Positions 1 to 64,000 of a stretch of DNA of 64,000 nt are shown here, piece after piece. Below the pieces are notes generated by a model that saw only the letters and a list, made by a program, of their open reading frames with translations, had not been told where the DNA came from and made no database searches. The position numbers and the translations under genes are program-made. Source of the DNA: Halobellus inordinatus (GTDB lineage Archaea; Halobacteriota; Halobacteria; Halobacteriales; Haloferacaceae). Where the stretch lies: positions 248,001 through 312,000 of the forward strand of contig NZ_JANHAV010000002.1 of assembly GCF_024464655.1 (NCBI RefSeq). Reading direction: 5' to 3'. Every line of letters starts with the position of its first letter. Position 1 is the stretch's first letter.

Positions 1-35
1 CACGACACCGTTGAGCTCCTGCGACGGCGTTTCAT
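1..35 (-). CDS. N-terminus of a gene cut by the window edge, probably the next ccm gene (ccmC)
   Basis: An ATG on the minus strand at 35 opens a reading frame beginning MKRRRRSS that runs off the window. It starts 15 bp after the ccmB stop, in the same direction, with a purine-rich GGAG stretch in between. In cytochrome c maturation operons the gene after ccmB is usually ccmC, so that is the likely identity by position only. Eleven codons are too few to confirm it. Confidence 0.4.
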   Translation of the reverse strand, partial: MKRRRRSSTVS

Positions 36-50
36 CGAGTTGTCGCTCTC

Positions 51-725
51 TCACTCCTCGACGACGTACTCGAACGTCGCGACGCCGGCGAGCAGCACGA
101 TGCCGGCGTACAGCGTGAGGAGGCGGAGCCAGCCACCGAGGGGCGCGCCGCTTTCGAGCGCGGTCGTGAGTTCGACCCCCGCGAGCAAGAGCGGGACGAC
201 GAGCGGCACCAGGAGGACGGGTAAGGCGAGTTCGTCCAGCCCCGAGCGGAACGTCAGGATCGAGACCACGACGCCGATGGCGGAGAAACCGACGGCCGAC
301 ACGAGGAGGACGCCGACGATCGCGGCCGCGGTCGACATCGAGGGACTGTAGCCGAGGAAGACCGACGTCGCGCCCAGCGTCAACAGACTCACCGCGAAGA
401 TGAACACGGTGGTGCTGAGGACCTTCCCGAGGTAGATCGCCGAGCGGTCGATCGGGGCGATGAGCAGGCCGTCGAGCGCGCCGTTCCGATCTTCCAGTTC
501 GATCGTCTTCGTGACGCCGAACGTGCCGGAGAACACGAACGCGACCCACAGCGCGCCGCGTCCGAGCAGCGCGGCGCTCTGGAGCGTCTGGACGAAACTG
601 AACGCGAACGTGAGCACGACGAGCAGCGCGAAGACCGCAACCGTGGTCGTCACCTGCTTCGTCCGGCGCTCGATCTGGAGGTCCTTCTTGAGCACCCGAT
701 AGATCGCGCCGAGGAACGAACTCAT
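51..725 (-). CDS. ccmB: Heme exporter / cytochrome c maturation membrane protein CcmB
   Basis: A 224-residue integral membrane protein with about six hydrophobic segments, from residue 30 to the C-terminus. It is the size and layout of CcmB, the permease subunit that works with CcmA in delivering or releasing heme to CcmE at the outer face of the membrane. The start chosen is the ATG at 725, giving MSSFLGAIYRVLKKDLQIE; it overlaps the ccmA stop as ATGA. A longer frame to 863 exists but would overlap ccmA by 140 bp and has no CcmB-like sequence. The ccmE-A-B order and translational coupling support one operon. Family assignment is by hydropathy, motif feel and context, so ABC-2 type permease is the fallback name. 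Confidence 0.85.
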   Translation of the reverse strand: MSSFLGAIYRVLKKDLQIERRTKQVTTTVAVFALLVVLTFAFSFVQTLQSAALLGRGALWVAFVFSGTFGVTKTIELEDRNGALDGLLIAPIDRSAIYLGKVLSTTVFIFAVSLLTLGATSVFLGYSPSMSTAAAIVGVLLVSAVGFSAIGVVVSILTFRSGLDELALPVLLVPLVVPLLLAGVELTTALESGAPLGGWLRLLTLYAGIVLLAGVATFEYVVEE

Positions 726-1489
726 CGCACTGCTTCGCTCGTCTCTGGTTCGGCGACGCCGATCGCCCGCCGATACGTCGATTCGAACGACGCCGCGCCC
801 GATTCGTCGAGGTCGACGTCGGCTTCGATCCGTCCGCGGTCGACGACGAGCGCACGCGAGCACCGCTCGACGCCTCGCTCGAGGTCGTGGGTCGTCAACA
901 CCACCGTCCGGTCGTCGAAGCCGTCGAGGACGGTTTCGAGGTCAGCGACCGACCGCTGATCGAGTCCGGTGTATGGCTCGTCGAGGAGCAACACTTCGGG
1001 GTCGTGCAACAGCGCCCGCGCGAGTGAGAGCCGCTTTCGGAGGCCGTGGGAGAACTCGCCCGGGCGGTCGCTACCGCGGTGACTCAGGCCGACGGTTTCG
1101 AGCACCGACTCACACCGCGCCGCCGGGTCGTCGACGCCGTGGAGGCCGGCGTGAAACCGGAGGTTCTCCCGTGCGGTGAGTTCGTCGTACACCATCGTCT
1201 CGTGGGTGACGACGCCAACAGTTCGATAGGTGGTGTAATCGTCCGGTGCTAACGCGACGCCGTCGACCGAGATCGTCCCCTCAGTCGGCCGCGTGAGTCC
1301 GGCGAGCATTCGGAGGAGCGTCGTCTTCCCGGCTCCGTTCGGGCCGAACAACCCGAGCGTCGATCCGCGTTCGACCGTGAACGACAGCCGTTCGACGGCC
1401 GTGAAGTGTCCGTAGGATTTCGTCACGTCCGCGACCTCGATTGCAGGCGGGACCGCGTCAGCTTTGACCGGATCGTCTCCCGACCTCAT
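722..1489 (-). CDS. ccmA: ABC transporter ATP-binding protein CcmA (heme export)
   Basis: A 255-residue ABC ATPase. Walker A is GPNGAGKTT (about residues 49-57), a degenerate signature appears as EFSHGLRKRLSLARAL, Walker B is VLLLDEPYTGLD, and the switch histidine lies in TTHD. CcmA energises the CcmAB complex that frees heme-loaded CcmE. Both junctions are 4-nt ATGA overlaps (ccmE stop / ccmA start and ccmA stop / ccmB start), so the three proteins are translationally coupled. The signature has HG in place of the usual SGGQ core, which is common in the CcmA branch. Confidence 0.9.
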   Translation of the reverse strand: MRSGDDPVKADAVPPAIEVADVTKSYGHFTAVERLSFTVERGSTLGLFGPNGAGKTTLLRMLAGLTRPTEGTISVDGVALAPDDYTTYRTVGVVTHETMVYDELTARENLRFHAGLHGVDDPAARCESVLETVGLSHRGSDRPGEFSHGLRKRLSLARALLHDPEVLLLDEPYTGLDQRSVADLETVLDGFDDRTVVLTTHDLERGVERCSRALVVDRGRIEADVDLDESGAASFESTYRRAIGVAEPETSEAVR

Positions 1490-1866
1490 CGAGCGCTTTC
1501 GGGCCGTTCTTCGCCCTCGTGTGCACGAACCGAGAGCTTGTTCGCGACGAGTTCGCCGCCGTCGTATCGCCCTTTCGCGACGACGACACGGCCGTCCTGA
1601 AGCGTATCGGGAACAGTCCCTTCGTAGACGACCGGGACGGTGTGGTTACCGTCCGTCACTGCGAAGGTGATCGCCTGGCCCTCGGTGTCGAGGTCCGTTG
1701 CGACTCCTTCCAGATTCACCCAGTCGTCCTGATACGTTCCCTCGTTCTCGGAGATCTGCGTCGGCGAAACGAACGCGGCCGAGGCGTTCATACTCGTCAC
1801 GCCGAGCGTGGCGAGTAGCACGAGAATCCCGACCGTCGTGACGAGGAGTTTGTTCTTCCGGCGCAC
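1486..1866 (-). CDS. ccmE: Cytochrome c maturation protein CcmE (heme chaperone)
   Basis: A 126-residue protein with one N-terminal membrane anchor (residues 7-30) followed by an OB-fold domain facing outward, the layout of CcmE, which carries heme covalently before transfer to apocytochrome. The C-terminal part VVVAKGRYDGGELVANKLSVRAHEGEE aligns with the CcmE region that holds the heme-binding residue of bacterial CcmE. The histidine is kept (HEGEE) but the tyrosine of the HxxxY motif is replaced by glutamate, and there is no cysteine as in the CxxxY archaeal type. It is the first gene of the ccmEAB operon. Confidence 0.85.
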   Translation of the reverse strand: MRRKNKLLVTTVGILVLLATLGVTSMNASAAFVSPTQISENEGTYQDDWVNLEGVATDLDTEGQAITFAVTDGNHTVPVVYEGTVPDTLQDGRVVVAKGRYDGGELVANKLSVRAHEGEERPESAR

Positions 1867-2175
1867 TACCGGAGGGAGTGGCTGGGTACTCTTGATTGTA
1901 CCGAATCGCCACGACTTGGGCCGCTTCTGCCCACGCCTCCCTCCTCGCTAGACAACCTCGATAGTAGTTCCGCGGTCGTCTGTGGCCCCTGCCGCGTCGA
2001 CGTCGCCGCCTCGACTATTCGCGGGTGGTGTTGGCGTGCCAACTCGTCCGTGTCCGTTTCTCGGGGCTCGCTCCGACGAACCTTTCCCCGCTGACCGTCT
2101 CTTAGGTCGTATGCAACCGACGCGTTCGCCCCGCGACGATCGGGCGAGAGTATCCCACGGAGGTGGGTGGTACCG
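1867..2175. other. Intergenic region between divergent ccmE and rlmE
   Basis: About 309 bp without a convincing gene. On the minus side it must hold the ccm promoter. On the plus side GGAGGT at 2159-2164 lies 11 nt before the rlmE ATG. A 22-codon mini-ORF starting at the ATG at 2111 ends with a TGA that overlaps the rlmE ATG as ATGA, so rlmE could be translated by coupling to it. Longer open frames through this stretch are low-complexity antisense frames. Confidence 0.5.
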
Positions 2176-2949
2176 ATGACTGGGAAAGACCACTACTACA
2201 ACAAGGCAAAGCAGGAGGGCTACCGCGCCCGCTCGGCGTACAAACTGAAGCAACTCGACGAGGAGGCGGGCCTGTTCGGTCCCGGAAACACCGTCGTCGA
2301 CCTCGGTGCGGCACCCGGCGGGTGGCTCCAAGTCGCTGCCGAGGCCGTCGGCGACCGCGGCACCGTCGTCGGCGTCGACTTCCAGCGCATCCGCGACCTC
2401 GATCACGACAACGTCGAGACGGTCCGCGGCGATATGACCGACGAGGAGACGAAAGACGAACTCCGCGAGCGGATCGGCGACGACGGCGCAGACGTCGTCA
2501 TCTCCGATATGGCGCCGAATATGTCCGGCGAGTACTCGGTCGATCACGCGCGTTCGGTCCACCTCGCACGGCAGGCGTTCGAGGTCGCACTCGACCTGTT
2601 GCCCGCCGGCGGCGACTTCGCCGCGAAGGTGTTCGACGGCCAGGACCTCGCCGACCTGCGCGCGGAGATCGACGAGGAGTTCGAGTACGTTCGCTCGATC
2701 CGCCCGGACGCCTCTCGGGACTCCTCGTCGGAACTGTATCTCGTCGGCAAACACCGGATCACGGCGCCCGTCGAAGAAGGCGAAGAACTGGACGTCGTCG
2801 TCGACGACGTCGGCAGCGAGGGCGACGGCGTCGTCAAGATCGACGGCTACACGCTCTTCGTCGCCGGCACGGAAACGGGCGATTCAGTCCGTGTCCGCGT
2901 CACCGACCTGAAGCCGAACTTCGGGTTCGCCGAAGTCGTCGAAGAATAG
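2176..2949 (+). CDS. rlmE: 23S rRNA (uridine-2'-O-) methyltransferase RlmE/FtsJ with C-terminal TRAM domain
   Basis: A 257-residue protein. The N-terminus has the FtsJ signature of RSAYKL followed by the SAM-binding VVDLGAAPGGW; further on are VISDMAPNMSG, LLPAGGDFAAKVF and the KDKE-type catalytic residues expected of 2'-O-methyltransferases. Residues from about 200 onward (EELDVVVDDVGSEGDGVVKIDGY and GDSVRVRVTDLKPNFGFAEVV) are a TRAM RNA-binding domain, an archaeal addition to bacterial RlmE. The ATG at 2176 is preferred over an in-frame GTG at 2167 because the GGAGGT at 2159 is only properly spaced for the ATG. Confidence 0.93.
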   Translation: MTGKDHYYNKAKQEGYRARSAYKLKQLDEEAGLFGPGNTVVDLGAAPGGWLQVAAEAVGDRGTVVGVDFQRIRDLDHDNVETVRGDMTDEETKDELRERIGDDGADVVISDMAPNMSGEYSVDHARSVHLARQAFEVALDLLPAGGDFAAKVFDGQDLADLRAEIDEEFEYVRSIRPDASRDSSSELYLVGKHRITAPVEEGEELDVVVDDVGSEGDGVVKIDGYTLFVAGTETGDSVRVRVTDLKPNFGFAEVVEE

Positions 2950-3006
2950 CGGTCGACTCTTTCAGCGAGCGTCTTCTGAGGCGCTGATTCGTGGCGTACG
3001 AGCCGA

Positions 3007-3720
3007 TTACTCGGCGGCCCAGGCCTCGTCCTGCGTGTCGATGTTCGACCCGCCGAAGAAGCCGACCACGACGTAGACGAACGGCGTGTCGACGAGCGCG
3101 ATGAGCAGTTTCAGCACGTACTGGCCGACGATCAGCGAGAGGATCACCGGAATCTCGAACTGGGTGCCGAAGCCGAGGACCTGCGGCGCGACGTAGAACG
3201 CGATCGCGACGAACAGCACCGTGTCGATGGCCTGGCTGGTCGCCGTCGAGGCGATGTTCCGAAGCCAGAGCATCGACTCGCCGGTGGCCTCGCGGATGCG
3301 ATGGAAGACGAGGACGTCCCAGTTCTGGCTGACGAGGTACGCCAGCAGGCTCCCGAGGACGATGTTCGTCCCGGGCGCGAGCACCGCGCGATACTGCGCA
3401 GCCGACTCGGGGTTCACCGCTGGTGCGAGGATCGTGCTCCAGACGAGTCCGAGGAGAATGAAGTTCATCGCGAAGCCGACGTTGACCATCACCTGCGCCG
3501 CGTGGCGGCCGTACAGTTCGGAGTAACAGTCCGACGCGAAGAACGTTAGCGCGTACGCCAGCGCTGCGCCGGGCAGGATGATGCTCGCGCCCGTCACAGG
3601 CAGTTCGACCGGGAGCCCGAACGCGAGCAGTTTCGAGGCGGTCAACTGGGCCGCCGCGAGCGCCGTCACGAACAGCGCGACGAGCGCGATCCGCCCGGTC
3701 TGTGCGCGCGTCTCACTCAT
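3007..3720 (-). CDS. Queuosine/archaeosine precursor transporter, YhhQ (VUT) family
   Basis: A 237-residue polytopic membrane protein with six or more hydrophobic segments. The stretch around FFASDCYSELYGRHAAQVMVN, followed by NIVLGSLLAYLVSQNWDV and a conserved SQAIDTVLF, is characteristic of the YhhQ/COG1738 family, which imports preQ0/preQ1. In archaea the likely use is salvage of a 7-deazaguanine precursor for archaeosine in tRNA. Its first 8 bp overlap the end of the upstream ribbon-helix-helix gene on the same strand, so the two form one transcription unit. Confidence 0.88.
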   Translation of the reverse strand: MSETRAQTGRIALVALFVTALAAAQLTASKLLAFGLPVELPVTGASIILPGAALAYALTFFASDCYSELYGRHAAQVMVNVGFAMNFILLGLVWSTILAPAVNPESAAQYRAVLAPGTNIVLGSLLAYLVSQNWDVLVFHRIREATGESMLWLRNIASTATSQAIDTVLFVAIAFYVAPQVLGFGTQFEIPVILSLIVGQYVLKLLIALVDTPFVYVVVGFFGGSNIDTQDEAWAAE

Positions 3721-3886
3721 CGTCGATTCGTCCGTGCCGTGCGTCGATCTCGTCTAATCTATCCAGCGTCTTGCGGATCGACGCGCGAACCGCGTCGCTC
3801 CGGTTGACGAACTTCCCGTCGTCGCCGACGTGTTCGTCGAGGTCCGCGAGCAGTTCGTCGGGAATCTCTACGCTTATCTTGGCCAT
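3713..3886 (-). CDS. Small ribbon-helix-helix (CopG-type) DNA-binding protein
   Basis: A 57-residue protein starting at the ATG at 3886. The N-terminus MAKISVEIPDELLADLDEHV is a typical RHH beta-strand plus first helix; the turn NRSDAVRASIRKTL gives the second helix. It should act as a dimeric repressor. Its stop codon lies inside the start of the YhhQ-family transporter gene (8-bp overlap), so it probably controls that transporter and itself, an inference from position. The gene is too short for most ORF cut-offs and easy to miss. Confidence 0.85.
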   Translation of the reverse strand: MAKISVEIPDELLADLDEHVGDDGKFVNRSDAVRASIRKTLDRLDEIDARHGRIDDE

Positions 3887-3989
3887 ATCACGGGATTCTC
3901 TCGCGAATATTTAGGGCGTTCGCTATCGACTCCGTCGATCACGAAATCCGCTGTGTGTCGGCAGTTAACGCCGAGTGTGCCGGTTCGAG

Positions 3990-6230
3990 TTAGATCTCGG
4001 CGCTGCGAGACGGCGCGAGATCACGCCGTCCGCCGAGCGTGATCACGAACAGGACGCCCAGCCCGATCCCGTAAGCGACCATCAGCGGGATGGTCACGAG
4101 GAACATCGTGAGCACGTCTGCGGGGGTGAAAAGCGCCGCGAAGGCGAGGATGCCGACGGTCACCTCGCGCCAGCGCCCCCGCATCGTCTCGTACCCGACG
4201 CCCGCGCTGTTGAGCAGGATCATCAGGATCGGGACGTCCGCGAGGAGGCCGATACCGGCGGTCGTGAAGAAGATGAGCCAGAAGAAGTTGGTGATGCGGT
4301 AGGCGATCACCATATTCGCCTGGACCGCGTCGTTGACAAGCCAGGAGATGACCGAGGGCGCGATCGTCGTGTACCCGAGGACGAAGCCGCCGATCAGCCC
4401 CACCGTGAGCGCGCCCGTCCACACGAAGATCGCACGACGGCGCTGTCTGACGATGTTGCGCTCTCTGAGCGCCGGCCACGCGTAGTACGCGAGCAGCGGG
4501 GCCGTCACGAGCGCGGCGACGATCGTCGAGAACTTCACCTCGAACACGAGCGCCTCCATCGGGTGCAGCGCGACGACGTTGAGCACCTCTTCGGGCCGGA
4601 CCTGCGCGGGCAGGCGGCGCAGGAAATCCTCGTAGACGCGCTTGATCCCGCCAGTGTAGAGCCAGCCGAACGTGACCGCCAGCACGGTCATAAACACCCC
4701 GACGATGCGGAACGCGTTCGAGGTGACGGAGTCGAGGATGAACGCGAGGTCGGTGTAGTACCCCTCGAAGTCGTCGTCTTCGGCGTCGCTCTCGTCTGCG
4801 TCCGCCTCCGACTCTGTGGCGTCCTCCTCGTCGCCGCCGGTGAACTCCTCGAAGAAGGCGCTGCCGGCGCGGGTGGCCCGGTCACTGATCGAGGAACCGC
4901 CGCTCTTCGCGGCTTCCCCCGACGCCGCTGCTGCGTCCCCGTCGGCCGCCTCGGCGTCCGCGTCCGCACCGGCACCGCCGTCTTGGTCGAAGCGGTCGAC
5001 GATGGCCCGCGCTTTCGCCTTGTCGCCGGCGTCGAGCGCGTCGCCCGCGGCCGCCATCGCCTCGTCTTCGTCCATCGCGGCGAACACTTCCGGCGGAGCC
5101 GAGCGAACGCCCTGAACGTCGAGGTCGGAGAGGTCGATGGCGGTCGGATCGCCGATGCCGGCTTCCACGACCGCGAGGTCGTCGATGTCCTGATAGACGA
5201 AGTAGCCGACGGCGACGGCGGCAGCCAGGATCGCCGCGACGAGTACGTAGAGTCCAAGCAGTGCTAGCGAGGCCGGCGCGAAGACGACGTAGTCGCTCCC
5301 GATGGCGGCCAAGCCCTGATTAAGGTAGTCGACGCCGCCGCGCTCGAAGAAGGCGTAGACGAGGAGTCCGCCGACGACGCCGACGCCCGCGATCGAGTTC
5401 CAGTGGGCGCTGACCGTCCCCGCGACGTCCATCTGCTCGCTGCCGCGGCGGGCGGTGGTAACGATCTTCGCGAGATAGAGGCTGACGGCGTAGAGCGTCA
5501 GGACGGGGATCGCCCACATAATCTGCGTGAACGGGTCCGGCGGCGTGAACATCGCGCCGGCGGCGAAGACGCCGACGGCGGCGTGGCGCCACTTGTCGCG
5601 GAAGGTCTCGTAGGGGACAATCTCGGCGTACGAGAGCCCGGTCATCGCGAGCGGGAGTTGACTCGCGAGACCGAACGAGACGGTGAGCAGGAAGATGAAC
5701 TGCGCCCACTTGACGATGGAATACGTCGGCGTGAAGCCGGCGGCGATGGCGTTCTTCGCGAGGAAGGAGAACGTGAACGGGAAGAAGACGTAGTAGCCGT
5801 AGGCCACGCCGAGCACGAATAGGCCGACCATCCCAGAGAGAATGAGCACGAGTTGCCAGACGGGGACCGGCGAGGAGGGCCAGAACCCGCGCACTTTCAG
5901 CGCGTCTCTGGCGAAGTAGACGAATGCGGGTGCGGCGAGGATGACCCCGACGGCGAGACCGATCTTCGCCTGCAAGAGGATGACGTCGAACGGCGTCTGT
6001 GCGATGATCGAGACCTCGCCGCTCACCTGTGCGGACATCTGGGCTCTCGTGACCCGTTTGAAGAAGTCCCACACGAAGAGCCGGAGCGCGTAGAACGTGC
6101 CGAGAAAGCCGATCAGGAAGAATATGAAGACTTTCTGGAGGTCCTTCTGCGCGGCTCGAAGCATCGCGCCGGCGGTCTCCCGCCCGGCGTCGAGTGTCTC
6201 TCTCGTGTCGTCGTCGAGCGCGCTAGACAT
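3990..6230 (-). CDS. tatC2: Twin-arginine translocase subunit TatCt (tandem double TatC)
   Basis: A 746-residue protein with two TatC-like halves. The first half (about residues 1-330) and the second half (about 510-746) each contain about six membrane segments and TatC-type motifs such as FEVKFSTIVAALVTAPLLAYYAWPAL and MTGLSYAEIVPYETFRDKWRH. Between them is an acidic, alanine- and aspartate-rich linker of roughly 130 residues. Tandem TatC fusion is a known haloarchaeal feature (TatCt). The start at 6230 (MSSALDDDTRETL) is preferred over the upstream MITASGL start. It diverges from tatCo across a 163-bp promoter region. Confidence 0.92.
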   Translation of the reverse strand: MSSALDDDTRETLDAGRETAGAMLRAAQKDLQKVFIFFLIGFLGTFYALRLFVWDFFKRVTRAQMSAQVSGEVSIIAQTPFDVILLQAKIGLAVGVILAAPAFVYFARDALKVRGFWPSSPVPVWQLVLILSGMVGLFVLGVAYGYYVFFPFTFSFLAKNAIAAGFTPTYSIVKWAQFIFLLTVSFGLASQLPLAMTGLSYAEIVPYETFRDKWRHAAVGVFAAGAMFTPPDPFTQIMWAIPVLTLYAVSLYLAKIVTTARRGSEQMDVAGTVSAHWNSIAGVGVVGGLLVYAFFERGGVDYLNQGLAAIGSDYVVFAPASLALLGLYVLVAAILAAAVAVGYFVYQDIDDLAVVEAGIGDPTAIDLSDLDVQGVRSAPPEVFAAMDEDEAMAAAGDALDAGDKAKARAIVDRFDQDGGAGADADAEAADGDAAAASGEAAKSGGSSISDRATRAGSAFFEEFTGGDEEDATESEADADESDAEDDDFEGYYTDLAFILDSVTSNAFRIVGVFMTVLAVTFGWLYTGGIKRVYEDFLRRLPAQVRPEEVLNVVALHPMEALVFEVKFSTIVAALVTAPLLAYYAWPALRERNIVRQRRRAIFVWTGALTVGLIGGFVLGYTTIAPSVISWLVNDAVQANMVIAYRITNFFWLIFFTTAGIGLLADVPILMILLNSAGVGYETMRGRWREVTVGILAFAALFTPADVLTMFLVTIPLMVAYGIGLGVLFVITLGGRRDLAPSRSAEI

Positions 6231-6363
6231 ACGTGAAGTGAGCCCGCTCGCAGTTATCAATCTTTTCGACCGCCGCGCCGGCGCGTCCGGACCGCGGCGG
6301 CCGGCCGTCGTCGTCTCAGCGGGTGACAGCGTTCACATAGCAGCGCGCCGATGCGGAAAGGCC

Positions 6364-6369
6364 TATAAG
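6364..6369 (+). promoter_or_regulatory. TATA box of tatCo
   Basis: TATAAG centred about 27 bp before the tatCo ATG at 6394, in an otherwise GC-rich 163-bp space between divergent tatCt and tatCo. The spacing predicts transcription starting at or next to the ATG, that is a leaderless mRNA. Confidence 0.65.
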
Positions 6370-6393
6370 ATCCGGGCGGCGAAACTCTGGTGA

Positions 6394-8403
6394 ATGGCCG
6401 ACGATTCGGAGCACGCGGACCAGACGCCCGACGCCGACGCATCTACGGCCGATGCAGACTCGTCAGACGCTGCCGCGGATTCATCTCGCGCCGACTCGTC
6501 CCCGGACGACGCGGCGCAGTCCGACACCGACGGAGCGCCGTCTGCGGCCGACGACGTGCCCGGATCGTCTGCTCACGGCTCAACCTCAGACGCAGAATCA
6601 GGCGACGACTCCGAAACCGCGTCCGGCGACGACTCCGAACCGGGACCTGGTGCGTCCACCGACGCCGATAGCGGTTCTGACTTGTCTCCTGACGCCGATA
6701 GCGATTCTGACTCGTCCACCGACGCCGAATCACCCACCGAAGTCGATTCGGCGGCGACGGTCGACGAACTGACGGCCGACGCTGACGCCGCTGACTCCGA
6801 AGACGGCGAGTCCGAAGACGGCGATTTCGACGGTTCGCCCACCGATGACGGAGACGCCGACGACACGGCGCCGGCTGACGACGCCGACTCCGAAACGGCG
6901 GACTCCGACTCCGCGACTTCGGACCCTGGCGTCGACGCGGATACGACCGACTCGGACGTCGATACCGATGGTCCGGCCCCTGCGACTTTCGATCCCGACG
7001 CCGCCGCCCCCGAAGCGGCTGTCGGCGACAATCCAGCCGTTGGCGACGACCCAGCCGTCGCCGGCACGGACGGCGGCGCCCCGGCGAACGCAGAGGCCGG
7101 TCCCGGCCCCGGGGCCGCGGAGATTTCAGAGCCCGGCGTCGACGAGGGATTCGTCTCCGAAGGCCCCGAGAGCGACGAGGAGATGCCGCTTGCGGCACAC
7201 ATCGAGGAGATGATCCGCCGGCTGGCGGTCGTTCTCGGGATCGGCGGCATCGTCACGCTCCTGCTGTATCCCGGTGCCGACCTCGTCAACTCGGCGTTCG
7301 GTCTGAACCTCGTCAGTTCCACCGAGGTCATCGACTTCCTCTGGAACAAGCACATCCCCGGCGCGCCGGAGATGGTCGACCGCCGACCGCGCGTGTACGG
7401 CCCGCTCGAACTCCTCTTGACCGAACTGAAGGTCGCCGCACTCGGTGGCCTCGTGGTCGGCTTGCCGGCGTTCGTCTACGAGACGTATCTGTTTATGCGA
7501 CCGGGACTGTACCCCAAAGAACGGCGCTACTACCTCGCTGCGGTCCCGACGAGCCTTATTCTCGCGTTCGTCGGCATCTCTTTCGCGCACTTCCTCGTCC
7601 TTCCCGCGATCTTCGCGTACTTCACCTCCTATACCACCGGGACAGCGCTCGTGGCGTTCGGTCTCAAGGAGACGTTCAACCTCATCCTCATCCTGATGGG
7701 GTACAACGCCATCATCTTCCAGATCCCGCTGTTCGTGATGCTGGCGATTATGATGAACCTCGTCACGCGGCGGTGGCTCGAAGACCGCCGCCTCCTCTTT
7801 TGGGGGACGTTCCTCGGCCTCGCGTTCCTCGTCAGCCCCGACCCGACCGGGATGGCCCCGATCATCATCGGCGCGACGATGATCACGCTGTTCGAGGGGA
7901 CGCTGTTCGTGCTGCGGTGGACCGGGAGAGGTTCGCTGGCTCCCACCGCCGAGGGACTGGCGGCCCGCCGCCCCTATGCTGCCGTGCTCGCGGCGCTCGT
8001 CGGGTACCTCCTCAGTCCCCTGCCGGCCCCGACGGGCTATTACGACCTTCTCCCCTCGGTGGTCGTCGAGACGCTCACGGCCAACGGCCTCGCGGTGTAC
8101 ACGCCTCTGATCATCGCGGGCGCCCTCGTCGGGGTGTTCGAACTCGTGTCGCTCCTCCTGCGCCGCTACGGCCGCTCGCGGCGGATGCTGCGGGCCCGTC
8201 TCGCGGTCGACACTGTCCGCCGTCCGGTGTGGCTGCTCGCCGTCGTCGTGGGGTATCTCGGTAGCCCCGATCCGGCCGTCCTCCGGTGGGTCACCGAGCT
8301 GAATCTTCGCCCGGCGCTGGCCGGCGGGATCGCGGTCGGGTTGGTGCTCGGCTACGAGGTGCTTCGTCTGCTGCTTGCGTCCCGCGAAGATCGTGCGGCC
8401 TGA
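6394..8403 (+). CDS. tatC1: Twin-arginine translocase subunit TatCo with a long acidic N-terminal extension
   Basis: A 669-residue protein. Residues 1 to about 260 are a low-complexity Asp/Ser/Ala/Glu region containing repeated DADSDSD- and SGDDSE-like units. The TatC domain starts at EEMPLAAHIEEMIRRLAVVLG and contains ELLLTELKVAALGGLVVGLPAFVYETYLFMRPGLYPKERRYY, the conserved cytoplasmic and loop region of TatC. Further membrane segments extend beyond the usual six, as some haloarchaeal TatC proteins show. TatC recognises the twin-arginine signal of folded exported proteins, the main export route in haloarchaea. The acidic tail would lie in the cytoplasm, where it could be a docking or screening surface; this is inference. 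Confidence 0.92.
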   Translation: MADDSEHADQTPDADASTADADSSDAAADSSRADSSPDDAAQSDTDGAPSAADDVPGSSAHGSTSDAESGDDSETASGDDSEPGPGASTDADSGSDLSPDADSDSDSSTDAESPTEVDSAATVDELTADADAADSEDGESEDGDFDGSPTDDGDADDTAPADDADSETADSDSATSDPGVDADTTDSDVDTDGPAPATFDPDAAAPEAAVGDNPAVGDDPAVAGTDGGAPANAEAGPGPGAAEISEPGVDEGFVSEGPESDEEMPLAAHIEEMIRRLAVVLGIGGIVTLLLYPGADLVNSAFGLNLVSSTEVIDFLWNKHIPGAPEMVDRRPRVYGPLELLLTELKVAALGGLVVGLPAFVYETYLFMRPGLYPKERRYYLAAVPTSLILAFVGISFAHFLVLPAIFAYFTSYTTGTALVAFGLKETFNLILILMGYNAIIFQIPLFVMLAIMMNLVTRRWLEDRRLLFWGTFLGLAFLVSPDPTGMAPIIIGATMITLFEGTLFVLRWTGRGSLAPTAEGLAARRPYAAVLAALVGYLLSPLPAPTGYYDLLPSVVVETLTANGLAVYTPLIIAGALVGVFELVSLLLRRYGRSRRMLRARLAVDTVRRPVWLLAVVVGYLGSPDPAVLRWVTELNLRPALAGGIAVGLVLGYEVLRLLLASREDRAA

Positions 8404-8477
8404 GCTATCGGCTCTCTGTGCCCTTCCGGACAGCCAGAATCAGGTTCACAACGCTCCGACCATCCGCTGCCGCGGCT

Positions 8478-9452
8478 TCACTCGCTGGCGGTCGGGTACT
8501 CGGTCCCGAACACGTCTTCGACGAGCGGTTCGTCGCCCGAATCGTCGCTGTCGGCGCCGTCCTGCTCGTCCTCGCCCGCTGGACTGACACTGCCCGTCTG
8601 ATACCCGTGGAGATCGAGCGTCACGTGCTCGAAGCCGAGATCCGTGAGGTGCTCGCGCGCGGCGACGACGAAGTCGTGATTGAGCGCCGCCTCCAGTTCG
8701 TCGGCGGCGATCTCGATCCGCGCGAGACCGTCGTGGTCGCGGACGCGGAACTGCGAGAAGCCCCACTCCCGGAGCACGCGCTCGGCCTTCTCGACGCGCG
8801 TGAGCCGCTCGGTCGTCACTTCGAGCCCCGTGGGAATCCGCGAGGAGAGACACGCCATCGAGGGCTTGTCCGCGACCGAGAGTCCGTACTCGTCGGCGAT
8901 CGCGCGGACTTCGTCTTTCTCGATACCGGCCTCCAAGAGCGGCGAGCGGACGTCGAGTTCGTCGACGGCGCGGAGCCCCGGCCGGTGCCCCTCGCCCGGA
9001 TCGGAAGCGTTGGTCCCGTCACAGACTGTCCCGACCCCTCGGTCGCGGGCCGCCTCGTACATCCGGCCCAGTCGCATCGTCCGGCAGTGATAACACCGGT
9101 CGCCGTCGTTGACGACGAAGTCGGGGTTGTCGAGTTCGGAGAACTCGACGATCTCGTGGCGGATGCCGATCTCGTCGGCGACGCGGCGGGCGTCGTCGAG
9201 TTCGGCCGCTGGGAGGGTCTCCGACTTGGCCGTGCACGCCACCGCATCGTCGCCGAGCGCGTCGTGCGCCAAGGCGGCGACCACCGCGGAGTCGACGCCG
9301 CCGGAGAACGCGATCAGGACGCCGTCGCGTTCGCCGAGCGACTCGCGGACCGCCGCTGCTTTCTCCGTCACCGACTGTGCGTCGGCGTCCTCGCCCCCAG
9401 CCGTCTCGGCAGCGGCGTCGACGTCGGCGTCCGCACCCGTCTCGATTCGCAT
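8478..9452 (-). CDS. larE: ATP-dependent sulfur transferase LarE (nickel-pincer cofactor pathway)
   Basis: A 324-residue PP-loop protein. SGGVDS (about residue 49) is the ATP pyrophosphatase loop; CYHCR and ACLSSRIPTG carry three cysteines. In the LarE family the cysteine in the second motif is the sacrificial sulfur donor of some enzymes, while members with an additional CxxC are thought to hold an iron-sulfur cluster, so this one fits the three-cysteine class. The start at 9452 (MRIETGAD) is the first ATG consistent with the family. A long acidic C-terminal tail follows HGYQTGSVSP. larB lies 5 kb away; no larC was seen in the window. Confidence 0.88.
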   Translation of the reverse strand: MRIETGADADVDAAAETAGGEDADAQSVTEKAAAVRESLGERDGVLIAFSGGVDSAVVAALAHDALGDDAVACTAKSETLPAAELDDARRVADEIGIRHEIVEFSELDNPDFVVNDGDRCYHCRTMRLGRMYEAARDRGVGTVCDGTNASDPGEGHRPGLRAVDELDVRSPLLEAGIEKDEVRAIADEYGLSVADKPSMACLSSRIPTGLEVTTERLTRVEKAERVLREWGFSQFRVRDHDGLARIEIAADELEAALNHDFVVAAREHLTDLGFEHVTLDLHGYQTGSVSPAGEDEQDGADSDDSGDEPLVEDVFGTEYPTASE

Positions 9453-9574
9453 ACCCGCACTACCGGGTGCAGTCCCAAAAGCACGTTGTCGTAGACGCCG
9501 AGGCGGATCGAGCCCTGTCACCCGAGCGTCACACCCGTAACGTTTTGTCCGATCGCGAGCGAAGGCATCCTCGA

Positions 9575-11599
9575 ATGGAGTTCGAGGCCATCCCGGGCGT
9601 CGGCGAGAAGACGGCAGCGGCGCTGTCGGAACTCGACGACGCCGAACGGGCACTCAGCGAGGGCGACGTGGCGACGCTGGCTCGCGCACCAGGACTCTCG
9701 GAAGGACGGGCGGCCGCCGTCGCCCGCGGGGCGATCCGCCGCCGACACGACGACGACGGCGGCTTTCTTGCGACCGACCGGGCCCGAGAGATCTACGACG
9801 ACGTCCTCGGTCTCCTCCGTGAGCGAACCGTCACCGACTACGCCGCAAAGCGCGTCGCGACGCTCTACCCGACGCAGTCGGCCTCGCGGATCGCGGAGGT
9901 CCGAGCGTTCGTCGACCGTGCGACCGAGCGCGACCCCGACCCCGCGGCTCTCGACGCGCTCGACGGCGTCGAACCGCTCGCGCCGCCGTCGCCTCGTCGC
10001 GTCCGCGATCGCTGTCTCGCCACGGCCGACGCCGAGCGCTTCGCGGCGGCCGAGGAGGCGTTCCCCGAACTCTCCGTCGAAGTCGTCGAGGACACCCGCG
10101 GACTCGCCGAACTCGCCCGCTCGTACTCGACTGTCGTGGCCCTCGACGAGCAGTTCGCCGGCGTCGACGTCGAGGGCGACGTCCGCGTGCGCCCCGACGC
10201 GCTCGAACACCCCGACGAGATCGTCCCCGAGCGCGTTCTGGCGTTCTTCGCGGAGAACCGCTCGCGGATCCTCGCGGCCGCGGAAGTGCACGAGGCGGCC
10301 GGTATGGACGCACCGTGCGATATCGACGCCCTCCGCGACGCGCTCGCTCGGCTCGACGACGACGGGACGATCGTCGGGGACGCGGAACTGGACCGCCTCA
10401 CCACCGCGGTCGACGACCTCGACGCGACGGTCGCCACCGCGGAATCAGTCGCCAACGACCGCCTCCGCGACGCGATCCGCGAGCGTGACGTCACCATCGA
10501 GGGAACGGACTTCCTCTCGCTGGTCGAACAGGGTGCGCGCGTCGACTCACTCTTGGATCGCGAACTCGACGACGAGTACGACGACGCCGTCGCGGCCGCG
10601 CGTGAGCACCTCGTCGACGCGCTCGACCTCCGTCCCGAGGAGGCGGATTTCGCCGAGCGGGCCTTCCCGAACGACCCCGCGTTTCCCGTCGAACACGAGT
10701 CGTCGGTCGTCTCGCGGCTCCGCACGGAACTCAAAGCGGGCCGCGACCGCCGGGCCGCCCGCCTCAAGCGCGAACTCGCGTCGGATCTCTCGGCGCTTCG
10801 CGACCCCGTCGAGGCGCTCGTCCGCGACGCGCTCGAAGTCGACGTCGCATATGCGGTCGCCCGATTCGCTGACGACTTCGACTGCACGCTCCCCGAGTTC
10901 GTGGACGGACTGGACACCGACGCGAGCGGTACGCGAGAAGGCGGGACTGCGAGCGACGCCCACGGCTTCCTCATCGAGGGGGGCCGCTCGCCGCTCTTGG
11001 ACGTCGCCTTCGGCGAGGTCGACCCCGTCGATTACGGCGTCTCGGGGGCGACGTTGCTGTCGGGCGTCAACTCCGGCGGGAAGACGTCGACGCTCGACCT
11101 CGTCGCGCTCGTCGTCGTTCTCGCGCAGATGGGATTGCCCGTACCCGCCGAGCGCGTCGAACTCGAACGCTTCTCGGAATTACACTACTACGCGAAGACG
11201 CAGGGAACGCTCGACGCTGGGGCATTCGAGAGCACGCTGCGGGACTTCCGAAGCCTGGCCGACGGCGCGACGAACCGGCTCGTCCTCGTCGACGAACTGG
11301 AGAGCATCACCGAACCCGGCGCGTCCGCGAAGATCGTCGCCGGCATCCTGGAGGCGCTCGACGAACAGGCCGCGACGGCCGTCTTCGTCTCTCACCTGGC
11401 GGGCGAGATCCGCGACGCCGCAGACTTCGACGTCGCCGTCGACGGCATCCAGGCGCTGGGCCTCGAAGACGGCGAACTCGTGGTGAACCGCTCGCCGGTC
11501 AAAGACCACCTCGCGCGCTCGACGCCCGAGCTCATCGTCGAGAAACTGGCCGACGGCGACGAATCGGGCTTCTACGACCGATTGCTGCGGAAGTTCTGA
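9575..11599 (+). CDS. MutS-related ATPase with N-terminal helix-hairpin-helix
   Basis: A 674-residue protein. The N-terminus FEAIPGVGEKTAAALSEL and a second LARAPGLSEGRAAAVARG form a double helix-hairpin-helix DNA-binding module. A long charged helical middle resembles the MutS lever/clamp. The C-terminus has a MutS-type ATPase: Walker A GVNSGGKTST, then LVLVDELESITEPG as Walker B and a switch histidine in VFVSHLAG. MutS mismatch-recognition domain I is absent, placing it among MutS2/MutS5-like archaeal proteins rather than true mismatch sensors. Start at 9575 was chosen because the frame upstream of it is antisense to larE. Confidence 0.85.
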   Translation: MEFEAIPGVGEKTAAALSELDDAERALSEGDVATLARAPGLSEGRAAAVARGAIRRRHDDDGGFLATDRAREIYDDVLGLLRERTVTDYAAKRVATLYPTQSASRIAEVRAFVDRATERDPDPAALDALDGVEPLAPPSPRRVRDRCLATADAERFAAAEEAFPELSVEVVEDTRGLAELARSYSTVVALDEQFAGVDVEGDVRVRPDALEHPDEIVPERVLAFFAENRSRILAAAEVHEAAGMDAPCDIDALRDALARLDDDGTIVGDAELDRLTTAVDDLDATVATAESVANDRLRDAIRERDVTIEGTDFLSLVEQGARVDSLLDRELDDEYDDAVAAAREHLVDALDLRPEEADFAERAFPNDPAFPVEHESSVVSRLRTELKAGRDRRAARLKRELASDLSALRDPVEALVRDALEVDVAYAVARFADDFDCTLPEFVDGLDTDASGTREGGTASDAHGFLIEGGRSPLLDVAFGEVDPVDYGVSGATLLSGVNSGGKTSTLDLVALVVVLAQMGLPVPAERVELERFSELHYYAKTQGTLDAGAFESTLRDFRSLADGATNRLVLVDELESITEPGASAKIVAGILEALDEQAATAVFVSHLAGEIRDAADFDVAVDGIQALGLEDGELVVNRSPVKDHLARSTPELIVEKLADGDESGFYDRLLRKF

Positions 11600-11652
11600 T
11601 TCGACCCACTTCCGAGCGGAGATTTTTCATTCAGTTCGGCGAACGAACACGT

Positions 11653-11952
11653 ATGGCCCCCGAAACGTCCGCCGACGAGGAGAGCCGTGACGCGCCGCTC
11701 GCGCCCGACAGCGACGCCACCTACGAACTCGTCTATCGCGCCACCCGCGACGCGATCTGGGACGTGCTGGGGACGGCGACGCTCATCCTGTTTTACCTCG
11801 CGCTCGCGGCGATCAGCCTCTCGATCGCGTTTGCAGGCCTCGGGCCGTATCTCCGCGGCTCGGCGTCGTACACCGCGCTCGCGGTCGGTCTCGTTGCCCT
11901 CGGCGTCGGCTTTTTCGCCGTCTACCGCGTGTTCCGACTCGTCACCGAGTGA
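11653..11952 (+). CDS. Small membrane protein of unknown function
   Basis: A 99-residue protein with an acidic N-terminus of about 40 residues and two hydrophobic segments (about 41-62 and 72-95) ending in a basic turn, YRVFRLVTE. It follows the MutS-like gene by 53 bp in the same direction. No domain is recognised. It resembles many short haloarchaeal two-helix membrane proteins. Confidence 0.7.
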   Translation: MAPETSADEESRDAPLAPDSDATYELVYRATRDAIWDVLGTATLILFYLALAAISLSIAFAGLGPYLRGSASYTALAVGLVALGVGFFAVYRVFRLVTE

Positions 11953-11975
11953 GCAGGTCACATCGGCCGGCGGCA

Positions 11976-12061
11976 CTATAGTAGCACTTGCGCGTCTCCA
12001 CGCGCGTGGTCGCACGCGGTCGTGCGGTCGATTGCGCAATGAGTTGCAAACGCTACGATAT
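11976..12061. mobile_element. Family A palindromic mini-element (degenerate copy 1)
   Basis: An 86-bp non-coding element aligning end to end without gaps with the copies at 39929 and 63127. The left end CTATAGTAGC is intact; the right end GCTACGATAT has decayed from GCTACTATAG. The inner hairpin is kept as GGTCGCACG-cggt-CGTGCGGTC, paired with two G-U wobbles. It lies between a small membrane protein gene and orc1/cdc6. No target duplication was recognised. Confidence 0.75.
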
Positions 12062-12109
12062 CCGTCGTCTGGGGAACGATTAAGTAGACTCCTCGACGTG
12101 GTTGAATCG

Positions 12110-13234
12110 ATGAGGGACGACCCCGACGAGGGGATGCTGTCGTGGGACGAGTCCGTCTTCCGCGACGAACACGTCTTCGAGATCGACTACGTCCCCGAGA
12201 CGTTCGAGCACCGCGAGAGTCAACTGGAGAGTCTGAAGTACGCACTTAGACCCGCCGTCCGTGGCTCGCGCCCCCTGAACACGATGGTCCGCGGCCCACC
12301 GGGAACGGGCAAGACGACCGCGGTGCAGAAACTCTTCGGCGAACTCGGCGCGCAGGGCGGCGTCGAGACCGTTCGTGTCAACTGTCAGGTCGACTCGACG
12401 CGCTATGCCGTCTTCTCGCGTATCTTCGAGCACATCTTCGAGTACGAACCGCCCTCGTCGGGCATCTCGTTCAAGAAACTGTTCGGGCAGATCACCGACC
12501 GACTGGTCGAGGAAGACGAGGTGCTCGCGGTCGCGCTCGACGACGTGAACTATCTGTTCTACGAGAACGAGGCCTCAGATACGCTCTACTCGCTCCTTCG
12601 GGCTCACGAGGCGCACTCGGGAGCCAGGATCGGCGTCGTCGTCATCTCCTCGGACCTCTCGCTCGACGTGATCGACGAACTCGACGGGCGCGTCCAGAGC
12701 GTCTTCCGGCCCGAGGAGGTGTACTTCCCCGTCTACGACGTCGACGAGATCGTCGACATCCTCCGCGAGCGCGCCCGTCGCGGTTTCCACGAAGGCGTCG
12801 TGGGCGCGCCCGAACTCGATCGCGTCGCCGAACTCACCGCCGAGAGCGGCGATCTCAGGGTCGGGATCGACCTCCTGCGCCGCGCCGGACTCCACGCGGA
12901 GATGCGCGCCAGTCGCACCGTCGCCGTCGAAGACGTCGAGGCCGCCTACGAGAAGTCGAAGTACGTCCACCTCTCGCGGAGCCTCCGCGGCCTCTCGGAT
13001 CGCGAGCGCGACCTCGTCCGCGTCGTCGCCGAACACGACGGCAGTCAGGCCGGAGAGGTGTACGAAGCCTTCCGCGAGGAGACCGGCCTCGGCTACACCC
13101 GCTACTCCGAGATCGTCAACAAACTGGACCGCCTCGGGGTCGTCGACGCCGACTACGCCGACATCGACGGTCGCGGCCGGTCGCGGTCGCTGTCGTTGGC
13201 GTACGACGCCGACGCCGTCGTAGAGCGTCTGTAG
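12110..13234 (+). CDS. orc: Orc1/Cdc6-family replication initiation ATPase
   Basis: A 374-residue AAA+ protein. It opens with the haloarchaeal Orc1/Cdc6 pattern FRDEHVFEIDYVPETFEHRESQL, followed by Walker A RGPPGTGKTTAV, Walker B VLAVALDDVNYLF and sensor 1 VVVISSDLSL. A C-terminal winged helix begins near LSDRERDLVRVVAEHDG. Haloarchaea carry many such genes, only some adjacent to an origin. The flanks here show no repeated origin-recognition box, so a role at a local origin cannot be claimed. A TTAAGTAG box about 27 bp before the ATG at 12110 suggests a leaderless message. Confidence 0.9.
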   Translation: MRDDPDEGMLSWDESVFRDEHVFEIDYVPETFEHRESQLESLKYALRPAVRGSRPLNTMVRGPPGTGKTTAVQKLFGELGAQGGVETVRVNCQVDSTRYAVFSRIFEHIFEYEPPSSGISFKKLFGQITDRLVEEDEVLAVALDDVNYLFYENEASDTLYSLLRAHEAHSGARIGVVVISSDLSLDVIDELDGRVQSVFRPEEVYFPVYDVDEIVDILRERARRGFHEGVVGAPELDRVAELTAESGDLRVGIDLLRRAGLHAEMRASRTVAVEDVEAAYEKSKYVHLSRSLRGLSDRERDLVRVVAEHDGSQAGEVYEAFREETGLGYTRYSEIVNKLDRLGVVDADYADIDGRGRSRSLSLAYDADAVVERL

Positions 13235-13312
13235 TGCCGAACCAGCGTCGCTGTCGAATGCCACCGATTGCGGAGCGGAAGCTTTGTGCCGCACGTCGCC
13301 GAGACGACGCGT

Positions 13313-14005
13313 ATGAAGACGACCGGCGGAACCGACGATCAGAAGCGACGCGCGGGCGAACGCGCGGCCGAACTCGTCTCCGACGGCGACGTCGTCGGCC
13401 TCGGCACCGGCAGCACGGCCGCGCACGCGATCCGCGCTATCGGCCGGATGGTCGCGGATGGACTCGACGTCCGCGGCGTCCCGACATCGTTCGACTCCCG
13501 TGCGCTCGCCCGCGAAGCGGGAATTCCGCTCCGGTCGCTCGATGAGATCGACGGCGTCGACGTCGCGGTCGACGGCGCGGACCAACTCGATCGAAACCTG
13601 GCGGCGATCAAAGGCGGCGGCGCGGCCCACGCCCGCGAGAAGGTCGTCGACGCGGCGGCCGACCGCTTCGTCGTCGTCGCCGATCCCACAAAAGTCGTCG
13701 AGACGCTCTCGCGCTCGGTGCCGGTCGAAGTGCTCCCAGACGCCCGGGCGGCCGTCGAACGCGACGTCGCGGATCTCGGCGGGGACGTGACGCTCCGTCG
13801 GGCCGAGCGCAAGGACGGGCCGGTCGTCACCGACAACGGGAATCTGGTCCTCGACTGCGAGTTCGGCACGGTCGACGATCCTGATGGACTCGCACAGGAC
13901 CTCTCCCGGCTCCCGGGCGTCGTCGAACACGGTCTCTTCGTTGACCTCGTCGACGAGGCGTACGTGGGGATGGACGACGGCGTCGACGTCCGTACTCGGG
14001 AGTAG
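13313..14005 (+). CDS. rpiA: Ribose-5-phosphate isomerase A
   Basis: A 230-residue RpiA. The motifs LGTGSTAAHAI, DVAVDGADQLD, IKGGGAAHAREK and DPTKVVETL are those that bind ribose 5-phosphate and provide the catalytic carboxylates and lysine. It interconverts ribulose 5-phosphate and ribose 5-phosphate; in haloarchaea this feeds PRPP (prs is at 42021) from the archaeal ribulose monophosphate or pentose routes. The ATG at 13313 (MKTTGG) is chosen over an upstream in-frame start that lacks family sequence. Confidence 0.95.
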   Translation: MKTTGGTDDQKRRAGERAAELVSDGDVVGLGTGSTAAHAIRAIGRMVADGLDVRGVPTSFDSRALAREAGIPLRSLDEIDGVDVAVDGADQLDRNLAAIKGGGAAHAREKVVDAAADRFVVVADPTKVVETLSRSVPVEVLPDARAAVERDVADLGGDVTLRRAERKDGPVVTDNGNLVLDCEFGTVDDPDGLAQDLSRLPGVVEHGLFVDLVDEAYVGMDDGVDVRTRE

Positions 14006-14149
14006 TCGGCCTCACGACCGTCTATTGACCGCTGTTCGAGCAATCGGCGGCGCTATCGCCGGTCGCTGTCGGTATCGGGACCGCTACGATCGGCGGCGCT
14101 ATCGCTGGTCGGCGTCGTGGCCACAAAAAATCGGGATCGAATCGCCGGT

Positions 14150-14317
14150 TTACAGGTCGCGGGGCTGGACCGTTTTGCGGTCGTTCTCTTCCGCGCGACG
14201 GGCGGCGTCTTCGAGCAGTTCGTTCACTTCTGCGTCGAGTGCATCGTAGAAGTCAGAAGCGACGTTCTTGTCCTGGAGCGCTTCCTTGACGGCTGCCTTG
14301 ACAATGAGGTCTGCCAT
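14150..14317 (-). CDS. DUF1931-type single histone-fold protein
   Basis: A 55-residue protein starting MADLIVKAAVKEAL and ending RKTVQPRDL. The helix-loop-helix pattern and closing TVQPRDL match the histone-like DUF1931 family found in haloarchaea. It would dimerise through the histone fold and may bind DNA or another partner; function is not established. A strong AT-rich TATA element at 14339-14350 stands about 27 bp upstream of the ATG. The gene is shorter than usual ORF cut-offs. Confidence 0.85.
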   Translation of the reverse strand: MADLIVKAAVKEALQDKNVASDFYDALDAEVNELLEDAARRAEENDRKTVQPRDL

Positions 14318-14338
14318 ACACGTCCCCCTATATCGGCA

Positions 14339-14350
14339 CTATATAAAAAT
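14339..14350 (-). promoter_or_regulatory. Promoter of the DUF1931 gene
   Basis: Read on the minus strand, ATTTTTATATAG lies with its centre 27 bp before the start codon at 14317. This is one of the most AT-rich spots in the window and predicts strong, leaderless transcription. Confidence 0.65.
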
Positions 14351-14659
14351 ATTTTCCAAAACGCCGGCGTCTCCGTCCATACGGGTCGTCTATGGGGTTT
14401 CCTATGGGAATAATTTATATACCCAGGGGGCACATTAACCCTTCCTTTCGATATTGGGCGATACGGGCCACAAGCGGGCCCACATCGGGTGGCCGACCGC
14501 TCGATCCGGCCGTCGTCGAGTCGCCCGCGGTGAGACGCGCTGGGACTGTCGGACGTCTGTAGCGAAGTTCGTCACTCGGGTGATGACTATCCCGAAAAAT
14601 AGCTCTATCCGACAGTGTGAAGCGACAGGTACGTGACGCTCACTCCCGGAGTGGTTCGT
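14351..14659. other. Intergenic region between divergent DUF1931 gene and larB
   Basis: A 309-bp stretch with no convincing coding frame. A second AT-rich box, TAATTTATATACCC at 14411-14423, could act on either strand. If it fires on the plus strand, the first 200 nt of transcript (from about 14448) would be untranslated before larB. That part contains short self-complementary tracts such as GGGCC...GGCCC at 14467-14483. A separate weaker AT-rich spot lies near 14592-14602. Confidence 0.45.
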
Positions 14660-15418
14660 ATGCGCGAAGTACTGGAAGCCGTCGCGGCGGGCGATCTCTC
14701 GCCGACGGAGGCCGAGGCGCGGTTGGCGGGGTACGTCACCACCGATGCGGGTCGATTCGACGCCGCTCGTGAGCAGCGACGCGGCGCGCCCGAGGGCATC
14801 CTCGCCGAGGGGAAGACACCGGCGGAGGTTGCCGTGCTCGCGGCTGCCGCCCTCGATTCGACCGGCCGGGCGCTCATCACCCGTGTCTCCGAGGATCACG
14901 TCGTCGCCGTCGCCGAGGAGGTCGACGCTTCGATCGACCTGTCGCACGACGAGCGCGCGCGAACGCTGGTCGCACAACGACCCGACTTCGACCCCCCGAC
15001 GCTCGATGCGACGGTCGGGCTCGTCACCGGCGGGACGGCGGACGCGGCGGTGGCCGGCGAAGCGGCGACCGTCCTCGACGCGATGGGTGCAACCGTCGAA
15101 CGCGTCGACGACGTCGGCGTGGCGCACCTCGGCCGTATCCTCGATCACCTCGACGTGCTCCGCGCGGCCGACGTCCTCGTCGTCGCCGCCGGACGCGAAG
15201 GCGCACTTCCGACCGTCGTGGCGGGACTCGTCGACACGCCGGTCATCGGACTCCCCGTCTCGACCGGCTACGGCCACGGCGGCGACGGGGCCGCGGCGCT
15301 CTCGGGAATGCTCCAATCCTGTACGGTCCTCTCGGTCGTGAACGTCGATGCCGGCTTCGTCGCCGGGACGCAGGCGGGCCTCGTCGCTCGCGCCGTCAGC
15401 GACGCCCGCTCCCAGTGA
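14660..15418 (+). CDS. larB: LarB, pyridinium-3,5-biscarboxylic acid mononucleotide synthase (nickel-pincer cofactor)
   Basis: A 252-residue protein. The N-terminal part (VLEAVAAGDLSPTEAEARL, then ARLDAAREQRRGAPEGILAEGKTPAEV-type sequence) and the C-terminal PurE-like half (GLVTGGTADAAVAGEAATVL, VVAAGREGALPTVVAGLVDTPVIGLPVSTGYG) are characteristic of LarB, which carboxylates nicotinic acid adenine dinucleotide as the first step of the nickel-pincer cofactor. The ATG at 14660 is preceded by GGAG with good spacing. With larE nearby, the cell appears to make this cofactor; no lactate racemase LarA is visible here. Confidence 0.88.
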   Translation: MREVLEAVAAGDLSPTEAEARLAGYVTTDAGRFDAAREQRRGAPEGILAEGKTPAEVAVLAAAALDSTGRALITRVSEDHVVAVAEEVDASIDLSHDERARTLVAQRPDFDPPTLDATVGLVTGGTADAAVAGEAATVLDAMGATVERVDDVGVAHLGRILDHLDVLRAADVLVVAAGREGALPTVVAGLVDTPVIGLPVSTGYGHGGDGAAALSGMLQSCTVLSVVNVDAGFVAGTQAGLVARAVSDARSQ

Positions 15419-15603
15419 GGCCCGGATCGGCGACGTCTTCGACCGCGAGCCTGCACCCGACCTGTGTCACCAACTCACAAACAAACGGTCGATTTTGTGG
15501 CGCATTTCTGGACGTTCTGCACTCCCGCGCGCGTTCGCGGGAAGCCATATATGCCGTGCGCTCGTAGCGCAGGTACCGGCAATGGTGGCTGCCGGACACA
15601 CGC

Positions 15604-15753
15604 ATGCCAAGTTGTGACCACTGCGGGTCACACGTCTCCGATCGCTTCGCACGCGTGTTCGCCGACGAGTACGGGCGACTCCTCGCCTGTCCAAACTGCT
15701 CGGCGAACGCGGGTATTGCGGAGGTCGCGCGACGTCGAACCCGCACAGCGTGA
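15604..15753 (+). CDS. Small zinc-ribbon protein, DUF7563-like
   Basis: A 49-residue protein: MPSCDHCGSHVSD, then VFADEYGRLLACPNCSANAGI. Two CxxC pairs (residues 4/7 and 29/32) make a single zinc ribbon, with an arginine-rich tail. This matches the small haloarchaeal family in which the first pair sits in a CxxCG and the central strand reads as RVF. Function is unknown. A TATATG box lies at about 15548, some 50 bp upstream. Confidence 0.8.
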   Translation: MPSCDHCGSHVSDRFARVFADEYGRLLACPNCSANAGIAEVARRRTRTA

Positions 15754-15913
15754 CCACTGAAGCGGAAATAGACCACCACGCGAAGCCGTACTCCGTATCT
15801 ATCGGACGGCTGAACCCCCGTCCGATCACAATTCCCACGTCCCCGAGAGCGACAGCGTTCGCTCGACGGCGGGATCGGAAGGGCTACTTGACTCTCCACG
15901 AACGTTCTCTGCA

Positions 15914-16765
15914 ATGAGTGAGGGCCCCGAGATCCTGTTGACGAACGACGACGGCATCGACGCGCCGGGCATTGCCACGCTCCGAACCGAACTCACCGCG
16001 CTCGGCGACGTCACCGTCGTCGCTCCGGACGGCAACCAGAGCGGTGTCGGACGTACGCGGAGCCACACCGCCGTCATCCGCGATCACCCGTGGGGCTACG
16101 CGCTCTCGGGTACGCCGGCAGACTGCGTCGCCTACGGCCTTCGCGGGCTGGAGACGGACTTCGACGTCGTCGTCTCCGGCGTCAACAACGGCCCGAACGC
16201 CGGCAACTACGTCGTCGGTCGCTCCGGGACGGTCGGCGCGGGTATCGAAGCGGCGTTCCTCGGCACCCCCGCGCTCGCCATCTCGGCGTATCACTCGACG
16301 GACTTCTTCCTCTCGCCGCCCGAGGAGTACGACTTCGCGCGCCCGGCACGGATCGCGCGGCGACTCGTCGCCCGGGCGCTCGAATCCGGCGTCTACGACG
16401 ACGTCGACCTGCTGAACGTCAACGCCCCGGTGGACGCCTCCTCGCCGCCGGTCATCCTCACAGAGCCGCACCACGACTACGAGCAGGAGGTCGAACCGGC
16501 CGACCCGGTTGACGTCGACGACCACGAGGGCCAACTGACCGAGGACGAACGCCTCGTCCGCCTTCACGACCGGACGTGGCCCGGCGTCGTCGGCTGGGAG
16601 AGCCCGTTTCCGCCGACCGACGAGCACCGACAGCGCTACCCCGTCGGCAGCGACCGGCGCGCACTCGTCGACGCCGCGGTCAGCGTCTCGCCGCTCGCAG
16701 TGAGTCACGCCTCGCCCGACAGCGCCGCGCTCGCGGACGTCGTCGAGACGATCGACGTCGAGTGA
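15914..16765 (+). CDS. surE: 5'/3'-nucleotidase SurE
   Basis: A 283-residue SurE. LLTNDDGIDAPG near the start holds the metal-binding DD pair; VVAPDGNQSGVGR, SGTPADCV and VVSGVNNGPNAGNYVVGRSGTVGAG supply the remaining metal and phosphate ligands. The enzyme removes phosphate from nucleoside monophosphates and short polyphosphates. The C-terminal 60 residues are more acidic than bacterial SurE, as expected in a haloarchaeon. Confidence 0.95.
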   Translation: MSEGPEILLTNDDGIDAPGIATLRTELTALGDVTVVAPDGNQSGVGRTRSHTAVIRDHPWGYALSGTPADCVAYGLRGLETDFDVVVSGVNNGPNAGNYVVGRSGTVGAGIEAAFLGTPALAISAYHSTDFFLSPPEEYDFARPARIARRLVARALESGVYDDVDLLNVNAPVDASSPPVILTEPHHDYEQEVEPADPVDVDDHEGQLTEDERLVRLHDRTWPGVVGWESPFPPTDEHRQRYPVGSDRRALVDAAVSVSPLAVSHASPDSAALADVVETIDVE

Positions 16766-16798
16766 CCTCGCACCCGCCGCTCTCGCCACCCACGAGTG

Positions 16799-17059
16799 AT
16801 GTCGACGATGACTGACGACCACTACGTCTACGTCTTGGAGTGTGCCGACGGCTCGCTGTACACGGGCTACACGACCGACGTCGAGCGCCGCGTCGCCGAA
16901 CACGACGCCGGCGAGGGCGCGAAGTACACACGGGGACGGACGCCGGTCGACCTCGTCCACGTCGAGTCCTTCGACTCGAAGTCGGCCGCGATGTCTCGCG
17001 AGTACGAGATCAAACAGCTCTCTCGCGCCCAGAAGGAGCGGCTGGTCGGGTTGGACTAA
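16799..17059 (+). CDS. GIY-YIG nuclease-fold protein (UPF0213/YhbQ type)
   Basis: An 86-residue single-domain protein. [27 protein letters not shown] is the GIY-YIG core (here YVY...YTG), followed by the catalytic arginine and the conserved [20 protein letters not shown] helix. Family members are proposed small nucleases. Possible starts are GTG 16796, ATG 16799 and ATG 16808; the middle one is used. It converges on the flavin reductase gene, with a family B mini-element in between. Confidence 0.88.
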
Positions 17060-17114
17060 TCGACGACGGCGTCGGGGTGGCTGAATCGACGACGGCGCCA
17101 GGTCGGACTACTCT

Positions 17115-17192
17115 TAGGGATTATCGTCACTGTTCGGAGATTCTCGCCGTATCGTCCGGCGAGAAATCTATGAGGACTTACGATAATCCCTA
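17115..17192 (+). mobile_element. Family B palindromic mini-element, copy 1, with 3-bp target duplication TCT
   Basis: A 78-bp element with 13-bp terminal inverted repeats TAGGGATTATCGT / ACGATAATCCCTA and an inner hairpin TTCTCGCCG-N7-CGGCGAGAA. It is bounded by TCT on both sides (17112-17114 and 17193-17195). It entered the last codons of the flavin reductase gene on the minus strand and now supplies that gene's stop codon. It encodes no transposase. The copies at 27607 and 63194 have exactly the same length. Confidence 0.9.
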
Positions 17193-17734
17193 TCTGAGAC
17201 GGCCTCGGGATGGAGCCGCCGCGCCTCGGCGACGACGGCCACGCCCAGTTCTTCCAGTCGGCGGGCGACGTCGACGTCGGTGAGCGTGTCGCCATCGTAC
17301 TTCTCGGAAGCGCGTCGAATCCCCACCTGTTCGGGCACCGTGTGACCGTAGACGCCGCGGATCGTGCTCCGCATATGTTCGAGCGTCGCACCGTAGGAGC
17401 CGCCACCCGCGGTCGCGACGAGGCCGACGGCGGTGTCCCGGTACTCGTCCTTCGAACAGTAATCGTGGAAGTTGCGGAACGCCGAGGAGTACGAGCCGTG
17501 ATAGACGGGTGAGCCGACCACGACAGCCTCGGCGTCGCGTACGATCCGCGTCAGGCGCGCGGAGTCGCCCTGCTCGTCGACGTCGGGATGATACAGCGGA
17601 AGGTCCACCGCCCCGAGGTCGAGCAGTTCCGTCTCTACACCCTCCTGGCGGGCGGCTTCGAGCACCAATTCGAGCGACTTTCTGGTGTAACTCATCCTGC
17701 GCCGACTGCCGCAGACTGCGACGACCGAGATCAT
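17168..17734 (-). CDS. NADPH-dependent FMN reductase family protein, C-terminus altered by a mini-element
   Basis: A 188-residue flavodoxin-like protein: VVAVCGSRRRMSYTRKSLELVLEAA binds the FMN phosphate, and VVVGSPVYHGSYSSAFRNFHDYC plus ATAGGGSYGATLEHMRSTI are typical of the NADPH-dependent FMN reductase (azoreductase-like) family. The last eight or so residues (DRDYRKSS) and the TAG stop are encoded by the family B element. Removing the element and one TCT copy gives an ancestral ending VSE followed directly by TAG at 17109-17111. Function is unlikely to be lost because only the tail changed. Confidence 0.88.
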   Translation of the reverse strand: MISVVAVCGSRRRMSYTRKSLELVLEAARQEGVETELLDLGAVDLPLYHPDVDEQGDSARLTRIVRDAEAVVVGSPVYHGSYSSAFRNFHDYCSKDEYRDTAVGLVATAGGGSYGATLEHMRSTIRGVYGHTVPEQVGIRRASEKYDGDTLTDVDVARRLEELGVAVVAEARRLHPEAVSDRDYRKSS

Positions 17735-17866
17735 TGTACTCACTCCGGGACCGAGGGCGAAAAGCGCGGCGGGTGTCAGATGCGAGCCGGCCCGTTGGTC
17801 GGCCGTTCCGTCGTCCAAGTGGCCGCTTCGCCGCACCTTTTTGGTCGCTGACGAGGACGGACCGAT

Positions 17867-19240
17867 ATGGACGCGATCTCCTTCGGCACGGACGGGTGGC
17901 GCGCGACCCTCGACACGTTCACCGACGAGCGCGTACGGATCGTCGGGCAGGCGGTCGCAGACTACCTCTCGGACGAGGGCTACGACGACCCCGTCTTCGT
18001 GGGCTACGACGCCAGAGCGACCTCGAAGGGGTTCGCCGATTCGCTCGCGGCGGTGCTCGCGGGCAACGGCTTCGACGTGCTCTTGCCGGAGCGCGACCGG
18101 CCGACGCCGCTCGTCGCCTACGCGACCGTCGACCGCGGGCTCTCGGGCGCGCTGATGGTGACGGCGTCGCACAATCCGCCGGAGTACAACGGCGTGAAGT
18201 TCATCCCCGACGACGGCGCGCCCGCGCTCCCCGAGGTGACCGACGCGGTCGCCGCGCGCCTCGCCGAACCGGACCTCCTCCCGGAATCCGAACACGGCAC
18301 GATCGAGACGGTCGACGTCGTGACGCCGCACGCCGAACACGCCCGCGAACTCGTCGGCGCCGACCTCTCGGGGCTCACGGTCGTCCACGACGCGATGCAC
18401 GGCTCTGGCCGCGGCGTCACCGACGAACTCCTCCGGTCGGCGGGAGCCGAGGTCGTCAGCATCCGCGACGACCGCGATCCCGACTTCGGTGGAACGCCGC
18501 CGGAACCGAGCGCAGAGAACCTCGAACCGCTCGTCGAGGCGGTCGACGCCCACGACGCGGACCTCGGCATCGCGAACGACGGCGACGCCGACCGCGTCGC
18601 GTTCGTGACGCCCGAGCGCGGCCACCTCGACGAGAATCTCTTTTACGCCGCCGCCTACGACTACCTCCTCGAATCGGACGCCGGCCCGGCGATCCGGACC
18701 GTCTCGACGACGTTCCTGATTGACCGGATCGCCGAGGCGCACGGTCAGGACGTGTTCGAGACCGCCGTCGGCTTCAAGTGGGTCGCGCGGGCGATGGCCG
18801 AGCACGACGCCCTCATCGGCGGCGAGGAGTCCGGCGGCTTCTCGATCCGCGGACACATCCGCGAGAAAGACGGCGTCTTGATGAGCCTGCTCGGGGCCGC
18901 CGCCGCGAGCGAGGAGGCGATGGACGCCCGCGTCGACCGCCTGCTCACAGCCCACGGTGACATCGTCGCGGACAAGATCAGCCTCGACTGTCCCGACGCC
19001 GAGAAGCAGCGCGTCATCGACGACCTCGACGACGCCCTGCCCGAGCGGGTCGCCGACCGCGACATCGCCGACGTCGTGACGCTCGACGGCTTCAAACTCC
19101 TCCTGGAGGACGGGTCGTGGCTCCTCGTTCGGCCGTCCGGAACCGAGCCGAAGATGCGAATCTACGCCGAAGCGCAGAGCCGAGAACGCGCCGATGCGTT
19201 GCTGTCGGCGGGCCGGGAACTCGTCGCGCCGCTCATTTGA
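17867..19240 (+). CDS. Phosphohexomutase (phosphoglucomutase/phosphomannomutase family)
   Basis: A 457-residue alpha-D-phosphohexomutase with all four signature loops in order: VTASHNPPEYNG with the phosphoserine, IANDGDADRVAF as metal loop, GGEESGGFSI for sugar recognition and VRPSGTEPKMRIY for phosphate. The opening FGTDGWRA is usual for the archaeal branch. Whether glucose, mannose or glucosamine phosphate is the real substrate cannot be read from the motifs. Its last 8 bp overlap tail to tail with the GNAT gene on the other strand. Confidence 0.93.
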   Translation: MDAISFGTDGWRATLDTFTDERVRIVGQAVADYLSDEGYDDPVFVGYDARATSKGFADSLAAVLAGNGFDVLLPERDRPTPLVAYATVDRGLSGALMVTASHNPPEYNGVKFIPDDGAPALPEVTDAVAARLAEPDLLPESEHGTIETVDVVTPHAEHARELVGADLSGLTVVHDAMHGSGRGVTDELLRSAGAEVVSIRDDRDPDFGGTPPEPSAENLEPLVEAVDAHDADLGIANDGDADRVAFVTPERGHLDENLFYAAAYDYLLESDAGPAIRTVSTTFLIDRIAEAHGQDVFETAVGFKWVARAMAEHDALIGGEESGGFSIRGHIREKDGVLMSLLGAAAASEEAMDARVDRLLTAHGDIVADKISLDCPDAEKQRVIDDLDDALPERVADRDIADVVTLDGFKLLLEDGSWLLVRPSGTEPKMRIYAEAQSRERADALLSAGRELVAPLI

Positions 19241-19997
19241 GGACCCCGCACAGGCGGTCGTCGCGGCGGTCCTCCGCTCGGTCTGTCTCCTTGTCGTCGG
19301 TTCCCGCATCGGATTCTCCACCACTTCTTTCCGCATCGGTCTCTCCACCACTTCTTTCCGCATCGGTCTCTCCACCACTTCTTTCCGCATCGGTCTCTCC
19401 ACCACTTCTTTCCGCATCGGTCTCTCCACCACTTCTTTCCGCATCGGTCTCTCCACCACTTCTCTCCGATTCGATTTCTCCAGCACTTTCCCCGCCCTCG
19501 ACGATCTCGAACCCGAGCGCGTCGTAAAACGGACGCACCTGCTCGTGGAAGCGTGCCACGAGCGGCCCGTCTGCTCGCTCGGCGGCGGCGTCGACGAGGC
19601 GGCTCCCGATTCCGCGACCGCGGCGCGACCGGTGGACGGCGATCTGTTCGATCTCGGACGGCTCGGGATCGTCCGCCGCGAGTGCTCGACTACACTTGCC
19701 TGCATCGTCCGTACCGTCGACGCGAGCGAGCACGCAGACGCCGACGACCCGGTCGTCCGGCGCGTCAGTCCCGTCGTTCGTAGCGGTGTCGGCACCATTC
19801 TCGACCCGGTCTGTGTCGGCCGCTTCGGCCCGCTCTTGATCCTCAGCCCCGTATTCGGTCACAGTGGCGACGAGGACGTCGCCCGCGGCGATTCGACGGC
19901 GCACCCGCTCGGGATCGATTTCGAGCATCGCGGCGTCGAGCAGGCGGACGACGTCGTCGGCGTCCGCCGGCGTCGCCTCGCGGACGGCGTGTGTCAC
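19233..19997 (-). CDS. GNAT N-acetyltransferase with a C-terminal 9-residue tandem repeat
   Basis: The GNAT domain runs from HAVREATPADADDVVRLLDAAM through VGVCVLARVDG, IEQIAVHRSRRGRGIGSRLV (acetyl-CoA pyrophosphate loop RRGRGIG) to VRPFYDALGFEIV. An acidic insertion of about 40 residues sits between strands 2 and 4. After the domain comes a run of six to seven copies of ERSGGETDA, then an acidic-basic tail. A GTG at 19997 gives the natural GNAT N-terminus and has a TTAA box about 25 bp before it; an ATG at 20048 would add 17 residues. Substrate is unknown. Confidence 0.85.
   Translation of the reverse strand: MTHAVREATPADADDVVRLLDAAMLEIDPERVRRRIAAGDVLVATVTEYGAEDQERAEAADTDRVENGADTATNDGTDAPDDRVVGVCVLARVDGTDDAGKCSRALAADDPEPSEIEQIAVHRSRRGRGIGSRLVDAAAERADGPLVARFHEQVRPFYDALGFEIVEGGESAGEIESERSGGETDAERSGGETDAERSGGETDAERSGGETDAERSGGETDAERSGGESDAGTDDKETDRAEDRRDDRLCGVLK
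19306..19467. repeat. 27-bp tandem repeat, six units, inside the GNAT gene
   Basis: Six head-to-tail copies of a 27-bp unit (19306, 19333, 19360, 19387, 19414, 19441), four of them identical, plus a decayed seventh at 19468. Read on the minus strand each encodes the nine residues ERSGGETDA. The length keeps the frame, so unit gain or loss would only alter tail length. There are no spacers, so it is not a CRISPR array. Confidence 0.95.
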
Positions 19998-20063
19998 GTC
20001 GGAGAATAGGCGGCGGGGGTTAAGATTGCGTTCGAACGAGGCGAGCATCCGGCTCCAGCCGGT

Positions 20064-20264
20064 TCACCCGCCTTTGATCAGTCGCAGGACCCGCACGTGG
20101 GCGGATTCGACCGGTTGATCCTCCGGGACGGGGGTGCCGTCGACGATGACGGAGACCTCGTGGGGCGAGTAGCCGACTGACCGGACGACGTCGGCGTACG
20201 TTTCGTCGTCGTCGACGTCGACTGCTTTCTCGCCCTCGCCGACGACTTCGACTGTCACGCGCAT
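20064..20264 (-). CDS. samp2: Ubiquitin-like small archaeal modifier protein SAMP2
   Basis: A 66-residue beta-grasp protein ending in RLIKGG. The di-glycine tail is the site activated by the E1-like UbaA for isopeptide linkage to lysines or for thiocarboxylate formation in tRNA thiolation. The body, VTVEVVGE...DDDETYADVVRSV..SPHEVSVIVDGTPVPEDQPVE, matches the SAMP2 type of haloarchaea closely, including the lysine in IKGG used for chain formation. It is divergent from rfcS. Confidence 0.93.
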   Translation of the reverse strand: MRVTVEVVGEGEKAVDVDDDETYADVVRSVGYSPHEVSVIVDGTPVPEDQPVESAHVRVLRLIKGG

Positions 20265-20359
20265 ACGCCCTGTTCGGCGCTCGCGGGCTTGCCGGTTTCG
20301 TTCCGCGCGGTCGAAGCGCCCAGTGATGGACCGGGTGGACCGCGACGGAACGCGGGTGG

Positions 20360-20366
20360 TTTATGG
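20360..20366 (+). promoter_or_regulatory. TATA box of rfcS
   Basis: TTTATGG about 27 bp before the ATG at 20390, in the short space between divergent samp2 and rfcS. It predicts a leaderless transcript. Confidence 0.5.
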
Positions 20367-20389
20367 GCCGGCGGGTCCCTCTCACGCGT

Positions 20390-21370
20390 ATGAGTGAGGC
20401 CGACTCGTCCGAGGACGTTCCGGCGGGGCGTGAGATCTGGATCGAAAAGTACCGGCCCGAGACTCTCGAGGATATTTACGGCCAAGAGGAGATCGTCGAA
20501 CGGCTGCAGTCTTACGTCGCGCAGGACGACCTCCCGCACCTGCTCTTTGCGGGTCCTGCGGGCATCGGCAAGACCACCTCGGCCACCGCGATCGCCCGCG
20601 CGATCTACGGCGACGACTGGCGGAACAACTTCCTCGAACTGAACGCCTCTGACGAGCGCGGGATCGACGTCGTCAGAGACCGCATCAAGAACTTCGCGCG
20701 CTCTTCTTTCGGCGGCTACGACTACCGGATTATCTTCCTCGACGAGGCCGACTCGCTGACCGACGACGCCCAGTCGGCCCTGCGCCGGACGATGGAGCAG
20801 TTCTCCGACAACACGCGCTTTATCCTCTCGTGTAACTACTCCTCGAAGATCATCGACCCGATCCAGTCGCGGTGTGCCGTCTTCCGGTTCTCGCCGCTCT
20901 CTGACGACGCCATCCGGCAGCAGGTCGAAGACATCGCCGAGACGGAGGGCATCGAGGTGACCGAGGACGGCCTCGACGCGCTCGTGTACGCCGCGGGCGG
21001 CGATATGCGCCGCGCGATCAACTCCTTGCAGGCGGCCGCGACGACGGGCGAGGTCGTCGACGAGGAGGCCGTCTACCTGATCACCTCGACCGCGCGTCCG
21101 GAGGACATCGAGGAGATGGTACAGGCCGCTATCGACGGCGACTTCGCGACCGCGCGCGGCCGCCTGGCGACGCTGCTCGTCGACACCGGGATGGCCGGCG
21201 GCGACATCATCGACCAGCTCCACCGCTCGGCGTGGGACTTCGACCTCGACGAGCGGACGACCATCCGCCTGATGGAACGGATCGGCGAGGCCGACTACCG
21301 AATCACTGCGGGCGCGAACGAACGGGTCCAACTGGAAGCGCTCTTGGCGTCGCTGGCAGCCGAAGAGTAG
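20390..21370 (+). CDS. rfcS: Replication factor C small subunit
   Basis: A 326-residue clamp-loader AAA+ subunit with [24 protein letters not shown], Walker [12 protein letters not shown], Walker [12 protein letters not shown], the SRC arginine-finger motif [12 protein letters not shown] and sensor 2 [12 protein letters not shown]. It loads PCNA on primed DNA. No intein is present, unlike some archaeal rfcS genes. The ATG at 20390 is chosen over an upstream in-frame start at 20363 because of the TATA spacing and the family N-terminus. Confidence 0.96.
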
Positions 21371-21473
21371 TCGCCTCGATTCCGCAGTTTTTCACCCGAA
21401 ACCCCCCGTAGCCGTCCGCTCTGTCTCCTGCACCCGGAACTGTTTTACCCGGCCGTGGGTCAACTGACGGGTA

Positions 21474-24242
21474 ATGAGTGAACTCGAAGCGGAGTATCGC
21501 CTCGATTACTTCGAGGAGGAGGGCTTCCACCGGAAGCAGTGTCCGGTGACGGGCGTCCACTTCTGGACGCGCGACCCCGACCGCGAGACGTGCGGTGAGC
21601 CGCCCGCGGACGACTACTCCTTCATCGACAACCCCGGCTTCGACGAGGAGTACTCCCTCGAAGAGATGCGCGAGAAGTTCCTCTCGTTCTTCGAGGAGCA
21701 CGGCCACGAGCGTATCGAGCCGTACCCGGTCGCGGCCAACCGCTGGCGCGACGACGTGCTTCTCACCCAGGCGTCGATCTACGACTTCCAGCCGCTCGTC
21801 ACGAGCGGGCAGACCCCGCCCCCGGCGAATCCGCTGTGTATCTCCCAGCCCTGCATCCGGATGCAGGACATCGACAACGTCGGCAAGACGGGGCGTCACA
21901 CGATGGCGTTCGAGATGATGGCCCACCACGCTTTCAACGCCCGCGAGGAGGCCGGCGACGAGTACGCCTACTCCGGCGAGGTCTACTGGAAGGACGAGAC
22001 CGTCGAACTCTGCGATCAGTTCTTCGAGCATATGGGCGCAGACCTCGAAGAGATCACCTACATCGAGGATCCGTGGGTCGGCGGCGGCAACGCCGGGCCG
22101 GCGTTCGAGGTCCTCTACCGCGGCGCGGAACTGGCCACGCTCGTCTTTATGTCGATGGAACAGGACGACGATGGCGAATACGAGATGAAAGACGGCAACC
22201 GGTACTCGCCGATGGACACCTACATCGTCGACACCGGCTACGGCCTCGAACGCTGGACGTGGGTCTCACAGGGGACGCCGACGGTCTACGAGGCCGTCTA
22301 CCCCGACACCATCGACTTCCTCAAGGAGAACGCCGGGGTCTCGCTGACCGACGAGGAGGAGGAACTCGTCCACCGGGCGGCGAAGCTCTCGGGCTATCTC
22401 GACATCGACGAGGTCGACGACCTGACTGCGGCGCGCGCCGACGTCGCCGACGAACTCGACGTCGACGCCGACGAACTGACCGAACTGCTCGAACCGCTGG
22501 AGACGATCTACGCGATCGCCGACCACTGCCGGACGCTGGCGTATATGTTCGGCGACGAGATCGTCCCCTCGAACGTGGGCACGGGCTATCTCGCTCGGAT
22601 GGTCCTGCGTCGGACGAAGCGGCTCGTCGACGACGTCGGCGTCGACGCGCCGCTCGACGAACTCGTCGATATGCAGGCCGAACGCCTCGGGTATGAGAAC
22701 CGCGACACGATCCGCGACATCGTCCGCACCGAGGAACGGAAGTACCGCGAGACGCTCGAACGCGGCCGTCGCAAGGTCGAGACGCTGGCGGCGGAGTACG
22801 CCGAGAAGGACGAGGCGATCCCCGTCGGGGAACTCATCGAACTGTACGACTCCCACGGGATCCAACCCGAGATGGTCGAGGAGATCGCGGCCGACCACGG
22901 CGCGTCCGTCGACGTCCCCGACGACTTCTACTCGCTGGTCGCCGACCGACACGAGGGCGAGGGCGCGTCCCGCGACGCAGTCGAACGCAGCGAGCGCCTC
23001 GCGGACCTCCCCGAGACGGAGAAACTCTACTACGACGACCAAGAGCGCACGGAGTTCGAGGCGGTCGTCCTCGACGTCATCGAGCGCGAGGAGGGCTACG
23101 ACGTCGTCCTCGATCAGACGATGTTTTACCCCGAAGGCGGCGGTCAGCCTGCCGACCACGGGACGATCTCGACCGACGACACCACCGTGCAGGTGACGGA
23201 CGTTCAGATCCGCGACGGCGTCGTCCTCCACCGGGCCGACGGCAACCCCGGCAAAGGCGAGTTCGTCCGCGGGCAACTCGACGTTGAGCGTCGCCGTCGG
23301 TTGATGCGGCACCACACCGCGACGCACGTCATCGGGTACGCTGCTCGACAGGTGCTCGGCGAGCACGTCCGACAGGCCGGCGCACAGAAGGGAACCGACC
23401 GCGCCCGGCTCGACGTCGCCCACTACGAGCGGATCACCCGCGAGGAGGTAAAGCAGATCGAGGCGGTCGCCAACGACGTCGTGATGCGAAATCTCTCGGT
23501 GAAACAGGACTGGCCCGACCGCCACGAGGCCGAAGAGGAGTACGGTTTCGACCTCTATCAGGGCGGGATCCCGCCGGGACAGAACATCCGCACGATCACC
23601 GTCGGTGACGACGTGCAGGCCTGCGGTGGGACGCACGTCGGCCGGACCGGCGACATCGGCGCGATCAAGATCCTCACCACCGAACCGGTTCAGGATGGCG
23701 TCGAACGCATCGTCTTCGCCGCCGGCGACGCGGCGATCGACGCCACTCAGCGCACAGAAGACGCGCTTTACGAGGCCGCCGACGTGCTGGACGTGACGCC
23801 CGAAGACGTCCCCGAGACGGCCGAGCGCTTCTTCACCGAGTGGAAGGAGCGCGGCAAGACGATCGACCGCCTGAAGACCGAACTCGCGGAGGCGCGCGCC
23901 GCCGCGGACGAGGGCGAGATCGAGATCGACGAGACGCCCGCCGTCGTCCAACGTCTCGACGGCGACGCCGACGAACTGCGCGCGACGGCGAACGCCCTCG
24001 TCGAGGAGGGGAAGATCGCCGTGCTCGGCTCCGGGGCTGGCGGTAGCGCCCAGTTCGTCGTCGGCGTTCCGGACGACGTCGGCATCAACGCCGGGGAAGT
24101 CGTCGGGCGACTCGCGGCCGAAGTCGGCGGTGGCGGCGGCGGCCCGCCGGACTTCGCGCAGGGCGGCGGCCCGGACGTCGACGCCCTCGACGAGGTGCTC
24201 GAACAGGCCCCCGAAATCCTCCGCGCCGTGCAGCGCGCATAA
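21474..24242 (+). CDS. alaS: Alanyl-tRNA synthetase
   Basis: A 922-residue archaeal-type AlaRS. The first 60 residues are the archaeal N-terminal extension. The catalytic class II core has [31 protein letters not shown]. The editing domain shows [26 protein letters not shown] and [13 protein letters not shown], containing the zinc ligands. A glycine-rich [15 protein letters not shown] lies in the C-terminal DHHA1 domain. A GTTTTACCC box about 28 bp before the ATG at 21474 suggests leaderless transcription. Confidence 0.97.
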
Positions 24243-24344
24243 GCCGATCTCTCTTCGTTGCCGGACTGTTCTTTCGCTGACGACCTTCCGGCAACGCCCT
24301 CGTTCGACAGAAGACTTATCGACAGATGTCGGTTAAGTAACACT

Positions 24345-24932
24345 GTGTCCTCGATAGAGGGTGCTGTATCCCAGATCGACGCCGTCCAAGCGGCCTTAGT
24401 ACTGCGACCGCAGACGGCCGCCAGCGAGGACCTCACCTGCAAGCGCGCGCTCGTCGACGACCCCAGCGAGGTCGAACTCCTCGGTGTCTCGTTCTCCCAG
24501 CGACCCGCCCGGTGGTACGACGAGTGGTGTGATGCGCTCGGCGCGGACCCAACCGCGGCCACAGTGATCACGACGCCCGAATTGGGTGACGACGATCTCG
24601 GCGATCGCGACCTCGGCGTCGAGACGGTCGCGGCGCCGTCGAATCTCACCGGCGTCGGTGTCAAAACGACCCCATATCTGAACGAGTGGTCCGACGCCGT
24701 CGTGGCTGTGGAGTCGTTGACGGTACTCCTCCAGTACGCGAGCCCACAGGTCGTCTATCGGTTCCTCCACGTACTCACGACGCGGATACAGACGACCGGT
24801 TCGGCGGGACAGTTCTATCTCGACCCGACGATCCAGGACGCCCAGACCGTCGACCTGCTCACAACGCTCTTCGATGTCGTCGTCGAGTGCGACGGCGGCG
24901 AGGACGACTGGACCGTTCGTCGCCGCGAGTAG
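24345..24932 (+). CDS. RecA-like fold protein without Walker A, DUF7504-like
   Basis: A 195-residue protein beginning at a GTG (VSSIEGAVSQIDAVQAALVLRPQ). The middle, DAVVAVESLTVLLQYASPQVVYRFLHVLTTRI, and the end, FYLDPTIQDAQTVDLLTTLFDVVVECD, look like the C-terminal strands of KaiC/RadA-type ATPases, but there is no P-loop. Such degenerate RecA-like proteins are frequent in haloarchaea, some with signalling or gas-vesicle-like associations; no function can be given. An ATG at 24258 would extend it by 29 residues with unrelated sequence. Confidence 0.65.
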   Translation: MSSIEGAVSQIDAVQAALVLRPQTAASEDLTCKRALVDDPSEVELLGVSFSQRPARWYDEWCDALGADPTAATVITTPELGDDDLGDRDLGVETVAAPSNLTGVGVKTTPYLNEWSDAVVAVESLTVLLQYASPQVVYRFLHVLTTRIQTTGSAGQFYLDPTIQDAQTVDLLTTLFDVVVECDGGEDDWTVRRRE

Positions 24933-25022
24933 CGACGCTAGGTGGACCATCGGTCGCCCAGATCCGTGGACCCGGCCACACTGCTCCGAGACGCATAAAC
25001 CGCGCCTCGCCGATTCACGGGT

Positions 25023-25793
25023 ATGCCCACGACCTCGAACGGCGGCGTCGACCTGTACTACGAGACGGCTGGCACGGGCGACACCGTCGCGTTCGTCGGC
25101 GACGTCGGCTACGGCGCGTGGCAGTGGGGCTGGCAACACGCGGCCGTCGCCGGTCCCTACGAGAGCCTCGTCGCGGACCTCCGCGGTGCCGGCCGCTCGG
25201 ATGCGCCGTCTGGTCCGTACACCGTCGAAGACCTCAGCGACGACCTCACGACGATCCTCTCGGACGCAGGCGTCCGCTCCGCGCACGTCGTCGGCGCGGG
25301 CCTCGGCGGGATGGTCGCACTCTACACGGCCCTTGACACTGCACGCGTAGACAGCCTCACTCTCGTCGGCACCGCCGCTCGCGGCGACGGCCTCGACCTC
25401 GAACCGCTGTGGGGGGCACCCGACGACGAGGCGGAACTCGAACGCTCGCTCGCCGCCGGACTCTCCGAGCAGTTCGTCGACGCCCACCCCGACGCTGTCG
25501 AGCAGATAGTCGGCTGGCGCGCCGCGGAAGACGCGAACCGCAGTGCTTGGGAGGCACAGGCGACCGCCGCTGCCGACTTCGACGTCTCGGATCAGCTCTA
25601 CGAGATCACCGTCCCGTCGCTCGTCGTCCACGGGAGCGCAGACGCGGTCTGGCCGCCTGCCCGGGCCGAGGCGCTCGCGACGGGGCTCCCGCGCGGTACG
25701 TACCGCGAGATCGACGGGGCGGGGCATCTCGTTCACGTCGAGGCGTCTCGCCGCGCCAACGACGACCTCCTCGGCTTCCTCGCCGACGTCTGA
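25023..25793 (+). CDS. Alpha/beta-hydrolase fold protein with the nucleophile serine replaced by glycine
   Basis: A 256-residue protein with an alpha/beta-hydrolase pattern: oxyanion region VAFVGDVGYGAWQW, DLRGAGRSDAP, nucleophile elbow, acid in VHGSADAVWPP and histidine in GAGHLVHVE. At the elbow the GxSxG motif reads GAGLG, so the serine is glycine (codon GGC). The family is close to 3-oxoadipate enol-lactonase or haloperoxidase-like enzymes; with this change normal ester hydrolysis is not expected. A family C mini-element starts immediately after the stop codon. Confidence 0.85.
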   Translation: MPTTSNGGVDLYYETAGTGDTVAFVGDVGYGAWQWGWQHAAVAGPYESLVADLRGAGRSDAPSGPYTVEDLSDDLTTILSDAGVRSAHVVGAGLGGMVALYTALDTARVDSLTLVGTAARGDGLDLEPLWGAPDDEAELERSLAAGLSEQFVDAHPDAVEQIVGWRAAEDANRSAWEAQATAAADFDVSDQLYEITVPSLVVHGSADAVWPPARAEALATGLPRGTYREIDGAGHLVHVEASRRANDDLLGFLADV

Positions 25794-25872
25794 TACTGTC
25801 GGACAGAAGTCCGTGAATCGTTTTGGCCCCCTTGGGGTGCCGATACGCTTCACATAGTTCTGTCCGACAGTA
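25794..25872 (+). mobile_element. Family C palindromic mini-element, copy 1, duplicating a TGA stop codon
   Basis: A 79-bp element with 15-bp perfect terminal inverted repeats TACTGTCGGACAGAA / TTCTGTCCGACAGTA and an inner GC-rich hairpin near GGCCCCC-TT-GGGGTGCC. The flanking triplet TGA occurs on both sides (25791-25793 and 25873-25875); the left one is the stop codon of the hydrolase gene. A second copy is at 63713. Confidence 0.9.
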
Positions 25873-25979
25873 TGAGCCGCTTTTTCGCCGCTGCAAGGAT
25901 CTCCACAGCGGCTCGCCGTCCGCGAGACCGGCAGGACCCACCACGGGCGCAAGGCCTTTTTCGCCCCGTTGCCTTCGAG

Positions 25980-26699
25980 ATGACGATGAGAGAGGGGAGC
26001 GACCGACTTCGATTTGCCCTGCTGGACGCGTCTCACGGCGACGAGCACACGCCGCGGAACTTCCGCCGCGAACTCGACGCCGACCTCGTCGAGTTCGACG
26101 TGACGCAACACGAGCGGCCGGCGCACTTCGACTTCGACGCCGTCGTCGTCACCGGGTCGCGCTCGTCGGTCTACTGGGACCGCAACTGGATCCGACCGCT
26201 GATCGAGTACGTCGCGGCCGCCGACGAGCGCGGCGTGCCGATCCTCGGCGTCTGTTACGGCCACCAGGTCCTCGCGTCGGCGCTCGGCGGCCGCGTCGAG
26301 GATATGGGCGAGTACGAGATCGGCTACCGCGAGATCCGACAGACGGCGGACGACGACCTGCTCGAGGGCATCCCCGAGTCGTTCACCGCGTTCACGTCCC
26401 ACTCGGACGCCGTCACGGAACTCCCGCCGGGTGCGGACCTGCTCGCCGAGAACGACTACGGAGTGCACGCCTTCCGCCGCGGCGACGCCTGGGGCGTCCA
26501 GTTCCACCCGGAGTACGACCCCGAGACGGCGACCGCCATCACGAAAGAGAAGGACCTCTCCGAAGGGCGCCTGCAGGCGGTTCTGGACGGCATCACCGCC
26601 GAGAACTACGACGCGGCCTGCCAGACGAAGCGGCTCTTCGAGAACTTCACCGCGTACGTCCGTCGCGCGCGCCGGACCCGCGAACCGGCCACGCAGTAA
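25980..26699 (+). CDS. Class I glutamine amidotransferase-like protein
   Basis: A 239-residue GATase with the triad: cysteine in ILGVCYGHQVLASALGG, histidine and glutamate in WGVQFHPEYDPETA. It resembles the stand-alone amidotransferases related to GMP synthase GATase domains and gamma-glutamyl hydrolases (YfeJ-like). It has no linked synthetase domain. The start could be ATG 25980 or ATG 25986; the frame further upstream runs through the family C element and is not coding. Confidence 0.85.
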   Translation: MTMREGSDRLRFALLDASHGDEHTPRNFRRELDADLVEFDVTQHERPAHFDFDAVVVTGSRSSVYWDRNWIRPLIEYVAAADERGVPILGVCYGHQVLASALGGRVEDMGEYEIGYREIRQTADDDLLEGIPESFTAFTSHSDAVTELPPGADLLAENDYGVHAFRRGDAWGVQFHPEYDPETATAITKEKDLSEGRLQAVLDGITAENYDAACQTKRLFENFTAYVRRARRTREPATQ

Positions 26700-26704
26700 T
26701 CAGA

Positions 26705-27190
26705 CTAGGATTCGCCCTCCCAGTAGTCGACGTCGTCCTCGCGGCGGAAATACCCCGAGACGACGCGCTCGTCTTTGTCGCCGCCGGGCGGCGCGCCGGC
26801 GTACACGCCGATCTTCTCCGAATCCGGATAGACCGTCACGTCTGGATCCTGCATCGTCGACACCGCGAGAAAGCGGAGCGGCTCCATCCCGTCGTTGTAG
26901 AAGCGGTGCGCGCCGTCGGGGTCGGCCGCGAACGCACAGTAGTCTCCCGGTTCGACGCGCGTCTCTCCGTCGGGCGTCCTGAGGAGTCCGGTCCCCGACA
27001 ACACGTACACGGCCTCCGCGTTCCCGGTGTGGAAGTGATACGGCCACGAGGCGGCCTCCGGCGGTAGTTCGTAGAGACTCGCCCCGATGTCGTCGACGTC
27101 GGTTTCGGCGCCGAGGGTCTTCCGCCGGAAGTGCGTCTCCCCGCGCTCGACGTCGGTCCACTCGAGTTCACGTTCGTTGACGTGTCCCAT
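26705..27190 (-). CDS. Cupin-domain protein
   Basis: A 161-residue single cupin. YHFHTGNAEAVYVLSGTGLLRTPDG is the first cupin motif with its two histidines and glutamate, and PGDYCAFAADPDGAHRFYN the second with a histidine. It may bind a metal and act on sugars or small acids; substrate is unknown. A GATATTAAG box at about 27208-27218 is 24-27 bp before the ATG. It is convergent with the amidotransferase gene. Confidence 0.85.
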   Translation of the reverse strand: MGHVNERELEWTDVERGETHFRRKTLGAETDVDDIGASLYELPPEAASWPYHFHTGNAEAVYVLSGTGLLRTPDGETRVEPGDYCAFAADPDGAHRFYNDGMEPLRFLAVSTMQDPDVTVYPDSEKIGVYAGAPPGGDKDERVVSGYFRREDDVDYWEGES

Positions 27191-27276
27191 AGCGGGACTC
27201 GTGCGGCGTGGATCTTAATATCCTGGTTCGACCCGCTGTCGGCTTACCGACGGTGTTTTTGTTCCCTCGCAAGTAG

Positions 27277-27606
<330 letters not shown>

Positions 27607-27684
27607 TAGGGGTTATCGCAAGCCCCCATAGATTTCTCGCCGGACGATACGGCGAGAACCTCCGAACAGTGACGATAATCCCTA
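27607..27684 (-). mobile_element. Family B palindromic mini-element, copy 2, duplicating a TGA stop codon
   Basis: A 78-bp copy in reverse orientation to the one at 17115, with ends TAGGGGTTATCGC and GCGATAATCCCTA-like arms. The inner hairpin TTCTCGCCG / CGGCGAGAA is intact. Target duplication TGA at 27604-27606 and 27685-27687; the left copy is the ferredoxin stop codon. It differs from copy 1 at only a handful of positions. Confidence 0.9.
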
Positions 27685-27768
27685 TGACCTGCGCTGTCGC
27701 ACTCCCGACCCGCCTCACCTCTCCTCGCCGACAGTATCTTGTCGCCGGCCGTCGAACGTCCGGACGTT

Positions 27769-28221
27769 ATGTCAGACGAGGTCACCCGCCTGTTGAAGAA
27801 GGCCTACCAGGACGAGATCGAGACCGTGATGAACTACCTGTCGAACTCGATCGTCCTCGACGGCGTCCGCGCAGAGGAGATCAAAGAGTCGCTCCAGCAG
27901 GACATCCAGGAGGAGCTCACTCACGCCGAGCAACTGGGGAACCGACTCAAGCAACTCGACGAGCAGCCGCCGGGGTCCGGGGAGTTCGAGGCGAACCAGA
28001 TGAGCCTCCAGCCACCCCAGGACAGCACCGACGTCCTCTCGGTCGTCGAGGGCGTTCTCGACGCCGAAGAGGATGCCATCGAGACTTACCGCGCCCTCAT
28101 CGATGCCGCCGAGGAAGCCAACGACCCCGTGACAGAAGACCTCGCGGTGACGCTCCTCGCCGACGAGGAGGCCCACCGCACTGAGTTCCGCGGCTTCGAG
28201 AAGGAGTATCTGCAGGCGTAA
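27769..28221 (+). CDS. Ferritin-like four-helix protein
   Basis: A 150-residue all-helical protein. Metal-ligand-like positions EIETVMNYL, EELTHAEQL, EEDAIETYR and DEEAHRTEF give two ExxH-type pairs, as in ferritin, rubrerythrin and bacterioferritin-related proteins. It may store iron or remove peroxides. The start at 27769 (MSDEVTRLLKKAYQDE) is preferred over the upstream in-frame ATG at 27739. Confidence 0.85.
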   Translation: MSDEVTRLLKKAYQDEIETVMNYLSNSIVLDGVRAEEIKESLQQDIQEELTHAEQLGNRLKQLDEQPPGSGEFEANQMSLQPPQDSTDVLSVVEGVLDAEEDAIETYRALIDAAEEANDPVTEDLAVTLLADEEAHRTEFRGFEKEYLQA

Positions 28222-28297
28222 CTGCCCGATCGAGTCGGCAGGTCCGAACACGTCCCTGTTTTTGCAGCGGTGGCTCTCTCATCCTCCACAAGACCGA

Positions 28298-29014
28298 TCA
28301 CAGCAGCGCCGCCCCGACGAGTGCGGCGACGACGACGAATCCGAGCGCGTCGGTCCGCCCGAATCGGAGTTCCGGAAGCGTCGGATTCCACGCGAAACAG
28401 CGCACCCGAAGCGCGAGCGCGAGTCGGTCGGCGCGGGCGAACGCTCGGCGGATGCCGGTAGCCCCGACGAGTCGCATCCGGTCACGCAACGGACGCTCGT
28501 CGCCCAACCGCGCCGTCGAGGCCTCGCGGACGCGCCGAAGGTCCGCACGCAAGAGCGGGAAGAACCGGAATACGAGCGCGACGCCGACACCCAGGAGGTG
28601 GCCGACGCGACCCGGCACGAGCCGCTGGATCGCCGCACGCGAGTCCCGAACGGGCGTCGTGTGGAGGTACACGGCCGAGACGAATAGGATGAGGAGCACC
28701 CGATAGCTCGCTAGCAGCGGGTCGACCGCCGCGTTCGGCTCGATCCCGAGCGAGAGCGCGCTGACGTCGAGATTCACCGTAGCAATCAGCGGCCCCGCAG
28801 CCAGAAACGGGAGCGCGGGGAGGTAGCCGCGGATGGCGCGCGCAGGCGACAGCCGTCCGGCCGCGAGAAACGCGGCTGTGAGGACGGTGAGCACGGCGAG
28901 CCCCCGCGGCGCCGTGTGCGCGAACGCCGCGGCCGCGAACGCCGCCTGCGCGAGCAGTTTCGTCCGCGGATCGAGTCGATGAGCGAGCGAGTCGCCGGGG
29001 TGGTAGGTCAGCAT
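28298..29014 (-). CDS. bioN: Energy-coupling factor transmembrane protein BioN
   Basis: A 238-residue membrane protein of the EcfT/CbiQ family with about five hydrophobic segments. HRLDPRTKLLAQAAF at the N-terminus and the two A-R-G-type coupling helices in the region RVREASTARLGDERPLRDR and RAFARADRLALALRVR link to the ATPase. Its start overlaps the bioM end by 7 bp. Together with BioM and BioY it forms a biotin ECF transporter. Confidence 0.9.
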   Translation of the reverse strand: MLTYHPGDSLAHRLDPRTKLLAQAAFAAAAFAHTAPRGLAVLTVLTAAFLAAGRLSPARAIRGYLPALPFLAAGPLIATVNLDVSALSLGIEPNAAVDPLLASYRVLLILFVSAVYLHTTPVRDSRAAIQRLVPGRVGHLLGVGVALVFRFFPLLRADLRRVREASTARLGDERPLRDRMRLVGATGIRRAFARADRLALALRVRCFAWNPTLPELRFGRTDALGFVVVAALVGAALL

Positions 29015-29766
29015 CGGCGCTGGGGGGCCTGGTGGTTGGCGCTCCGCCGCTCGGCGTCGACTGCGCTGTCGGGCACGCGGACGTCGTGCTCGGGTAGCGA
29101 CGCGAGGGCGTCAGCGGGGGCGGCGTCGATGACGACGCGACCGTCAGCCATCGCGACCACGCGGTCCGCCAGCCCGAGGACGTCGCGGAGGTCGTGAGTG
29201 ACGATCACCACGCCCGTTCCCGAGTTGGTGAGCGTCCGCAGTCGGTCGAGCACGGACTCGCGGGCCGGTGCATCGAGGCCGGTGAACGGTTCGTCGAGGA
29301 CGAGATGGTCCGGCTCCATCGCGAGTGCGCCGGCGATGGCGACGCGCTCGCGCTCGCCGCCGGAGAGTTCGCCGACGCGCTCGTCCTCGCGGCCCTGCAG
29401 ATTCACGGCCGCCAGCGCGTCTTCGACGCGGCGATCGATCTCCGCGCGCGAGAGGCCGAGATTCTCCGGTCCGAAGGCGACGTCCGCGCCGATCGTGGCC
29501 GCGACGAGTTGATCTCGGGGGTCCTGAAACACCATCCCGATCGCGGTCCGGGCGGCGACGAGGTCGTCGCTCACTGGACGGCCGTTCACTTCCACGGTCC
29601 CCTCGTCCGGTTCCAGCAGGCCGTTGAAGTGGCGGACCAGCGTCGTCTTTCCGGACCCGTTCGCGCCCGCCAGCACGACGCACTCGCCGTCCGGAATCGT
29701 GATCGAGACGTCGTCGACAGCGACGACGTCTCCGTAGCAGTGGCGGAGTCCGTCCGTGTGGATCAT
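29008..29766 (-). CDS. bioM: Energy-coupling factor ATPase BioM
   Basis: A 252-residue ABC ATPase of the EcfA/CbiO type. Walker A GANGSGKTTLVRHFNGLL, Q-loop GMVFQDPRDQLVAATIGADVAFGPENLG, signature LSGGERERVAIAGAL, Walker B LVLDEPFTGLD and the switch histidine in IVTHDLRD are all present. The QDPRDQ and DVAFGPENLG features are special to ECF ATPases. Start at 29766; the two ATGs upstream are part of a 17-bp repeat (see the repeat entry). Confidence 0.93.
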   Translation of the reverse strand: MIHTDGLRHCYGDVVAVDDVSITIPDGECVVLAGANGSGKTTLVRHFNGLLEPDEGTVEVNGRPVSDDLVAARTAIGMVFQDPRDQLVAATIGADVAFGPENLGLSRAEIDRRVEDALAAVNLQGREDERVGELSGGERERVAIAGALAMEPDHLVLDEPFTGLDAPARESVLDRLRTLTNSGTGVVIVTHDLRDVLGLADRVVAMADGRVVIDAAPADALASLPEHDVRVPDSAVDAERRSANHQAPQRRC

Positions 29767-29814
29767 CGTTTGTTGGGGGTCATCGTTTGCTCCGAATCAT
29801 CGTTTGCTGCGGGT
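29764..29814 (-). repeat. Three 17-bp direct repeats each carrying an ATG before bioM
   Basis: On the minus strand the motif caaacgATGA occurs three times at a 17-bp period, with ATGs at 29800, 29783 and 29766. The first two begin hexapeptide frames (MIRSKR and MTPNKR) whose TGA stops overlap the following ATG as ATGA. The third is the bioM start. The arrangement lies in the 83-bp gap between bioY and bioM. Confidence 0.85.
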
Positions 29815-29849
29815 CGTTGCCGCCGAGACTCGACATCTTCCATCGCGAC

Positions 29850-30431
29850 TCAGGCCGCTGCAGCGGCATCACTGCGGACGACGCCGACGGCCGCGGCGAT
29901 CTTCACGGCCTCGAAGGGGACGAACGCGAGCGCGCTCACGGTGAACGCCTCCACGAGACCGACGTTCTGGACGACGGCGAAGCCGACGGTCCCGAGCGCG
30001 TAGATGACGACCGTCCCCGCCAGCATTCCAGCGACGAGACGGGTCGTGGCGACCACTTCGGGGTCGTCGAGGCCGTCGAATCCGTGGACGACGGCGCCAA
30101 CGAGCGCCGCGGCGATCGGGTACGACCAGAGGTAGCCCGCGGTGTAGCCAACCAAGGGGCCGATTCCGGCCGACCCGCCGGCGAAGATCGGCGCGCCGGC
30201 GGCCCCGGCGGCGAGATAGAACACGATCGATACGCCGCCCCAGACCGGTCCGAGGAAAATCCCGGCGAGGAAGACGCCGAGGACCTGGAGACTCACCGGG
30301 ACGGGCGAGATCGGATTCGGAAACGATACGTACGCGAACGCGCCGGTGAGCGCCGCGAACAACGCCGCCCGCGCGACGTTGCCGACGACGTCCTCGCCGA
30401 CGAGTTCGACTGATTCCGTCTCTGCTGCCAT
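29850..30431 (-). CDS. bioY: Biotin transporter substrate-binding subunit BioY
   Basis: A 193-residue protein with six hydrophobic segments. FAYVSFPNPISPVPVSLQVLGVFLAGIFLGPVWGG and YLAAGAAGAPIFAGGSAGIGPLVGYTAGYLWSYPIAA carry the BioY pattern. It binds biotin as the S component of the ECF transporter encoded by bioY-bioM-bioN. The ATG at 30431 is chosen over a GTG at 30440. A BirA-type operator lies 14 bp upstream, so expression should fall when biotin is plentiful. Confidence 0.93.
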   Translation of the reverse strand: MAAETESVELVGEDVVGNVARAALFAALTGAFAYVSFPNPISPVPVSLQVLGVFLAGIFLGPVWGGVSIVFYLAAGAAGAPIFAGGSAGIGPLVGYTAGYLWSYPIAAALVGAVVHGFDGLDDPEVVATTRLVAGMLAGTVVIYALGTVGFAVVQNVGLVEAFTVSALAFVPFEAVKIAAAVGVVRSDAAAAA

Positions 30432-30444
30432 ACCCGCCACTGTC

Positions 30445-30476
30445 TCGTAAACCTGTATGAAAGATTCGGTTTACGA
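30445..30476 (-). promoter_or_regulatory. BirA-type biotin operator upstream of bioY
   Basis: A perfect 9-bp inverted repeat TCGTAAACC-N14-GGTTTACGA. The half-site and the 14-nt spacing match the BirA operator consensus TTGTAAACC-N14-16-GGTTTACAA except for one symmetrical base. The spacer holds the only TATA-like sequence (CTTTCATAC on the minus strand), so repressor bound here would block TBP. The regulon and this operator type have been reported in archaea as well as bacteria. Confidence 0.85.
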
Positions 30477-30516
30477 CGCCACGCTTTAGTACGCCGGACG
30501 CTCTTAGGAACGCCTG

Positions 30517-31230
30517 ATGGACGATAAGACGGCCGAACTCCGGGACATCTTCGTGGAGACGACTGGCGAGGAGAGCGTGACCGAGTCGCAGTCGGATTCA
30601 CGGGGCTCCCTCTCGTCGACGACCGACGACGCGACCGTCGAGGAGCGACTCGCGGAGTTGGTCACGACGATGCGCGAGCGCTACGACTTCGCGTCGTCGC
30701 TGTCGGACGCGGACCTCCGCCGCGTCGTTCGTGGCTTCTTCGACCCCGACGCGGTGGGTGCAGACGCCGACTCGTGGTCGTCGGCCGCTGACGCCGCGCT
30801 CGCGGAGTCGCTGTCGGCGGACGTCGACGCCGACGAGGTGTTCCGCGCGCGGATGGACCTCCACCTCGTCGCCGACGCGGACCGCGCCGCGCCGTTTTCG
30901 TTCGATCGGTTGCGGAGCCTCCTCCAGCAGCGCTCCGCCGAGGCCGTCGACGACGACGCGGTGGCCGCCGAACTCGCGCGCGATGCCGACGCCAAATCAG
31001 ACGCTGACGCTGCGGCGGACGCGGATACCGACCTCGACGCCGAAACGGTCCGCCGCTACCGCCGCGTCGCCGAGTCAGATCTCGCGTCTCGGCAGGTGAA
31101 TCACCGCTTCCGCGACGCGTTCTCCGATCTGCTTACCGACGCCGACCTCTCGGCGCGACTCGCCGAAGACGCCCGTCGCGACGGCCTCGAAGAGGCGACC
31201 GAGGACATCGAAACCGACGTTTCGCTGTAG
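30517..31230 (+). CDS. Haloarchaeal protein resembling conditioned-medium-induced protein 4
   Basis: A 237-residue acidic, largely helical soluble protein. The opening DDKTAELRDIFVETTGEESVTESQSDSRGSL resembles the haloarchaeal family annotated as conditioned medium-induced protein, from memory and not tested. A TTTAGTA box at about 30484-30491 is 29 bp before the ATG. Residues 150-175 are a low-complexity DADAKSDADAAAD stretch. No catalytic motif is seen. Confidence 0.7.
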   Translation: MDDKTAELRDIFVETTGEESVTESQSDSRGSLSSTTDDATVEERLAELVTTMRERYDFASSLSDADLRRVVRGFFDPDAVGADADSWSSAADAALAESLSADVDADEVFRARMDLHLVADADRAAPFSFDRLRSLLQQRSAEAVDDDAVAAELARDADAKSDADAAADADTDLDAETVRRYRRVAESDLASRQVNHRFRDAFSDLLTDADLSARLAEDARRDGLEEATEDIETDVSL

Positions 31231-31323
31231 ACGCTTCTTCCTGCGGGCCGTCGTCTTGGAATCCGATCACTTTCGCTCCGGGTGGCGAAGACTCTTACCC
31301 GATGAGAACCCTACTCCGGTGCG

Positions 31324-34300
31324 ATGGCGCAGGCCCCCCAGGACTCACGCGACCTCACCGACCGGTTCATCCAGTTCTACCGCAAGTACTACCGCGACGA
31401 GATCGGCAAGCTCGCCCAGCAGTACCCGAACGAACAGCGGTCGCTGTACATCGACTACGAGGACCTCTACAAGTTCGATACGGAACTGGCCGAAGACTAC
31501 AAGAAGAAACCCGACCAGATCCGCGAGTACGCCGAGGAGGCGCTCCGCCTCTACGACCTCCCGGCGGACGTCAAACTCGGCCGCGCGCACGTCCGGCTCA
31601 CGCACCTCCCGGAAACGGTTGACATCCGCAGCATTCGCGTTCACGACGATCACATCGGGCGGATGATCGCGGTCCAGGGGATCGTCCGCAAGGCGACCGA
31701 CGTCCGACCGAAGATCACCGAGGCCGCTTTCGAGTGCCAGCGCTGCGGGACGATGACGTACATCCCGCAGTCCGACAGCGGCTTTCAGGAACCGCACGAG
31801 TGTCAGGGGTGTGAGCGCCAGGGACCGTTCCACGTCGACTTCGACCAGTCCGAGTTCATCGACGCACAGAAGGTTCGCGTCCAGGAGAGCCCCGAGGGCC
31901 TGCGGGGCGGCGAGACGCCACAGAGCATCGACATCGACCTCGAAGACGACGTCACCGGCGAAGTCACGGCCGGCGACCACGTCACTGTGACGGGCGTCCT
32001 CCACATCGAGCAGCAGACCTCCGGCAACGAGAAGACACCTATCTTCGACCTCTATATGGACGGCGTCGCGGTCGAAATCGAGGACGAGGAGTTCGAGGAT
32101 ATGGACATCACCGAGGAGGACGTCGCGGAGATCGTCGACCTCTCGAACGACCCCGACATCTACGAGAAGATGGTCGGCTCGGTCGCGCCCTCGATCTACG
32201 GCTACGAGCAGGAGAAACTCGCGATGATCCTCCAGCTCTTTTCGGGCGTCACCAAACACCTCCCGGACGGCTCGCGGATCCGCGGCGACCTCCACATGCT
32301 CTTGATCGGGGACCCTGGTACGGGTAAGTCCGCGATGCTCCAGTACATCCGGAACATCGCGCCCCGATCGGTGTACACCTCCGGGAAAGGCAGTTCGTCC
32401 GCCGGTCTCACGGCGGCCGCCGTCCGCGACGACTTCGGCGACGGCCAGCAGTGGACGCTCGAAGCCGGCGCGCTCGTGCTGGCAGACAAAGGAATCGCGG
32501 CTGTCGACGAGCTAGATAAGATGCGATCGGAGGACCGGAGTGCAATGCACGAAGCGCTGGAACAACAGTCATACCATCCGAAATCGGAGGTTTTACTCTC
32601 AGACGGCCGTCGCGTCGAGATCGGTCCGTTCGTGGACTCGATGATGGACGAGCGCGAGGGGGACGTCGTCGACGGCGTCGACTGCGAGATCCTCCCGGTC
32701 GAGGATGTCGGCGTCCACACTGTCGATCTCGACACGAACGACACCGAGAAGACCTCGGTCGATCGCGTGAGCAGGCACGAAGCCCCAGAGGAGTTCGTTC
32801 GGGTGTCCTTCTCGAACGGTCGCTCGGTTCTCGTCACTCCCGAACATCCGATGTTCGTCGACGACGACGGAGCGGTCGGAACGGTCGATGCCGCGGCGAT
32901 GTCTGTGGGCGATTTTGTCCCTGCGCCGCGAAAACTCCCGAACTCTGCAGCCCCACGGCCGCTCACTGACGGGGAGCACCGCGGCAAAGAGCGCGACGTC
33001 GACCTCCCGGACGAGATGTCGCCTGACCTCGCGGAGATGCTGGGGCTCTTGACGGCCGAAGGACACTCGTACTCCGGCGGTCGCACGCACGAAATCGGGT
33101 TCTCGAACCAAGACGACAGGCTCCTCGATCGGGCAGCGCAGTTGATGGCCGACATCTTCGGTCTCGAAAGCACGGACGCGGTGAACGGTGCTGGGACCAC
33201 GACGAAGCGATGGGTATCGACGAAACTGTACCGGTGGTTCGAGTCCAACTTCCCGGGCGTGATGCGGAAATCGAGGGACAAACGGATGCCGGACGCCGTC
33301 CTCGGTGCCTCCGAAGAAGAGATTCGCCGGTTCCTCGTCGGTGCGTTTGCGGGCGATGGCGGCGTCGAGAGTGAAGCGATGTCGTTTTCGACCGCTTCCG
33401 AAGGTCTCGCAGCGGATTACGCCGATGCGCTCGCGAAGCTTGGTATCGGGTCGCGAATTCACTATGATTCGGCCGAAGACGCCTGGAAGACGTACGTGAT
33501 GGGCGACTCCACCGAACGGTTCGTGTCGGCGGTCGTCGATCCTGCCGACGACCGTCACGAGAAGGCCCAAGCGTTCGCCGAGCGGAGCAACGAGACCGAA
33601 CGGCACCACGACGTTCTGCCGACGAGCGCAGCGCGAGAGATCAGATCGCTCAAACGACTGCTCGGTGTCCCTCTCGACGGTCGATTCCGCCCCGCACTCG
33701 ACGAGGGCTACGGCGTCCAAATTAGCACTGTTCAGGCAGAAGTCGAGTCGCTCCGAGATCGCATCGAAACAATCCGAAACGAGCTCGATTCGGCAGCGAC
33801 GCTCGCAGAAGCCAGAGATCTTATCGGCTGGTCCGGCAGACAGCTCGCCGAGCAGCTCCCGGACGCGACGACGAGCGCGGTTCACTACGCTGAAGACGGC
33901 GGCTACACCGCTGCGAGACGGGCATCGCTCCGCACAGGTGCCCTGGACGCGATCGCGGAGGCGCTCGACGAAGCGGACGAGCGGCTCGATGCCCTCGAAT
34001 CGCGATGCGACCTCCGATACTACCGCGTGACCGACGTCGAGACTGTCCCGAACGAGGGGGAACACGCCTGTGAGTGGGTCTACGACGTGACTGTCGAACC
34101 GACGAACACGTTCGTGAGCAAGGGCGTCGTCCTCCACAACTCTATTTCGGTATCCAAGGCCGGAATCAACGCGACCCTGAAATCCCGGTGTTCGCTGCTC
34201 GGCGCGGCAAACCCGAAGTACGGCCGCTTCGACCAGTACGAGCCGATCGGCGAGCAGATCGACCTCGAACCCGCGCTCATCTCGCGGTTCGACCTGATCT

Positions 34301-35007
34301 TCACGGTGACGGACAACCCCGACCCCGAGAGCGACGCCGAACTCGCAGAGCACATCATCAACACGAACTACGCGGGCGAACTCCACACCCAGAAGTCGAA
34401 GGTGCCGAGTTCGGAGTTCACCGATGGCGAAGTCGAGGACGCGACCGAGGAAGTCACGCCCGTCATCGACGCCGAACTCCTGCGGAAGTACATCGCCTAC
34501 GCGAAGCGCAACTGCTACCCGACGATGACCGACGAGGCGAAAGCGGTCATCCGCGACTTCTACGTCGACTTCCGCGCGAAGGGGGCCGACGACGACGCGC
34601 CGGTGCCGGTCACGGCCCGGAAGCTCGAAGCGCTCGTCAGGCTCTCGGAGGCGTCGGCGCGGCTCAGACTCTCTGACACCGTCGAACGCGAGGACGCGGT
34701 CCGAGTCACCGAAATAGTCGAATCCTGTCTCCGCGACATCGGGATGGACCCCGAGACCGGCGAGTTCGACGCCGACATCGTCGAGACCGGGACCTCGAAG
34801 AATCAGCGCGACCGCATCAAGGACATCAAGCACCTCATCGAAGAACTCGAAGACGAGTACGAGGAGGGCGCGCCGGTCGACGAGGTCATCGAACGGGCAG
34901 GCGGTGATCTCGGACTCGAAGAGTCGAAGGCCGAAGACGAGATCGAGAATCTCAAACGAAAGGGAGAGCTCTACGAACCGCGGCAGAACTACCTGCGGAC
35001 GACGTAG
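31324..35007 (+). CDS. mcm: Replicative helicase MCM interrupted by an intein
   Basis: A 1227-residue precursor, 703 residues after removal of the intein. The MCM N-domain has a zinc ribbon (CQRCGTMTYIPQ...CQGCERQG). The AAA+ part has Walker A GDPGTGKSAML, Walker B AAVDELDKM, sensor 1 GAANPKYG and arginine-finger motif SRFDLIF; a C-terminal winged helix ends the protein. Residues 416-939 are an intein in the sequence EQQ/SISVSKAGI between Walker B and sensor 1. A CTCTTACCC box 28 bp before the ATG predicts a leaderless mRNA. The following gene starts 1 bp after the stop. Confidence 0.97.
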   Translation: MAQAPQDSRDLTDRFIQFYRKYYRDEIGKLAQQYPNEQRSLYIDYEDLYKFDTELAEDYKKKPDQIREYAEEALRLYDLPADVKLGRAHVRLTHLPETVDIRSIRVHDDHIGRMIAVQGIVRKATDVRPKITEAAFECQRCGTMTYIPQSDSGFQEPHECQGCERQGPFHVDFDQSEFIDAQKVRVQESPEGLRGGETPQSIDIDLEDDVTGEVTAGDHVTVTGVLHIEQQTSGNEKTPIFDLYMDGVAVEIEDEEFEDMDITEEDVAEIVDLSNDPDIYEKMVGSVAPSIYGYEQEKLAMILQLFSGVTKHLPDGSRIRGDLHMLLIGDPGTGKSAMLQYIRNIAPRSVYTSGKGSSSAGLTAAAVRDDFGDGQQWTLEAGALVLADKGIAAVDELDKMRSEDRSAMHEALEQQSYHPKSEVLLSDGRRVEIGPFVDSMMDEREGDVVDGVDCEILPVEDVGVHTVDLDTNDTEKTSVDRVSRHEAPEEFVRVSFSNGRSVLVTPEHPMFVDDDGAVGTVDAAAMSVGDFVPAPRKLPNSAAPRPLTDGEHRGKERDVDLPDEMSPDLAEMLGLLTAEGHSYSGGRTHEIGFSNQDDRLLDRAAQLMADIFGLESTDAVNGAGTTTKRWVSTKLYRWFESNFPGVMRKSRDKRMPDAVLGASEEEIRRFLVGAFAGDGGVESEAMSFSTASEGLAADYADALAKLGIGSRIHYDSAEDAWKTYVMGDSTERFVSAVVDPADDRHEKAQAFAERSNETERHHDVLPTSAAREIRSLKRLLGVPLDGRFRPALDEGYGVQISTVQAEVESLRDRIETIRNELDSAATLAEARDLIGWSGRQLAEQLPDATTSAVHYAEDGGYTAARRASLRTGALDAIAEALDEADERLDALESRCDLRYYRVTDVETVPNEGEHACEWVYDVTVEPTNTFVSKGVVLHNSISVSKAGINATLKSRCSLLGAANPKYGRFDQYEPIGEQIDLEPALISRFDLIFTVTDNPDPESDAELAEHIINTNYAGELHTQKSKVPSSEFTDGEVEDATEEVTPVIDAELLRKYIAYAKRNCYPTMTDEAKAVIRDFYVDFRAKGADDDAPVPVTARKLEALVRLSEASARLRLSDTVEREDAVRVTEIVESCLRDIGMDPETGEFDADIVETGTSKNQRDRIKDIKHLIEELEDEYEEGAPVDEVIERAGGDLGLEESKAEDEIENLKRKGELYEPRQNYLRTT
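32569..34140 (+). other. Intein with LAGLIDADG homing endonuclease in mcm
   Basis: A 524-residue in-frame insertion. It starts with Ser (SYHPKSEVLLSDG), has the block B histidine in VLVTPEHPMFV (residue 93), two LAGLIDADG helices (LAEMLGLLTAEGH and FLVGAFAGDGGV) and ends in VYDVTVEPTNTFVSKGVVLHN, with Ser as the +1 extein residue. Splicing would therefore be Ser-Asn-Ser. An extra segment of about 130 residues between the endonuclease and the C-terminal splicing blocks is helical. Both endonuclease acidic residues are intact, so it may still be active. Confidence 0.95.
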
Positions 35008-35008
35008 A

Positions 35009-35293
35009 ATGGACCGCATCTCTGCCCTCCGGAACGTCGAGGAGGCCCTCAGCGACTTCGAGGCCGGCGAATCGGACCTCGCCGCGACCGAACAGCGCGT
35101 CGTGACCGTCCTGCGGACGTACGCCACCGACTTCGAGGGCGAAGGTGGGCTCCGTGCGTATCAGGCGACCGGCTCGGGCCGTGCGCACGGACTCGTCGTC
35201 GTCGCCGAGAGCGAGAACGATGCGCGCGAGCGGATCGCCGACCTCCTCGACGAACGACCGGACCACATCGACGCCGACATCTCGCCGGTGTAA
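35009..35293 (+). CDS. DUF7854-like haloarchaeal protein downstream of mcm
   Basis: A 94-residue protein opening MDRISALRNVEEALSDFEAGESDLAATEQRVVTVLRTYATDF. It starts 1 bp after the mcm stop, so it is co-transcribed and probably translationally coupled. A beta-alpha pattern follows (AHGLVVVAESENDARERIADLL). Its function is unknown; the tight link to mcm suggests, but does not show, a role near replication. Confidence 0.8.
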   Translation: MDRISALRNVEEALSDFEAGESDLAATEQRVVTVLRTYATDFEGEGGLRAYQATGSGRAHGLVVVAESENDARERIADLLDERPDHIDADISPV

Positions 35294-35331
35294 GTGGGTT
35301 TTTACCGCCGCCCGGAAATTGAGGCGTAGTC

Positions 35332-35670
35332 GTGTTGTTGGTAGTGACGTATTCGCGTCGGGCACGCGAGACGCTGCGAAACGCCTGTCGAGCACACGAA
35401 GAGACCGTCGTCCGGAAATTCGGTCGCGCCGCGCTCCTGCGGGAAACGGAGTACGGCGCCTTCTTGGCCTGTCGGCTTCGCGAGCGACACGCCGCCGACG
35501 TGCAAGTCGAACGCACGGAACCGTTCAACGAGTTCGCCGACGCGCCCGACGCGGTGCGAGAAGCCGCTGCCGCATACGAAAACCGGGAGTCGCCGAGCAC
35601 GCCGTACGACCGATTTGCCGCCGGAACCGACCATCCGGAGTCGGACGCGATGCGCGAGCGGGAACTGTGA
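35332..35670 (+). CDS. DUF7855-like haloarchaeal protein
   Basis: A 112-residue protein starting at a GTG at 35332 (MLLVVTYSRRARETLRNACRAHEETVVRKFGRAALL). The N-terminal half has a strand-helix pattern; the C-terminal part is acidic. It belongs to a conserved run of haloarchaeal genes after mcm. The stop overlaps the next gene's GTG start as GTGA. Confidence 0.78.
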   Translation: MLLVVTYSRRARETLRNACRAHEETVVRKFGRAALLRETEYGAFLACRLRERHAADVQVERTEPFNEFADAPDAVREAAAAYENRESPSTPYDRFAAGTDHPESDAMREREL

Positions 35671-36578
35671 GCGGCCGGTTCGATGCCGTCGCCGACACCG
35701 CTGTCCGTCTTCCCGACGGTTCGACGCGTGATGGGCCGATCGTCGACCTTCGTGACGTTGAACTCGGTCCCTCACGCGGTGCGCTCGATCGCGTGGTCTG
35801 CGCTGGCTGCCCGACGACGAGCGGCACGCTGGCCGTTCACTCGCCGCCTCCGCAGTCGGTCCACCGGCACGTGTCGCCACTCACGCCCGCAACGACGCTC
35901 GATCGTCGCGCTGCGCTGGCGGCGCTCGCTGCGGCGCGCGGTGTCGAGACGCCCTACGACGACGATCTTCGAACTGCGAGACGGTCGCTTCGCTCCGCGG
36001 CGCCCGCGGCGGTCGGCGTCGCAGAACTGCGTACCGCCCGTCGCCGCGCCGCAGAGGCCGGTGCCGAAACCGAACGGCTTCGGGAACGGGTCGCGACTAT
36101 CCGCGGCCGGGTGAACGCGCTTCGCGACGCGGATCACGGGACGAGTGACGACGGACTCGCAGAAGCCGAAGCGTCGCTCTCGGAGACGACCCGGCGGCTC
36201 TCCGAGGTCGCGACCGAGCGCGTCGCCGCCGCCCAGCGGCTGGAACTTCTCGAACGCAACGCACGGTCCGCACGCGACACCCGGGACGCACGACTGCGAC
36301 TCGAAGACCGCGCCGGAAACCTCGAACGAGCCGTTCGTGACGCTCGTATCGCGGCCGTCGAGGACGACTTTCGAGCCGCGCGCCGAACGGTTTCCGCTCG
36401 ACTCTCGCGGACCCGACCCCCTGACCCCGCCGTCTCGACCGGCGTCTGCGACGCCCTCGCGGTGGCCCGGGGCGCGCCGATCCGCGCACCGGTGGTCGTC
36501 GCGCCGGACCTCGTCGGCGCACTCGGCGGACCGACGTCGACACACGACGTCCTCGACGCGCCCATCCTGATCTGCTGA
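35667..36578 (+). CDS. DUF7856-like coiled-coil protein
   Basis: A 303-residue protein starting at a GTG that overlaps the preceding stop (GTGA). Residues 1-110 form a strand-rich domain with CAGCPTTSG; residues about 130-245 are a heptad-patterned coiled coil (RRAAEAGAETERLRERVATIRGRVNALRD and LSEVATERVAAAQRLELLERNAR). The end, CDALAVARGAPIRAPVVVAPDLVGAL, is conserved-looking. The coiled coil recalls SMC/Rad50 family proteins but no ATPase is present. Confidence 0.75.
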   Translation: MSGRFDAVADTAVRLPDGSTRDGPIVDLRDVELGPSRGALDRVVCAGCPTTSGTLAVHSPPPQSVHRHVSPLTPATTLDRRAALAALAAARGVETPYDDDLRTARRSLRSAAPAAVGVAELRTARRRAAEAGAETERLRERVATIRGRVNALRDADHGTSDDGLAEAEASLSETTRRLSEVATERVAAAQRLELLERNARSARDTRDARLRLEDRAGNLERAVRDARIAAVEDDFRAARRTVSARLSRTRPPDPAVSTGVCDALAVARGAPIRAPVVVAPDLVGALGGPTSTHDVLDAPILIC

Positions 36579-36635
36579 CGAGTCATACCCATTCTGAGAC
36601 GACAGTTTATGTACCTGCCCGCGGCCAGACCGCGC

Positions 36636-37511
36636 GTGCAGACCGACGCTCACGCCGCACCCGCCGATACGCCGCCAGTTCGAACGACGACCACCACCTC
36701 TCGCGTCGCGGGCGTGACGCTCGTGCGCGTCGAACTTCGTAGCGACCTCGCCGTCGAGATGCGCGTACGCGTCTCGAACGAACTCGATGGGCCCGTTCTC
36801 CCGCCGCGTCGTGCGGGCGTCCCGTCTGCCGGCTGGGATGCGGACGGATTCTCGGGGACGATCCCCGCCTCGGGACGACTCGGCATCGGATACGCCTGTC
36901 CGGCGGTGAACGATCCGGATCGCTCGCCGGCTGCATCTGCAGACGACCCGGGAGAATCCTCGGACGAATCCCCGGGCGTATCCTCGGATAATCCGGACGC
37001 GTCTGTCGTCTCCGTCGACCTCCTCGGCCCCGCGGACGCCGACACCGACGAGCGTGACCTAGTCAGTTCGGCCGTCCGGACGCTCGGGCGTGCGACTCCG
37101 CCCGCCGACGCCGTGCCGACTGAGACGGCCGCTGCGCCGCATCCGGAGCATTCGCACGGTGAACCGGATGATGATGGCGGGGCTGACGCTCCGCTTCCCG
37201 ACGCCCTCGACGCGTGGCTCGACGCGGTCGAAACGCGCGTGGAACACGCCGAGCGACTGACCGACGCGTCTGTTTCCGAGGCGACTGCGGTGCTCGACGC
37301 CTGCGGCGGCATCGATCCGGTTTCAGAGCTCCCCGATTCGCTCGCTGCCGATAGAAGAGCACTCCGGACCGTCGCGGCGCGGATCGACGACCTCGCCGCT
37401 CGTGCGGCTGTTGCTGACCCCGACCCAGTCGTCTCGGCGCTGGCAGAGGCTGCCGAGGGGTCAGCGGTGCGAGAGACCCCGACGGCGTCGCCGTCCACGG
37501 AGGACCGATGA
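36636..37511 (+). CDS. DUF7857-like haloarchaeal protein
   Basis: A protein of about 291 residues starting at a GTG (VQTDAHAAPADTPP). It has a beta-rich N-terminal domain (VRTTTTTSRVAGVTLVRVELRSDLAVEMRVRVSNELDGPV), a low-complexity acidic middle with repeated PGESSDESPGVSSD, and a helical C-terminus. An ATG at 36609 lies inside the TTTATGT box itself, so the GTG 27 bp downstream is the more likely leaderless start. Its end overlaps the MinD-like ATG as ATGA. Confidence 0.7.
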   Translation: MQTDAHAAPADTPPVRTTTTTSRVAGVTLVRVELRSDLAVEMRVRVSNELDGPVLPPRRAGVPSAGWDADGFSGTIPASGRLGIGYACPAVNDPDRSPAASADDPGESSDESPGVSSDNPDASVVSVDLLGPADADTDERDLVSSAVRTLGRATPPADAVPTETAAAPHPEHSHGEPDDDGGADAPLPDALDAWLDAVETRVEHAERLTDASVSEATAVLDACGGIDPVSELPDSLAADRRALRTVAARIDDLAARAAVADPDPVVSALAEAAEGSAVRETPTASPSTEDR

Positions 37512-38176
37512 TCCTCGCCGTCACCGGCGGCAAAGGCGGCGTCGGCAAGTCGACGCTCTCGGTCGAATGCGGTGCGGCGCTCGACGCGACGGTCGTCGAC
37601 GCCGACCTCGGGATGGCCGATCTCCCGACCGGTCCCGGCCCGGACCTCCACGACGTGCTGGCCGGTCGTGCCGATCCCCTCGAAGCGGTTCGTGAGGGGC
37701 GCGGTCCGGTACGCTTGCTCCCTTGCGGACGATCACTCGCGGGCGCTCGGGCGGCGGACGTCACGGCTCTCGACGAGACGCTTCGCGCCGTCGAGCGTGC
37801 GTACGGCGACGTCGTAGTCGACTGCCCGGCGGGAATGAAAGCCGACGCGGGCGTTCCCCTGGCGGTCGCAGACGCCTGCGTCGTCGTGGCGTCACCGCAG
37901 TCGTACGCGCTCGCCGACGCCGTTCGCTCGCGGGAGCTCGCCCGCGAACTCGACGCGGGACTCGTCGCCGTCGTGATCAACCGTGCCGTCGACGACCCAC
38001 CGGAGCGAGCCTTCGAGGAAGTGCTCGGCGCCCCCGCGGTCACCGTGCCCGCCGATCCACGCATCGGAGCGACGATCGAGTCGTTCAGTCCCGTCGTCCG
38101 ATCCGCGCCGTCGACACGAGCGGCTCGCGCGGTGGTGACGGTCGCCGACGCGGTCCAGCGGGCCAAGCGAGTCTAA
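37508..38176 (+). CDS. MinD/ParA-type ATPase
   Basis: A 222-residue deviant Walker ATPase with VTGGKGGVGKSTLSVE (signature lysine and P-loop lysine both present), DADLGMADLPTG as switch I and VVVDCPAGM as Walker B. MinD proteins in haloarchaea place proteins such as flagellar and chemosensory complexes at poles and do not act in division site choice. It overlaps the DUF7857-like gene by 4 bp and so belongs to the mcm-linked cluster. No C-terminal amphipathic membrane-targeting helix is obvious. Confidence 0.9.
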   Translation: MILAVTGGKGGVGKSTLSVECGAALDATVVDADLGMADLPTGPGPDLHDVLAGRADPLEAVREGRGPVRLLPCGRSLAGARAADVTALDETLRAVERAYGDVVVDCPAGMKADAGVPLAVADACVVVASPQSYALADAVRSRELARELDAGLVAVVINRAVDDPPERAFEEVLGAPAVTVPADPRIGATIESFSPVVRSAPSTRAARAVVTVADAVQRAKRV

Positions 38177-38297
38177 TTGGCCGCTGATATCGCCTACGAG
38201 TCTGATCGGTCGCTGAGTCGCGTCGGCTGGTGCTCCATACCGACAGCGTCGTAGAATCAGTCGAGCGTTCGTCGTCCCATTCGTCCGCCAGACCTCG

Positions 38298-39191
38298 CTA
38301 CTCGTCGTCTCGGAGCTTCTGGTACGTCGACCGCAGCGTGACCGGTGTGACGCCGGCGGCGTCGGCGGCCTCCCGCTGGGTCAGGTCTGCGTCGCTGTCA
38401 CGGGCAGCCGTATAGAGACACGCGGCGGCGACGCCGCTTGGGTTGCGGCCGACCGCGAGACCGGCGTCGACCGCTTCGGCGACGTACTCTCGTGCCCGCC
38501 GTTCGACGTCGCCGGCGAGGTCCAGTTGCGAGGCGAATCGAGGGACGTACTCCGTGGGATCGATCGGACCGACTGGCAGTCCGAGTTCGCGGTTGATCGC
38601 GTCGTAGGCGGCCGTCTGTTCGGCTTCGGTCGCTTTCGCCGCGGCCGCGACCTCGTCGACCGTCCGCGAGACGCGGGCGACACGACAAGCCGCATAGACA
38701 CAGGCTGCCGCGAATCCCTCGAGGGATCGTCCGCGGAGGAGATCCTCCGACTGCGCGGAATCGAACAGCGAGCAGGCGTGATCGCGGATCCGTTCCGGCA
38801 ACGAGAGCGCGCTGGTGAGGCGGCGAATCTCGGTGAACGCGTACACCTGATTCCGCTCGCGCTTCGTCGAGATCCGGGCGCGGTTGTGCTGGCGGCGCAT
38901 CCGAGCAAGCCGGCGTCGCTTCCGTCCTTTCACGCGGGTCGAGCGGCCGATCTCAGTCGAGAGGCCGCGGTCGTGTCGCGAGCGCGTCAGCGGCGCGCCC
39001 GTCCGTTTCGGGTCCGTGTCGTCGTCGGCGAACGAGCGCCACTCGGGCCCGTGGTCGATCCGGTACTCCGAGAGCACGAGTCCGCAGTCGCCACACACCG
39101 TCTCCCCGCGCGTCGTCTCGGGGCGACCCTCGCATTCGGGGCAGGCGTTCGTCGTCGTACTGGCGTCGGCGGTGGGTGCTTCACTCATCAC
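38298..39191 (-). CDS. tfb: Transcription initiation factor TFB
   Basis: A 297-residue TFB. The N-terminal zinc ribbon CPECEGRPETTRGETVCGDCGLVL is followed by the B-finger/reader region (WRSFADDDTDPKRTGAPLTRSRHDRGLST) and two cyclin-like repeats, the first starting at IRRLTSALSLPERIRDHACSLF. Haloarchaea keep many TFBs with partly distinct promoter preference. This one ends at the second cyclin repeat with TPVTLRSTYQKL. A TTTAAATAT box at 39214-39222 is 27 bp upstream of the ATG. Confidence 0.92.
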   Translation of the reverse strand: MMSEAPTADASTTTNACPECEGRPETTRGETVCGDCGLVLSEYRIDHGPEWRSFADDDTDPKRTGAPLTRSRHDRGLSTEIGRSTRVKGRKRRRLARMRRQHNRARISTKRERNQVYAFTEIRRLTSALSLPERIRDHACSLFDSAQSEDLLRGRSLEGFAAACVYAACRVARVSRTVDEVAAAAKATEAEQTAAYDAINRELGLPVGPIDPTEYVPRFASQLDLAGDVERRAREYVAEAVDAGLAVGRNPSGVAAACLYTAARDSDADLTQREAADAAGVTPVTLRSTYQKLRDDE

Positions 39192-39351
39192 AATTGAAAC
39201 TCGGTCGCGAAGGCATATTTAAAGACGGGAGAATACGGGGTATTGAGCCCGCTTCCGCCGCGTAGTACCTACCGGTAAACGATAGGTAGTGCTATCGAAT
39301 CTGATATTTAGGTCGAAACCTCTTATTCGGGCTGGCGGAAACGTCTCGACG

Positions 39352-39873
39352 ATGGGTTTGTCGGAGATCGCAGCGGGGTTGGAACTGACGACGAAGCAGA
39401 CCGAGCGCGGCGTCGCGACTGTCGACGACACCGACGTCGATCTCGACGCGCGGCTCAGAACGTTCGAAGACGACCTCCCGTGTACGGCCGCGGCAGCGTC
39501 GACCGTCCTCGATCGCTACGACGCGGGCGTGAGCGTCGGCGACGCCGGAGAGGCTGCCGCGCTCGCACCGGTCACGGCCGCGAAGCTCCTCCACCGCTGC
39601 GGCGTCGAGGGCGTGACACCGATTTCACCCACGGCGCGCCGCGTGCTCCGGGACTGGCTCGACGGTCGGATCGCGCGTGCGGACGCACTCGAACTGACGA
39701 ACGCTGAAGAGTCGGAGTTCGCACTCGCGGCGTACGTCGAAACGCACGAACCGATTCCCGAACTGGCCGAGGCCGTTCGACGCGACGCGTCGGCACCGAT
39801 CGCTGGCGACGCGCTGGTCTCGAAGCGCGACGCGCTCGCCGAGACGATGAGCGCCGGCGCCGACTTCCAGTAG
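39352..39873 (+). CDS. DUF7858-like haloarchaeal protein
   Basis: A 173-residue acidic protein starting MGLSEIAAGLELTTKQTERGVATVDDTD. It is helical, with the pattern LRDWLDGRIARADALELTNAEESEFALAAYVETHEPI, and may carry an HTH-like fold, but no clear DNA-binding motif is certain. A TCTTATTCGG box about 27 bp before the ATG predicts a leaderless mRNA. It is divergent from tfb. Confidence 0.72.
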   Translation: MGLSEIAAGLELTTKQTERGVATVDDTDVDLDARLRTFEDDLPCTAAAASTVLDRYDAGVSVGDAGEAAALAPVTAAKLLHRCGVEGVTPISPTARRVLRDWLDGRIARADALELTNAEESEFALAAYVETHEPIPELAEAVRRDASAPIAGDALVSKRDALAETMSAGADFQ

Positions 39874-39928
39874 TCGTTCCGGTCGCCGCGCAGGGCCTCG
39901 CTTTCGTTTTGCGGTTCTCGGAGTGGCG

Positions 39929-40014
39929 CTATAGTAGCATTTGCAAGTCTTCACTCATCGGATCGTACGCTGTCGTGCGATCGGATGCACAATCAGTTGC
40001 AAATGCTACTATAG
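39929..40014. mobile_element. Family A palindromic mini-element, intact copy 2
   Basis: An 86-bp element with a perfect 18-bp terminal inverted repeat CTATAGTAGCATTTGCAA / TTGCAAATGCTACTATAG and an inner hairpin GATCGTACG-ctgt-CGTGCGATC. It stands between the DUF7858-like gene and the convergent ParA-like gene, 13 bp from the stop of the latter. A possible 8-bp imperfect duplication GGAGTGGC / GGAGTGTC flanks it, not fully convincing. Confidence 0.88.
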
Positions 40015-40027
40015 GAGTGTCTCCGCT

Positions 40028-40789
40028 CTACCGACCGACGTACTCGCCGACGGTACCGAGGAGCCCGCTCTGTTCGGTGTCGGTGCCCGCAATTTCACGC
40101 CCTGTCACCGCGGCCGCGACGCGCTCGATCGCCGCGGCGAATGCGCTGTCCTCGTTCGGGACCCGTGGTTCCGTCTGTACGTCGAGCGACCCCGCGTCGG
40201 GGATCGAGACGTCGGCCGTTTCGAGTTCGCCGCGCGTCGACACGACGAGCGACGCTTCTGCGCCGACGTCGGCGAGGCGCTCGTGGGTCCGCTGGATTGC
40301 GGTCGCGCCGCGGTCGCTCGCCGGTGCGACGACGGCGACGCGGTCTGCAACATTCACCGCGGCGACGGCCTGGTTCGCCGCGACCGGCGGGACGTCGAGG
40401 AGGACGTGGTCGAACCGCGACGCCGCAGTCGCGATGCGGGATTCCAACGCCTGTACGGCGCCCACGCGCTTTGCGCGAGCCAGGCGCTCGAAAGGCGCGT
40501 GCGCTGGACAGACGGCGATGCGACCGGCGACGTCGCGGCCGACGTCGAGTTCGGAGAGGCCGGTCGAGAGATCGGCGCCCTCCTCGTCGGTCACGAGCGC
40601 CGTCACGTCGGGATCGATTCGCCCCGTGAGGTAGTCGCTGAGTCCTTGCGTTCCGAACGCGGCGTCGACGACGGCGACCGTCCGGCCGTCGGTCGCGAGC
40701 GCGGCGGCCACCTCGACGACCGTTCGGGTCGTTCCCGCGCCGCCCGTCGCGCCGACGAACGCCGCAACGCCTGGCGGTTGTGCAGACAT
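40028..40789 (-). CDS. ParA/MinD-like protein without the Walker A lysine
   Basis: A 253-residue protein with the overall MinD/ParA fold: VAAFVGATGGAGTTRTVVEVAAALA, VVDAAFGTQGLSDYLTG, and DHVLLDVPPVAANQAVAAVNVADRVAVVAP. In the P-loop the GKGGVGKT pattern has become GATGGAGTT, losing both the signature and the P-loop lysine, so normal ATP binding is not expected. A family of such proteins seems to be conserved in haloarchaea. A family A element lies 13 bp after its stop. Confidence 0.85.
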   Translation of the reverse strand: MSAQPPGVAAFVGATGGAGTTRTVVEVAAALATDGRTVAVVDAAFGTQGLSDYLTGRIDPDVTALVTDEEGADLSTGLSELDVGRDVAGRIAVCPAHAPFERLARAKRVGAVQALESRIATAASRFDHVLLDVPPVAANQAVAAVNVADRVAVVAPASDRGATAIQRTHERLADVGAEASLVVSTRGELETADVSIPDAGSLDVQTEPRVPNEDSAFAAAIERVAAAVTGREIAGTDTEQSGLLGTVGEYVGR

Positions 40790-40867
40790 ACGCCACGTGG
40801 CCGCGCACTCGGATTTAAGTGATCCGGTCCCGCAGTCGTGCGGTTCGACCGCTGTGTGCGACGCCCG

Positions 40868-41296
40868 CTACTCGCCGGACTCGATGGAGTCGGCGATGTC
40901 GTCGAGTTCGTCTTCAGAGAGGTCCGGTCGGTCGCCCGCGACGGCGTGGATCGGACCGCCGCCGTCGCCCTCGAACCGCGGCACGACGTGGACGTGGACG
41001 TGTGGGACTTCCTGACCGGCCGCTTCGCCGTTGTTCACGCCGATCGTCGTCGCGTCGGCATCGACGGCCGCTTCGATGCGAGGAGTCAGCTCCTGCACCG
41101 CGGCCCACAGGTCGGCGGCGATGTCCCCGGGGATCTCGTCGAGCCGCTCGTAGGGCTCTTTCGGCACGACGAGCGTGTGACCGGGCGCGAGCGGGTTCGC
41201 GTCGAGGAAGGCCGCGACGGTCTCCGTCTCGTAGACGATGCGCGCCGGGATGTCGCCGGCGATGATCTGCTCGAAGATGGTCGGGTCTCCGCTCAT
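40868..41296 (-). CDS. HIT-family nucleotide hydrolase/transferase
   Basis: A 142-residue HIT protein with the histidine triad PHVHVHVVPRF and the upstream IFEQIIAGDIPARIVYETETVAAFLDANPLAPGHTLVVPK pattern. HIT proteins remove groups from adenosine or dinucleotide phosphates. ATG at 41296 (MSGDPT) is used; a frame extends to 41305. It is followed on the same strand order by a uracil-DNA glycosylase gene upstream. Confidence 0.92.
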   Translation of the reverse strand: MSGDPTIFEQIIAGDIPARIVYETETVAAFLDANPLAPGHTLVVPKEPYERLDEIPGDIAADLWAAVQELTPRIEAAVDADATTIGVNNGEAAGQEVPHVHVHVVPRFEGDGGGPIHAVAGDRPDLSEDELDDIADSIESGE

Positions 41297-41345
41297 AGGC
41301 GTCACGTCGGACGGATCGCCGAAGTAGGTTCGGGTCTCTGAAAAA

Positions 41346-42014
41346 TCAGTCGTCGCCGACAGCCTCGCCGATCGCCGTACGGACCGCTGCCCGGTACTCG
41401 CCGTCGTCGTAGCCGAGTCGGGCGCGCCAGACGTCTTGGTACGACGGATGGAGAACCGGGAGCAACGTCGCGTTCACCCGCTCCAGTTCGGTGGGCTCCA
41501 GCACCCGATCGACAAAGCCGTCCAGTTCCCGCCCGTCGAGTGCGAGCGCGCTCGCGGTGGCGTGTTTGCCCGTCGCGACGATTACGGCGGGATCGACGGT
41601 ATCGATCTCCGTACGCAGGTGCTCGCGGCAGTTCGCGCGCTCGGCCGGCGTCGGTTCGCGGTTCGATCCCGCGCCGTCGCAGGGGAAGCACTTCACGGCG
41701 TTCGTGACGTAGGCGTCGGGATGACCGGCGTCGGCGAGCAGTTTCCGGACGCGACGCCCCGAATGCCGCGTCGTGTACGCCCGCCCCGTCCAGTTGCCGC
41801 CGCGCCACGTCTCCGCGTCCGGTTCGCCCGCGCCGGGGGCTTCGCCGACGACCAGTACTGCCGCGTCGCGGTCGCCGGTGCCCCACGAGATTCGCTCGCG
41901 ACACGCGACGAGCGCGGGACATCGCGCGCAGTCGGCTTCCAGCACGTGCCGGTCGTCGGGGTAGTACGGGTCGGCGTCGGTTGTTCCGCTGGACGAAGGA
42001 TCCAGGTCGCTCAT
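41346..42014 (-). CDS. udg: Uracil-DNA glycosylase, iron-sulfur type 4/5-like
   Basis: A 222-residue member of the thermophilic/archaeal UDG family. N-terminal DCARCPALVACRERI plus a later KCFPCDG provides four cysteines for a 4Fe-4S cluster. GEAPGAGEPDAETW is motif 1 and VLHPSYQ holds the motif 2 histidine. It removes uracil formed by cytosine deamination, important in a GC-rich genome. It ends 6 bp before the prs stop side on the same strand, so the genes are likely co-transcribed. Confidence 0.88.
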   Translation of the reverse strand: MSDLDPSSSGTTDADPYYPDDRHVLEADCARCPALVACRERISWGTGDRDAAVLVVGEAPGAGEPDAETWRGGNWTGRAYTTRHSGRRVRKLLADAGHPDAYVTNAVKCFPCDGAGSNREPTPAERANCREHLRTEIDTVDPAVIVATGKHATASALALDGRELDGFVDRVLEPTELERVNATLLPVLHPSYQDVWRARLGYDDGEYRAAVRTAIGEAVGDD

Positions 42015-42020
42015 CCGGCG

Positions 42021-42887
42021 TTACGCGGCTTCGACGGCGTCGACGGCGGCAGCGACGAGCGGCGCGACCGAGACGACGCTCACGTCGCGCTCGATGGTGT
42101 CGGTACCGATCACGCGCTCGATGCCGGCGCGTTCGAGTTTCGTTCGGGCGTTCTGTGCGAGCAGCGGATGGACGCACGCCGCGAAGACGCGGGCTGCCCC
42201 GTCGTCGTCCAGATGCGACACGGCTTCGCTCATCGTCGTCCCGGTCGCGACGATGTCGTCGACGATGACTACGTCCCGGCCCTCCGTGTCGGCATCGCTC
42301 GGCGCGATCTCGACCTCTGTCCCGGAGTGGCGCGTCTTCTCGAAGTAGTCGGTTTCGCCGCTCCCGTAGGCTTCACACGCCGCTTCGGCGAGTTCGGTTG
42401 CACCGGCGTCCGGCGACAGAAAGAGCGGGTCGGCCAGATCGTCCGGAAGCGGTTCGGCGAGTCGCCCCGCGGCGTCACAGATAGTCACGTGTGCGTCGAA
42501 AAAGTCGGAAATCGACTCCTCGTGAGGGTTCACGAGCACCACGCGATCCGCGCCGGTCGAGACGGCGCGAGCCATCGCGCGTGCGGAGACGGGTTCGCCC
42601 GCCTCGAAGGCGCGGTCCTGTCGCGCGTAGCCCATATACGGGATCACGGTGACGACCTCGGACGCACCGGCCTCGCGAACGGCGTCCTGTAACTGCAGCA
42701 GTTCGACCCACGCGTCGTTCGAGTCCGTCGTCGCGACCACGACCGCGCGCTCGGCGTCGAACTCGGGGACGGCGGCGAGCGTCTCGCCGTCCGGGAAGCG
42801 ATTGTACTCTACGGCCGCCAGCGGTTCACCCAGTTCCGCCGCGAGCGCGGCCGCGAGCGCCTGTGAGGATGCGCCGGGTACGATCAT
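42021..42887 (-). CDS. prs: Ribose-phosphate pyrophosphokinase
   Basis: A 288-residue PRPP synthase of the archaeal short class. PRPP-binding loop VVIVDDIVATGTTMSEA is intact, as are the flag-region VTVIPYMGYARQDRAFEAGEPVSARA and VNPHEESISDFF. It makes PRPP for nucleotides, histidine and archaeal lipid- or glycan-linked pathways, using ribose 5-phosphate from RpiA. A 6-bp gap separates it from the udg gene. Confidence 0.94.
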   Translation of the reverse strand: MIVPGASSQALAAALAAELGEPLAAVEYNRFPDGETLAAVPEFDAERAVVVATTDSNDAWVELLQLQDAVREAGASEVVTVIPYMGYARQDRAFEAGEPVSARAMARAVSTGADRVVLVNPHEESISDFFDAHVTICDAAGRLAEPLPDDLADPLFLSPDAGATELAEAACEAYGSGETDYFEKTRHSGTEVEIAPSDADTEGRDVVIVDDIVATGTTMSEAVSHLDDDGAARVFAACVHPLLAQNARTKLERAGIERVIGTDTIERDVSVVSVAPLVAAAVDAVEAA

Positions 42888-42981
42888 ACTGGTGTTCTCA
42901 CGATCCGCGCTAAAACCCCTTTCCGTCTTCGCGCCGCGTGCGAGTGGGGCGCACTGCTCTGCGAACAGCCGCGATGGTCCG

Positions 42982-43851
42982 TCAGACCGCGGCCGCTGCG
43001 ACGTCTCTCACCCCGAGTCCGCGGTGCCGCCACTCGTCGCCTTCCAGCCGCACGGCGAGCGTCCCGTCTGCCGTGACCGCGTACGAGGACTCCGCGCCGT
43101 GGGTCACGGCCACGACGTCGCTGTCGATCGGCAGGGCTTCTTCGTGCCAGGCCTCCTCGTGGGTGTCGGCATCGGGGTCCCGCGCGTACAACGTCCCCTC
43201 GCTCACGGCGTGCGCTCGGGGGCCGACGGCGTCGACGGCGTCGACCGGGTCGGAAAGCACGTCCATCCAGCCGTTCCCGAGTTTGAACAGTCCGGAGCCG
43301 GTCGCCACGAGCGGTTCGGCGTCGACGTCGCGGGCGTCGTCGAGGCCGGCGTGCGTCGCGCCCGAGTCGTCGACGCGATAGACGCCGTCGGCGGCGGCGA
43401 CGAGGCCGCCGTCGATCGCGCGCACCGCGCCCGCGGATCCGACTTCCGTCCAGGTCGCGTCCGCGTCGCTGGCGGCGTCATCCGGGGCCGCACACCGACC
43501 GATCCGTCCCTCCTCGTCGCCAGCGAGAAGCGCGCCCGCGTCGAGTCCGACAGCGGTCGCGGGTCCGAAGCCAGTCGCGGCGAAATCGAGCGCGTCGGAC
43601 GGGCCGGCGGTGGAGGCCGCGTCGCCGTCCGCTGCGCTCCGATCAGCTACCAGGACGTCCTCGTCGGTCGCGACCGCGACGAGCGGGCCCGCCGTGGCGA
43701 CATCGCGGGCGTGACACCGCTCTGCGACGCCGAACTCCCCGATCAGGTCGTCGGAGACGGAGACGGCGACGACGCCGAGCCCCGTCGCGAGATAGACCGT
43801 CTCGGTCCCGGAGTTGTCGGTGTACACTCGCTTCTCGTCGATCGTTGGCAT
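42982..43851 (-). CDS. HVO_0234-like beta-propeller protein
   Basis: A 289-residue protein starting MPTIDEKRVYTDNSGTETVYLATGLGVVAVSVSDDLIGEF. It has repeated short strand patterns (VYLATGLGVVAVSV, GPLVAVATDEDVLVAD, GLVAAADGVYRVDD, PLVATGSGLFKLG, SSYAVTADGTLAVRL), each resembling a blade of a small propeller. Haloarchaea encode a conserved family of this type next to prs. The frame upstream of 43851 is antisense-like. No enzymatic motif was seen. Confidence 0.75.
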   Translation of the reverse strand: MPTIDEKRVYTDNSGTETVYLATGLGVVAVSVSDDLIGEFGVAERCHARDVATAGPLVAVATDEDVLVADRSAADGDAASTAGPSDALDFAATGFGPATAVGLDAGALLAGDEEGRIGRCAAPDDAASDADATWTEVGSAGAVRAIDGGLVAAADGVYRVDDSGATHAGLDDARDVDAEPLVATGSGLFKLGNGWMDVLSDPVDAVDAVGPRAHAVSEGTLYARDPDADTHEEAWHEEALPIDSDVVAVTHGAESSYAVTADGTLAVRLEGDEWRHRGLGVRDVAAAAV

Positions 43852-43906
43852 ACCCGAAATTCGCCGAGACGTGGTAAAAACGGTGCGGAGCGCGTCTCGA
43901 CGGGGT

Positions 43907-44479
43907 CTATATGAACTCCCGAACCTCGGAGTACCACATCTCGTGGTAGTCGACTTCGCCGATGCGTTCGGCGATGGCGACCGCGAGCACGTGCCAACAG
44001 CGCTCGTGGGGGTCCTCGGGATCGAGGTTGTACGCGCTGTCCTTACAGGTGCACCCGCCGTCCTCGACGACGTACTCGTCTTCGTGGCCGACGACGACGG
44101 TGAAGTCGCGGTAGCGCTTGATGCGACCCTCCGAGACGGCCTCGATGGCACGCGCGCCGCGGCCGTCGTGGAGTTTGATCAGCGTGTCGACCGCGTTCGG
44201 CGTGAGTTCGCCCGCCTCCGCCAGTTCGCGCCGCCAGGCGGTTTCGGCGTCACTGTCCGTCTCGGTCGGCACGGCGTAGCCGTCGTGGGCGTTCTCACCA
44301 GGGTCGGCGTTCTCACCAGGGTCGGCGTTCTCACCAGGGTCGGTGGTGGAGGCGCTGTCGGTGTCGTCGGTGGCGTCGCCCGCTGTGTCGCTGCCCGCGT
44401 CGCTGGCGACCACGTCGAACCCGTCGGTGTCGTCCGTCGACCCGCGCTCGTCGGTCGGGCCGCCGTCGCCGTCACTCAC
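43907..44479 (-). CDS. SWIM zinc-finger protein with acidic repeat tail at the N-terminus
   Basis: A 190-residue protein starting at a GTG at 44479. The first 70 residues are acidic and contain three copies of DPGENA. The C-terminal half has the SWIM motif [21 protein letters not shown] (CxCx(n)CxH). SWIM fingers bind DNA or protein; in haloarchaea such small proteins are widespread with unknown roles. Alternative upstream in-frame starts run to 44575. Confidence 0.8.
44288..44341. repeat. 18-bp tandem repeat, three units, in the SWIM gene
   Basis: Three identical 18-bp units at 44288, 44306 and 44324, coding on the minus strand for DPGENA. The length preserves frame. Confidence 0.95.
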
Positions 44480-44607
44480 GCCCGTCGCTTGCTCGGGGGC
44501 GGACAAAACGCCACCGGTGCCCACTTCGGCCGTCGACCGCTTCTCCCGGGAGGTTCTCCGGACCGTGCATCGCATCGCTTTTCGCCGCGGGGCGTCCGAA
44601 CCGAGGT

Positions 44608-45729
44608 ATGGACGTTCGTGAGGGCGATGTCGAGCTTTCGGTCCCCGACGCCCGCGACGGCGCGTCGGAGGGTGCGGGCGACGGCGTGTTCTACAACCCG
44701 ACGCAGGAACTCAACCGCGACGTGACGGTGGCGACGCTGCGGGCGTACCGCGAGCGCGAACCGCGCCTCACCTCGTATCTCGACGCGATGGCGGCCAGCG
44801 GGGTCCGGGGCGTCCGCGCCGCCGCCGAGGGACTCGACGTCACGTGCGTCGACGTCGACGCCGACGCGGTCGCACTCGCACGCGAGAACCTCGCGCGTAA
44901 CGACCTCGACGGCGACGTGGTCGAACGCGACGTCAACGCGCTCCTCCACGAATCCGTGTTCGACGTCGTCGATCTCGATCCGTTCGGCACGCCGATCCCC
45001 TTCGTCGACGCCGCGTTCGCGAACACGCGCAACCTGGTCTGCGTCACCGCCACGGACACCGCGCCGCTGTGCGGCGCCCACCAGCGCTCTGGCATCCGCA
45101 AGTACGCGACGCTCCCGCAGAACACCGACTACCACCCCGAGATGGGGCTTCGCGTTCTCCTCTCCGCGCTCGTCCGCACCGCCGCGCGGTACGACAAGGC
45201 CGCGGTGCCGATCCTCTCGCACGTCACGCGCCACTACGCCCGCGTGTACCTCGAACTCGACGCCCGCGCCACGCAGGCCGACGCACTCATCGATCAACTG
45301 GGCTACGTCCACCACTGCGAGGACTGCCTCCACCGAACTCACGAGTTCGGCCTGATCGCGCACCCGCCCGAGACCTGTGCCGCCTGCGGTGGCGACCGCC
45401 TGCTCACCGCCGGGCCGCTCTACCTCGGGCCGATCTGCGAACCCGACTTCGTCCGTGCGGTCCGCGAGCACGTGACCGAGGAGATGGGCGAGGCGGCGCG
45501 CGCTCGGCGGATGCTAGACACCGTCGCGGGCGAACTCGACACGCCGACGCACTACGACCAGCACCGCCTCTGCAAGCAGTGGAGCCGCTCTGCACCAGCG
45601 ATGGACGACTTCCTCGCGGACCTCCGGGACGCCGGGTTCGAGGCGACGCCCGCCCACTACTCTGGCACGTCGTTCAAGACCGATGCGACGGTCCAAGAGA
45701 TTCGCGACGCGACGGTCGACGCCGAGTAG
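44608..45729 (+). CDS. trm1: tRNA (guanine26-N2)-dimethyltransferase Trm1
   Basis: A 373-residue protein. [22 protein letters not shown] opens the family. The SAM-binding domain includes [10 protein letters not shown] and [18 protein letters not shown]; a zinc-binding cluster [39 protein letters not shown] follows. The C-terminal SGTSFKTDA is also typical. It makes N2,N2-dimethylguanosine at tRNA position 26. Confidence 0.95.
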
Positions 45730-45780
45730 TCGCCGCTCGAACGCATCGCTCGGGCCGCTCCGGTTCGCACACCGGGCCCG

Positions 45781-47226
45781 ATGACCTCCGCGACGCACGC
45801 CGATCTACCACCTACACTCTTGTGTCAGTCCGGCGAACAGACTCCTGTGAGCGTCCGGACTCGTGACCCACTCGTCGCAACGCGTGCGATCGTCGATACC
45901 GTCCGTGAGCGGGAGGTGACGTTCCTCGCAGCGAGTATCTCCTATTACGTGCTCGTTTCGCTCGTCCCGCTTCTTACGCTCGCTGTCGTCCTCGCGACCG
46001 TCATCGGCGGGGCGGAACTCGCAGACCAGATCCGGACGATCGCCCAGCAGTATCTGCTCCCGTCGGGGGCCGACCTCGTGGAGAACGCGCTCGCAGACCG
46101 TACCGGACAGGGCACCCTCTCGATCGTGAGCCTCCTCGTCACGGTCTGGGGCGCGCTGAAACTGTTCCGCGGCATCGACGTCGCGTTCTCTCGGGTCTAC
46201 GGCTACCCGACCAGTTCGATGGTCGACCAGATTCGCGATGGCCTCTTGACCCTCCTCTCGCTCGGCGGGGCGACCATCGGAGTCGCCGTCGCTGCGACCG
46301 TCATCGCCATCGTCGACGTGCCGTTCGTCGGGATCGTGAGCCCGCTCGTCCTCCTGGCGTTTCTCGTCGTGGCGTTCGTCCCGCTGTACGCGCTCATCCC
46401 CGACGTCCCGATCACGCTCCGACAGGCACTCCCGGGAGCGCTGTTCGCAGGCGTCGGCTGGGCTATTCTCGGCGTCGTCTTCGGCTTTTACGCGCAACTG
46501 TCAAGCGGGGTCGCGGGCGCGCTCGGAGCGGTGTTGTTACTCGTCACTTGGTTTTACTTCTCGGGCATTCTCGTGCTCACCGGCGCGGTGGTCAACGCCG
46601 TCCTCGCAGGGGAGGTCGACGCCGCAGACCGAGAGACTGCGGAGTCGGACGGCGACGCCGACGAGCGAGACCGGCAGGTACAACACCCGCGGGGCCGACG
46701 TGACGAGCGGACGATGAGTGCGGACGACGCGACGACACCCGACGACGACGCCGCGGAGGATGCGACGACGCCCGAGGAGGACGTGGAGGGCGCCGCGAGC
46801 GCCGGCAGCGGACCACGTGGGGGCGACGACACCGACGTCGAACCCCGCGGCGCGCCCGACATCGAGGACCTCGATCGCCGCATCGAGGAACTGCGCGCCG
46901 ACCTCGACACGTTCGAGGAGGACGTCCAGTCGCGCACGGTCGAGCGCCCCGACGTCGAATCCGAGATGCGCCGCTACGTTCGCGGGCGACTCCGCCGGGG
47001 GAAAGCCCGCGGCTGGGGGCCGTATCTCGTCTTGCTGTACGGGACGGCGGCGACGATCGGTGCGTTCTATCTGCTCGACGACGACCTGCTCGCGGTGGTC
47101 GCGATGCTCGTCATCTACCTCTCGACGCTGGGACTCTACGCCCTCTTCGTGATCTTCGGCGTCGGACTGAACGCGCTCGGCGTGCCCGGGCGGCTCGTCG
47201 ACTGGGTTCGCGATCGGCGCTCCTGA
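45781..47226 (+). CDS. YihY/BrkB-family inner membrane protein with acidic cytoplasmic region
   Basis: A protein of up to 481 residues. The YihY/UPF0761 core spans VREREVTFLAASISYYVLVSLVPLLTLAVVLA to GAVLLLVTWFYFSGILVLTGAVVNAV, with six membrane segments and the conserved WG.LKLFRGIDVAFSRVYG. After that come about 120 acidic low-complexity residues and a further pair of membrane helices near the end (YLVLLYGTAATIGAFYLL and LVIYLSTLGLYALFVIFGV). The ATG at 45781 or a GTG at 45847 (VSVRTRDPLVATRAIVD) may be the start; the GTG fits the family better. Confidence 0.85.
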   Translation: MTSATHADLPPTLLCQSGEQTPVSVRTRDPLVATRAIVDTVREREVTFLAASISYYVLVSLVPLLTLAVVLATVIGGAELADQIRTIAQQYLLPSGADLVENALADRTGQGTLSIVSLLVTVWGALKLFRGIDVAFSRVYGYPTSSMVDQIRDGLLTLLSLGGATIGVAVAATVIAIVDVPFVGIVSPLVLLAFLVVAFVPLYALIPDVPITLRQALPGALFAGVGWAILGVVFGFYAQLSSGVAGALGAVLLLVTWFYFSGILVLTGAVVNAVLAGEVDAADRETAESDGDADERDRQVQHPRGRRDERTMSADDATTPDDDAAEDATTPEEDVEGAASAGSGPRGGDDTDVEPRGAPDIEDLDRRIEELRADLDTFEEDVQSRTVERPDVESEMRRYVRGRLRRGKARGWGPYLVLLYGTAATIGAFYLLDDDLLAVVAMLVIYLSTLGLYALFVIFGVGLNALGVPGRLVDWVRDRRS

Positions 47227-47404
47227 ACGGGCCAGTCCGCGATATCCCGCGACGTGCGCCGTCCGCGCTCACTTCACACTCGCCACGTTCGATCCCGCCG
47301 CGTTCGATCGCTGCGTCCCGCTTTTCTGCCCTGCTGTTCCCTCGAAAGCGGTGACAGCGACGAACCCGACGATATTTGTCGTTCGCGCAGTGAGAGACGC
47401 ACCG

Positions 47405-48301
47405 ATGACCCCGACCACGACGCCGCTCGCCACGCGCGGTATCGGCGAAGTCGCGTTCGCCGAGTCGCTCCCGGACGCCATCGTCGCGGTGTTCTGGGCG
47501 CTCACGCACCTCGGAAATCCCTATCTCCTGCTCGCGTGCGTCGCCCTCGCGTACCTCCTCGGCGACCGCGTCGGCATCCCGCGCCGCGGGGCCGCGTTCG
47601 CTCTCGCGCTTGGCCTCTGTGCGATCGGTCTCACGATCGGACTGAAACACTTCTTCGGCCTCCCGCGCCCGCCGATCTCGTATCGCGACGGACTCGGCTT
47701 TCCCAGCGGGCACGCGCTCGGCTCGACGATGTTCTGGGGCGGCGTCGCCGTGCTCGCGACGTGGGGGCGCTGGCGACAGCGACTCACCGTCGCGGGGGTC
47801 GTCGTCGGCGCCGTCGCCCTCTCGCGCGTGCTGATCGGCGTCCACTACCTCGCGGACGTCGTCGCCGGCGTCGCCATCGGGGTAGCGTTCCTCGCAGCGG
47901 CCTTTGCGCTCGGACCCGGATTCTCGCCGAAGTCACCGAGCGGTGCGCTCGCGACGCCCGAACACCGCCACGTCACCGCGCTGTTCGTCCTCGCGGTCGC
48001 ACTCGGACTCGCGGGGCTCCTCGTCGCTCCCGGGGAGAGTGAACTGTTCTTGGGCATCGGCACGGCCGCTGGCGGGGTACTGGCGTGGCAGCGCTTCGGC
48101 CGCCGCGCGGCCGCGGTGACTGTCGAACTGTCGACCCGGACGTTCGCCCTCGGCGGCGGCGGACTCCTCGTCGCGCTCGGGGTGATGAGCGGCACCGCGA
48201 AACTGATCGAGAACGGCCCGCTCATCGCCGTCGCCGGGGCGGTCGGCGCCGTCGGACTGCTCGCGCTGCCGCTCGTCGTCGACGCTCGCGACGTGGCTTG
48301 A
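47405..48301 (+). CDS. PAP2-family membrane phosphatase
   Basis: A 298-residue protein with six or more membrane segments. The acid phosphatase triad is present: KHFFGLPRP, GFPSGHALGS and SRVLIGVHYLADVVAG. These enzymes dephosphorylate lipid phosphates; in haloarchaea a role in polyprenyl-phosphate or phospholipid turnover is possible. The start at 47405 is used, as the upstream in-frame ATG at 47351 adds no membrane segment. Gene ends converge with glnA after a purine-rich AAGAACGAAAACGGAAGAA tract. Confidence 0.88.
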   Translation: MTPTTTPLATRGIGEVAFAESLPDAIVAVFWALTHLGNPYLLLACVALAYLLGDRVGIPRRGAAFALALGLCAIGLTIGLKHFFGLPRPPISYRDGLGFPSGHALGSTMFWGGVAVLATWGRWRQRLTVAGVVVGAVALSRVLIGVHYLADVVAGVAIGVAFLAAAFALGPGFSPKSPSGALATPEHRHVTALFVLAVALGLAGLLVAPGESELFLGIGTAAGGVLAWQRFGRRAAAVTVELSTRTFALGGGGLLVALGVMSGTAKLIENGPLIAVAGAVGAVGLLALPLVVDARDVA

Positions 48302-48419
48302 GTCGACATTCGGCCACGAACGGCGCCCGCTCCGCTACGGCGTCGGAGAACGGCAGACGAAAGAACCGAAGAAGGCAAGAACGAAAACGGAAGAACCCGC
48401 AGTCAGGCGTCGGCGTCGC

Positions 48420-49796
48420 TCAGTACTTTTCGAGGTAGCGGTCGAGTTCCCACTGGGAGACGTCGATGCGGAACTCGTCGTACTCCTGGGTCTTCGCCTC
48501 GATGAACTTCTCGGAGACGTGCTCGCCGAGGGCCTCCTTGATGACCTCGTCGTCTTCGAATTCGGCGACGGCCTGACCGAGGTTCGCCGGCAGCGTGTCG
48601 ATACCGTACTCCTCGCGCTTGGCCTCGTCGAACTCGTAGATGTTCTCCCGGACCGGGTCGGGGGCTTCCAGGCCCTTCTCGATGCCTTCGAGACCGGCGT
48701 GGATGATCGCCGCGAAGGCGAGGTAGGGGTTACACGACGGGTCGGGTGAACGCAGTTCGATGCGCGAGGCTGCCGGTACGCGTGCGGCCGGCTTGCGGAT
48801 GAGCGCCGAGCGGTTGCGGTCGGACCACGCGACGTACACCGGCGCTTCGTAGCCGGGGACGAGGCGCTTGTAGCTGTTCACCGTCGGGTCGGCGACGGCC
48901 GTGATCGCCGGGGCGTGTTCGAGGACGCCGGCGAGGAAGGCGTGGGCGGTCTCCGAGAGGTTGAACTCGTCGTCGTCGTCGTGGAAGGCGTTGTTGCCGT
49001 CCTCGTCGAACAGCGAGACGTGGGTGTGCATCCCCGAGCCGTTGATCTTCGGGATCGGCTTGGGCATGAACGTCGCGTGGAGGTCGTGCTGGGCCGCGAT
49101 GGCGCGGACGACCGTCCGGAACGTTCCGACGTTGTCGGCGGTGGTGAGGGCGTCGTCGTACTCGAAGTTGATCTCGTGTTGGCCCTCGGCGACCTCGTGG
49201 TGGCTGGCTTCGATCTCGAAGCCCATCTGTTCGAGGCCGTAGATGATGTCGCGGCGGACGTCGGAGGCGAGGTCCTTCGGCGCGAGGTCGAAGTAGCCGC
49301 CGGCGTCGTTGGTCTTCGTCGTCGCGCGGCCTTCTTCGTCTTCCTCGAAGAGGAAGAACTCCGGCTCGGGGGCGACGTTGACGGTGTAGCCCATCTCCTC
49401 GGCGCGTTCGAGCGTGCGCTTCAGGACGCTCCGCGGGTCGCCCTCGAAGGGCTCGCCCGTCGTGGTATTGATGACGTCACAGATGAGACGCGCCGAGCGG
49501 CCGTCGCGCCACGGGAGGATCGCGAACGTCTCGGGGTCGGGTTTGAGCCGCATGTCGGACTCCTGAATGCGGACGAAGCCCTCGATGCTCGACCCGTCGA
49601 AGTAGATCCCGTCGGTGAAGGCCTTCTCGGCCTGCGTCGCGGGTACGGCGACGTTCTTTACGGTGCCGAGGATGTCGGTGAACTGCAGGCGGAGGAAGTC
49701 GACGTCTTTCTCCTCGATCTCGTCGATGACGTGCTGTGCTTCGGCGGAGAGGCCACCGTCTGCGACGGCGGCACCGGATTCATTTTGGTCCGTCAT
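48420..49796 (-). CDS. glnA: Glutamine synthetase type I
   Basis: A 458-residue [13 protein letters not shown], the metal/ATP region [73 protein letters not shown] and [16 protein letters not shown] are all present. It assimilates ammonium. The tail lacks an adenylylated tyrosine region, consistent with regulation by PII-type proteins or feedback instead. A CTTTATACT box at 49828-49836 (minus strand) is about 35 bp upstream. Divergent from the lrp gene. Confidence 0.97.
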
Positions 49797-49867
49797 GTCC
49801 TGGACAATCGAATCCGAACACTCCCAGTATAAAGACGTTATCGCTTAGTGCAAATGCCCGCAGTCGC

Positions 49868-49882
49868 TATCCTAATTGGATA
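49868..49882. promoter_or_regulatory. Inverted repeat between glnA and lrp, possible Lrp operator
   Basis: TATCC-TAATT-GGATA, a 5-bp inverted repeat with AT-rich centre, lies in the 126-bp region shared by divergent glnA and lrp. Size and symmetry resemble Lrp/AsnC binding sites, and Lrp-type proteins commonly control the neighbouring glnA in haloarchaea. No binding evidence exists here. Confidence 0.45.
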
Positions 49883-49922
49883 TTCGTAAAATTCTAATGT
49901 ACCCAGACGCATCGTGAGTGTA

Positions 49923-50381
49923 ATGACGTACGAAAACCTGGATGCAAAACTGATCAACGCATTACTTGGCGACGGACGCGCGAGTCTTCGGAGCCTCGCC
50001 GAGGAACTCGACGTCTCGGTCACGACAGTGTCGAACCACCTCCGCGACCTCGAAGATCAGGGCGTGATCGAGGGCTACACCCCCCGTGTCAACTACGACG
50101 CACTCGGCTACGACGTCACGGCGATCATCCAACTGAAGGTCGAAGGGAGCGCGCTCCCCGAGATCACGGATCGACTCCGCGGCCACAAACAGATGACCAC
50201 CGTCTACGAGGTGACGGGCGATTACGACGTCATCGCGGTCGGCAAATTCGAGGACACAGACGGGATGAACGCACAGATCAAAGAACTCCTCACCGACGCG
50301 GACATCCGCGAGTCGAACACGAGCGTCGTCCTCAACGCCGTCGTCGAAAACGAGCAGTTCGACCTCGACGTCGACGAGTAA
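49923..50381 (+). CDS. lrp: Lrp/AsnC-family transcriptional regulator
   Basis: A 152-residue regulator. The N-terminus [47 protein letters not shown] is the HTH, and [53 protein letters not shown] is the RAM ligand-binding domain. It should form octamers or dimers that sense an amino acid such as glutamine or glutamate. ATG at 49923 is used; a GTG at 49914 is possible. It is divergent from glnA and likely controls it. Confidence 0.93.
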
Positions 50382-50461
50382 TCTCGGATTCCGGAGTCGC
50401 GACGATCGGACGTTCAGCTGGTCGATCCTGTTCCGCTTGCCCTCCCCTCTGAGGGCGGCGG

Positions 50462-51376
50462 TCAGTCGTCCGCAAGTACGTCGTCTTCGGCGTGAGCGCG
50501 CACCCAGAGTTGCCCGATGCGCGAGAGCCGCGTCCGGTAGGACTTCCCGTGTTCTTCCTGTTCGATGTAGCCCTTCCCGCCCGGCCCCAGCCGGTCGACG
50601 TTGTAGATGACTTTCGAGCGGAAGGAGTCGGTGTACTCCTCGTTCATATCGCGCGCCAGCGTCTCTGCGAGTTCCGACACGGAGTCGAACTCGCCGTACT
50701 CGCCGAGTTCGAAGAGAATGACCTCCTCGAACGGTTTGACGTTCCGGAACGAGGCGACCGGGAGTTCGACGATGTGGCTGTCGCCGATGCGCTTCGCGCC
50801 GATGGTCGTCCCGCGCTCGTCGAACTCGTCGAGGAGGTCGGTCGCCGACTCGTAGCGCTCGCGGACCCGGTCGTCGTCGACGTCGACTCCTGCGAGGACC
50901 TCACCCAACAGGTCTTTCGCGGCGCGGACCTCCTCGGCCAGTTCGGTTTCGAGGTACTTCTCCGGGGCCGTGTAGTAGGTGTGAATCCGCTCGCGGTCCT
51001 CTTGGCGCTCGACCATAATCGAGTGGGCGGCGGTGGCGAACGCGAACGAGACGGGGCGGGGCATCGCCGAGACGTTCACCCACACCTCCGAGTCGTCGGC
51101 GGCGTCGAGTTCGGCGTTGATGAGATCGTAGGCCTGCTCGAACGCGGCGTCGTAGTCGTAGACGTCGGCGACGACGACGCGCTCCGTATCGGCGCCCAGG
51201 AGGTTCTGGAAGTCCTTCTCTAACTTCCCCGAGAGGTTCCGAGAGTACTCGACGTTCGACTCGCTGCCGACTGCGCCCTCGAGAAGAATCACCCGGTCGA
51301 CGTCCTGCTGGTCCCGGATGAGCGGGGCGATCAGCCGGTCGTAGTCGAAGCCGACCGGCACGATGTGGGTCTGCAT
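50462..51376 (-). CDS. CARF-like domain plus winged-helix regulator (DUF6293, HFX_2341-like)
   Basis: A 304-residue protein. QTHIVPVGFDYDRLIAPLIRDQQDVDRVILLEG and VVVADVYDYDAAFEQAYDLINAEL with VWVNVSAMPRPVSFAFATAAHS resemble the Rossmann-like CARF domain of Csa3-type CRISPR regulators. The end LPVASFRNVKPFEEVILFELGEYGEFDSVSELAETL..VIYNVDRLGPGGKGYIEQEEHGKSYRTRLSRIGQLW is a winged helix. There is no CRISPR locus in the window. Start at 51376; the longer frame upstream overlaps the next gene. Confidence 0.82.
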   Translation of the reverse strand: MQTHIVPVGFDYDRLIAPLIRDQQDVDRVILLEGAVGSESNVEYSRNLSGKLEKDFQNLLGADTERVVVADVYDYDAAFEQAYDLINAELDAADDSEVWVNVSAMPRPVSFAFATAAHSIMVERQEDRERIHTYYTAPEKYLETELAEEVRAAKDLLGEVLAGVDVDDDRVRERYESATDLLDEFDERGTTIGAKRIGDSHIVELPVASFRNVKPFEEVILFELGEYGEFDSVSELAETLARDMNEEYTDSFRSKVIYNVDRLGPGGKGYIEQEEHGKSYRTRLSRIGQLWVRAHAEDDVLADD

Positions 51377-51413
51377 ACGCCGTCGTAGGAGCGACCGGAT
51401 CTTAAACCGACCG

Positions 51414-51815
51414 TCACCTGTTCGGGTCGCAGTCGAGACGTTCGACCCCGTGAACGTAGCTGAGCCCGACGGACGCCAGGGCGAGCGTCCCGACGCCGTC
51501 GCCGACCGAGATCGAGCCGAAGACGACGCCGACCTGCGGGCCCGAGACTCCGAGCAGACCGGGGAGCGCCACTGCGAGCGCGCCGATGGCGAGCGCGAGA
51601 TCGCCGGCCCCGGCGAAGACGTACCAGGGGACCGACCACGACCCGATCCGGACCCGCTCGCGACGCCCCGCGACGACGAACGCGACGCCGGCACAGGCGG
51701 TGCAGGCGACGAAGACGCCCATCGGCACGTCGATAGCTGGGCCGCCGACGACGAGCACACCGCCGACGACGAGGACCAACCCGGTGCCGAGGAGGGTCAA
51801 CAGGGCGCGGGGCAT
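51414..51815 (-). CDS. Small four-helix membrane protein
   Basis: A 133-residue protein with four hydrophobic segments (about 5-25, 30-50, 65-90, 98-118) and very few charges except near the C-terminus, VHGVERLDCDPNR. No family is recognised. It is on the same strand as, and 37 bp upstream of, the CARF-like regulator, so the two may be co-expressed. Confidence 0.7.
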   Translation of the reverse strand: MPRALLTLLGTGLVLVVGGVLVVGGPAIDVPMGVFVACTACAGVAFVVAGRRERVRIGSWSVPWYVFAGAGDLALAIGALAVALPGLLGVSGPQVGVVFGSISVGDGVGTLALASVGLSYVHGVERLDCDPNR

Positions 51816-51896
51816 ACGTAGCCCATCTCACGCGGCACAAAAATGCGTATCGGCGGTAGAGAGGCTCTAATATCCCGTTACTGCCGTAATGCGTGA

Positions 51897-52505
51897 CTAC
51901 CGGCGTGTGCGTCTCACGGCCGCGAGCACATCGTCGGTGCTCGCCACGTCGGCGAACTCACGGTACAGATGCGTCAGCGCCGTGCGGTGGATCTCCGCGG
52001 CAGCGTAGTGCGTCCCGTCGGGTGCCTCGCGCTCGAACGTCGCCGTCGCGTCCGAGACGACGATGGGGTCGAACCCGAGGTTCTCGGCCAGCCGCGTCGT
52101 CGTCGAGACGCAGTGGTCGGTCGTGAGCCCGACGATGACGACCGTCTCACAGCCGCGTTCGCGGAGCCACTCCTCCAGGTCGGTCCCGACGAACGCGGCG
52201 TTCACGCGCTTTGTCATCACGGTTTCACCGCTCTCGGGCGCGGTTTCGGGCTTCCACGCGAAGCCGGGAGCGTCGCCGCGAAGTGGCGATTCGGACTCCG
52301 TGGAGTCGTGCCGGACGTGGACCACTGGCAGGTCCGCGGCGCGCCAGGCGTCGAGAAGCGTCGCAGCGTTCGCCTCGGCGTCGGGGTTGTTGCGGTCGCC
52401 CCACACCGGGTCGTCGAATCCGGTCTGGAGGTCGACGAGGAGCAGTGCAGGCCGGTCACCGAGCGCGAGCGCGTCGGCAGTCTCCACTGGTGTGTCGGTC
52501 GTCAT
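51897..52505 (-). CDS. Isochorismatase-like cysteine hydrolase
   Basis: A 202-residue hydrolase. [22 protein letters not shown] supplies the catalytic aspartate, [18 protein letters not shown] the lysine and [24 protein letters not shown] the nucleophilic cysteine. Family members hydrolyse isochorismate, nicotinamide or N-carbamoyl compounds; the substrate here is not evident. Confidence 0.9.
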
Positions 52506-52514
52506 CGACGGATT

Positions 52515-53327
52515 TCAGTCGTCCGCCGGTGTCGGCCGCGACCGGGGATCGGCGGCCTTCGGGTGTTCGCGCGTCACTTCGATCGGGCACTCGTCGGGTG
52601 ACTGCTCGGGATCCTCTCGGAACAGATACTGGGTCCACTCGCGGTCGCCCTCGACGCCCCAGTCGCCGAGGTCCGCGTGGGGGCAGACGCCGTCGTACTC
52701 CTCCAGGCGACCCTGGATCTGCTCGCGAGCGCGCTGGCCCGCCTCGGTGTCGTGCGTGATCCCCTCGAAGAGCGTCCGCGGCTGGAAGGTGATCTCCAGT
52801 CCGATCGGGCAGTACCGGCTCTTGCGGTCGTCGTAGAAGGGGGCGCGACAGGTCGGGAACATCGACTCGCCGCCGAAGGAGAACTCCCAGTGGGGATCGT
52901 CGGGGTCAGTGGGAATGTCTTCGGGCCACGGTTCCGGATCGTGGACGTGGAGGAACTGGAGGAGATGCCACAGCGTCTCGTGGTAGTCCGCTTCGGTGAA
53001 CCCCCGCTCGGGTGGTTTGAAGAACGTCACGAACGACGCCTGTCCCGGCGCGTCGCGATAGGTGTCGAGGTATTCGAGCAGGGTGTCTCGGAACGACAAG
53101 AGCGCGTCGGGATCAGTCATCGACGGGACCGCGGTGTAGAGCGGTTCGCCGTCGCGCACCGACTGCGCGCCGAAGTGACACGGGAACGACGTCCCGTTCC
53201 GCTCGCCGAGGAGTGCCTCGGTGAACGTCTCGAAGTGGCGCCGAACCCACTCGGGGGTGTCCCCGGATTCGACGCGGGCCGCCAGCGTCTCTTGATCCAT
53301 CAGCGACTGGATGCCCGGCTCGTTCAT
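52515..53327 (-). CDS. YqcI/YcgG-family protein (GntA-like)
   Basis: A 270-residue protein. FPCHFGAQSVRDGEPLYT, ASFVTFFKPPERGFTEADYHETLWHLLQFLHVHDP and WEFSFGGESMFPTCRAPFYDDRKSRYCPIGLEITFQPR are the conserved parts of the YqcI/YcgG family. One characterised member, GntA, is a heme-dependent N-hydroxylase, so the protein may bind heme through the conserved His/Cys residues. It is 9 bp from the isochorismatase-like gene on the same strand. Confidence 0.82.
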   Translation of the reverse strand: MNEPGIQSLMDQETLAARVESGDTPEWVRRHFETFTEALLGERNGTSFPCHFGAQSVRDGEPLYTAVPSMTDPDALLSFRDTLLEYLDTYRDAPGQASFVTFFKPPERGFTEADYHETLWHLLQFLHVHDPEPWPEDIPTDPDDPHWEFSFGGESMFPTCRAPFYDDRKSRYCPIGLEITFQPRTLFEGITHDTEAGQRAREQIQGRLEEYDGVCPHADLGDWGVEGDREWTQYLFREDPEQSPDECPIEVTREHPKAADPRSRPTPADD

Positions 53328-53417
53328 ACTTCAGACTTGGATCGATCGACCAAGAGCGCTTCGCTCCGCGTCAGTTCCCGAGAACGGGCCGACACAGCGT
53401 GACGCTGTCCGATTGCG

Positions 53418-54920
53418 TCAGTCCGCGCGCGAGCCCACAGTGAACGTGTCGGCGCGCTCGTCGGCGTCGGCGGTCGTCAGGAGCGACCCGCCGACGGTGA
53501 GGACGAGCGAGAGAGCCATCCCGTAGAGCGCGAAGTCCCAGGTGAAGTACGTCGCGCCGAAGAGCGTCACGCCGCCGAGCGTGATCGACGGGATGAACAC
53601 GTGCGCGACGTAGTAGAGTTGGGACCCGGCGATCCCGGCGAGCATCCCCTGTCGCGTCGTCTTCGGCCAGTAGAGCGCGACCATCACCGGCAGCGCGAGT
53701 TGTGCGAAGCCGCCGAAAGCAGTGTCGCCGACGGTGATGAGCGTCCCGGGGCGGAACAGGCTGACGACGAACGTCCCGATCGCGAAGGCGGCGACGCCGA
53801 GGCGGGCGACCCACGCCTCGCGCTCTTCGCTCGCGTCCGGATTCACGAACGGGCGGTAGAGATCGCGCGTGAGGTACGACGATCCCGAGAGCAGCATCGA
53901 GTCCGAGGAGGACATCATCGCCGCCATCGCGCCGGCGACGACGAGCGCCGCGAACCACCCGGGCGTGTACGCGTTCAACAACACCGGAACGACGTTCGAA
54001 CCCTCCGGTACCGACACGCCGAGGCCCGCCGCCCAAGTCCCGAGCAGGAACGCCGGCACGAACAGCAGCACGACGAGGATCGGCCACAGCGCGAACGAGC
54101 GCTTCAGGACGCGGGCGTCCTTTGCGACGAAGAAGCGCTGGTTGATCTGCGGGAACATCGTCACGCCGAACGCGATAGTCACGGCGGTCGAGATCATCCA
54201 CTGCGGCGAGTAGAGGCCGCCGCCGAGCGCGAGGAACTCGGGCTTCGTGTCCGCTAGCGACGACGAGACAGTGCCGAGCCCGCCCGCGTTCGTGAGTACC
54301 CAGACGACGGCGATCCAGACGACGGAGAGCATAAACAGCCCCTGGATCGTGTCGGTCCACGCGACGCCGCGGAGTCCGGCGAGGACGACGTAGACGATCA
54401 TAAACAGGGTGATGAGCGCCGCGCCGACCCAGTAGGGGATCGCACCGTTCGTGAGGCCGACGATCGCCTCGCCCGCGCCCATCTGCTGGAGCATCACGTA
54501 GGGAAACAGCCAGAACAGCGAGACGCCGGCGACCAGCGCGCGGAGACGCGTCGATCCGAACCGGTCACCGAGCATCTCGCCGAGCGTGACGTACCCCTGG
54601 AACTTCCCGATCAGCCACTGTCGGTAGCCGATCACGTACCACAGGATAGCGAACAGGATGCCGTCCATCAGCCCCATCACGAGGATCCACTCGGGGCCCG
54701 CCCCGTACGCGAGGTTCGGGCCGCCGAAGAAAGTGAACGCCGACAGCAGCGTCGCGAACGTCGTAAACAGGAGGACGACCGTTCCGATCGAACGGCTCGC
54801 GAGGTAGTAGTCCTCGGCGTCACGACCGGTCAGTCGGTACGCGAAGACGCCGACCGCGAGCGCGACGAGGAGGTACGCGCCGACGACACCGAGTTGGACG
54901 AGCAGTTCCGACTCAGCCAT
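53418..54920 (-). CDS. Sodium:solute symporter family transporter
   Basis: A 500-residue SSS-family protein with about 13 membrane segments. The region TFATLLSAFTFFGGPNLAYGAG and the conserved VLAGLRGVAWTDTIQGLFML are characteristic, as is MMSSSDSMLLSGSSYLTRDLYR. Substrate cannot be assigned. The first 8 bp overlap the DUF3311 gene, so the pair is translated together. Confidence 0.9.
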   Translation of the reverse strand: MAESELLVQLGVVGAYLLVALAVGVFAYRLTGRDAEDYYLASRSIGTVVLLFTTFATLLSAFTFFGGPNLAYGAGPEWILVMGLMDGILFAILWYVIGYRQWLIGKFQGYVTLGEMLGDRFGSTRLRALVAGVSLFWLFPYVMLQQMGAGEAIVGLTNGAIPYWVGAALITLFMIVYVVLAGLRGVAWTDTIQGLFMLSVVWIAVVWVLTNAGGLGTVSSSLADTKPEFLALGGGLYSPQWMISTAVTIAFGVTMFPQINQRFFVAKDARVLKRSFALWPILVVLLFVPAFLLGTWAAGLGVSVPEGSNVVPVLLNAYTPGWFAALVVAGAMAAMMSSSDSMLLSGSSYLTRDLYRPFVNPDASEEREAWVARLGVAAFAIGTFVVSLFRPGTLITVGDTAFGGFAQLALPVMVALYWPKTTRQGMLAGIAGSQLYYVAHVFIPSITLGGVTLFGATYFTWDFALYGMALSLVLTVGGSLLTTADADERADTFTVGSRAD

Positions 54921-55146
54921 CGAAACCCACCTCCTCGGGATCGACGTTCATCCCGCGGTCCCACGCACCGCGCGCGAAGAGCGCGAATGCGAGCGACGCC
55001 AGTCCCATCCAACCGACGTGCCACCAGAGCCACACCGGCAGTCCGAGCCACGTGCTCGCGTCCCGCCAGAGGAACCACGGGATTGCGAACGTAACGAGGA
55101 CTGCGAAGACCCCAATCCACAGGTAATCTGTCTTCTGTTGCGTCAT
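54913..55146 (-). CDS. DUF3311-type small membrane subunit of the symporter
   Basis: A 77-residue protein with two hydrophobic helices (LWIGVFAVLVTFAIPWFLW and VWLWWHVGWMGLASLAFALF). DUF3311 proteins are regularly encoded just before SSS symporters and are thought to be small accessory subunits. An AT-rich AATATTTACATATAC box at about 55163-55182 lies some 25 bp upstream of the ATG. Confidence 0.85.
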   Translation of the reverse strand: MTQQKTDYLWIGVFAVLVTFAIPWFLWRDASTWLGLPVWLWWHVGWMGLASLAFALFARGAWDRGMNVDPEEVGFDG

Positions 55147-55508
55147 CGAATCTCACTCATCACTCAGTATATGTAAATATTGCTCTCCCAGATTCGATCT
55201 GGACTTGTGAAGAACATTTTTCTTCGTTGCCGGGGGGACGGTGGATTTCTAACGCCAAGGACGCTCTCTCTCTCGCTCCACTGTCACTCGATAGCCGGTG
55301 CTCGCGGCCGAGAGAGGGGCCTACCGAGCAAAAAGAGACGCTACGGCCGCCGAAACGGTTCTTCCGGACTCCTGTGAAAGGACAGAAAGGCGGCGTTATT
55401 CTCGGGTACGATAGATATTTGCCGAGAGCAGCCCATATATAAGCACGTCATCGGGTTTCCCATGACACGCACATCACCATCACCCCTCCATACCGGGGGA
55501 ATCCACCA
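55147..55508. other. Long intergenic region before dnaG, with dnaG promoter and mini-ORF
   Basis: A 362-bp region between divergent DUF3311 and dnaG. CATATATAAG at 55434-55443 is the probable dnaG TATA box. Counting 25 bp from it puts the transcript start near 55462, where an ATG begins a frame out of register with dnaG that overlaps its start. The central 150 bp contain CT-rich and AG-rich tracts but no recognised RNA. A purine-rich GGGGGA lies 8 nt before the dnaG ATG. Confidence 0.5.
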
Positions 55509-57152
55509 ATGGAAGACACGGAAAAATATCTCATCCACGCAGCGATCACCGCAGACGGCGTCGTGGAGCGCTCCGACGTCGTCGGGGCCATCTTCGGGCA
55601 GACCGAAGGGCTCCTCGGCGACGACCTGGACCTCCGCGACCTCCAGCAGTCGTCGAAAGTCGGCCGCATCGACGTCGAAATCGACTCGCAGAACGGTCAG
55701 TCGTTCGGGACCGTCACCATCGCGAGCAGCCTCGATCGGGTCAAGACGGCCATCCTCGCCGCCTCCCTCGAAACGATCACTCGCGTCGGTCCCTGCCGGG
55801 CCACCGTCGAGGTAACCGACATCGAAGACGTCCGGGAAGCAAAGCGCCGAGAAGTCGTCGAGCGCGCGAAGGAACTCCTCTCGGAGTCGTTCGACGAGAG
55901 CGTGATGTCCTCGACGGAGATCCTCGACGAGGTCAAAGAGAGCGTCCGCATCGAAGACATCAGCGAGTACGAGGGCCTCCCCGCCGGTCCGCACGTCGCC
56001 GACTCGGACGCCGTCATCGTCGTCGAGGGGCGCGCAGACGTGCTCACACTTCTCGGATACGGCATCAAGAACGCCATCGCAGTCGAGGGCACAAACGTCC
56101 CGGACGCCGTCGCCGACCTCACTAACCGGCGGAACACCACCGCCTTCTTCGACGGCGACCGAGGCGGGAAACTCATCCTCCGCGAACTCGCGCAGGTGGG
56201 CAACGTCGACCACGTCGCGTTCGCGCCCGAGGGCCGCTCCGTCGAGGATCTCAAGCGCCACGAGGTGTTCGCGGCCCTCCGTGATAAGGCCCCGGTCGAA
56301 TCCGTCGAACTGGAGGAGACATTCGAGTCGACGACTTCCGACGAAGCCGAGGCCGAGGCGAGCGTGGGCGGTGAGCGAACGGACCCTCGCGAGGGGTCGC
56401 CGACGACTGAGTCGGTGACCCCCGGCCCGGGAGCCCTGGACGCGGTGTCCGAGACGAAATACGACACCGCCGAAAGCTCGGGGGCCGACGTCGATCTATC
56501 CGACGCCTCGGCCGGTGACGTCGTCGCCGACGGAACCGCAGCTGACGGCGCGTCGCTCGAAAACGACCGCCCGAGACGGTGTACGCCGAGCGGTCCGATC
56601 GGTGAGCCGACAGCGTCCTCGACGAGCGATTCCGTCGCGGACGAGACCGCCGAAGGGGTCGGGACTGCCGAAACGACCGAGACTGCCGAAACGACCGAGA
56701 CCGCCGAAACGACCGAGACTGCTGACGCAGCGGCCGAGGAAGCCGAAGACATCGACGCGGTGTCGGACGCCGAGACGGAGACTGAACCGGACGCCGAGGC
56801 TGCTGACGCAACCGCCGAAGAAGCCGACGACGAGCCCGCTCGTCCCCAGTCGCTCAACGATCACGTCCGCGAGGTCATCGACGCCCAGAGCGGCACGATC
56901 CGCCTCCTCGACGACGACCTCGTCACTGTGACCGAGCAACCGGTCGACGACGCGTTCGACGTCATCGCCGACGCCGACCCCGCACCGTACGCGGCGGTCG
57001 TCGACGGGGAGTTCACGCAGCGCCTCCTCGACGTGGCGGCCCAGCGCGGCGTCGATCACGCCGTGGCCGCCTCGACCGGCGAGTTCGTCAAGAAACCGGT
57101 CGGCGTGCGACTGCTGACGGCCGATCAACTGGCCAACTCGGTCAGGAGCTGA
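55509..57152 (+). CDS. dnaG: Archaeal DnaG primase-like protein, exosome subunit
   Basis: A 547-residue DnaG. The N-terminus ([53 protein letters not shown]) is archaeal, and the TOPRIM domain has [30 protein letters not shown] and [15 protein letters not shown]. In archaea this protein binds the RNA exosome and helps degrade or tail RNA. Residues about 290-455 are acidic low complexity with four AETTET-like repeats encoded by an 18-bp DNA unit. The conserved C-terminal domain starts near [21 protein letters not shown]. Confidence 0.95.
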
Positions 57153-57183
57153 ACGGTCACGAGTTCACCGAACGCAGGCGAGG

Positions 57184-57630
57184 TCACGGCTCGGCACCGT
57201 CGCGACCGACGTCGTAGGCGTAGACGACGGCGTCGGTCGCTTCACCGTTTTCTGCCTCGTAGAACTCCGGTCGGTGCTCGATCTCTCGAAAGCCGAGCGA
57301 TTCGTACAGCGACCGCGCCGGATCGTTGTCGGCGGCGACGACGAGGGTCACTCGCGTGCCCGGTGCCGAGCGCTCGATCGCCGCTTCGAGCAGTGCCCGC
57401 GCGTGTCCCTCGCGTCGATGCTCGGGATGGACGACCAGTTCCGCGAGGTGGGCGTCCTCTCCGTCGATGACGAGCAGGTAGCCGACGGGCCGGTCGTCGC
57501 TCTCGTCGACGGCGACGAGACACGTCCCGACGGCGGCGAACGAGGCGAGCAGTTCGGGTGCGGGCGCGTCGAGATACGACTGAAGCGTCGCGAGCGCCTG
57601 CGCGTCAGAGGGGCGCGCGGGACGGATCAC
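57184..57630 (-). CDS. GNAT N-acetyltransferase
   Basis: A 148-residue GNAT: IRPARPSDAQALATLQSYL start, LAELVVHPEHRREGHARALLEAAIERS with the acetyl-CoA loop, then LVVAADNDPARSLYESLGFREIEHRPEFY. RimI-like layout. Substrate unknown. It is 3 bp from the DUF92 gene on the same strand, so it is likely co-transcribed with it. Confidence 0.9.
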   Translation of the reverse strand: MIRPARPSDAQALATLQSYLDAPAPELLASFAAVGTCLVAVDESDDRPVGYLLVIDGEDAHLAELVVHPEHRREGHARALLEAAIERSAPGTRVTLVVAADNDPARSLYESLGFREIEHRPEFYEAENGEATDAVVYAYDVGRDGAEP

Positions 57631-57633
57631 GGC

Positions 57634-58938
57634 TCAGAACAGGACGAACGCGGCGAGGGTGCTGACGACCGCGCCGACGAGCGTCGCGACGAAGTTGACC
57701 GCCTCGTTGCCGAACTGCGGCCCTTCGACGGTCGCTCCCAGGACGCTGTCGGCGGTCATCCCGAGGAAGCCGCCGACCGTGACGACGGCAGCGCCAAGCA
57801 GCGTCACCTCCGGGAGGAGCGCGAGCGCGACGCCGCCGACGATGCCCGCGCCGAGGAGCCCGAACACCTCGCCCTGCCAGGTCACGCCGCCGTCGGTTCC
57901 CGGGGAGACGGGTTCGAGCGTCGTGATGAGCCGCGGGTCGTCGTAGAGGCCGCCGATCTCCGAGGAGAGCGTGTCGCTCAGTGCGGCCGCCATCGACCCG
58001 GCGAAGGCGAACTGAAAGAGCGTGCCGTCCACCGGCAGCGAGTGGCTGGCGGCGAAGCCGATCACGCAGACGAGCGCGACCGTGGCGTTTCCGAGGACGT
58101 TGCCGGTGCCGCGCGCGCCTTCGTTCTCCTCGGCGACGCCGCGGCGCTTCTTCTCCTCGTATTTAAATTTCGTCGAGAGCGCGCCGATGCCGAAGAAACT
58201 GATGAGCACGGCGAACCAGCCGAGGCCGCCGAAGACGATGACGAGGAGACCCAGCAGGACGCCCGAGAGCATTCCGGCGACCGAGGCGGCCCCGAGCGCG
58301 TAAGAGGCGTACCCGAGGAGGATCGTGACGCCGAGTGCGGCCGCCACGTCGACCGTCCCGACCGAGACCGCGAGCGCGTCGAACAGCCACAGCAGCAGGC
58401 CCGTCGAGAGCATCACCAGCGGATCGTCGCGCTCGAAGAGCATCTCACGGAAGAGCGCGGCGACCAGCGATCCGGCGACGGCGAGGAAGGCGAACCGCGG
58501 GGCGACGATCGGCGCGGCCGTCAGCGAGGCGACCGCGGCCTGTCCGGCGACGCCGGCGACGCTTCCGCCGATCACGAACCCGGCAGCTCCGAGGAACGGC
58601 TCGTCGGAGGTTTCGGCGACGAGTCGCTTGCCGAGGTTTCCGTACGCGAGGACTAACACGGCGGCGACGAACAGCGGGACCGGGAGTCCGATTTCGGTCG
58701 CGAGAATTGCGAGTCCGGCGGCCGCCAGCGCGAAGCCGGCGAGCCCGTTCAGCCGCCCCTCCCGTCTGTCGCTGGGGCGGGCGAACAACTCGAACAGCGG
58801 GCCGTCCGTGATCACGAACGCCGCAAAGAGCGCGACGGCGGCGAACGGGACGAACGCCGCCCGGCCGAGCACCGGCGCGGCAACCGCCATCGTCCCCACC
58901 AGGGCGAACCCGCTCGCCCGCCGGAGCGTCGATTGCAC
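57634..58938 (-). CDS. DUF92-family integral membrane protein
   Basis: A 434-residue protein with 11-12 membrane segments. The DUF92/TMEM19 core has AGSMAAALSDTLSSEIGGLY and PVSPGTDGGVTWQGEVFGLLGAGIVGG, with the conserved metal- or phosphate-binding-like DTLSSEIG and GTDGGVTWQGE. A related plant protein, VTE6, phosphorylates phytyl phosphate, so isoprenoid phosphate chemistry is a reasonable guess. Two cis-prenyltransferase homologues lie 1 kb away, in line with this. Confidence 0.85.
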   Translation of the reverse strand: MQSTLRRASGFALVGTMAVAAPVLGRAAFVPFAAVALFAAFVITDGPLFELFARPSDRREGRLNGLAGFALAAAGLAILATEIGLPVPLFVAAVLVLAYGNLGKRLVAETSDEPFLGAAGFVIGGSVAGVAGQAAVASLTAAPIVAPRFAFLAVAGSLVAALFREMLFERDDPLVMLSTGLLLWLFDALAVSVGTVDVAAALGVTILLGYASYALGAASVAGMLSGVLLGLLVIVFGGLGWFAVLISFFGIGALSTKFKYEEKKRRGVAEENEGARGTGNVLGNATVALVCVIGFAASHSLPVDGTLFQFAFAGSMAAALSDTLSSEIGGLYDDPRLITTLEPVSPGTDGGVTWQGEVFGLLGAGIVGGVALALLPEVTLLGAAVVTVGGFLGMTADSVLGATVEGPQFGNEAVNFVATLVGAVVSTLAAFVLF

Positions 58939-59029
58939 ACCCCCGGATACCCCCGACGCGCACTTAACCCTCCCGACATCGGGTGTGGTACTGCGTCGAC
59001 GTCGCGGTCGTACCCCCGACTTGAACCCG

Positions 59030-59773
59030 TTAGAGTGTCGTCGTCACCTGTTCGGCGCTCGCGATCTCCGGGATGATCACCTCGTCGGCTCCGGCGCGGC
59101 GAGCGAGCGGTTCGTACATCTCGTCGCCGACCCGAACGACCAGTCGCACGGTCGGCGCGATCTGGCTCGCGGCCATCGCGATCTGGATGTTCGCGTTCGA
59201 GTCGTCGATCGCGCCGACGACGGTCGAGGCCTGCTTGACGCCGGCATCAGTCAGGGTCTCCTCACGCCGCGCGTCGCCCTGGATTGCGAGGATCTCGTCG
59301 TCGAGCGCGCGCTGGAACGGGGCGTTCTCCTGCTCGATCACGACGACGTCCGTTTCGGCGTCCTGCATCGATTGAGCGACCGTCTTCCCGAACGTGCCGT
59401 ATCCGCAAATGATGATGTGCCCGTGCAACTCGTCGACCGTCCGTTCGATTTGCATCTCTTTCAGCTCCGTCTGAATCTGTCCGCCGAACGCGGCCGAGAA
59501 GACCGTCTCGCCGATCCACAATCCGGCGACGACGAGTCCCGACAGCACGACGACCGCGTATCCTTTCACCAGCGTCTCCGGCCCCTCGTGCGCCTGAAAG
59601 TGGAGTTCGATGCTCGTCGGGTCCAGCAACCAAAAGAGCGCGTCGACGATGCCGATGCCGCCGAGCGAACTGAACCCGGCGACGCCGACCGCGACGACGC
59701 CTCCAAAAGCCGCTACCGGACGCAGCAGATACCGCAACAGCGGTCGCTGCAGCACCTCTCCGAGTGGGTTCAT
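59030..59773 (-). CDS. TrkA-N (RCK) domain membrane protein, channel-like
   Basis: A 247-residue protein with two N-terminal hydrophobic helices (about 15-35 and 65-95) and a cytoplasmic NAD-binding RCK domain (HIIICGYGTFGKTVAQSMQDAETDVVVIEQ, ILAIQGDARREETLTDAGVKQASTVVGA). The GYGTFG is the Rossmann glycine loop, not a potassium filter. Between the helices no TxGYG selectivity filter is seen, so it may be a regulatory or modified channel subunit. Confidence 0.85.
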   Translation of the reverse strand: MNPLGEVLQRPLLRYLLRPVAAFGGVVAVGVAGFSSLGGIGIVDALFWLLDPTSIELHFQAHEGPETLVKGYAVVVLSGLVVAGLWIGETVFSAAFGGQIQTELKEMQIERTVDELHGHIIICGYGTFGKTVAQSMQDAETDVVVIEQENAPFQRALDDEILAIQGDARREETLTDAGVKQASTVVGAIDDSNANIQIAMAASQIAPTVRLVVRVGDEMYEPLARRAGADEVIIPEIASAEQVTTTL

Positions 59774-59981
59774 CGGGCGTGGATCCCCCGAACTGCTATT
59801 CGCGTAAATTCAGATTGATTCACTATCGTTCGCATTCCTATTTGCTTCCGCGATTTATCCGCAAATCACCGTGCATACTTAAACATAATAGGGCTTACTC
59901 AAACATCATTAATTGCTATACTTCAATCCGCGTTGCGGGCGAACCCGGAGGCATATATCGCTCCGGGGCGCACGCTCTCGC
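59774..59981. other. AT-rich intergenic region with promoter of the short cis-prenyltransferase homologue
   Basis: A 208-bp stretch, the most AT-rich of its length here, between divergent genes. CATATATCG at 59952-59959 is about 27 bp before the GTG at 59982. TTAAACATAATAGG around 59880 and TAATTGCTATAC around 59908 are further AT-rich patches of unknown use. No coding frame is credible. Confidence 0.5.
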
Positions 59982-60590
59982 GTGGGACTGTACGATCGCT
60001 ATCTCGCCCTCCGCCACCGACTCCACGACGCCGACCCGCCCGCACACGTCGCCGTCGTGATCACCGAGCGCGACCTCTTAGAGCAAGGCGCCTACGAGAC
60101 GCTCTCGGAGTTTCTCGGGTGGGCCTTCGAGTACGGCGCCGAGCGCGTCACGATTTCGGTGAGCGTCCTCGACGAGGCCGTCGTGCCGACGCTGGAACGC
60201 GAACTGCGGACCGTCGACGGCCCCCGCCCGGTCGCCGTCCGCGGGCCGGGCGACACCGAACGCGCCGACGCACCGATCCGGATCAACATCGGCCTAGGAG
60301 GAAAGCGCGAGTTCGCCGCCGCCGTGCAGGGCATCGCCGAATCGGTCGACTCGGGCGACCTCGATCCCGAGTCGGTCGACGCCGAACAGATCGAGGACCG
60401 ACTCGTCTTCGACGACGAACCCGACCTCCTCATCAAGACCGGCGCCGAGCGGCTCTCGGACTTTCTCATCTGGCAGTCCGTCTACTCGGAACTGTACTTC
60501 ACCGACGTGAACTGGCGTGATTTCCGCCGCCGGGACTACCTCAGGGCCGTCCTCGACTACCAGAATCGGCAGCGACGGTTCGGTCGCTGA
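59982..60590 (+). CDS. Cis-prenyltransferase homologue lacking the catalytic DGN motif
   Basis: A 202-residue protein starting at a GTG ([36 protein letters not shown]). The C-terminus [33 protein letters not shown] is clearly of the undecaprenyl diphosphate synthase family and even closer to the bacterial pattern than the UppS next door. At the N-terminus, where active enzymes have IxDGNRR, it has VVITERD, so the key aspartate and the phosphate-binding residues are missing. It is about 110 residues shorter than that neighbour. It is convergent with uppS. Confidence 0.82.
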
Positions 60591-60631
60591 CTGCGCGCCG
60601 GCCGACCGCTGATCGTGCGTCGATTCGGCCG

Positions 60632-61573
60632 TCAATCGGCGCGCTCGACCGGCTCGGACCCACGCTGGCGCTCCAGTTCGGCAGACACCTCGCGCGCGCC
60701 TGCGGAGGGGAGTTGGCCTCGGAGCCGCGTGGCGACGGCCTTCGCGTCGGCGAGTTCGGTCTCGGTGACAGCGCGGAGGAGCGCGACCGCGCGTTCCGTT
60801 CGCGACTGCCGCCAGGACTGCTCGCGCGACTCGTACGTGCGGAGGCCGCGCAGGAAGTCGACCTTCGAGAACTCCGGCCAGTAGGGCGCACAGAAGTAGA
60901 CGGCGGCTTCGTTGCCGTTGGCGTGCCACGGCAGGAAGTTCGAGGTCCGCTCGTCGCCGCCGGTCCGGATGATCAGGTCGACGTCCCGCGTGGTGTGCTT
61001 CGCGAGCCGCCGCTCGACGGCGTCGACGTCGACGTCCTCGGGGTCGAGGTCGCCGGCGGCGACCTCGCGGGCGACCTCTCTGGCCGCGCCGAGCAGTTCC
61101 GAGCGGCCGCCGTACGCGAGCGCGATGTTGAGTCGAAGCTGGTCGTAGTCGGCCGTTCGCGACTCTGCGTAGTCGACGGCGTCGCGGACGCGCTCGGGGA
61201 GTTCGTCGACGTCGCCGATCGCGCCGATCCGAACGCCGTTCTCGTGGACGCGGTCGGAGTCGGCGAACTCGTGGAGTTTCGACTCCAGCAGATCGAAGAG
61301 CGGCTCCAACTCCCCGTCGGGGCGCTCGAAGTTCTCCGTCGAGAAGGCATACAGCGTCAGCTCCTCGATTCCGAGGTCGTCGCACCACTCCAGGACGCGC
61401 TCGGTGGTCTTCGCCCCCTCGCGGTGCCCGTCGGGAGCGTCGTCGCCGCGTTCGCGGGCGTACCGGCGGTTGCCGTCCTGGATGATCGCGACGTGAGTCG
61501 GCGCGACGTCGAGCTGTCGCCGGAGCATTCGCTCGTACGCGTCGGTGAACCGTCGACGGAGCCAATTCGACAT
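60632..61573 (-). CDS. uppS: Cis-prenyltransferase (polyprenyl diphosphate synthase)
   Basis: A 313-residue enzyme. VAIIQDGNRRYARERGDDAPDGHREGAKTTERVLEWCDDLGI has the catalytic aspartate in DGNRR and the histidine in GHREGA. LTLYAFSTENFERP and DLIIRTGGDERTSNFLPWHANGNEAAVYFCAPYWPEF follow. It makes long-chain polyprenyl diphosphate, the lipid carrier for N-glycosylation. The ATG at 61573 (MSNWLRRRF) is used; a GTG-type upstream start would add four residues. The C-terminal 60 residues are an added charged region. Confidence 0.92.
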   Translation of the reverse strand: MSNWLRRRFTDAYERMLRRQLDVAPTHVAIIQDGNRRYARERGDDAPDGHREGAKTTERVLEWCDDLGIEELTLYAFSTENFERPDGELEPLFDLLESKLHEFADSDRVHENGVRIGAIGDVDELPERVRDAVDYAESRTADYDQLRLNIALAYGGRSELLGAAREVAREVAAGDLDPEDVDVDAVERRLAKHTTRDVDLIIRTGGDERTSNFLPWHANGNEAAVYFCAPYWPEFSKVDFLRGLRTYESREQSWRQSRTERAVALLRAVTETELADAKAVATRLRGQLPSAGAREVSAELERQRGSEPVERAD

Positions 61574-61724
61574 ATCTGGGTTCACTCCGCCCTCGGGTAT
61601 GTGTCTTTTCGTTGTCCACCCCCGATAGCGTCCCGTTCAGCCGGCAGATTCACAGGCCGACCTCCCGACCGACGCCGCTCGCGGATGCGACACGGTTTTG
61701 CCGGGTCCCGAAGAAGCGACTGGT

Positions 61725-63107
61725 ATGATCGGGAGACAGTTCCTCCGCGAGAACCCCGAGGCGGTTCGCGCGGCTCTGGAACAGAAGGGCGTCGAGGACG
61801 TCGATCTCGACTCCGTCCTCGCAATCGACGAGGAGTGGCGGGAGCTCAAACAGCGCGGCGACGACCTGCGACACGAACGCAACCAGATCTCCTCGAAGAT
61901 CGGCGATCTGAAGGCCGAAGGCAACGAGGAGGAGGCCCAGGAAGCCATCGAGCGCTCCCAGGAGCTGAAAGCGGAACTCGAAGAGATCGAGGAACGCGCC
62001 GACGAACTCGAAGCCGAACTCGAAGCGGCGCTCCTAGAGATCCCGCAGATCCCCGACGACGACGTCCCGATCGGCGACGACGAGTCCGAGAACGTCGAAC
62101 GCCGTCGCGAAGGCTTCGACGACTTGCGGAGCCTCCCCGAGGAGGTCGTCCCTCACTACGACCTCGGCGAGGAACTGGAGATCCTCGACTTCCAGCGCGG
62201 CGCGAAAGTGACTGGTGGCGGCTTCTACTTCACGAAGGGCGACGGCGCGCGACTCGAACACGCCCTGGTCCAGTTTATGCTCGACGTCCACCGCGAGCAG
62301 GGCTACACCGACGTCTTCCCGCCGATCCCGGTCAACTCCCGGTCGATGATCGGCACCGGCCAGTTCCCGAAGTTCACCGAGGACGCCTACCGCATCGGCG
62401 GGGCGAACGAGGACCCGTGGGACGACGACGACCTCTGGCTCTGCCCGACCGCGGAGGTCCCGGTGACGAATATGTACCGCGACGAGATCCTCCTCGACGA
62501 CGACCTCCCGCTGAAAGTGCAGGCGTACACGCCGAACTTCCGGCGCGAGGCGGGCGAACACGGCACCGAAACCCGCGGTATCGTTCGCGTCCACCAGTTC
62601 AACAAGGTGGAGATGGTGAACTTCGTCCGACCCGACGAGAGCGAGGAGCGCTTCGAGGGCCTCGTCGACGAGGCCGAGGAGGTCCTCCGCCGACTCGAAC
62701 TCCCGTACCGCATCCTGGAGATGTGTACGGGCGACCTCGGCTTCACTCAGCGGAAGAAGTACGATCTCGAAGTGTGGGCACCCGGCGACGATATGGAAGA
62801 CGGCCCCGCAGAGGGCGGCCGCTGGCTCGAAGTCTCCTCGGTCTCGAACTTCGGCGCGTTCCAGGCGCGCCGGGCCGGCCTGCGCTACCGTCCCGAACGC
62901 CACGAATCGGCCGACTACCTCCACACGCTGAACGGTTCGGGGCTCGCAATCCCCCGCGTGATGGTCGCCATCCTCGAATACTATCAGAACGACGACGGCA
63001 CCGTGACCGTCCCCGAGCCGCTCCGTCCGTATATGGGAGGTACTGAGGTCATCGAGGGTCACGAACCGGTCGGCGAGTCGGCCGTCGGCGCTGGCAAGCG
63101 CGAGTGA
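61725..63107 (+). CDS. serS: Seryl-tRNA synthetase
   Basis: A 460-residue bacterial-type SerRS. The N-terminal coiled-coil arm (residues 30-110) with heptads in ELKQRGDDLRHERNQISSKIGDL is present. Motif 2 TPNFRREAGEHGTETRGIVRVHQFNKVEMV and motif 3 LNGSGLAIPRVMVAILE are clear. The ATG at 61725 with a GTTTTGCCGG box 28 bp upstream is preferred over the in-frame start at 61698. It is followed by a compound mini-element 20 bp downstream. Confidence 0.96.
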   Translation: MIGRQFLRENPEAVRAALEQKGVEDVDLDSVLAIDEEWRELKQRGDDLRHERNQISSKIGDLKAEGNEEEAQEAIERSQELKAELEEIEERADELEAELEAALLEIPQIPDDDVPIGDDESENVERRREGFDDLRSLPEEVVPHYDLGEELEILDFQRGAKVTGGGFYFTKGDGARLEHALVQFMLDVHREQGYTDVFPPIPVNSRSMIGTGQFPKFTEDAYRIGGANEDPWDDDDLWLCPTAEVPVTNMYRDEILLDDDLPLKVQAYTPNFRREAGEHGTETRGIVRVHQFNKVEMVNFVRPDESEERFEGLVDEAEEVLRRLELPYRILEMCTGDLGFTQRKKYDLEVWAPGDDMEDGPAEGGRWLEVSSVSNFGAFQARRAGLRYRPERHESADYLHTLNGSGLAIPRVMVAILEYYQNDDGTVTVPEPLRPYMGGTEVIEGHEPVGESAVGAGKRE

Positions 63108-63126
63108 CCGGCCATCTGCGACCGAA

Positions 63127-63293
63127 CTATAGTAGCGTTTGCAAGTCTTCACGCACTGAATCGCACGCAGTCGTGCGATTGGCTGTGTAATCATAGGGAT
63201 TATCGTAACTGTTCGGAGATTCTCGCCGTACCGTCCGGCGAGAAATCTACGAGGACTTACGATAGTCCCTATCAGTTGCAAACGCTACTATAG
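63127..63293. mobile_element. Family A palindromic mini-element, copy 3, split by a family B copy
   Basis: Ends are CTATAGTAGCGTTTGCAA and TTGCAAACGCTACTATAG, a perfect 18-bp terminal inverted repeat. The inner hairpin AATCGCACG-cagt-CGTGCGATT is perfect. Without the inserted element and its 3-bp duplication the length is 86 bp, equal to the other copies. It lies 20 bp after the serS stop. Confidence 0.92.
63194..63271 (+). mobile_element. Family B palindromic mini-element, copy 3, nested, duplication TCA
   Basis: A 78-bp copy inside the family A element at 63127. Target duplication TCA at 63191-63193 and 63272-63274; the uninterrupted family A copy at 39929 shows ATCAGTT at the matching site. 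Four substitutions separate it from copy 1. The nesting orders the two: family A arrived first. Confidence 0.93.
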
Positions 63294-63412
63294 CCTCGAT
63301 TGCCCGTTCTTGGCATCATAACGTCTCGTTAACGTCGACACCCGGCTGAACTGGGCTAAATCCGGACGCACTGTCGCGCCGTTTCTTGGGATCGACAGCG
63401 GTAGTCCCTGCT

Positions 63413-63712
63413 ATGACCGATCGATCCGGACACAGACTGGGCGCGACCGACTGGGAGTTGATCGCCCGTCACGACTTCGGGGGCACGCAGGAACTCGATG
63501 CGACGATTGTCGGCGCGCTCGGTGAGGACGGCTGCTGGGACGGAGCGCCGCTCTACACCGCCGCCGACACCGAACGCGCCGAGCAGTTCCTCGCGTCCGT
63601 CGACGGCGACGACGCGCGCGTCGTCTTCACTGTCGCGGGCCACACCGTCCGCGTGTCGGCAGACGGCACCGTCGAGGTGCAGGCGACAGACGGTGGACCA
63701 CGAGAGGCCTGA
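63413..63712 (+). CDS. HalOD1-like small output-domain protein
   Basis: A 99-residue protein. DWELIARHDFGGTQELDATIVGAL...APLYTAADTERAEQFLAS and ARVVFTVAGHTVRVSADGTVEVQ match the haloarchaeal output domain HalOD1 pattern, a presumed signalling domain found alone or fused to response regulators. It starts at ATG 63413. A family C mini-element begins at its stop codon. Confidence 0.75.
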   Translation: MTDRSGHRLGATDWELIARHDFGGTQELDATIVGALGEDGCWDGAPLYTAADTERAEQFLASVDGDDARVVFTVAGHTVRVSADGTVEVQATDGGPREA

Positions 63713-63791
63713 TACTGTCGGACAGCAGTTCGTGAATCATTTTGGCACCCACGGGGTGCCGAAAATTTTCACATAGTTCTGCCCGACAGTA
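63713..63791 (+). mobile_element. Family C palindromic mini-element, copy 2, duplicating a TGA stop codon
   Basis: A 79-bp copy, about 85% alike with the one at 25794. The inner hairpin GGCACCC-acg-GGGTGCC is perfect. TGA flanks it at 63710-63712 and 63792-63794, the left being the stop of the HalOD1-like gene. The terminal repeats have two changes relative to copy 1 (GGACAGCA on the left, TTCTGCCC on the right). Confidence 0.9.
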
Positions 63792-63854
63792 TGACCCCCG
63801 CGACGTCGCGGCCGTGACGAACGCCTTTTCTCCGCTGCGCTCGTCGGATCGGAC

Positions 63855-64000
63855 GTGACTGTCGACGCTGCGGACGCTGCACCGGACGACGCTGCCGAGG
63901 TGCTTCACGTGCGCTACGAGGGCGACGACGACCCCGACAAGTGCACGGCCCGAAAGCTCGCGCGCTTCGATCTCGTGGAACTCCACCGCTCCGACCGAGC
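63855..64000 (+). CDS. tsr3: Start of Tsr3, rRNA aminocarboxypropyltransferase (truncated by window edge)
   Basis: A GTG at 63855 opens a frame that runs to the window end. The segment [33 protein letters not shown] is the N-terminus of the DUF367/Tsr3 family, which transfers an aminocarboxypropyl group to a modified uridine in small-subunit rRNA. Only about 49 codons are visible. A CCTTTTCTCC box about 27 bp upstream could be the promoter. Confidence 0.8.

Follow-up and report, generated by a model that had tools for sequence, protein, structure and literature searches.

The genes downstream of mcm in the window, a stretch of 64,000 nucleotides from Halobellus inordinatus, split into two modules, DUF7854/DUF7855/DUF7856 and DUF7857-MinD. 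DUF7857 and the MinD-type ATPase, which belongs to the MinD1 clade, are inherited together, adjacent and overlapping, independently of mcm, with intact ATPase motifs and predicted folds, and they probably (at a rough probability of 0.6) constitute an obligate, translationally coupled two-component module in which MinD1 would be the switch and DUF7857 its dedicated partner. An obligate neighbour that is moved, lost and duplicated with MinD1 would provide a concrete first partner candidate for this ATPase, and the pairing redirects attention away from replication. The gene run comprises the following features:

31324..35007, forward strand: mcm, replicative helicase, with MCM, MCM_OB, MCM_lid, MCM_WH_arc, Intein_splicing and LAGLIDADG_3 domains
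35009..35293, forward strand: DUF7854 protein, 94 aa (Pfam E 7e-39)
35332..35670, forward strand: DUF7855 protein, 112 aa, GTG start (Pfam E 7e-58)
35667..36578, forward strand: DUF7856 protein, 303 aa, GTG start (Pfam E 8e-82)
36636..37511, forward strand: DUF7857 protein, start at 36636 (GTG) or 36609 (ATG) (Pfam E 9e-33)
37508..38176, forward strand: MinD-type ATPase (MinD1 clade), 222 aa, matching P-loop ATPase families (Pfam) and the structure 1hyq

All five genes lie on the strand of mcm, and the spacings from mcm through MinD (1, 38, -4, 57 and -4 bp), which had been given in an earlier, sequence-only reading of this DNA, were reproduced throughout from the ORF calls and the sequence. 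The mcm stop at 35007 is separated by 1 bp from the ATG of DUF7854 at 35009, DUF7855 and DUF7856 overlap by 4 bp, and the MinD ATG at 37508 overlaps DUF7857 by 4 bp (ATGA). The 38 bp gap before DUF7855 follows from the GTG at 35332, with a TTG start at 35335 being equally possible, while the start of DUF7857 at 36636 leaves a gap of 57 bp and the ATG at 36609 one of 30 bp, the latter being closer to the commonest DUF7857 spacing in relatives (24-26 bp). Bit scores against the Pfam gathering thresholds were 132 against 32 for DUF7854, 194 against 27 for DUF7855, 276 against 30.2 for DUF7856 and 114 against 27 for DUF7857. The same reading had recognised uncharacterised families, a coiled-coil protein and a deviant Walker ATPase, and indeed the four DUF families are undescribed, a long charged helical, coiled-coil-like middle is evident from the sequence of DUF7856, and the ATPase is of the MinD type, with KGGVGKST and DCPAG. 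The window mcm itself carries an intein of ~520 aa between EALEQQ and SISVSKAG, and the ORF lengths of mcm in relatives suggest that the presence of this intein is variable.

We surveyed 195 genomes of the order (haloarchaea), 157 of them of good quality, and used iterated profiles to annotate 80 regions surrounding DUF7855 and a further 20 surrounding DUF7857 where it lay apart from DUF7855/DUF7856. DUF7854 was present in 114 genomes, DUF7855 in 114, DUF7856 in 109, DUF7857 in 122 and the MinD1 clade in 120, and all five families occurred together in 102. The gene order is kept far beyond close relatives, being met again in many families of the order, hence the gene run is not a product of chance. 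DUF7855 is strongly conserved (44-73% identity to 50 homologues), and a phylum sample gave nothing above the cut-off for DUF7857 outside the order, with one sub-threshold match there. In 31 of 75 loci, including L092, L107 and L149, a DUF7504 gene (~210 aa) lies between DUF7854 and DUF7855, a place where it is absent in the window; none of the 24 inserted DUF7504 genes checked carried GxxxxGK[ST]. We had considered this inserted segment as a possible RNA, but it had no Rfam match and is the DUF7504 gene.

The pairing of DUF7857 with MinD1 is seen in their joint distribution. Both were found in 118 of the 195 genomes, DUF7857 alone in four, MinD1 alone in two and neither in 71 (phi 0.93); phi among DUF7854, DUF7855 and DUF7856 was 0.91-0.95, and between the two modules 0.70-0.81. 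Wherever a locus held both genes they were adjacent (88/88), and the exact 4-bp overlap was counted in 82 of these 88 loci, including nearly all sites away from mcm; in L105 and L115 the deviation was an artefact of start calling, and the corrected starts also give a 4-bp overlap. An overlap of this length between DUF7855 and DUF7856 occurs in 41 of 79 loci. The pair was retained in all 20 loci in which DUF7857 lies apart from DUF7855/DUF7856, the extra copies in G054 and G098 likewise come as DUF7857-MinD1 pairs, and 16 genomes have the pair without any of DUF7854, DUF7855 and DUF7856. Counting against an obligate pair, the four genomes of one genus (g39) have DUF7857 without MinD1. One of them (G043) contains a single ORF of 527 aa joining DUF7856 and DUF7857 (L144:5700-7283, reverse strand), which may be a natural fusion, a lost stop or a sequencing error, and which favours a connection of one module with the other. 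Distance correlations from which the mcm signal had been removed were 0.38 for DUF7857-MinD1, 0.49 for DUF7855-DUF7856 and 0.48 for DUF7856-DUF7857, and thus do not single out the DUF7857-MinD1 pair.

Judging from its motifs, MinD1 is expected to be an active ATPase, since the deviant Walker motif KGGxGK[ST] with the signature lysine is kept in 87 of 87 MinD1 sequences and D[CST]PAG (the DxPAG Walker B region) in 81 of 87. Homology to the solved MinD of Archaeoglobus and Pyrococcus extends over nearly the full ATPase domain (1hyq, E 3.1e-26 over residues 3-216; 1g3q, E 1e-21), whereas the window MinD differs from these in its shorter C-terminus and in its score of 129.6 bits with NCBIfam minD_arch (TIGR01969), which is under the curated cut-off of 201.75. 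Only a short, variable tail (median 26 residues) extends beyond window residue 196, and no conserved C-terminal membrane-targeting extension was evident in the MinD1 sequences. With bacterial Min/ParA systems MinD1 shares the deviant Walker A motif, the DxPAG motif and an operon with a partner; however, a Pfam search of its window neighbours found no match to MinC or MinE families, and the proposed partner here is DUF7857, a predicted Ig-like sandwich without significant structural match. An obligatory link of MinD1 to chemotaxis was considered and rejected, as several MinD1-bearing genomes are without CheW (e.g., G060, G076, G084, G092, G132, G153, G183, and G022).

The AlphaFold model of DUF7857 consists of an N-terminal Ig-like beta-sandwich (block pLDDT 91-97), a disordered linker and a C-terminal helical bundle (block pLDDT mostly 92-97). 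Short members of the family (~120 aa) are the sandwich only, and the helical bundle is often, but not always, present. The best Foldseek matches of DUF7857 were PapD-like, mu-homology and carbohydrate-binding sandwiches, none of them below E 0.001. DUF7855 is modelled as a beta-alpha-beta-beta-alpha-beta (ferredoxin-like) fold with a helical tail (pLDDT 95); its best structure matches, VapD and Cas2-like ferredoxin folds, have E values of 0.2 or more and were not accepted as homologues, and PDB sequence searches with the DUF7855 and DUF7857 profiles returned chance matches only. We propose that MinD1 would act as an ATP-dependent dimerising switch with a putative ATPase cycle, and that DUF7857, via its Ig-like domain, would be a dedicated cargo adaptor or ATPase regulator that may bind MinD1 physically, possibly depending on the nucleotide, with a presumed role in cargo handling or localisation.

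Such a module would follow mcm through ancestral gene order and not through work at the replisome, the ancestral order presumably being mcm, DUF7854, optionally DUF7504, DUF7855, DUF7856, DUF7857, MinD1 and a convergent TFB gene, with DUF7854, DUF7855 and DUF7856 as a second module that would have been lost separately. The linkage to mcm emphasised by the sequence-only reading holds only in part, as the order is widely kept and yet breaks from mcm repeatedly. At least 18 of 195 genomes carry DUF7857-MinD1 at a site apart from mcm (G002, G008, G026, G038, G052, G163 and a group of genomes from f7 and f4), although in two f7 genomes (L182, L185) the pair stands directly after mcm. MinD1 sequences with and without mcm linkage form one group in the tree (90/93), on which the linkage label changes about six times by parsimony, at least three of these on well-supported branches. 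G180 and G147 have the entire block at a great distance from mcm. In eight f7/f4 loci (L177, L178, L181, L183, L186, L187, L188, and L190), the pair away from mcm adjoins a gene for a MinD-like protein of ~430 aa, which groups with the third MinD paralogue of the window genome.

It could be argued that the genes simply ride on the mcm transcript as an inherited neighbourhood, functionally unrelated to MCM or across modules. The convergent TFB gene, on the opposite strand, is kept beside MinD1 in 46 of 64 loci, and in many loci a MinD-like gene lies beyond it, so that the neighbourhood is evidently stable here without operon membership; in several block-free genomes the convergent TFB gene follows mcm directly. 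Genes are also lost piecemeal, G149 retaining only a DUF7504-like gene and G106 only DUF7855. However, this explanation leaves the joint loss, movement and duplication of DUF7857-MinD1 with its fixed overlap unexplained, as well as the co-occurrence of 0.91-0.95 among DUF7854, DUF7855 and DUF7856, and as a full account we regard it as unlikely.

The sequence-only reading had instead proposed a task shared with the helicase, the whole run being a replication operon whose DUF proteins and MinD would join MCM in positioning the replisome or chromosome. ParA/MinD proteins position chromosomes in bacteria, and besides the order kept in many families, DUF7854 lies within 60 bp of mcm in 62 of 71 loci (usual gap in relatives 0-2 bp) and stays with mcm in G182, G187 and G137, where DUF7855 to MinD1 are found elsewhere. 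Since the position of even the opposite-strand TFB gene is stable here, the conserved place beside mcm is nevertheless weak evidence of a joint task. The archaeal MCM winged-helix domain was detected in 157 of 157 good genomes, whereas the DUF families (94-107/157) and MinD1 (104/157) place the block in about two thirds of them, and in the remaining third or so it is missing or decaying; universal co-inheritance with mcm, as would mark a replisome operon, was thus found neither for the DUF families nor for MinD1. In G045, G116, G056 and G190, DUF7854 or DUF7855 persists as a truncated or interrupted remnant, in some cases with stops, which points to loss rather than late gain, and the block downstream of mcm is conserved but dispensable. 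In a published survey of the surroundings of haloarchaeal mcm genes, none of the core genes had a known replication gene as a neighbour (PMC3972481). Deletions without effect, which the sequence-only reading would have held against a joint task, are on record in part: according to PMC11588486, which cites Nussbaum 2020, growth and division of Haloferax volcanii were unaffected when all four minD genes, minD1 included, were deleted. Taken with the repeated separation of the block from mcm, these data make a replication operon very improbable. A single complex or pathway of all five proteins, unrelated to replication and bridged by a DUF7856-DUF7857 contact, would agree with the 102 genomes holding all five families, the joined ORF of L144 and the DUF7856-DUF7857 correlation of 0.48, but is similarly improbable given the 16 genomes that have the pair and none of the other three, and given that the joined ORF is a single case, possibly a lost stop or sequencing error, from a genus without MinD1.

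Returning to the DUF7857-MinD1 module, the window MinD most probably corresponds to H. volcanii MinD1 (HVO_0225), which is likewise of the MinD type and whose gene is numbered a few locus tags beyond mcm (HVO_0220), as inferred from this locus-tag distance and from the four families DUF7854, DUF7855, DUF7856 and DUF7857, all of which were detected in H. volcanii as a control genome. Scanning the named genomes with the MinD alignment gave matches dominated by unrelated MinD/ParA proteins. H. volcanii has four MinD proteins, two of which affect motility and cell organisation (PMC11621097, PMC11588486); the function of MinD1 is undescribed, and the motility defect of the quadruple minD mutant equals that of minD2/4 (PMC11621097). 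Our literature search found no mention of HVO_0221 to HVO_0224 or of DUF7856/7857. No MinE-equivalent partner has been identified in H. volcanii (PMC11621097, PMC11588486), and it is conceivable, though doubtful, that DUF7857 fills this gap as a new class of MinD partner, i.e., an Ig-like dedicated regulator or cargo adaptor. A close parallel is MinD2 (HVO_0595) with HVO_0596, where a MinD paralogue is again accompanied by an uncharacterised, conserved protein, the two probably sharing one operon (PMC11588486), although HVO_0596 is downstream of MinD2 and DUF7857 upstream of MinD1. AlphaFold 3 predicted that MinD2 binds HVO_0596, yet the experimental data spoke against direct contact (PMC11588486), which is a warning for DUF7857-MinD1 binding inferred from adjacency. 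At a locus of a MinD paralogue in the window genome (L192), the downstream protein looks unrelated.

The window also encodes a second MinD-like protein (40028-40789, reverse strand), in which the P-loop lysine is missing (GGAGTTR). In G149, whose genus otherwise has the block, mcm is followed by the lone DUF7504-like gene and then by the MinD-like pseudo-ATPase, all other genes of the block being lost (L194). The lysine-free motif of the second window protein was also found in 44 of 45 homologues beside the 40028-40789 locus in relatives, suggesting that this protein is a conserved pseudo-ATPase.
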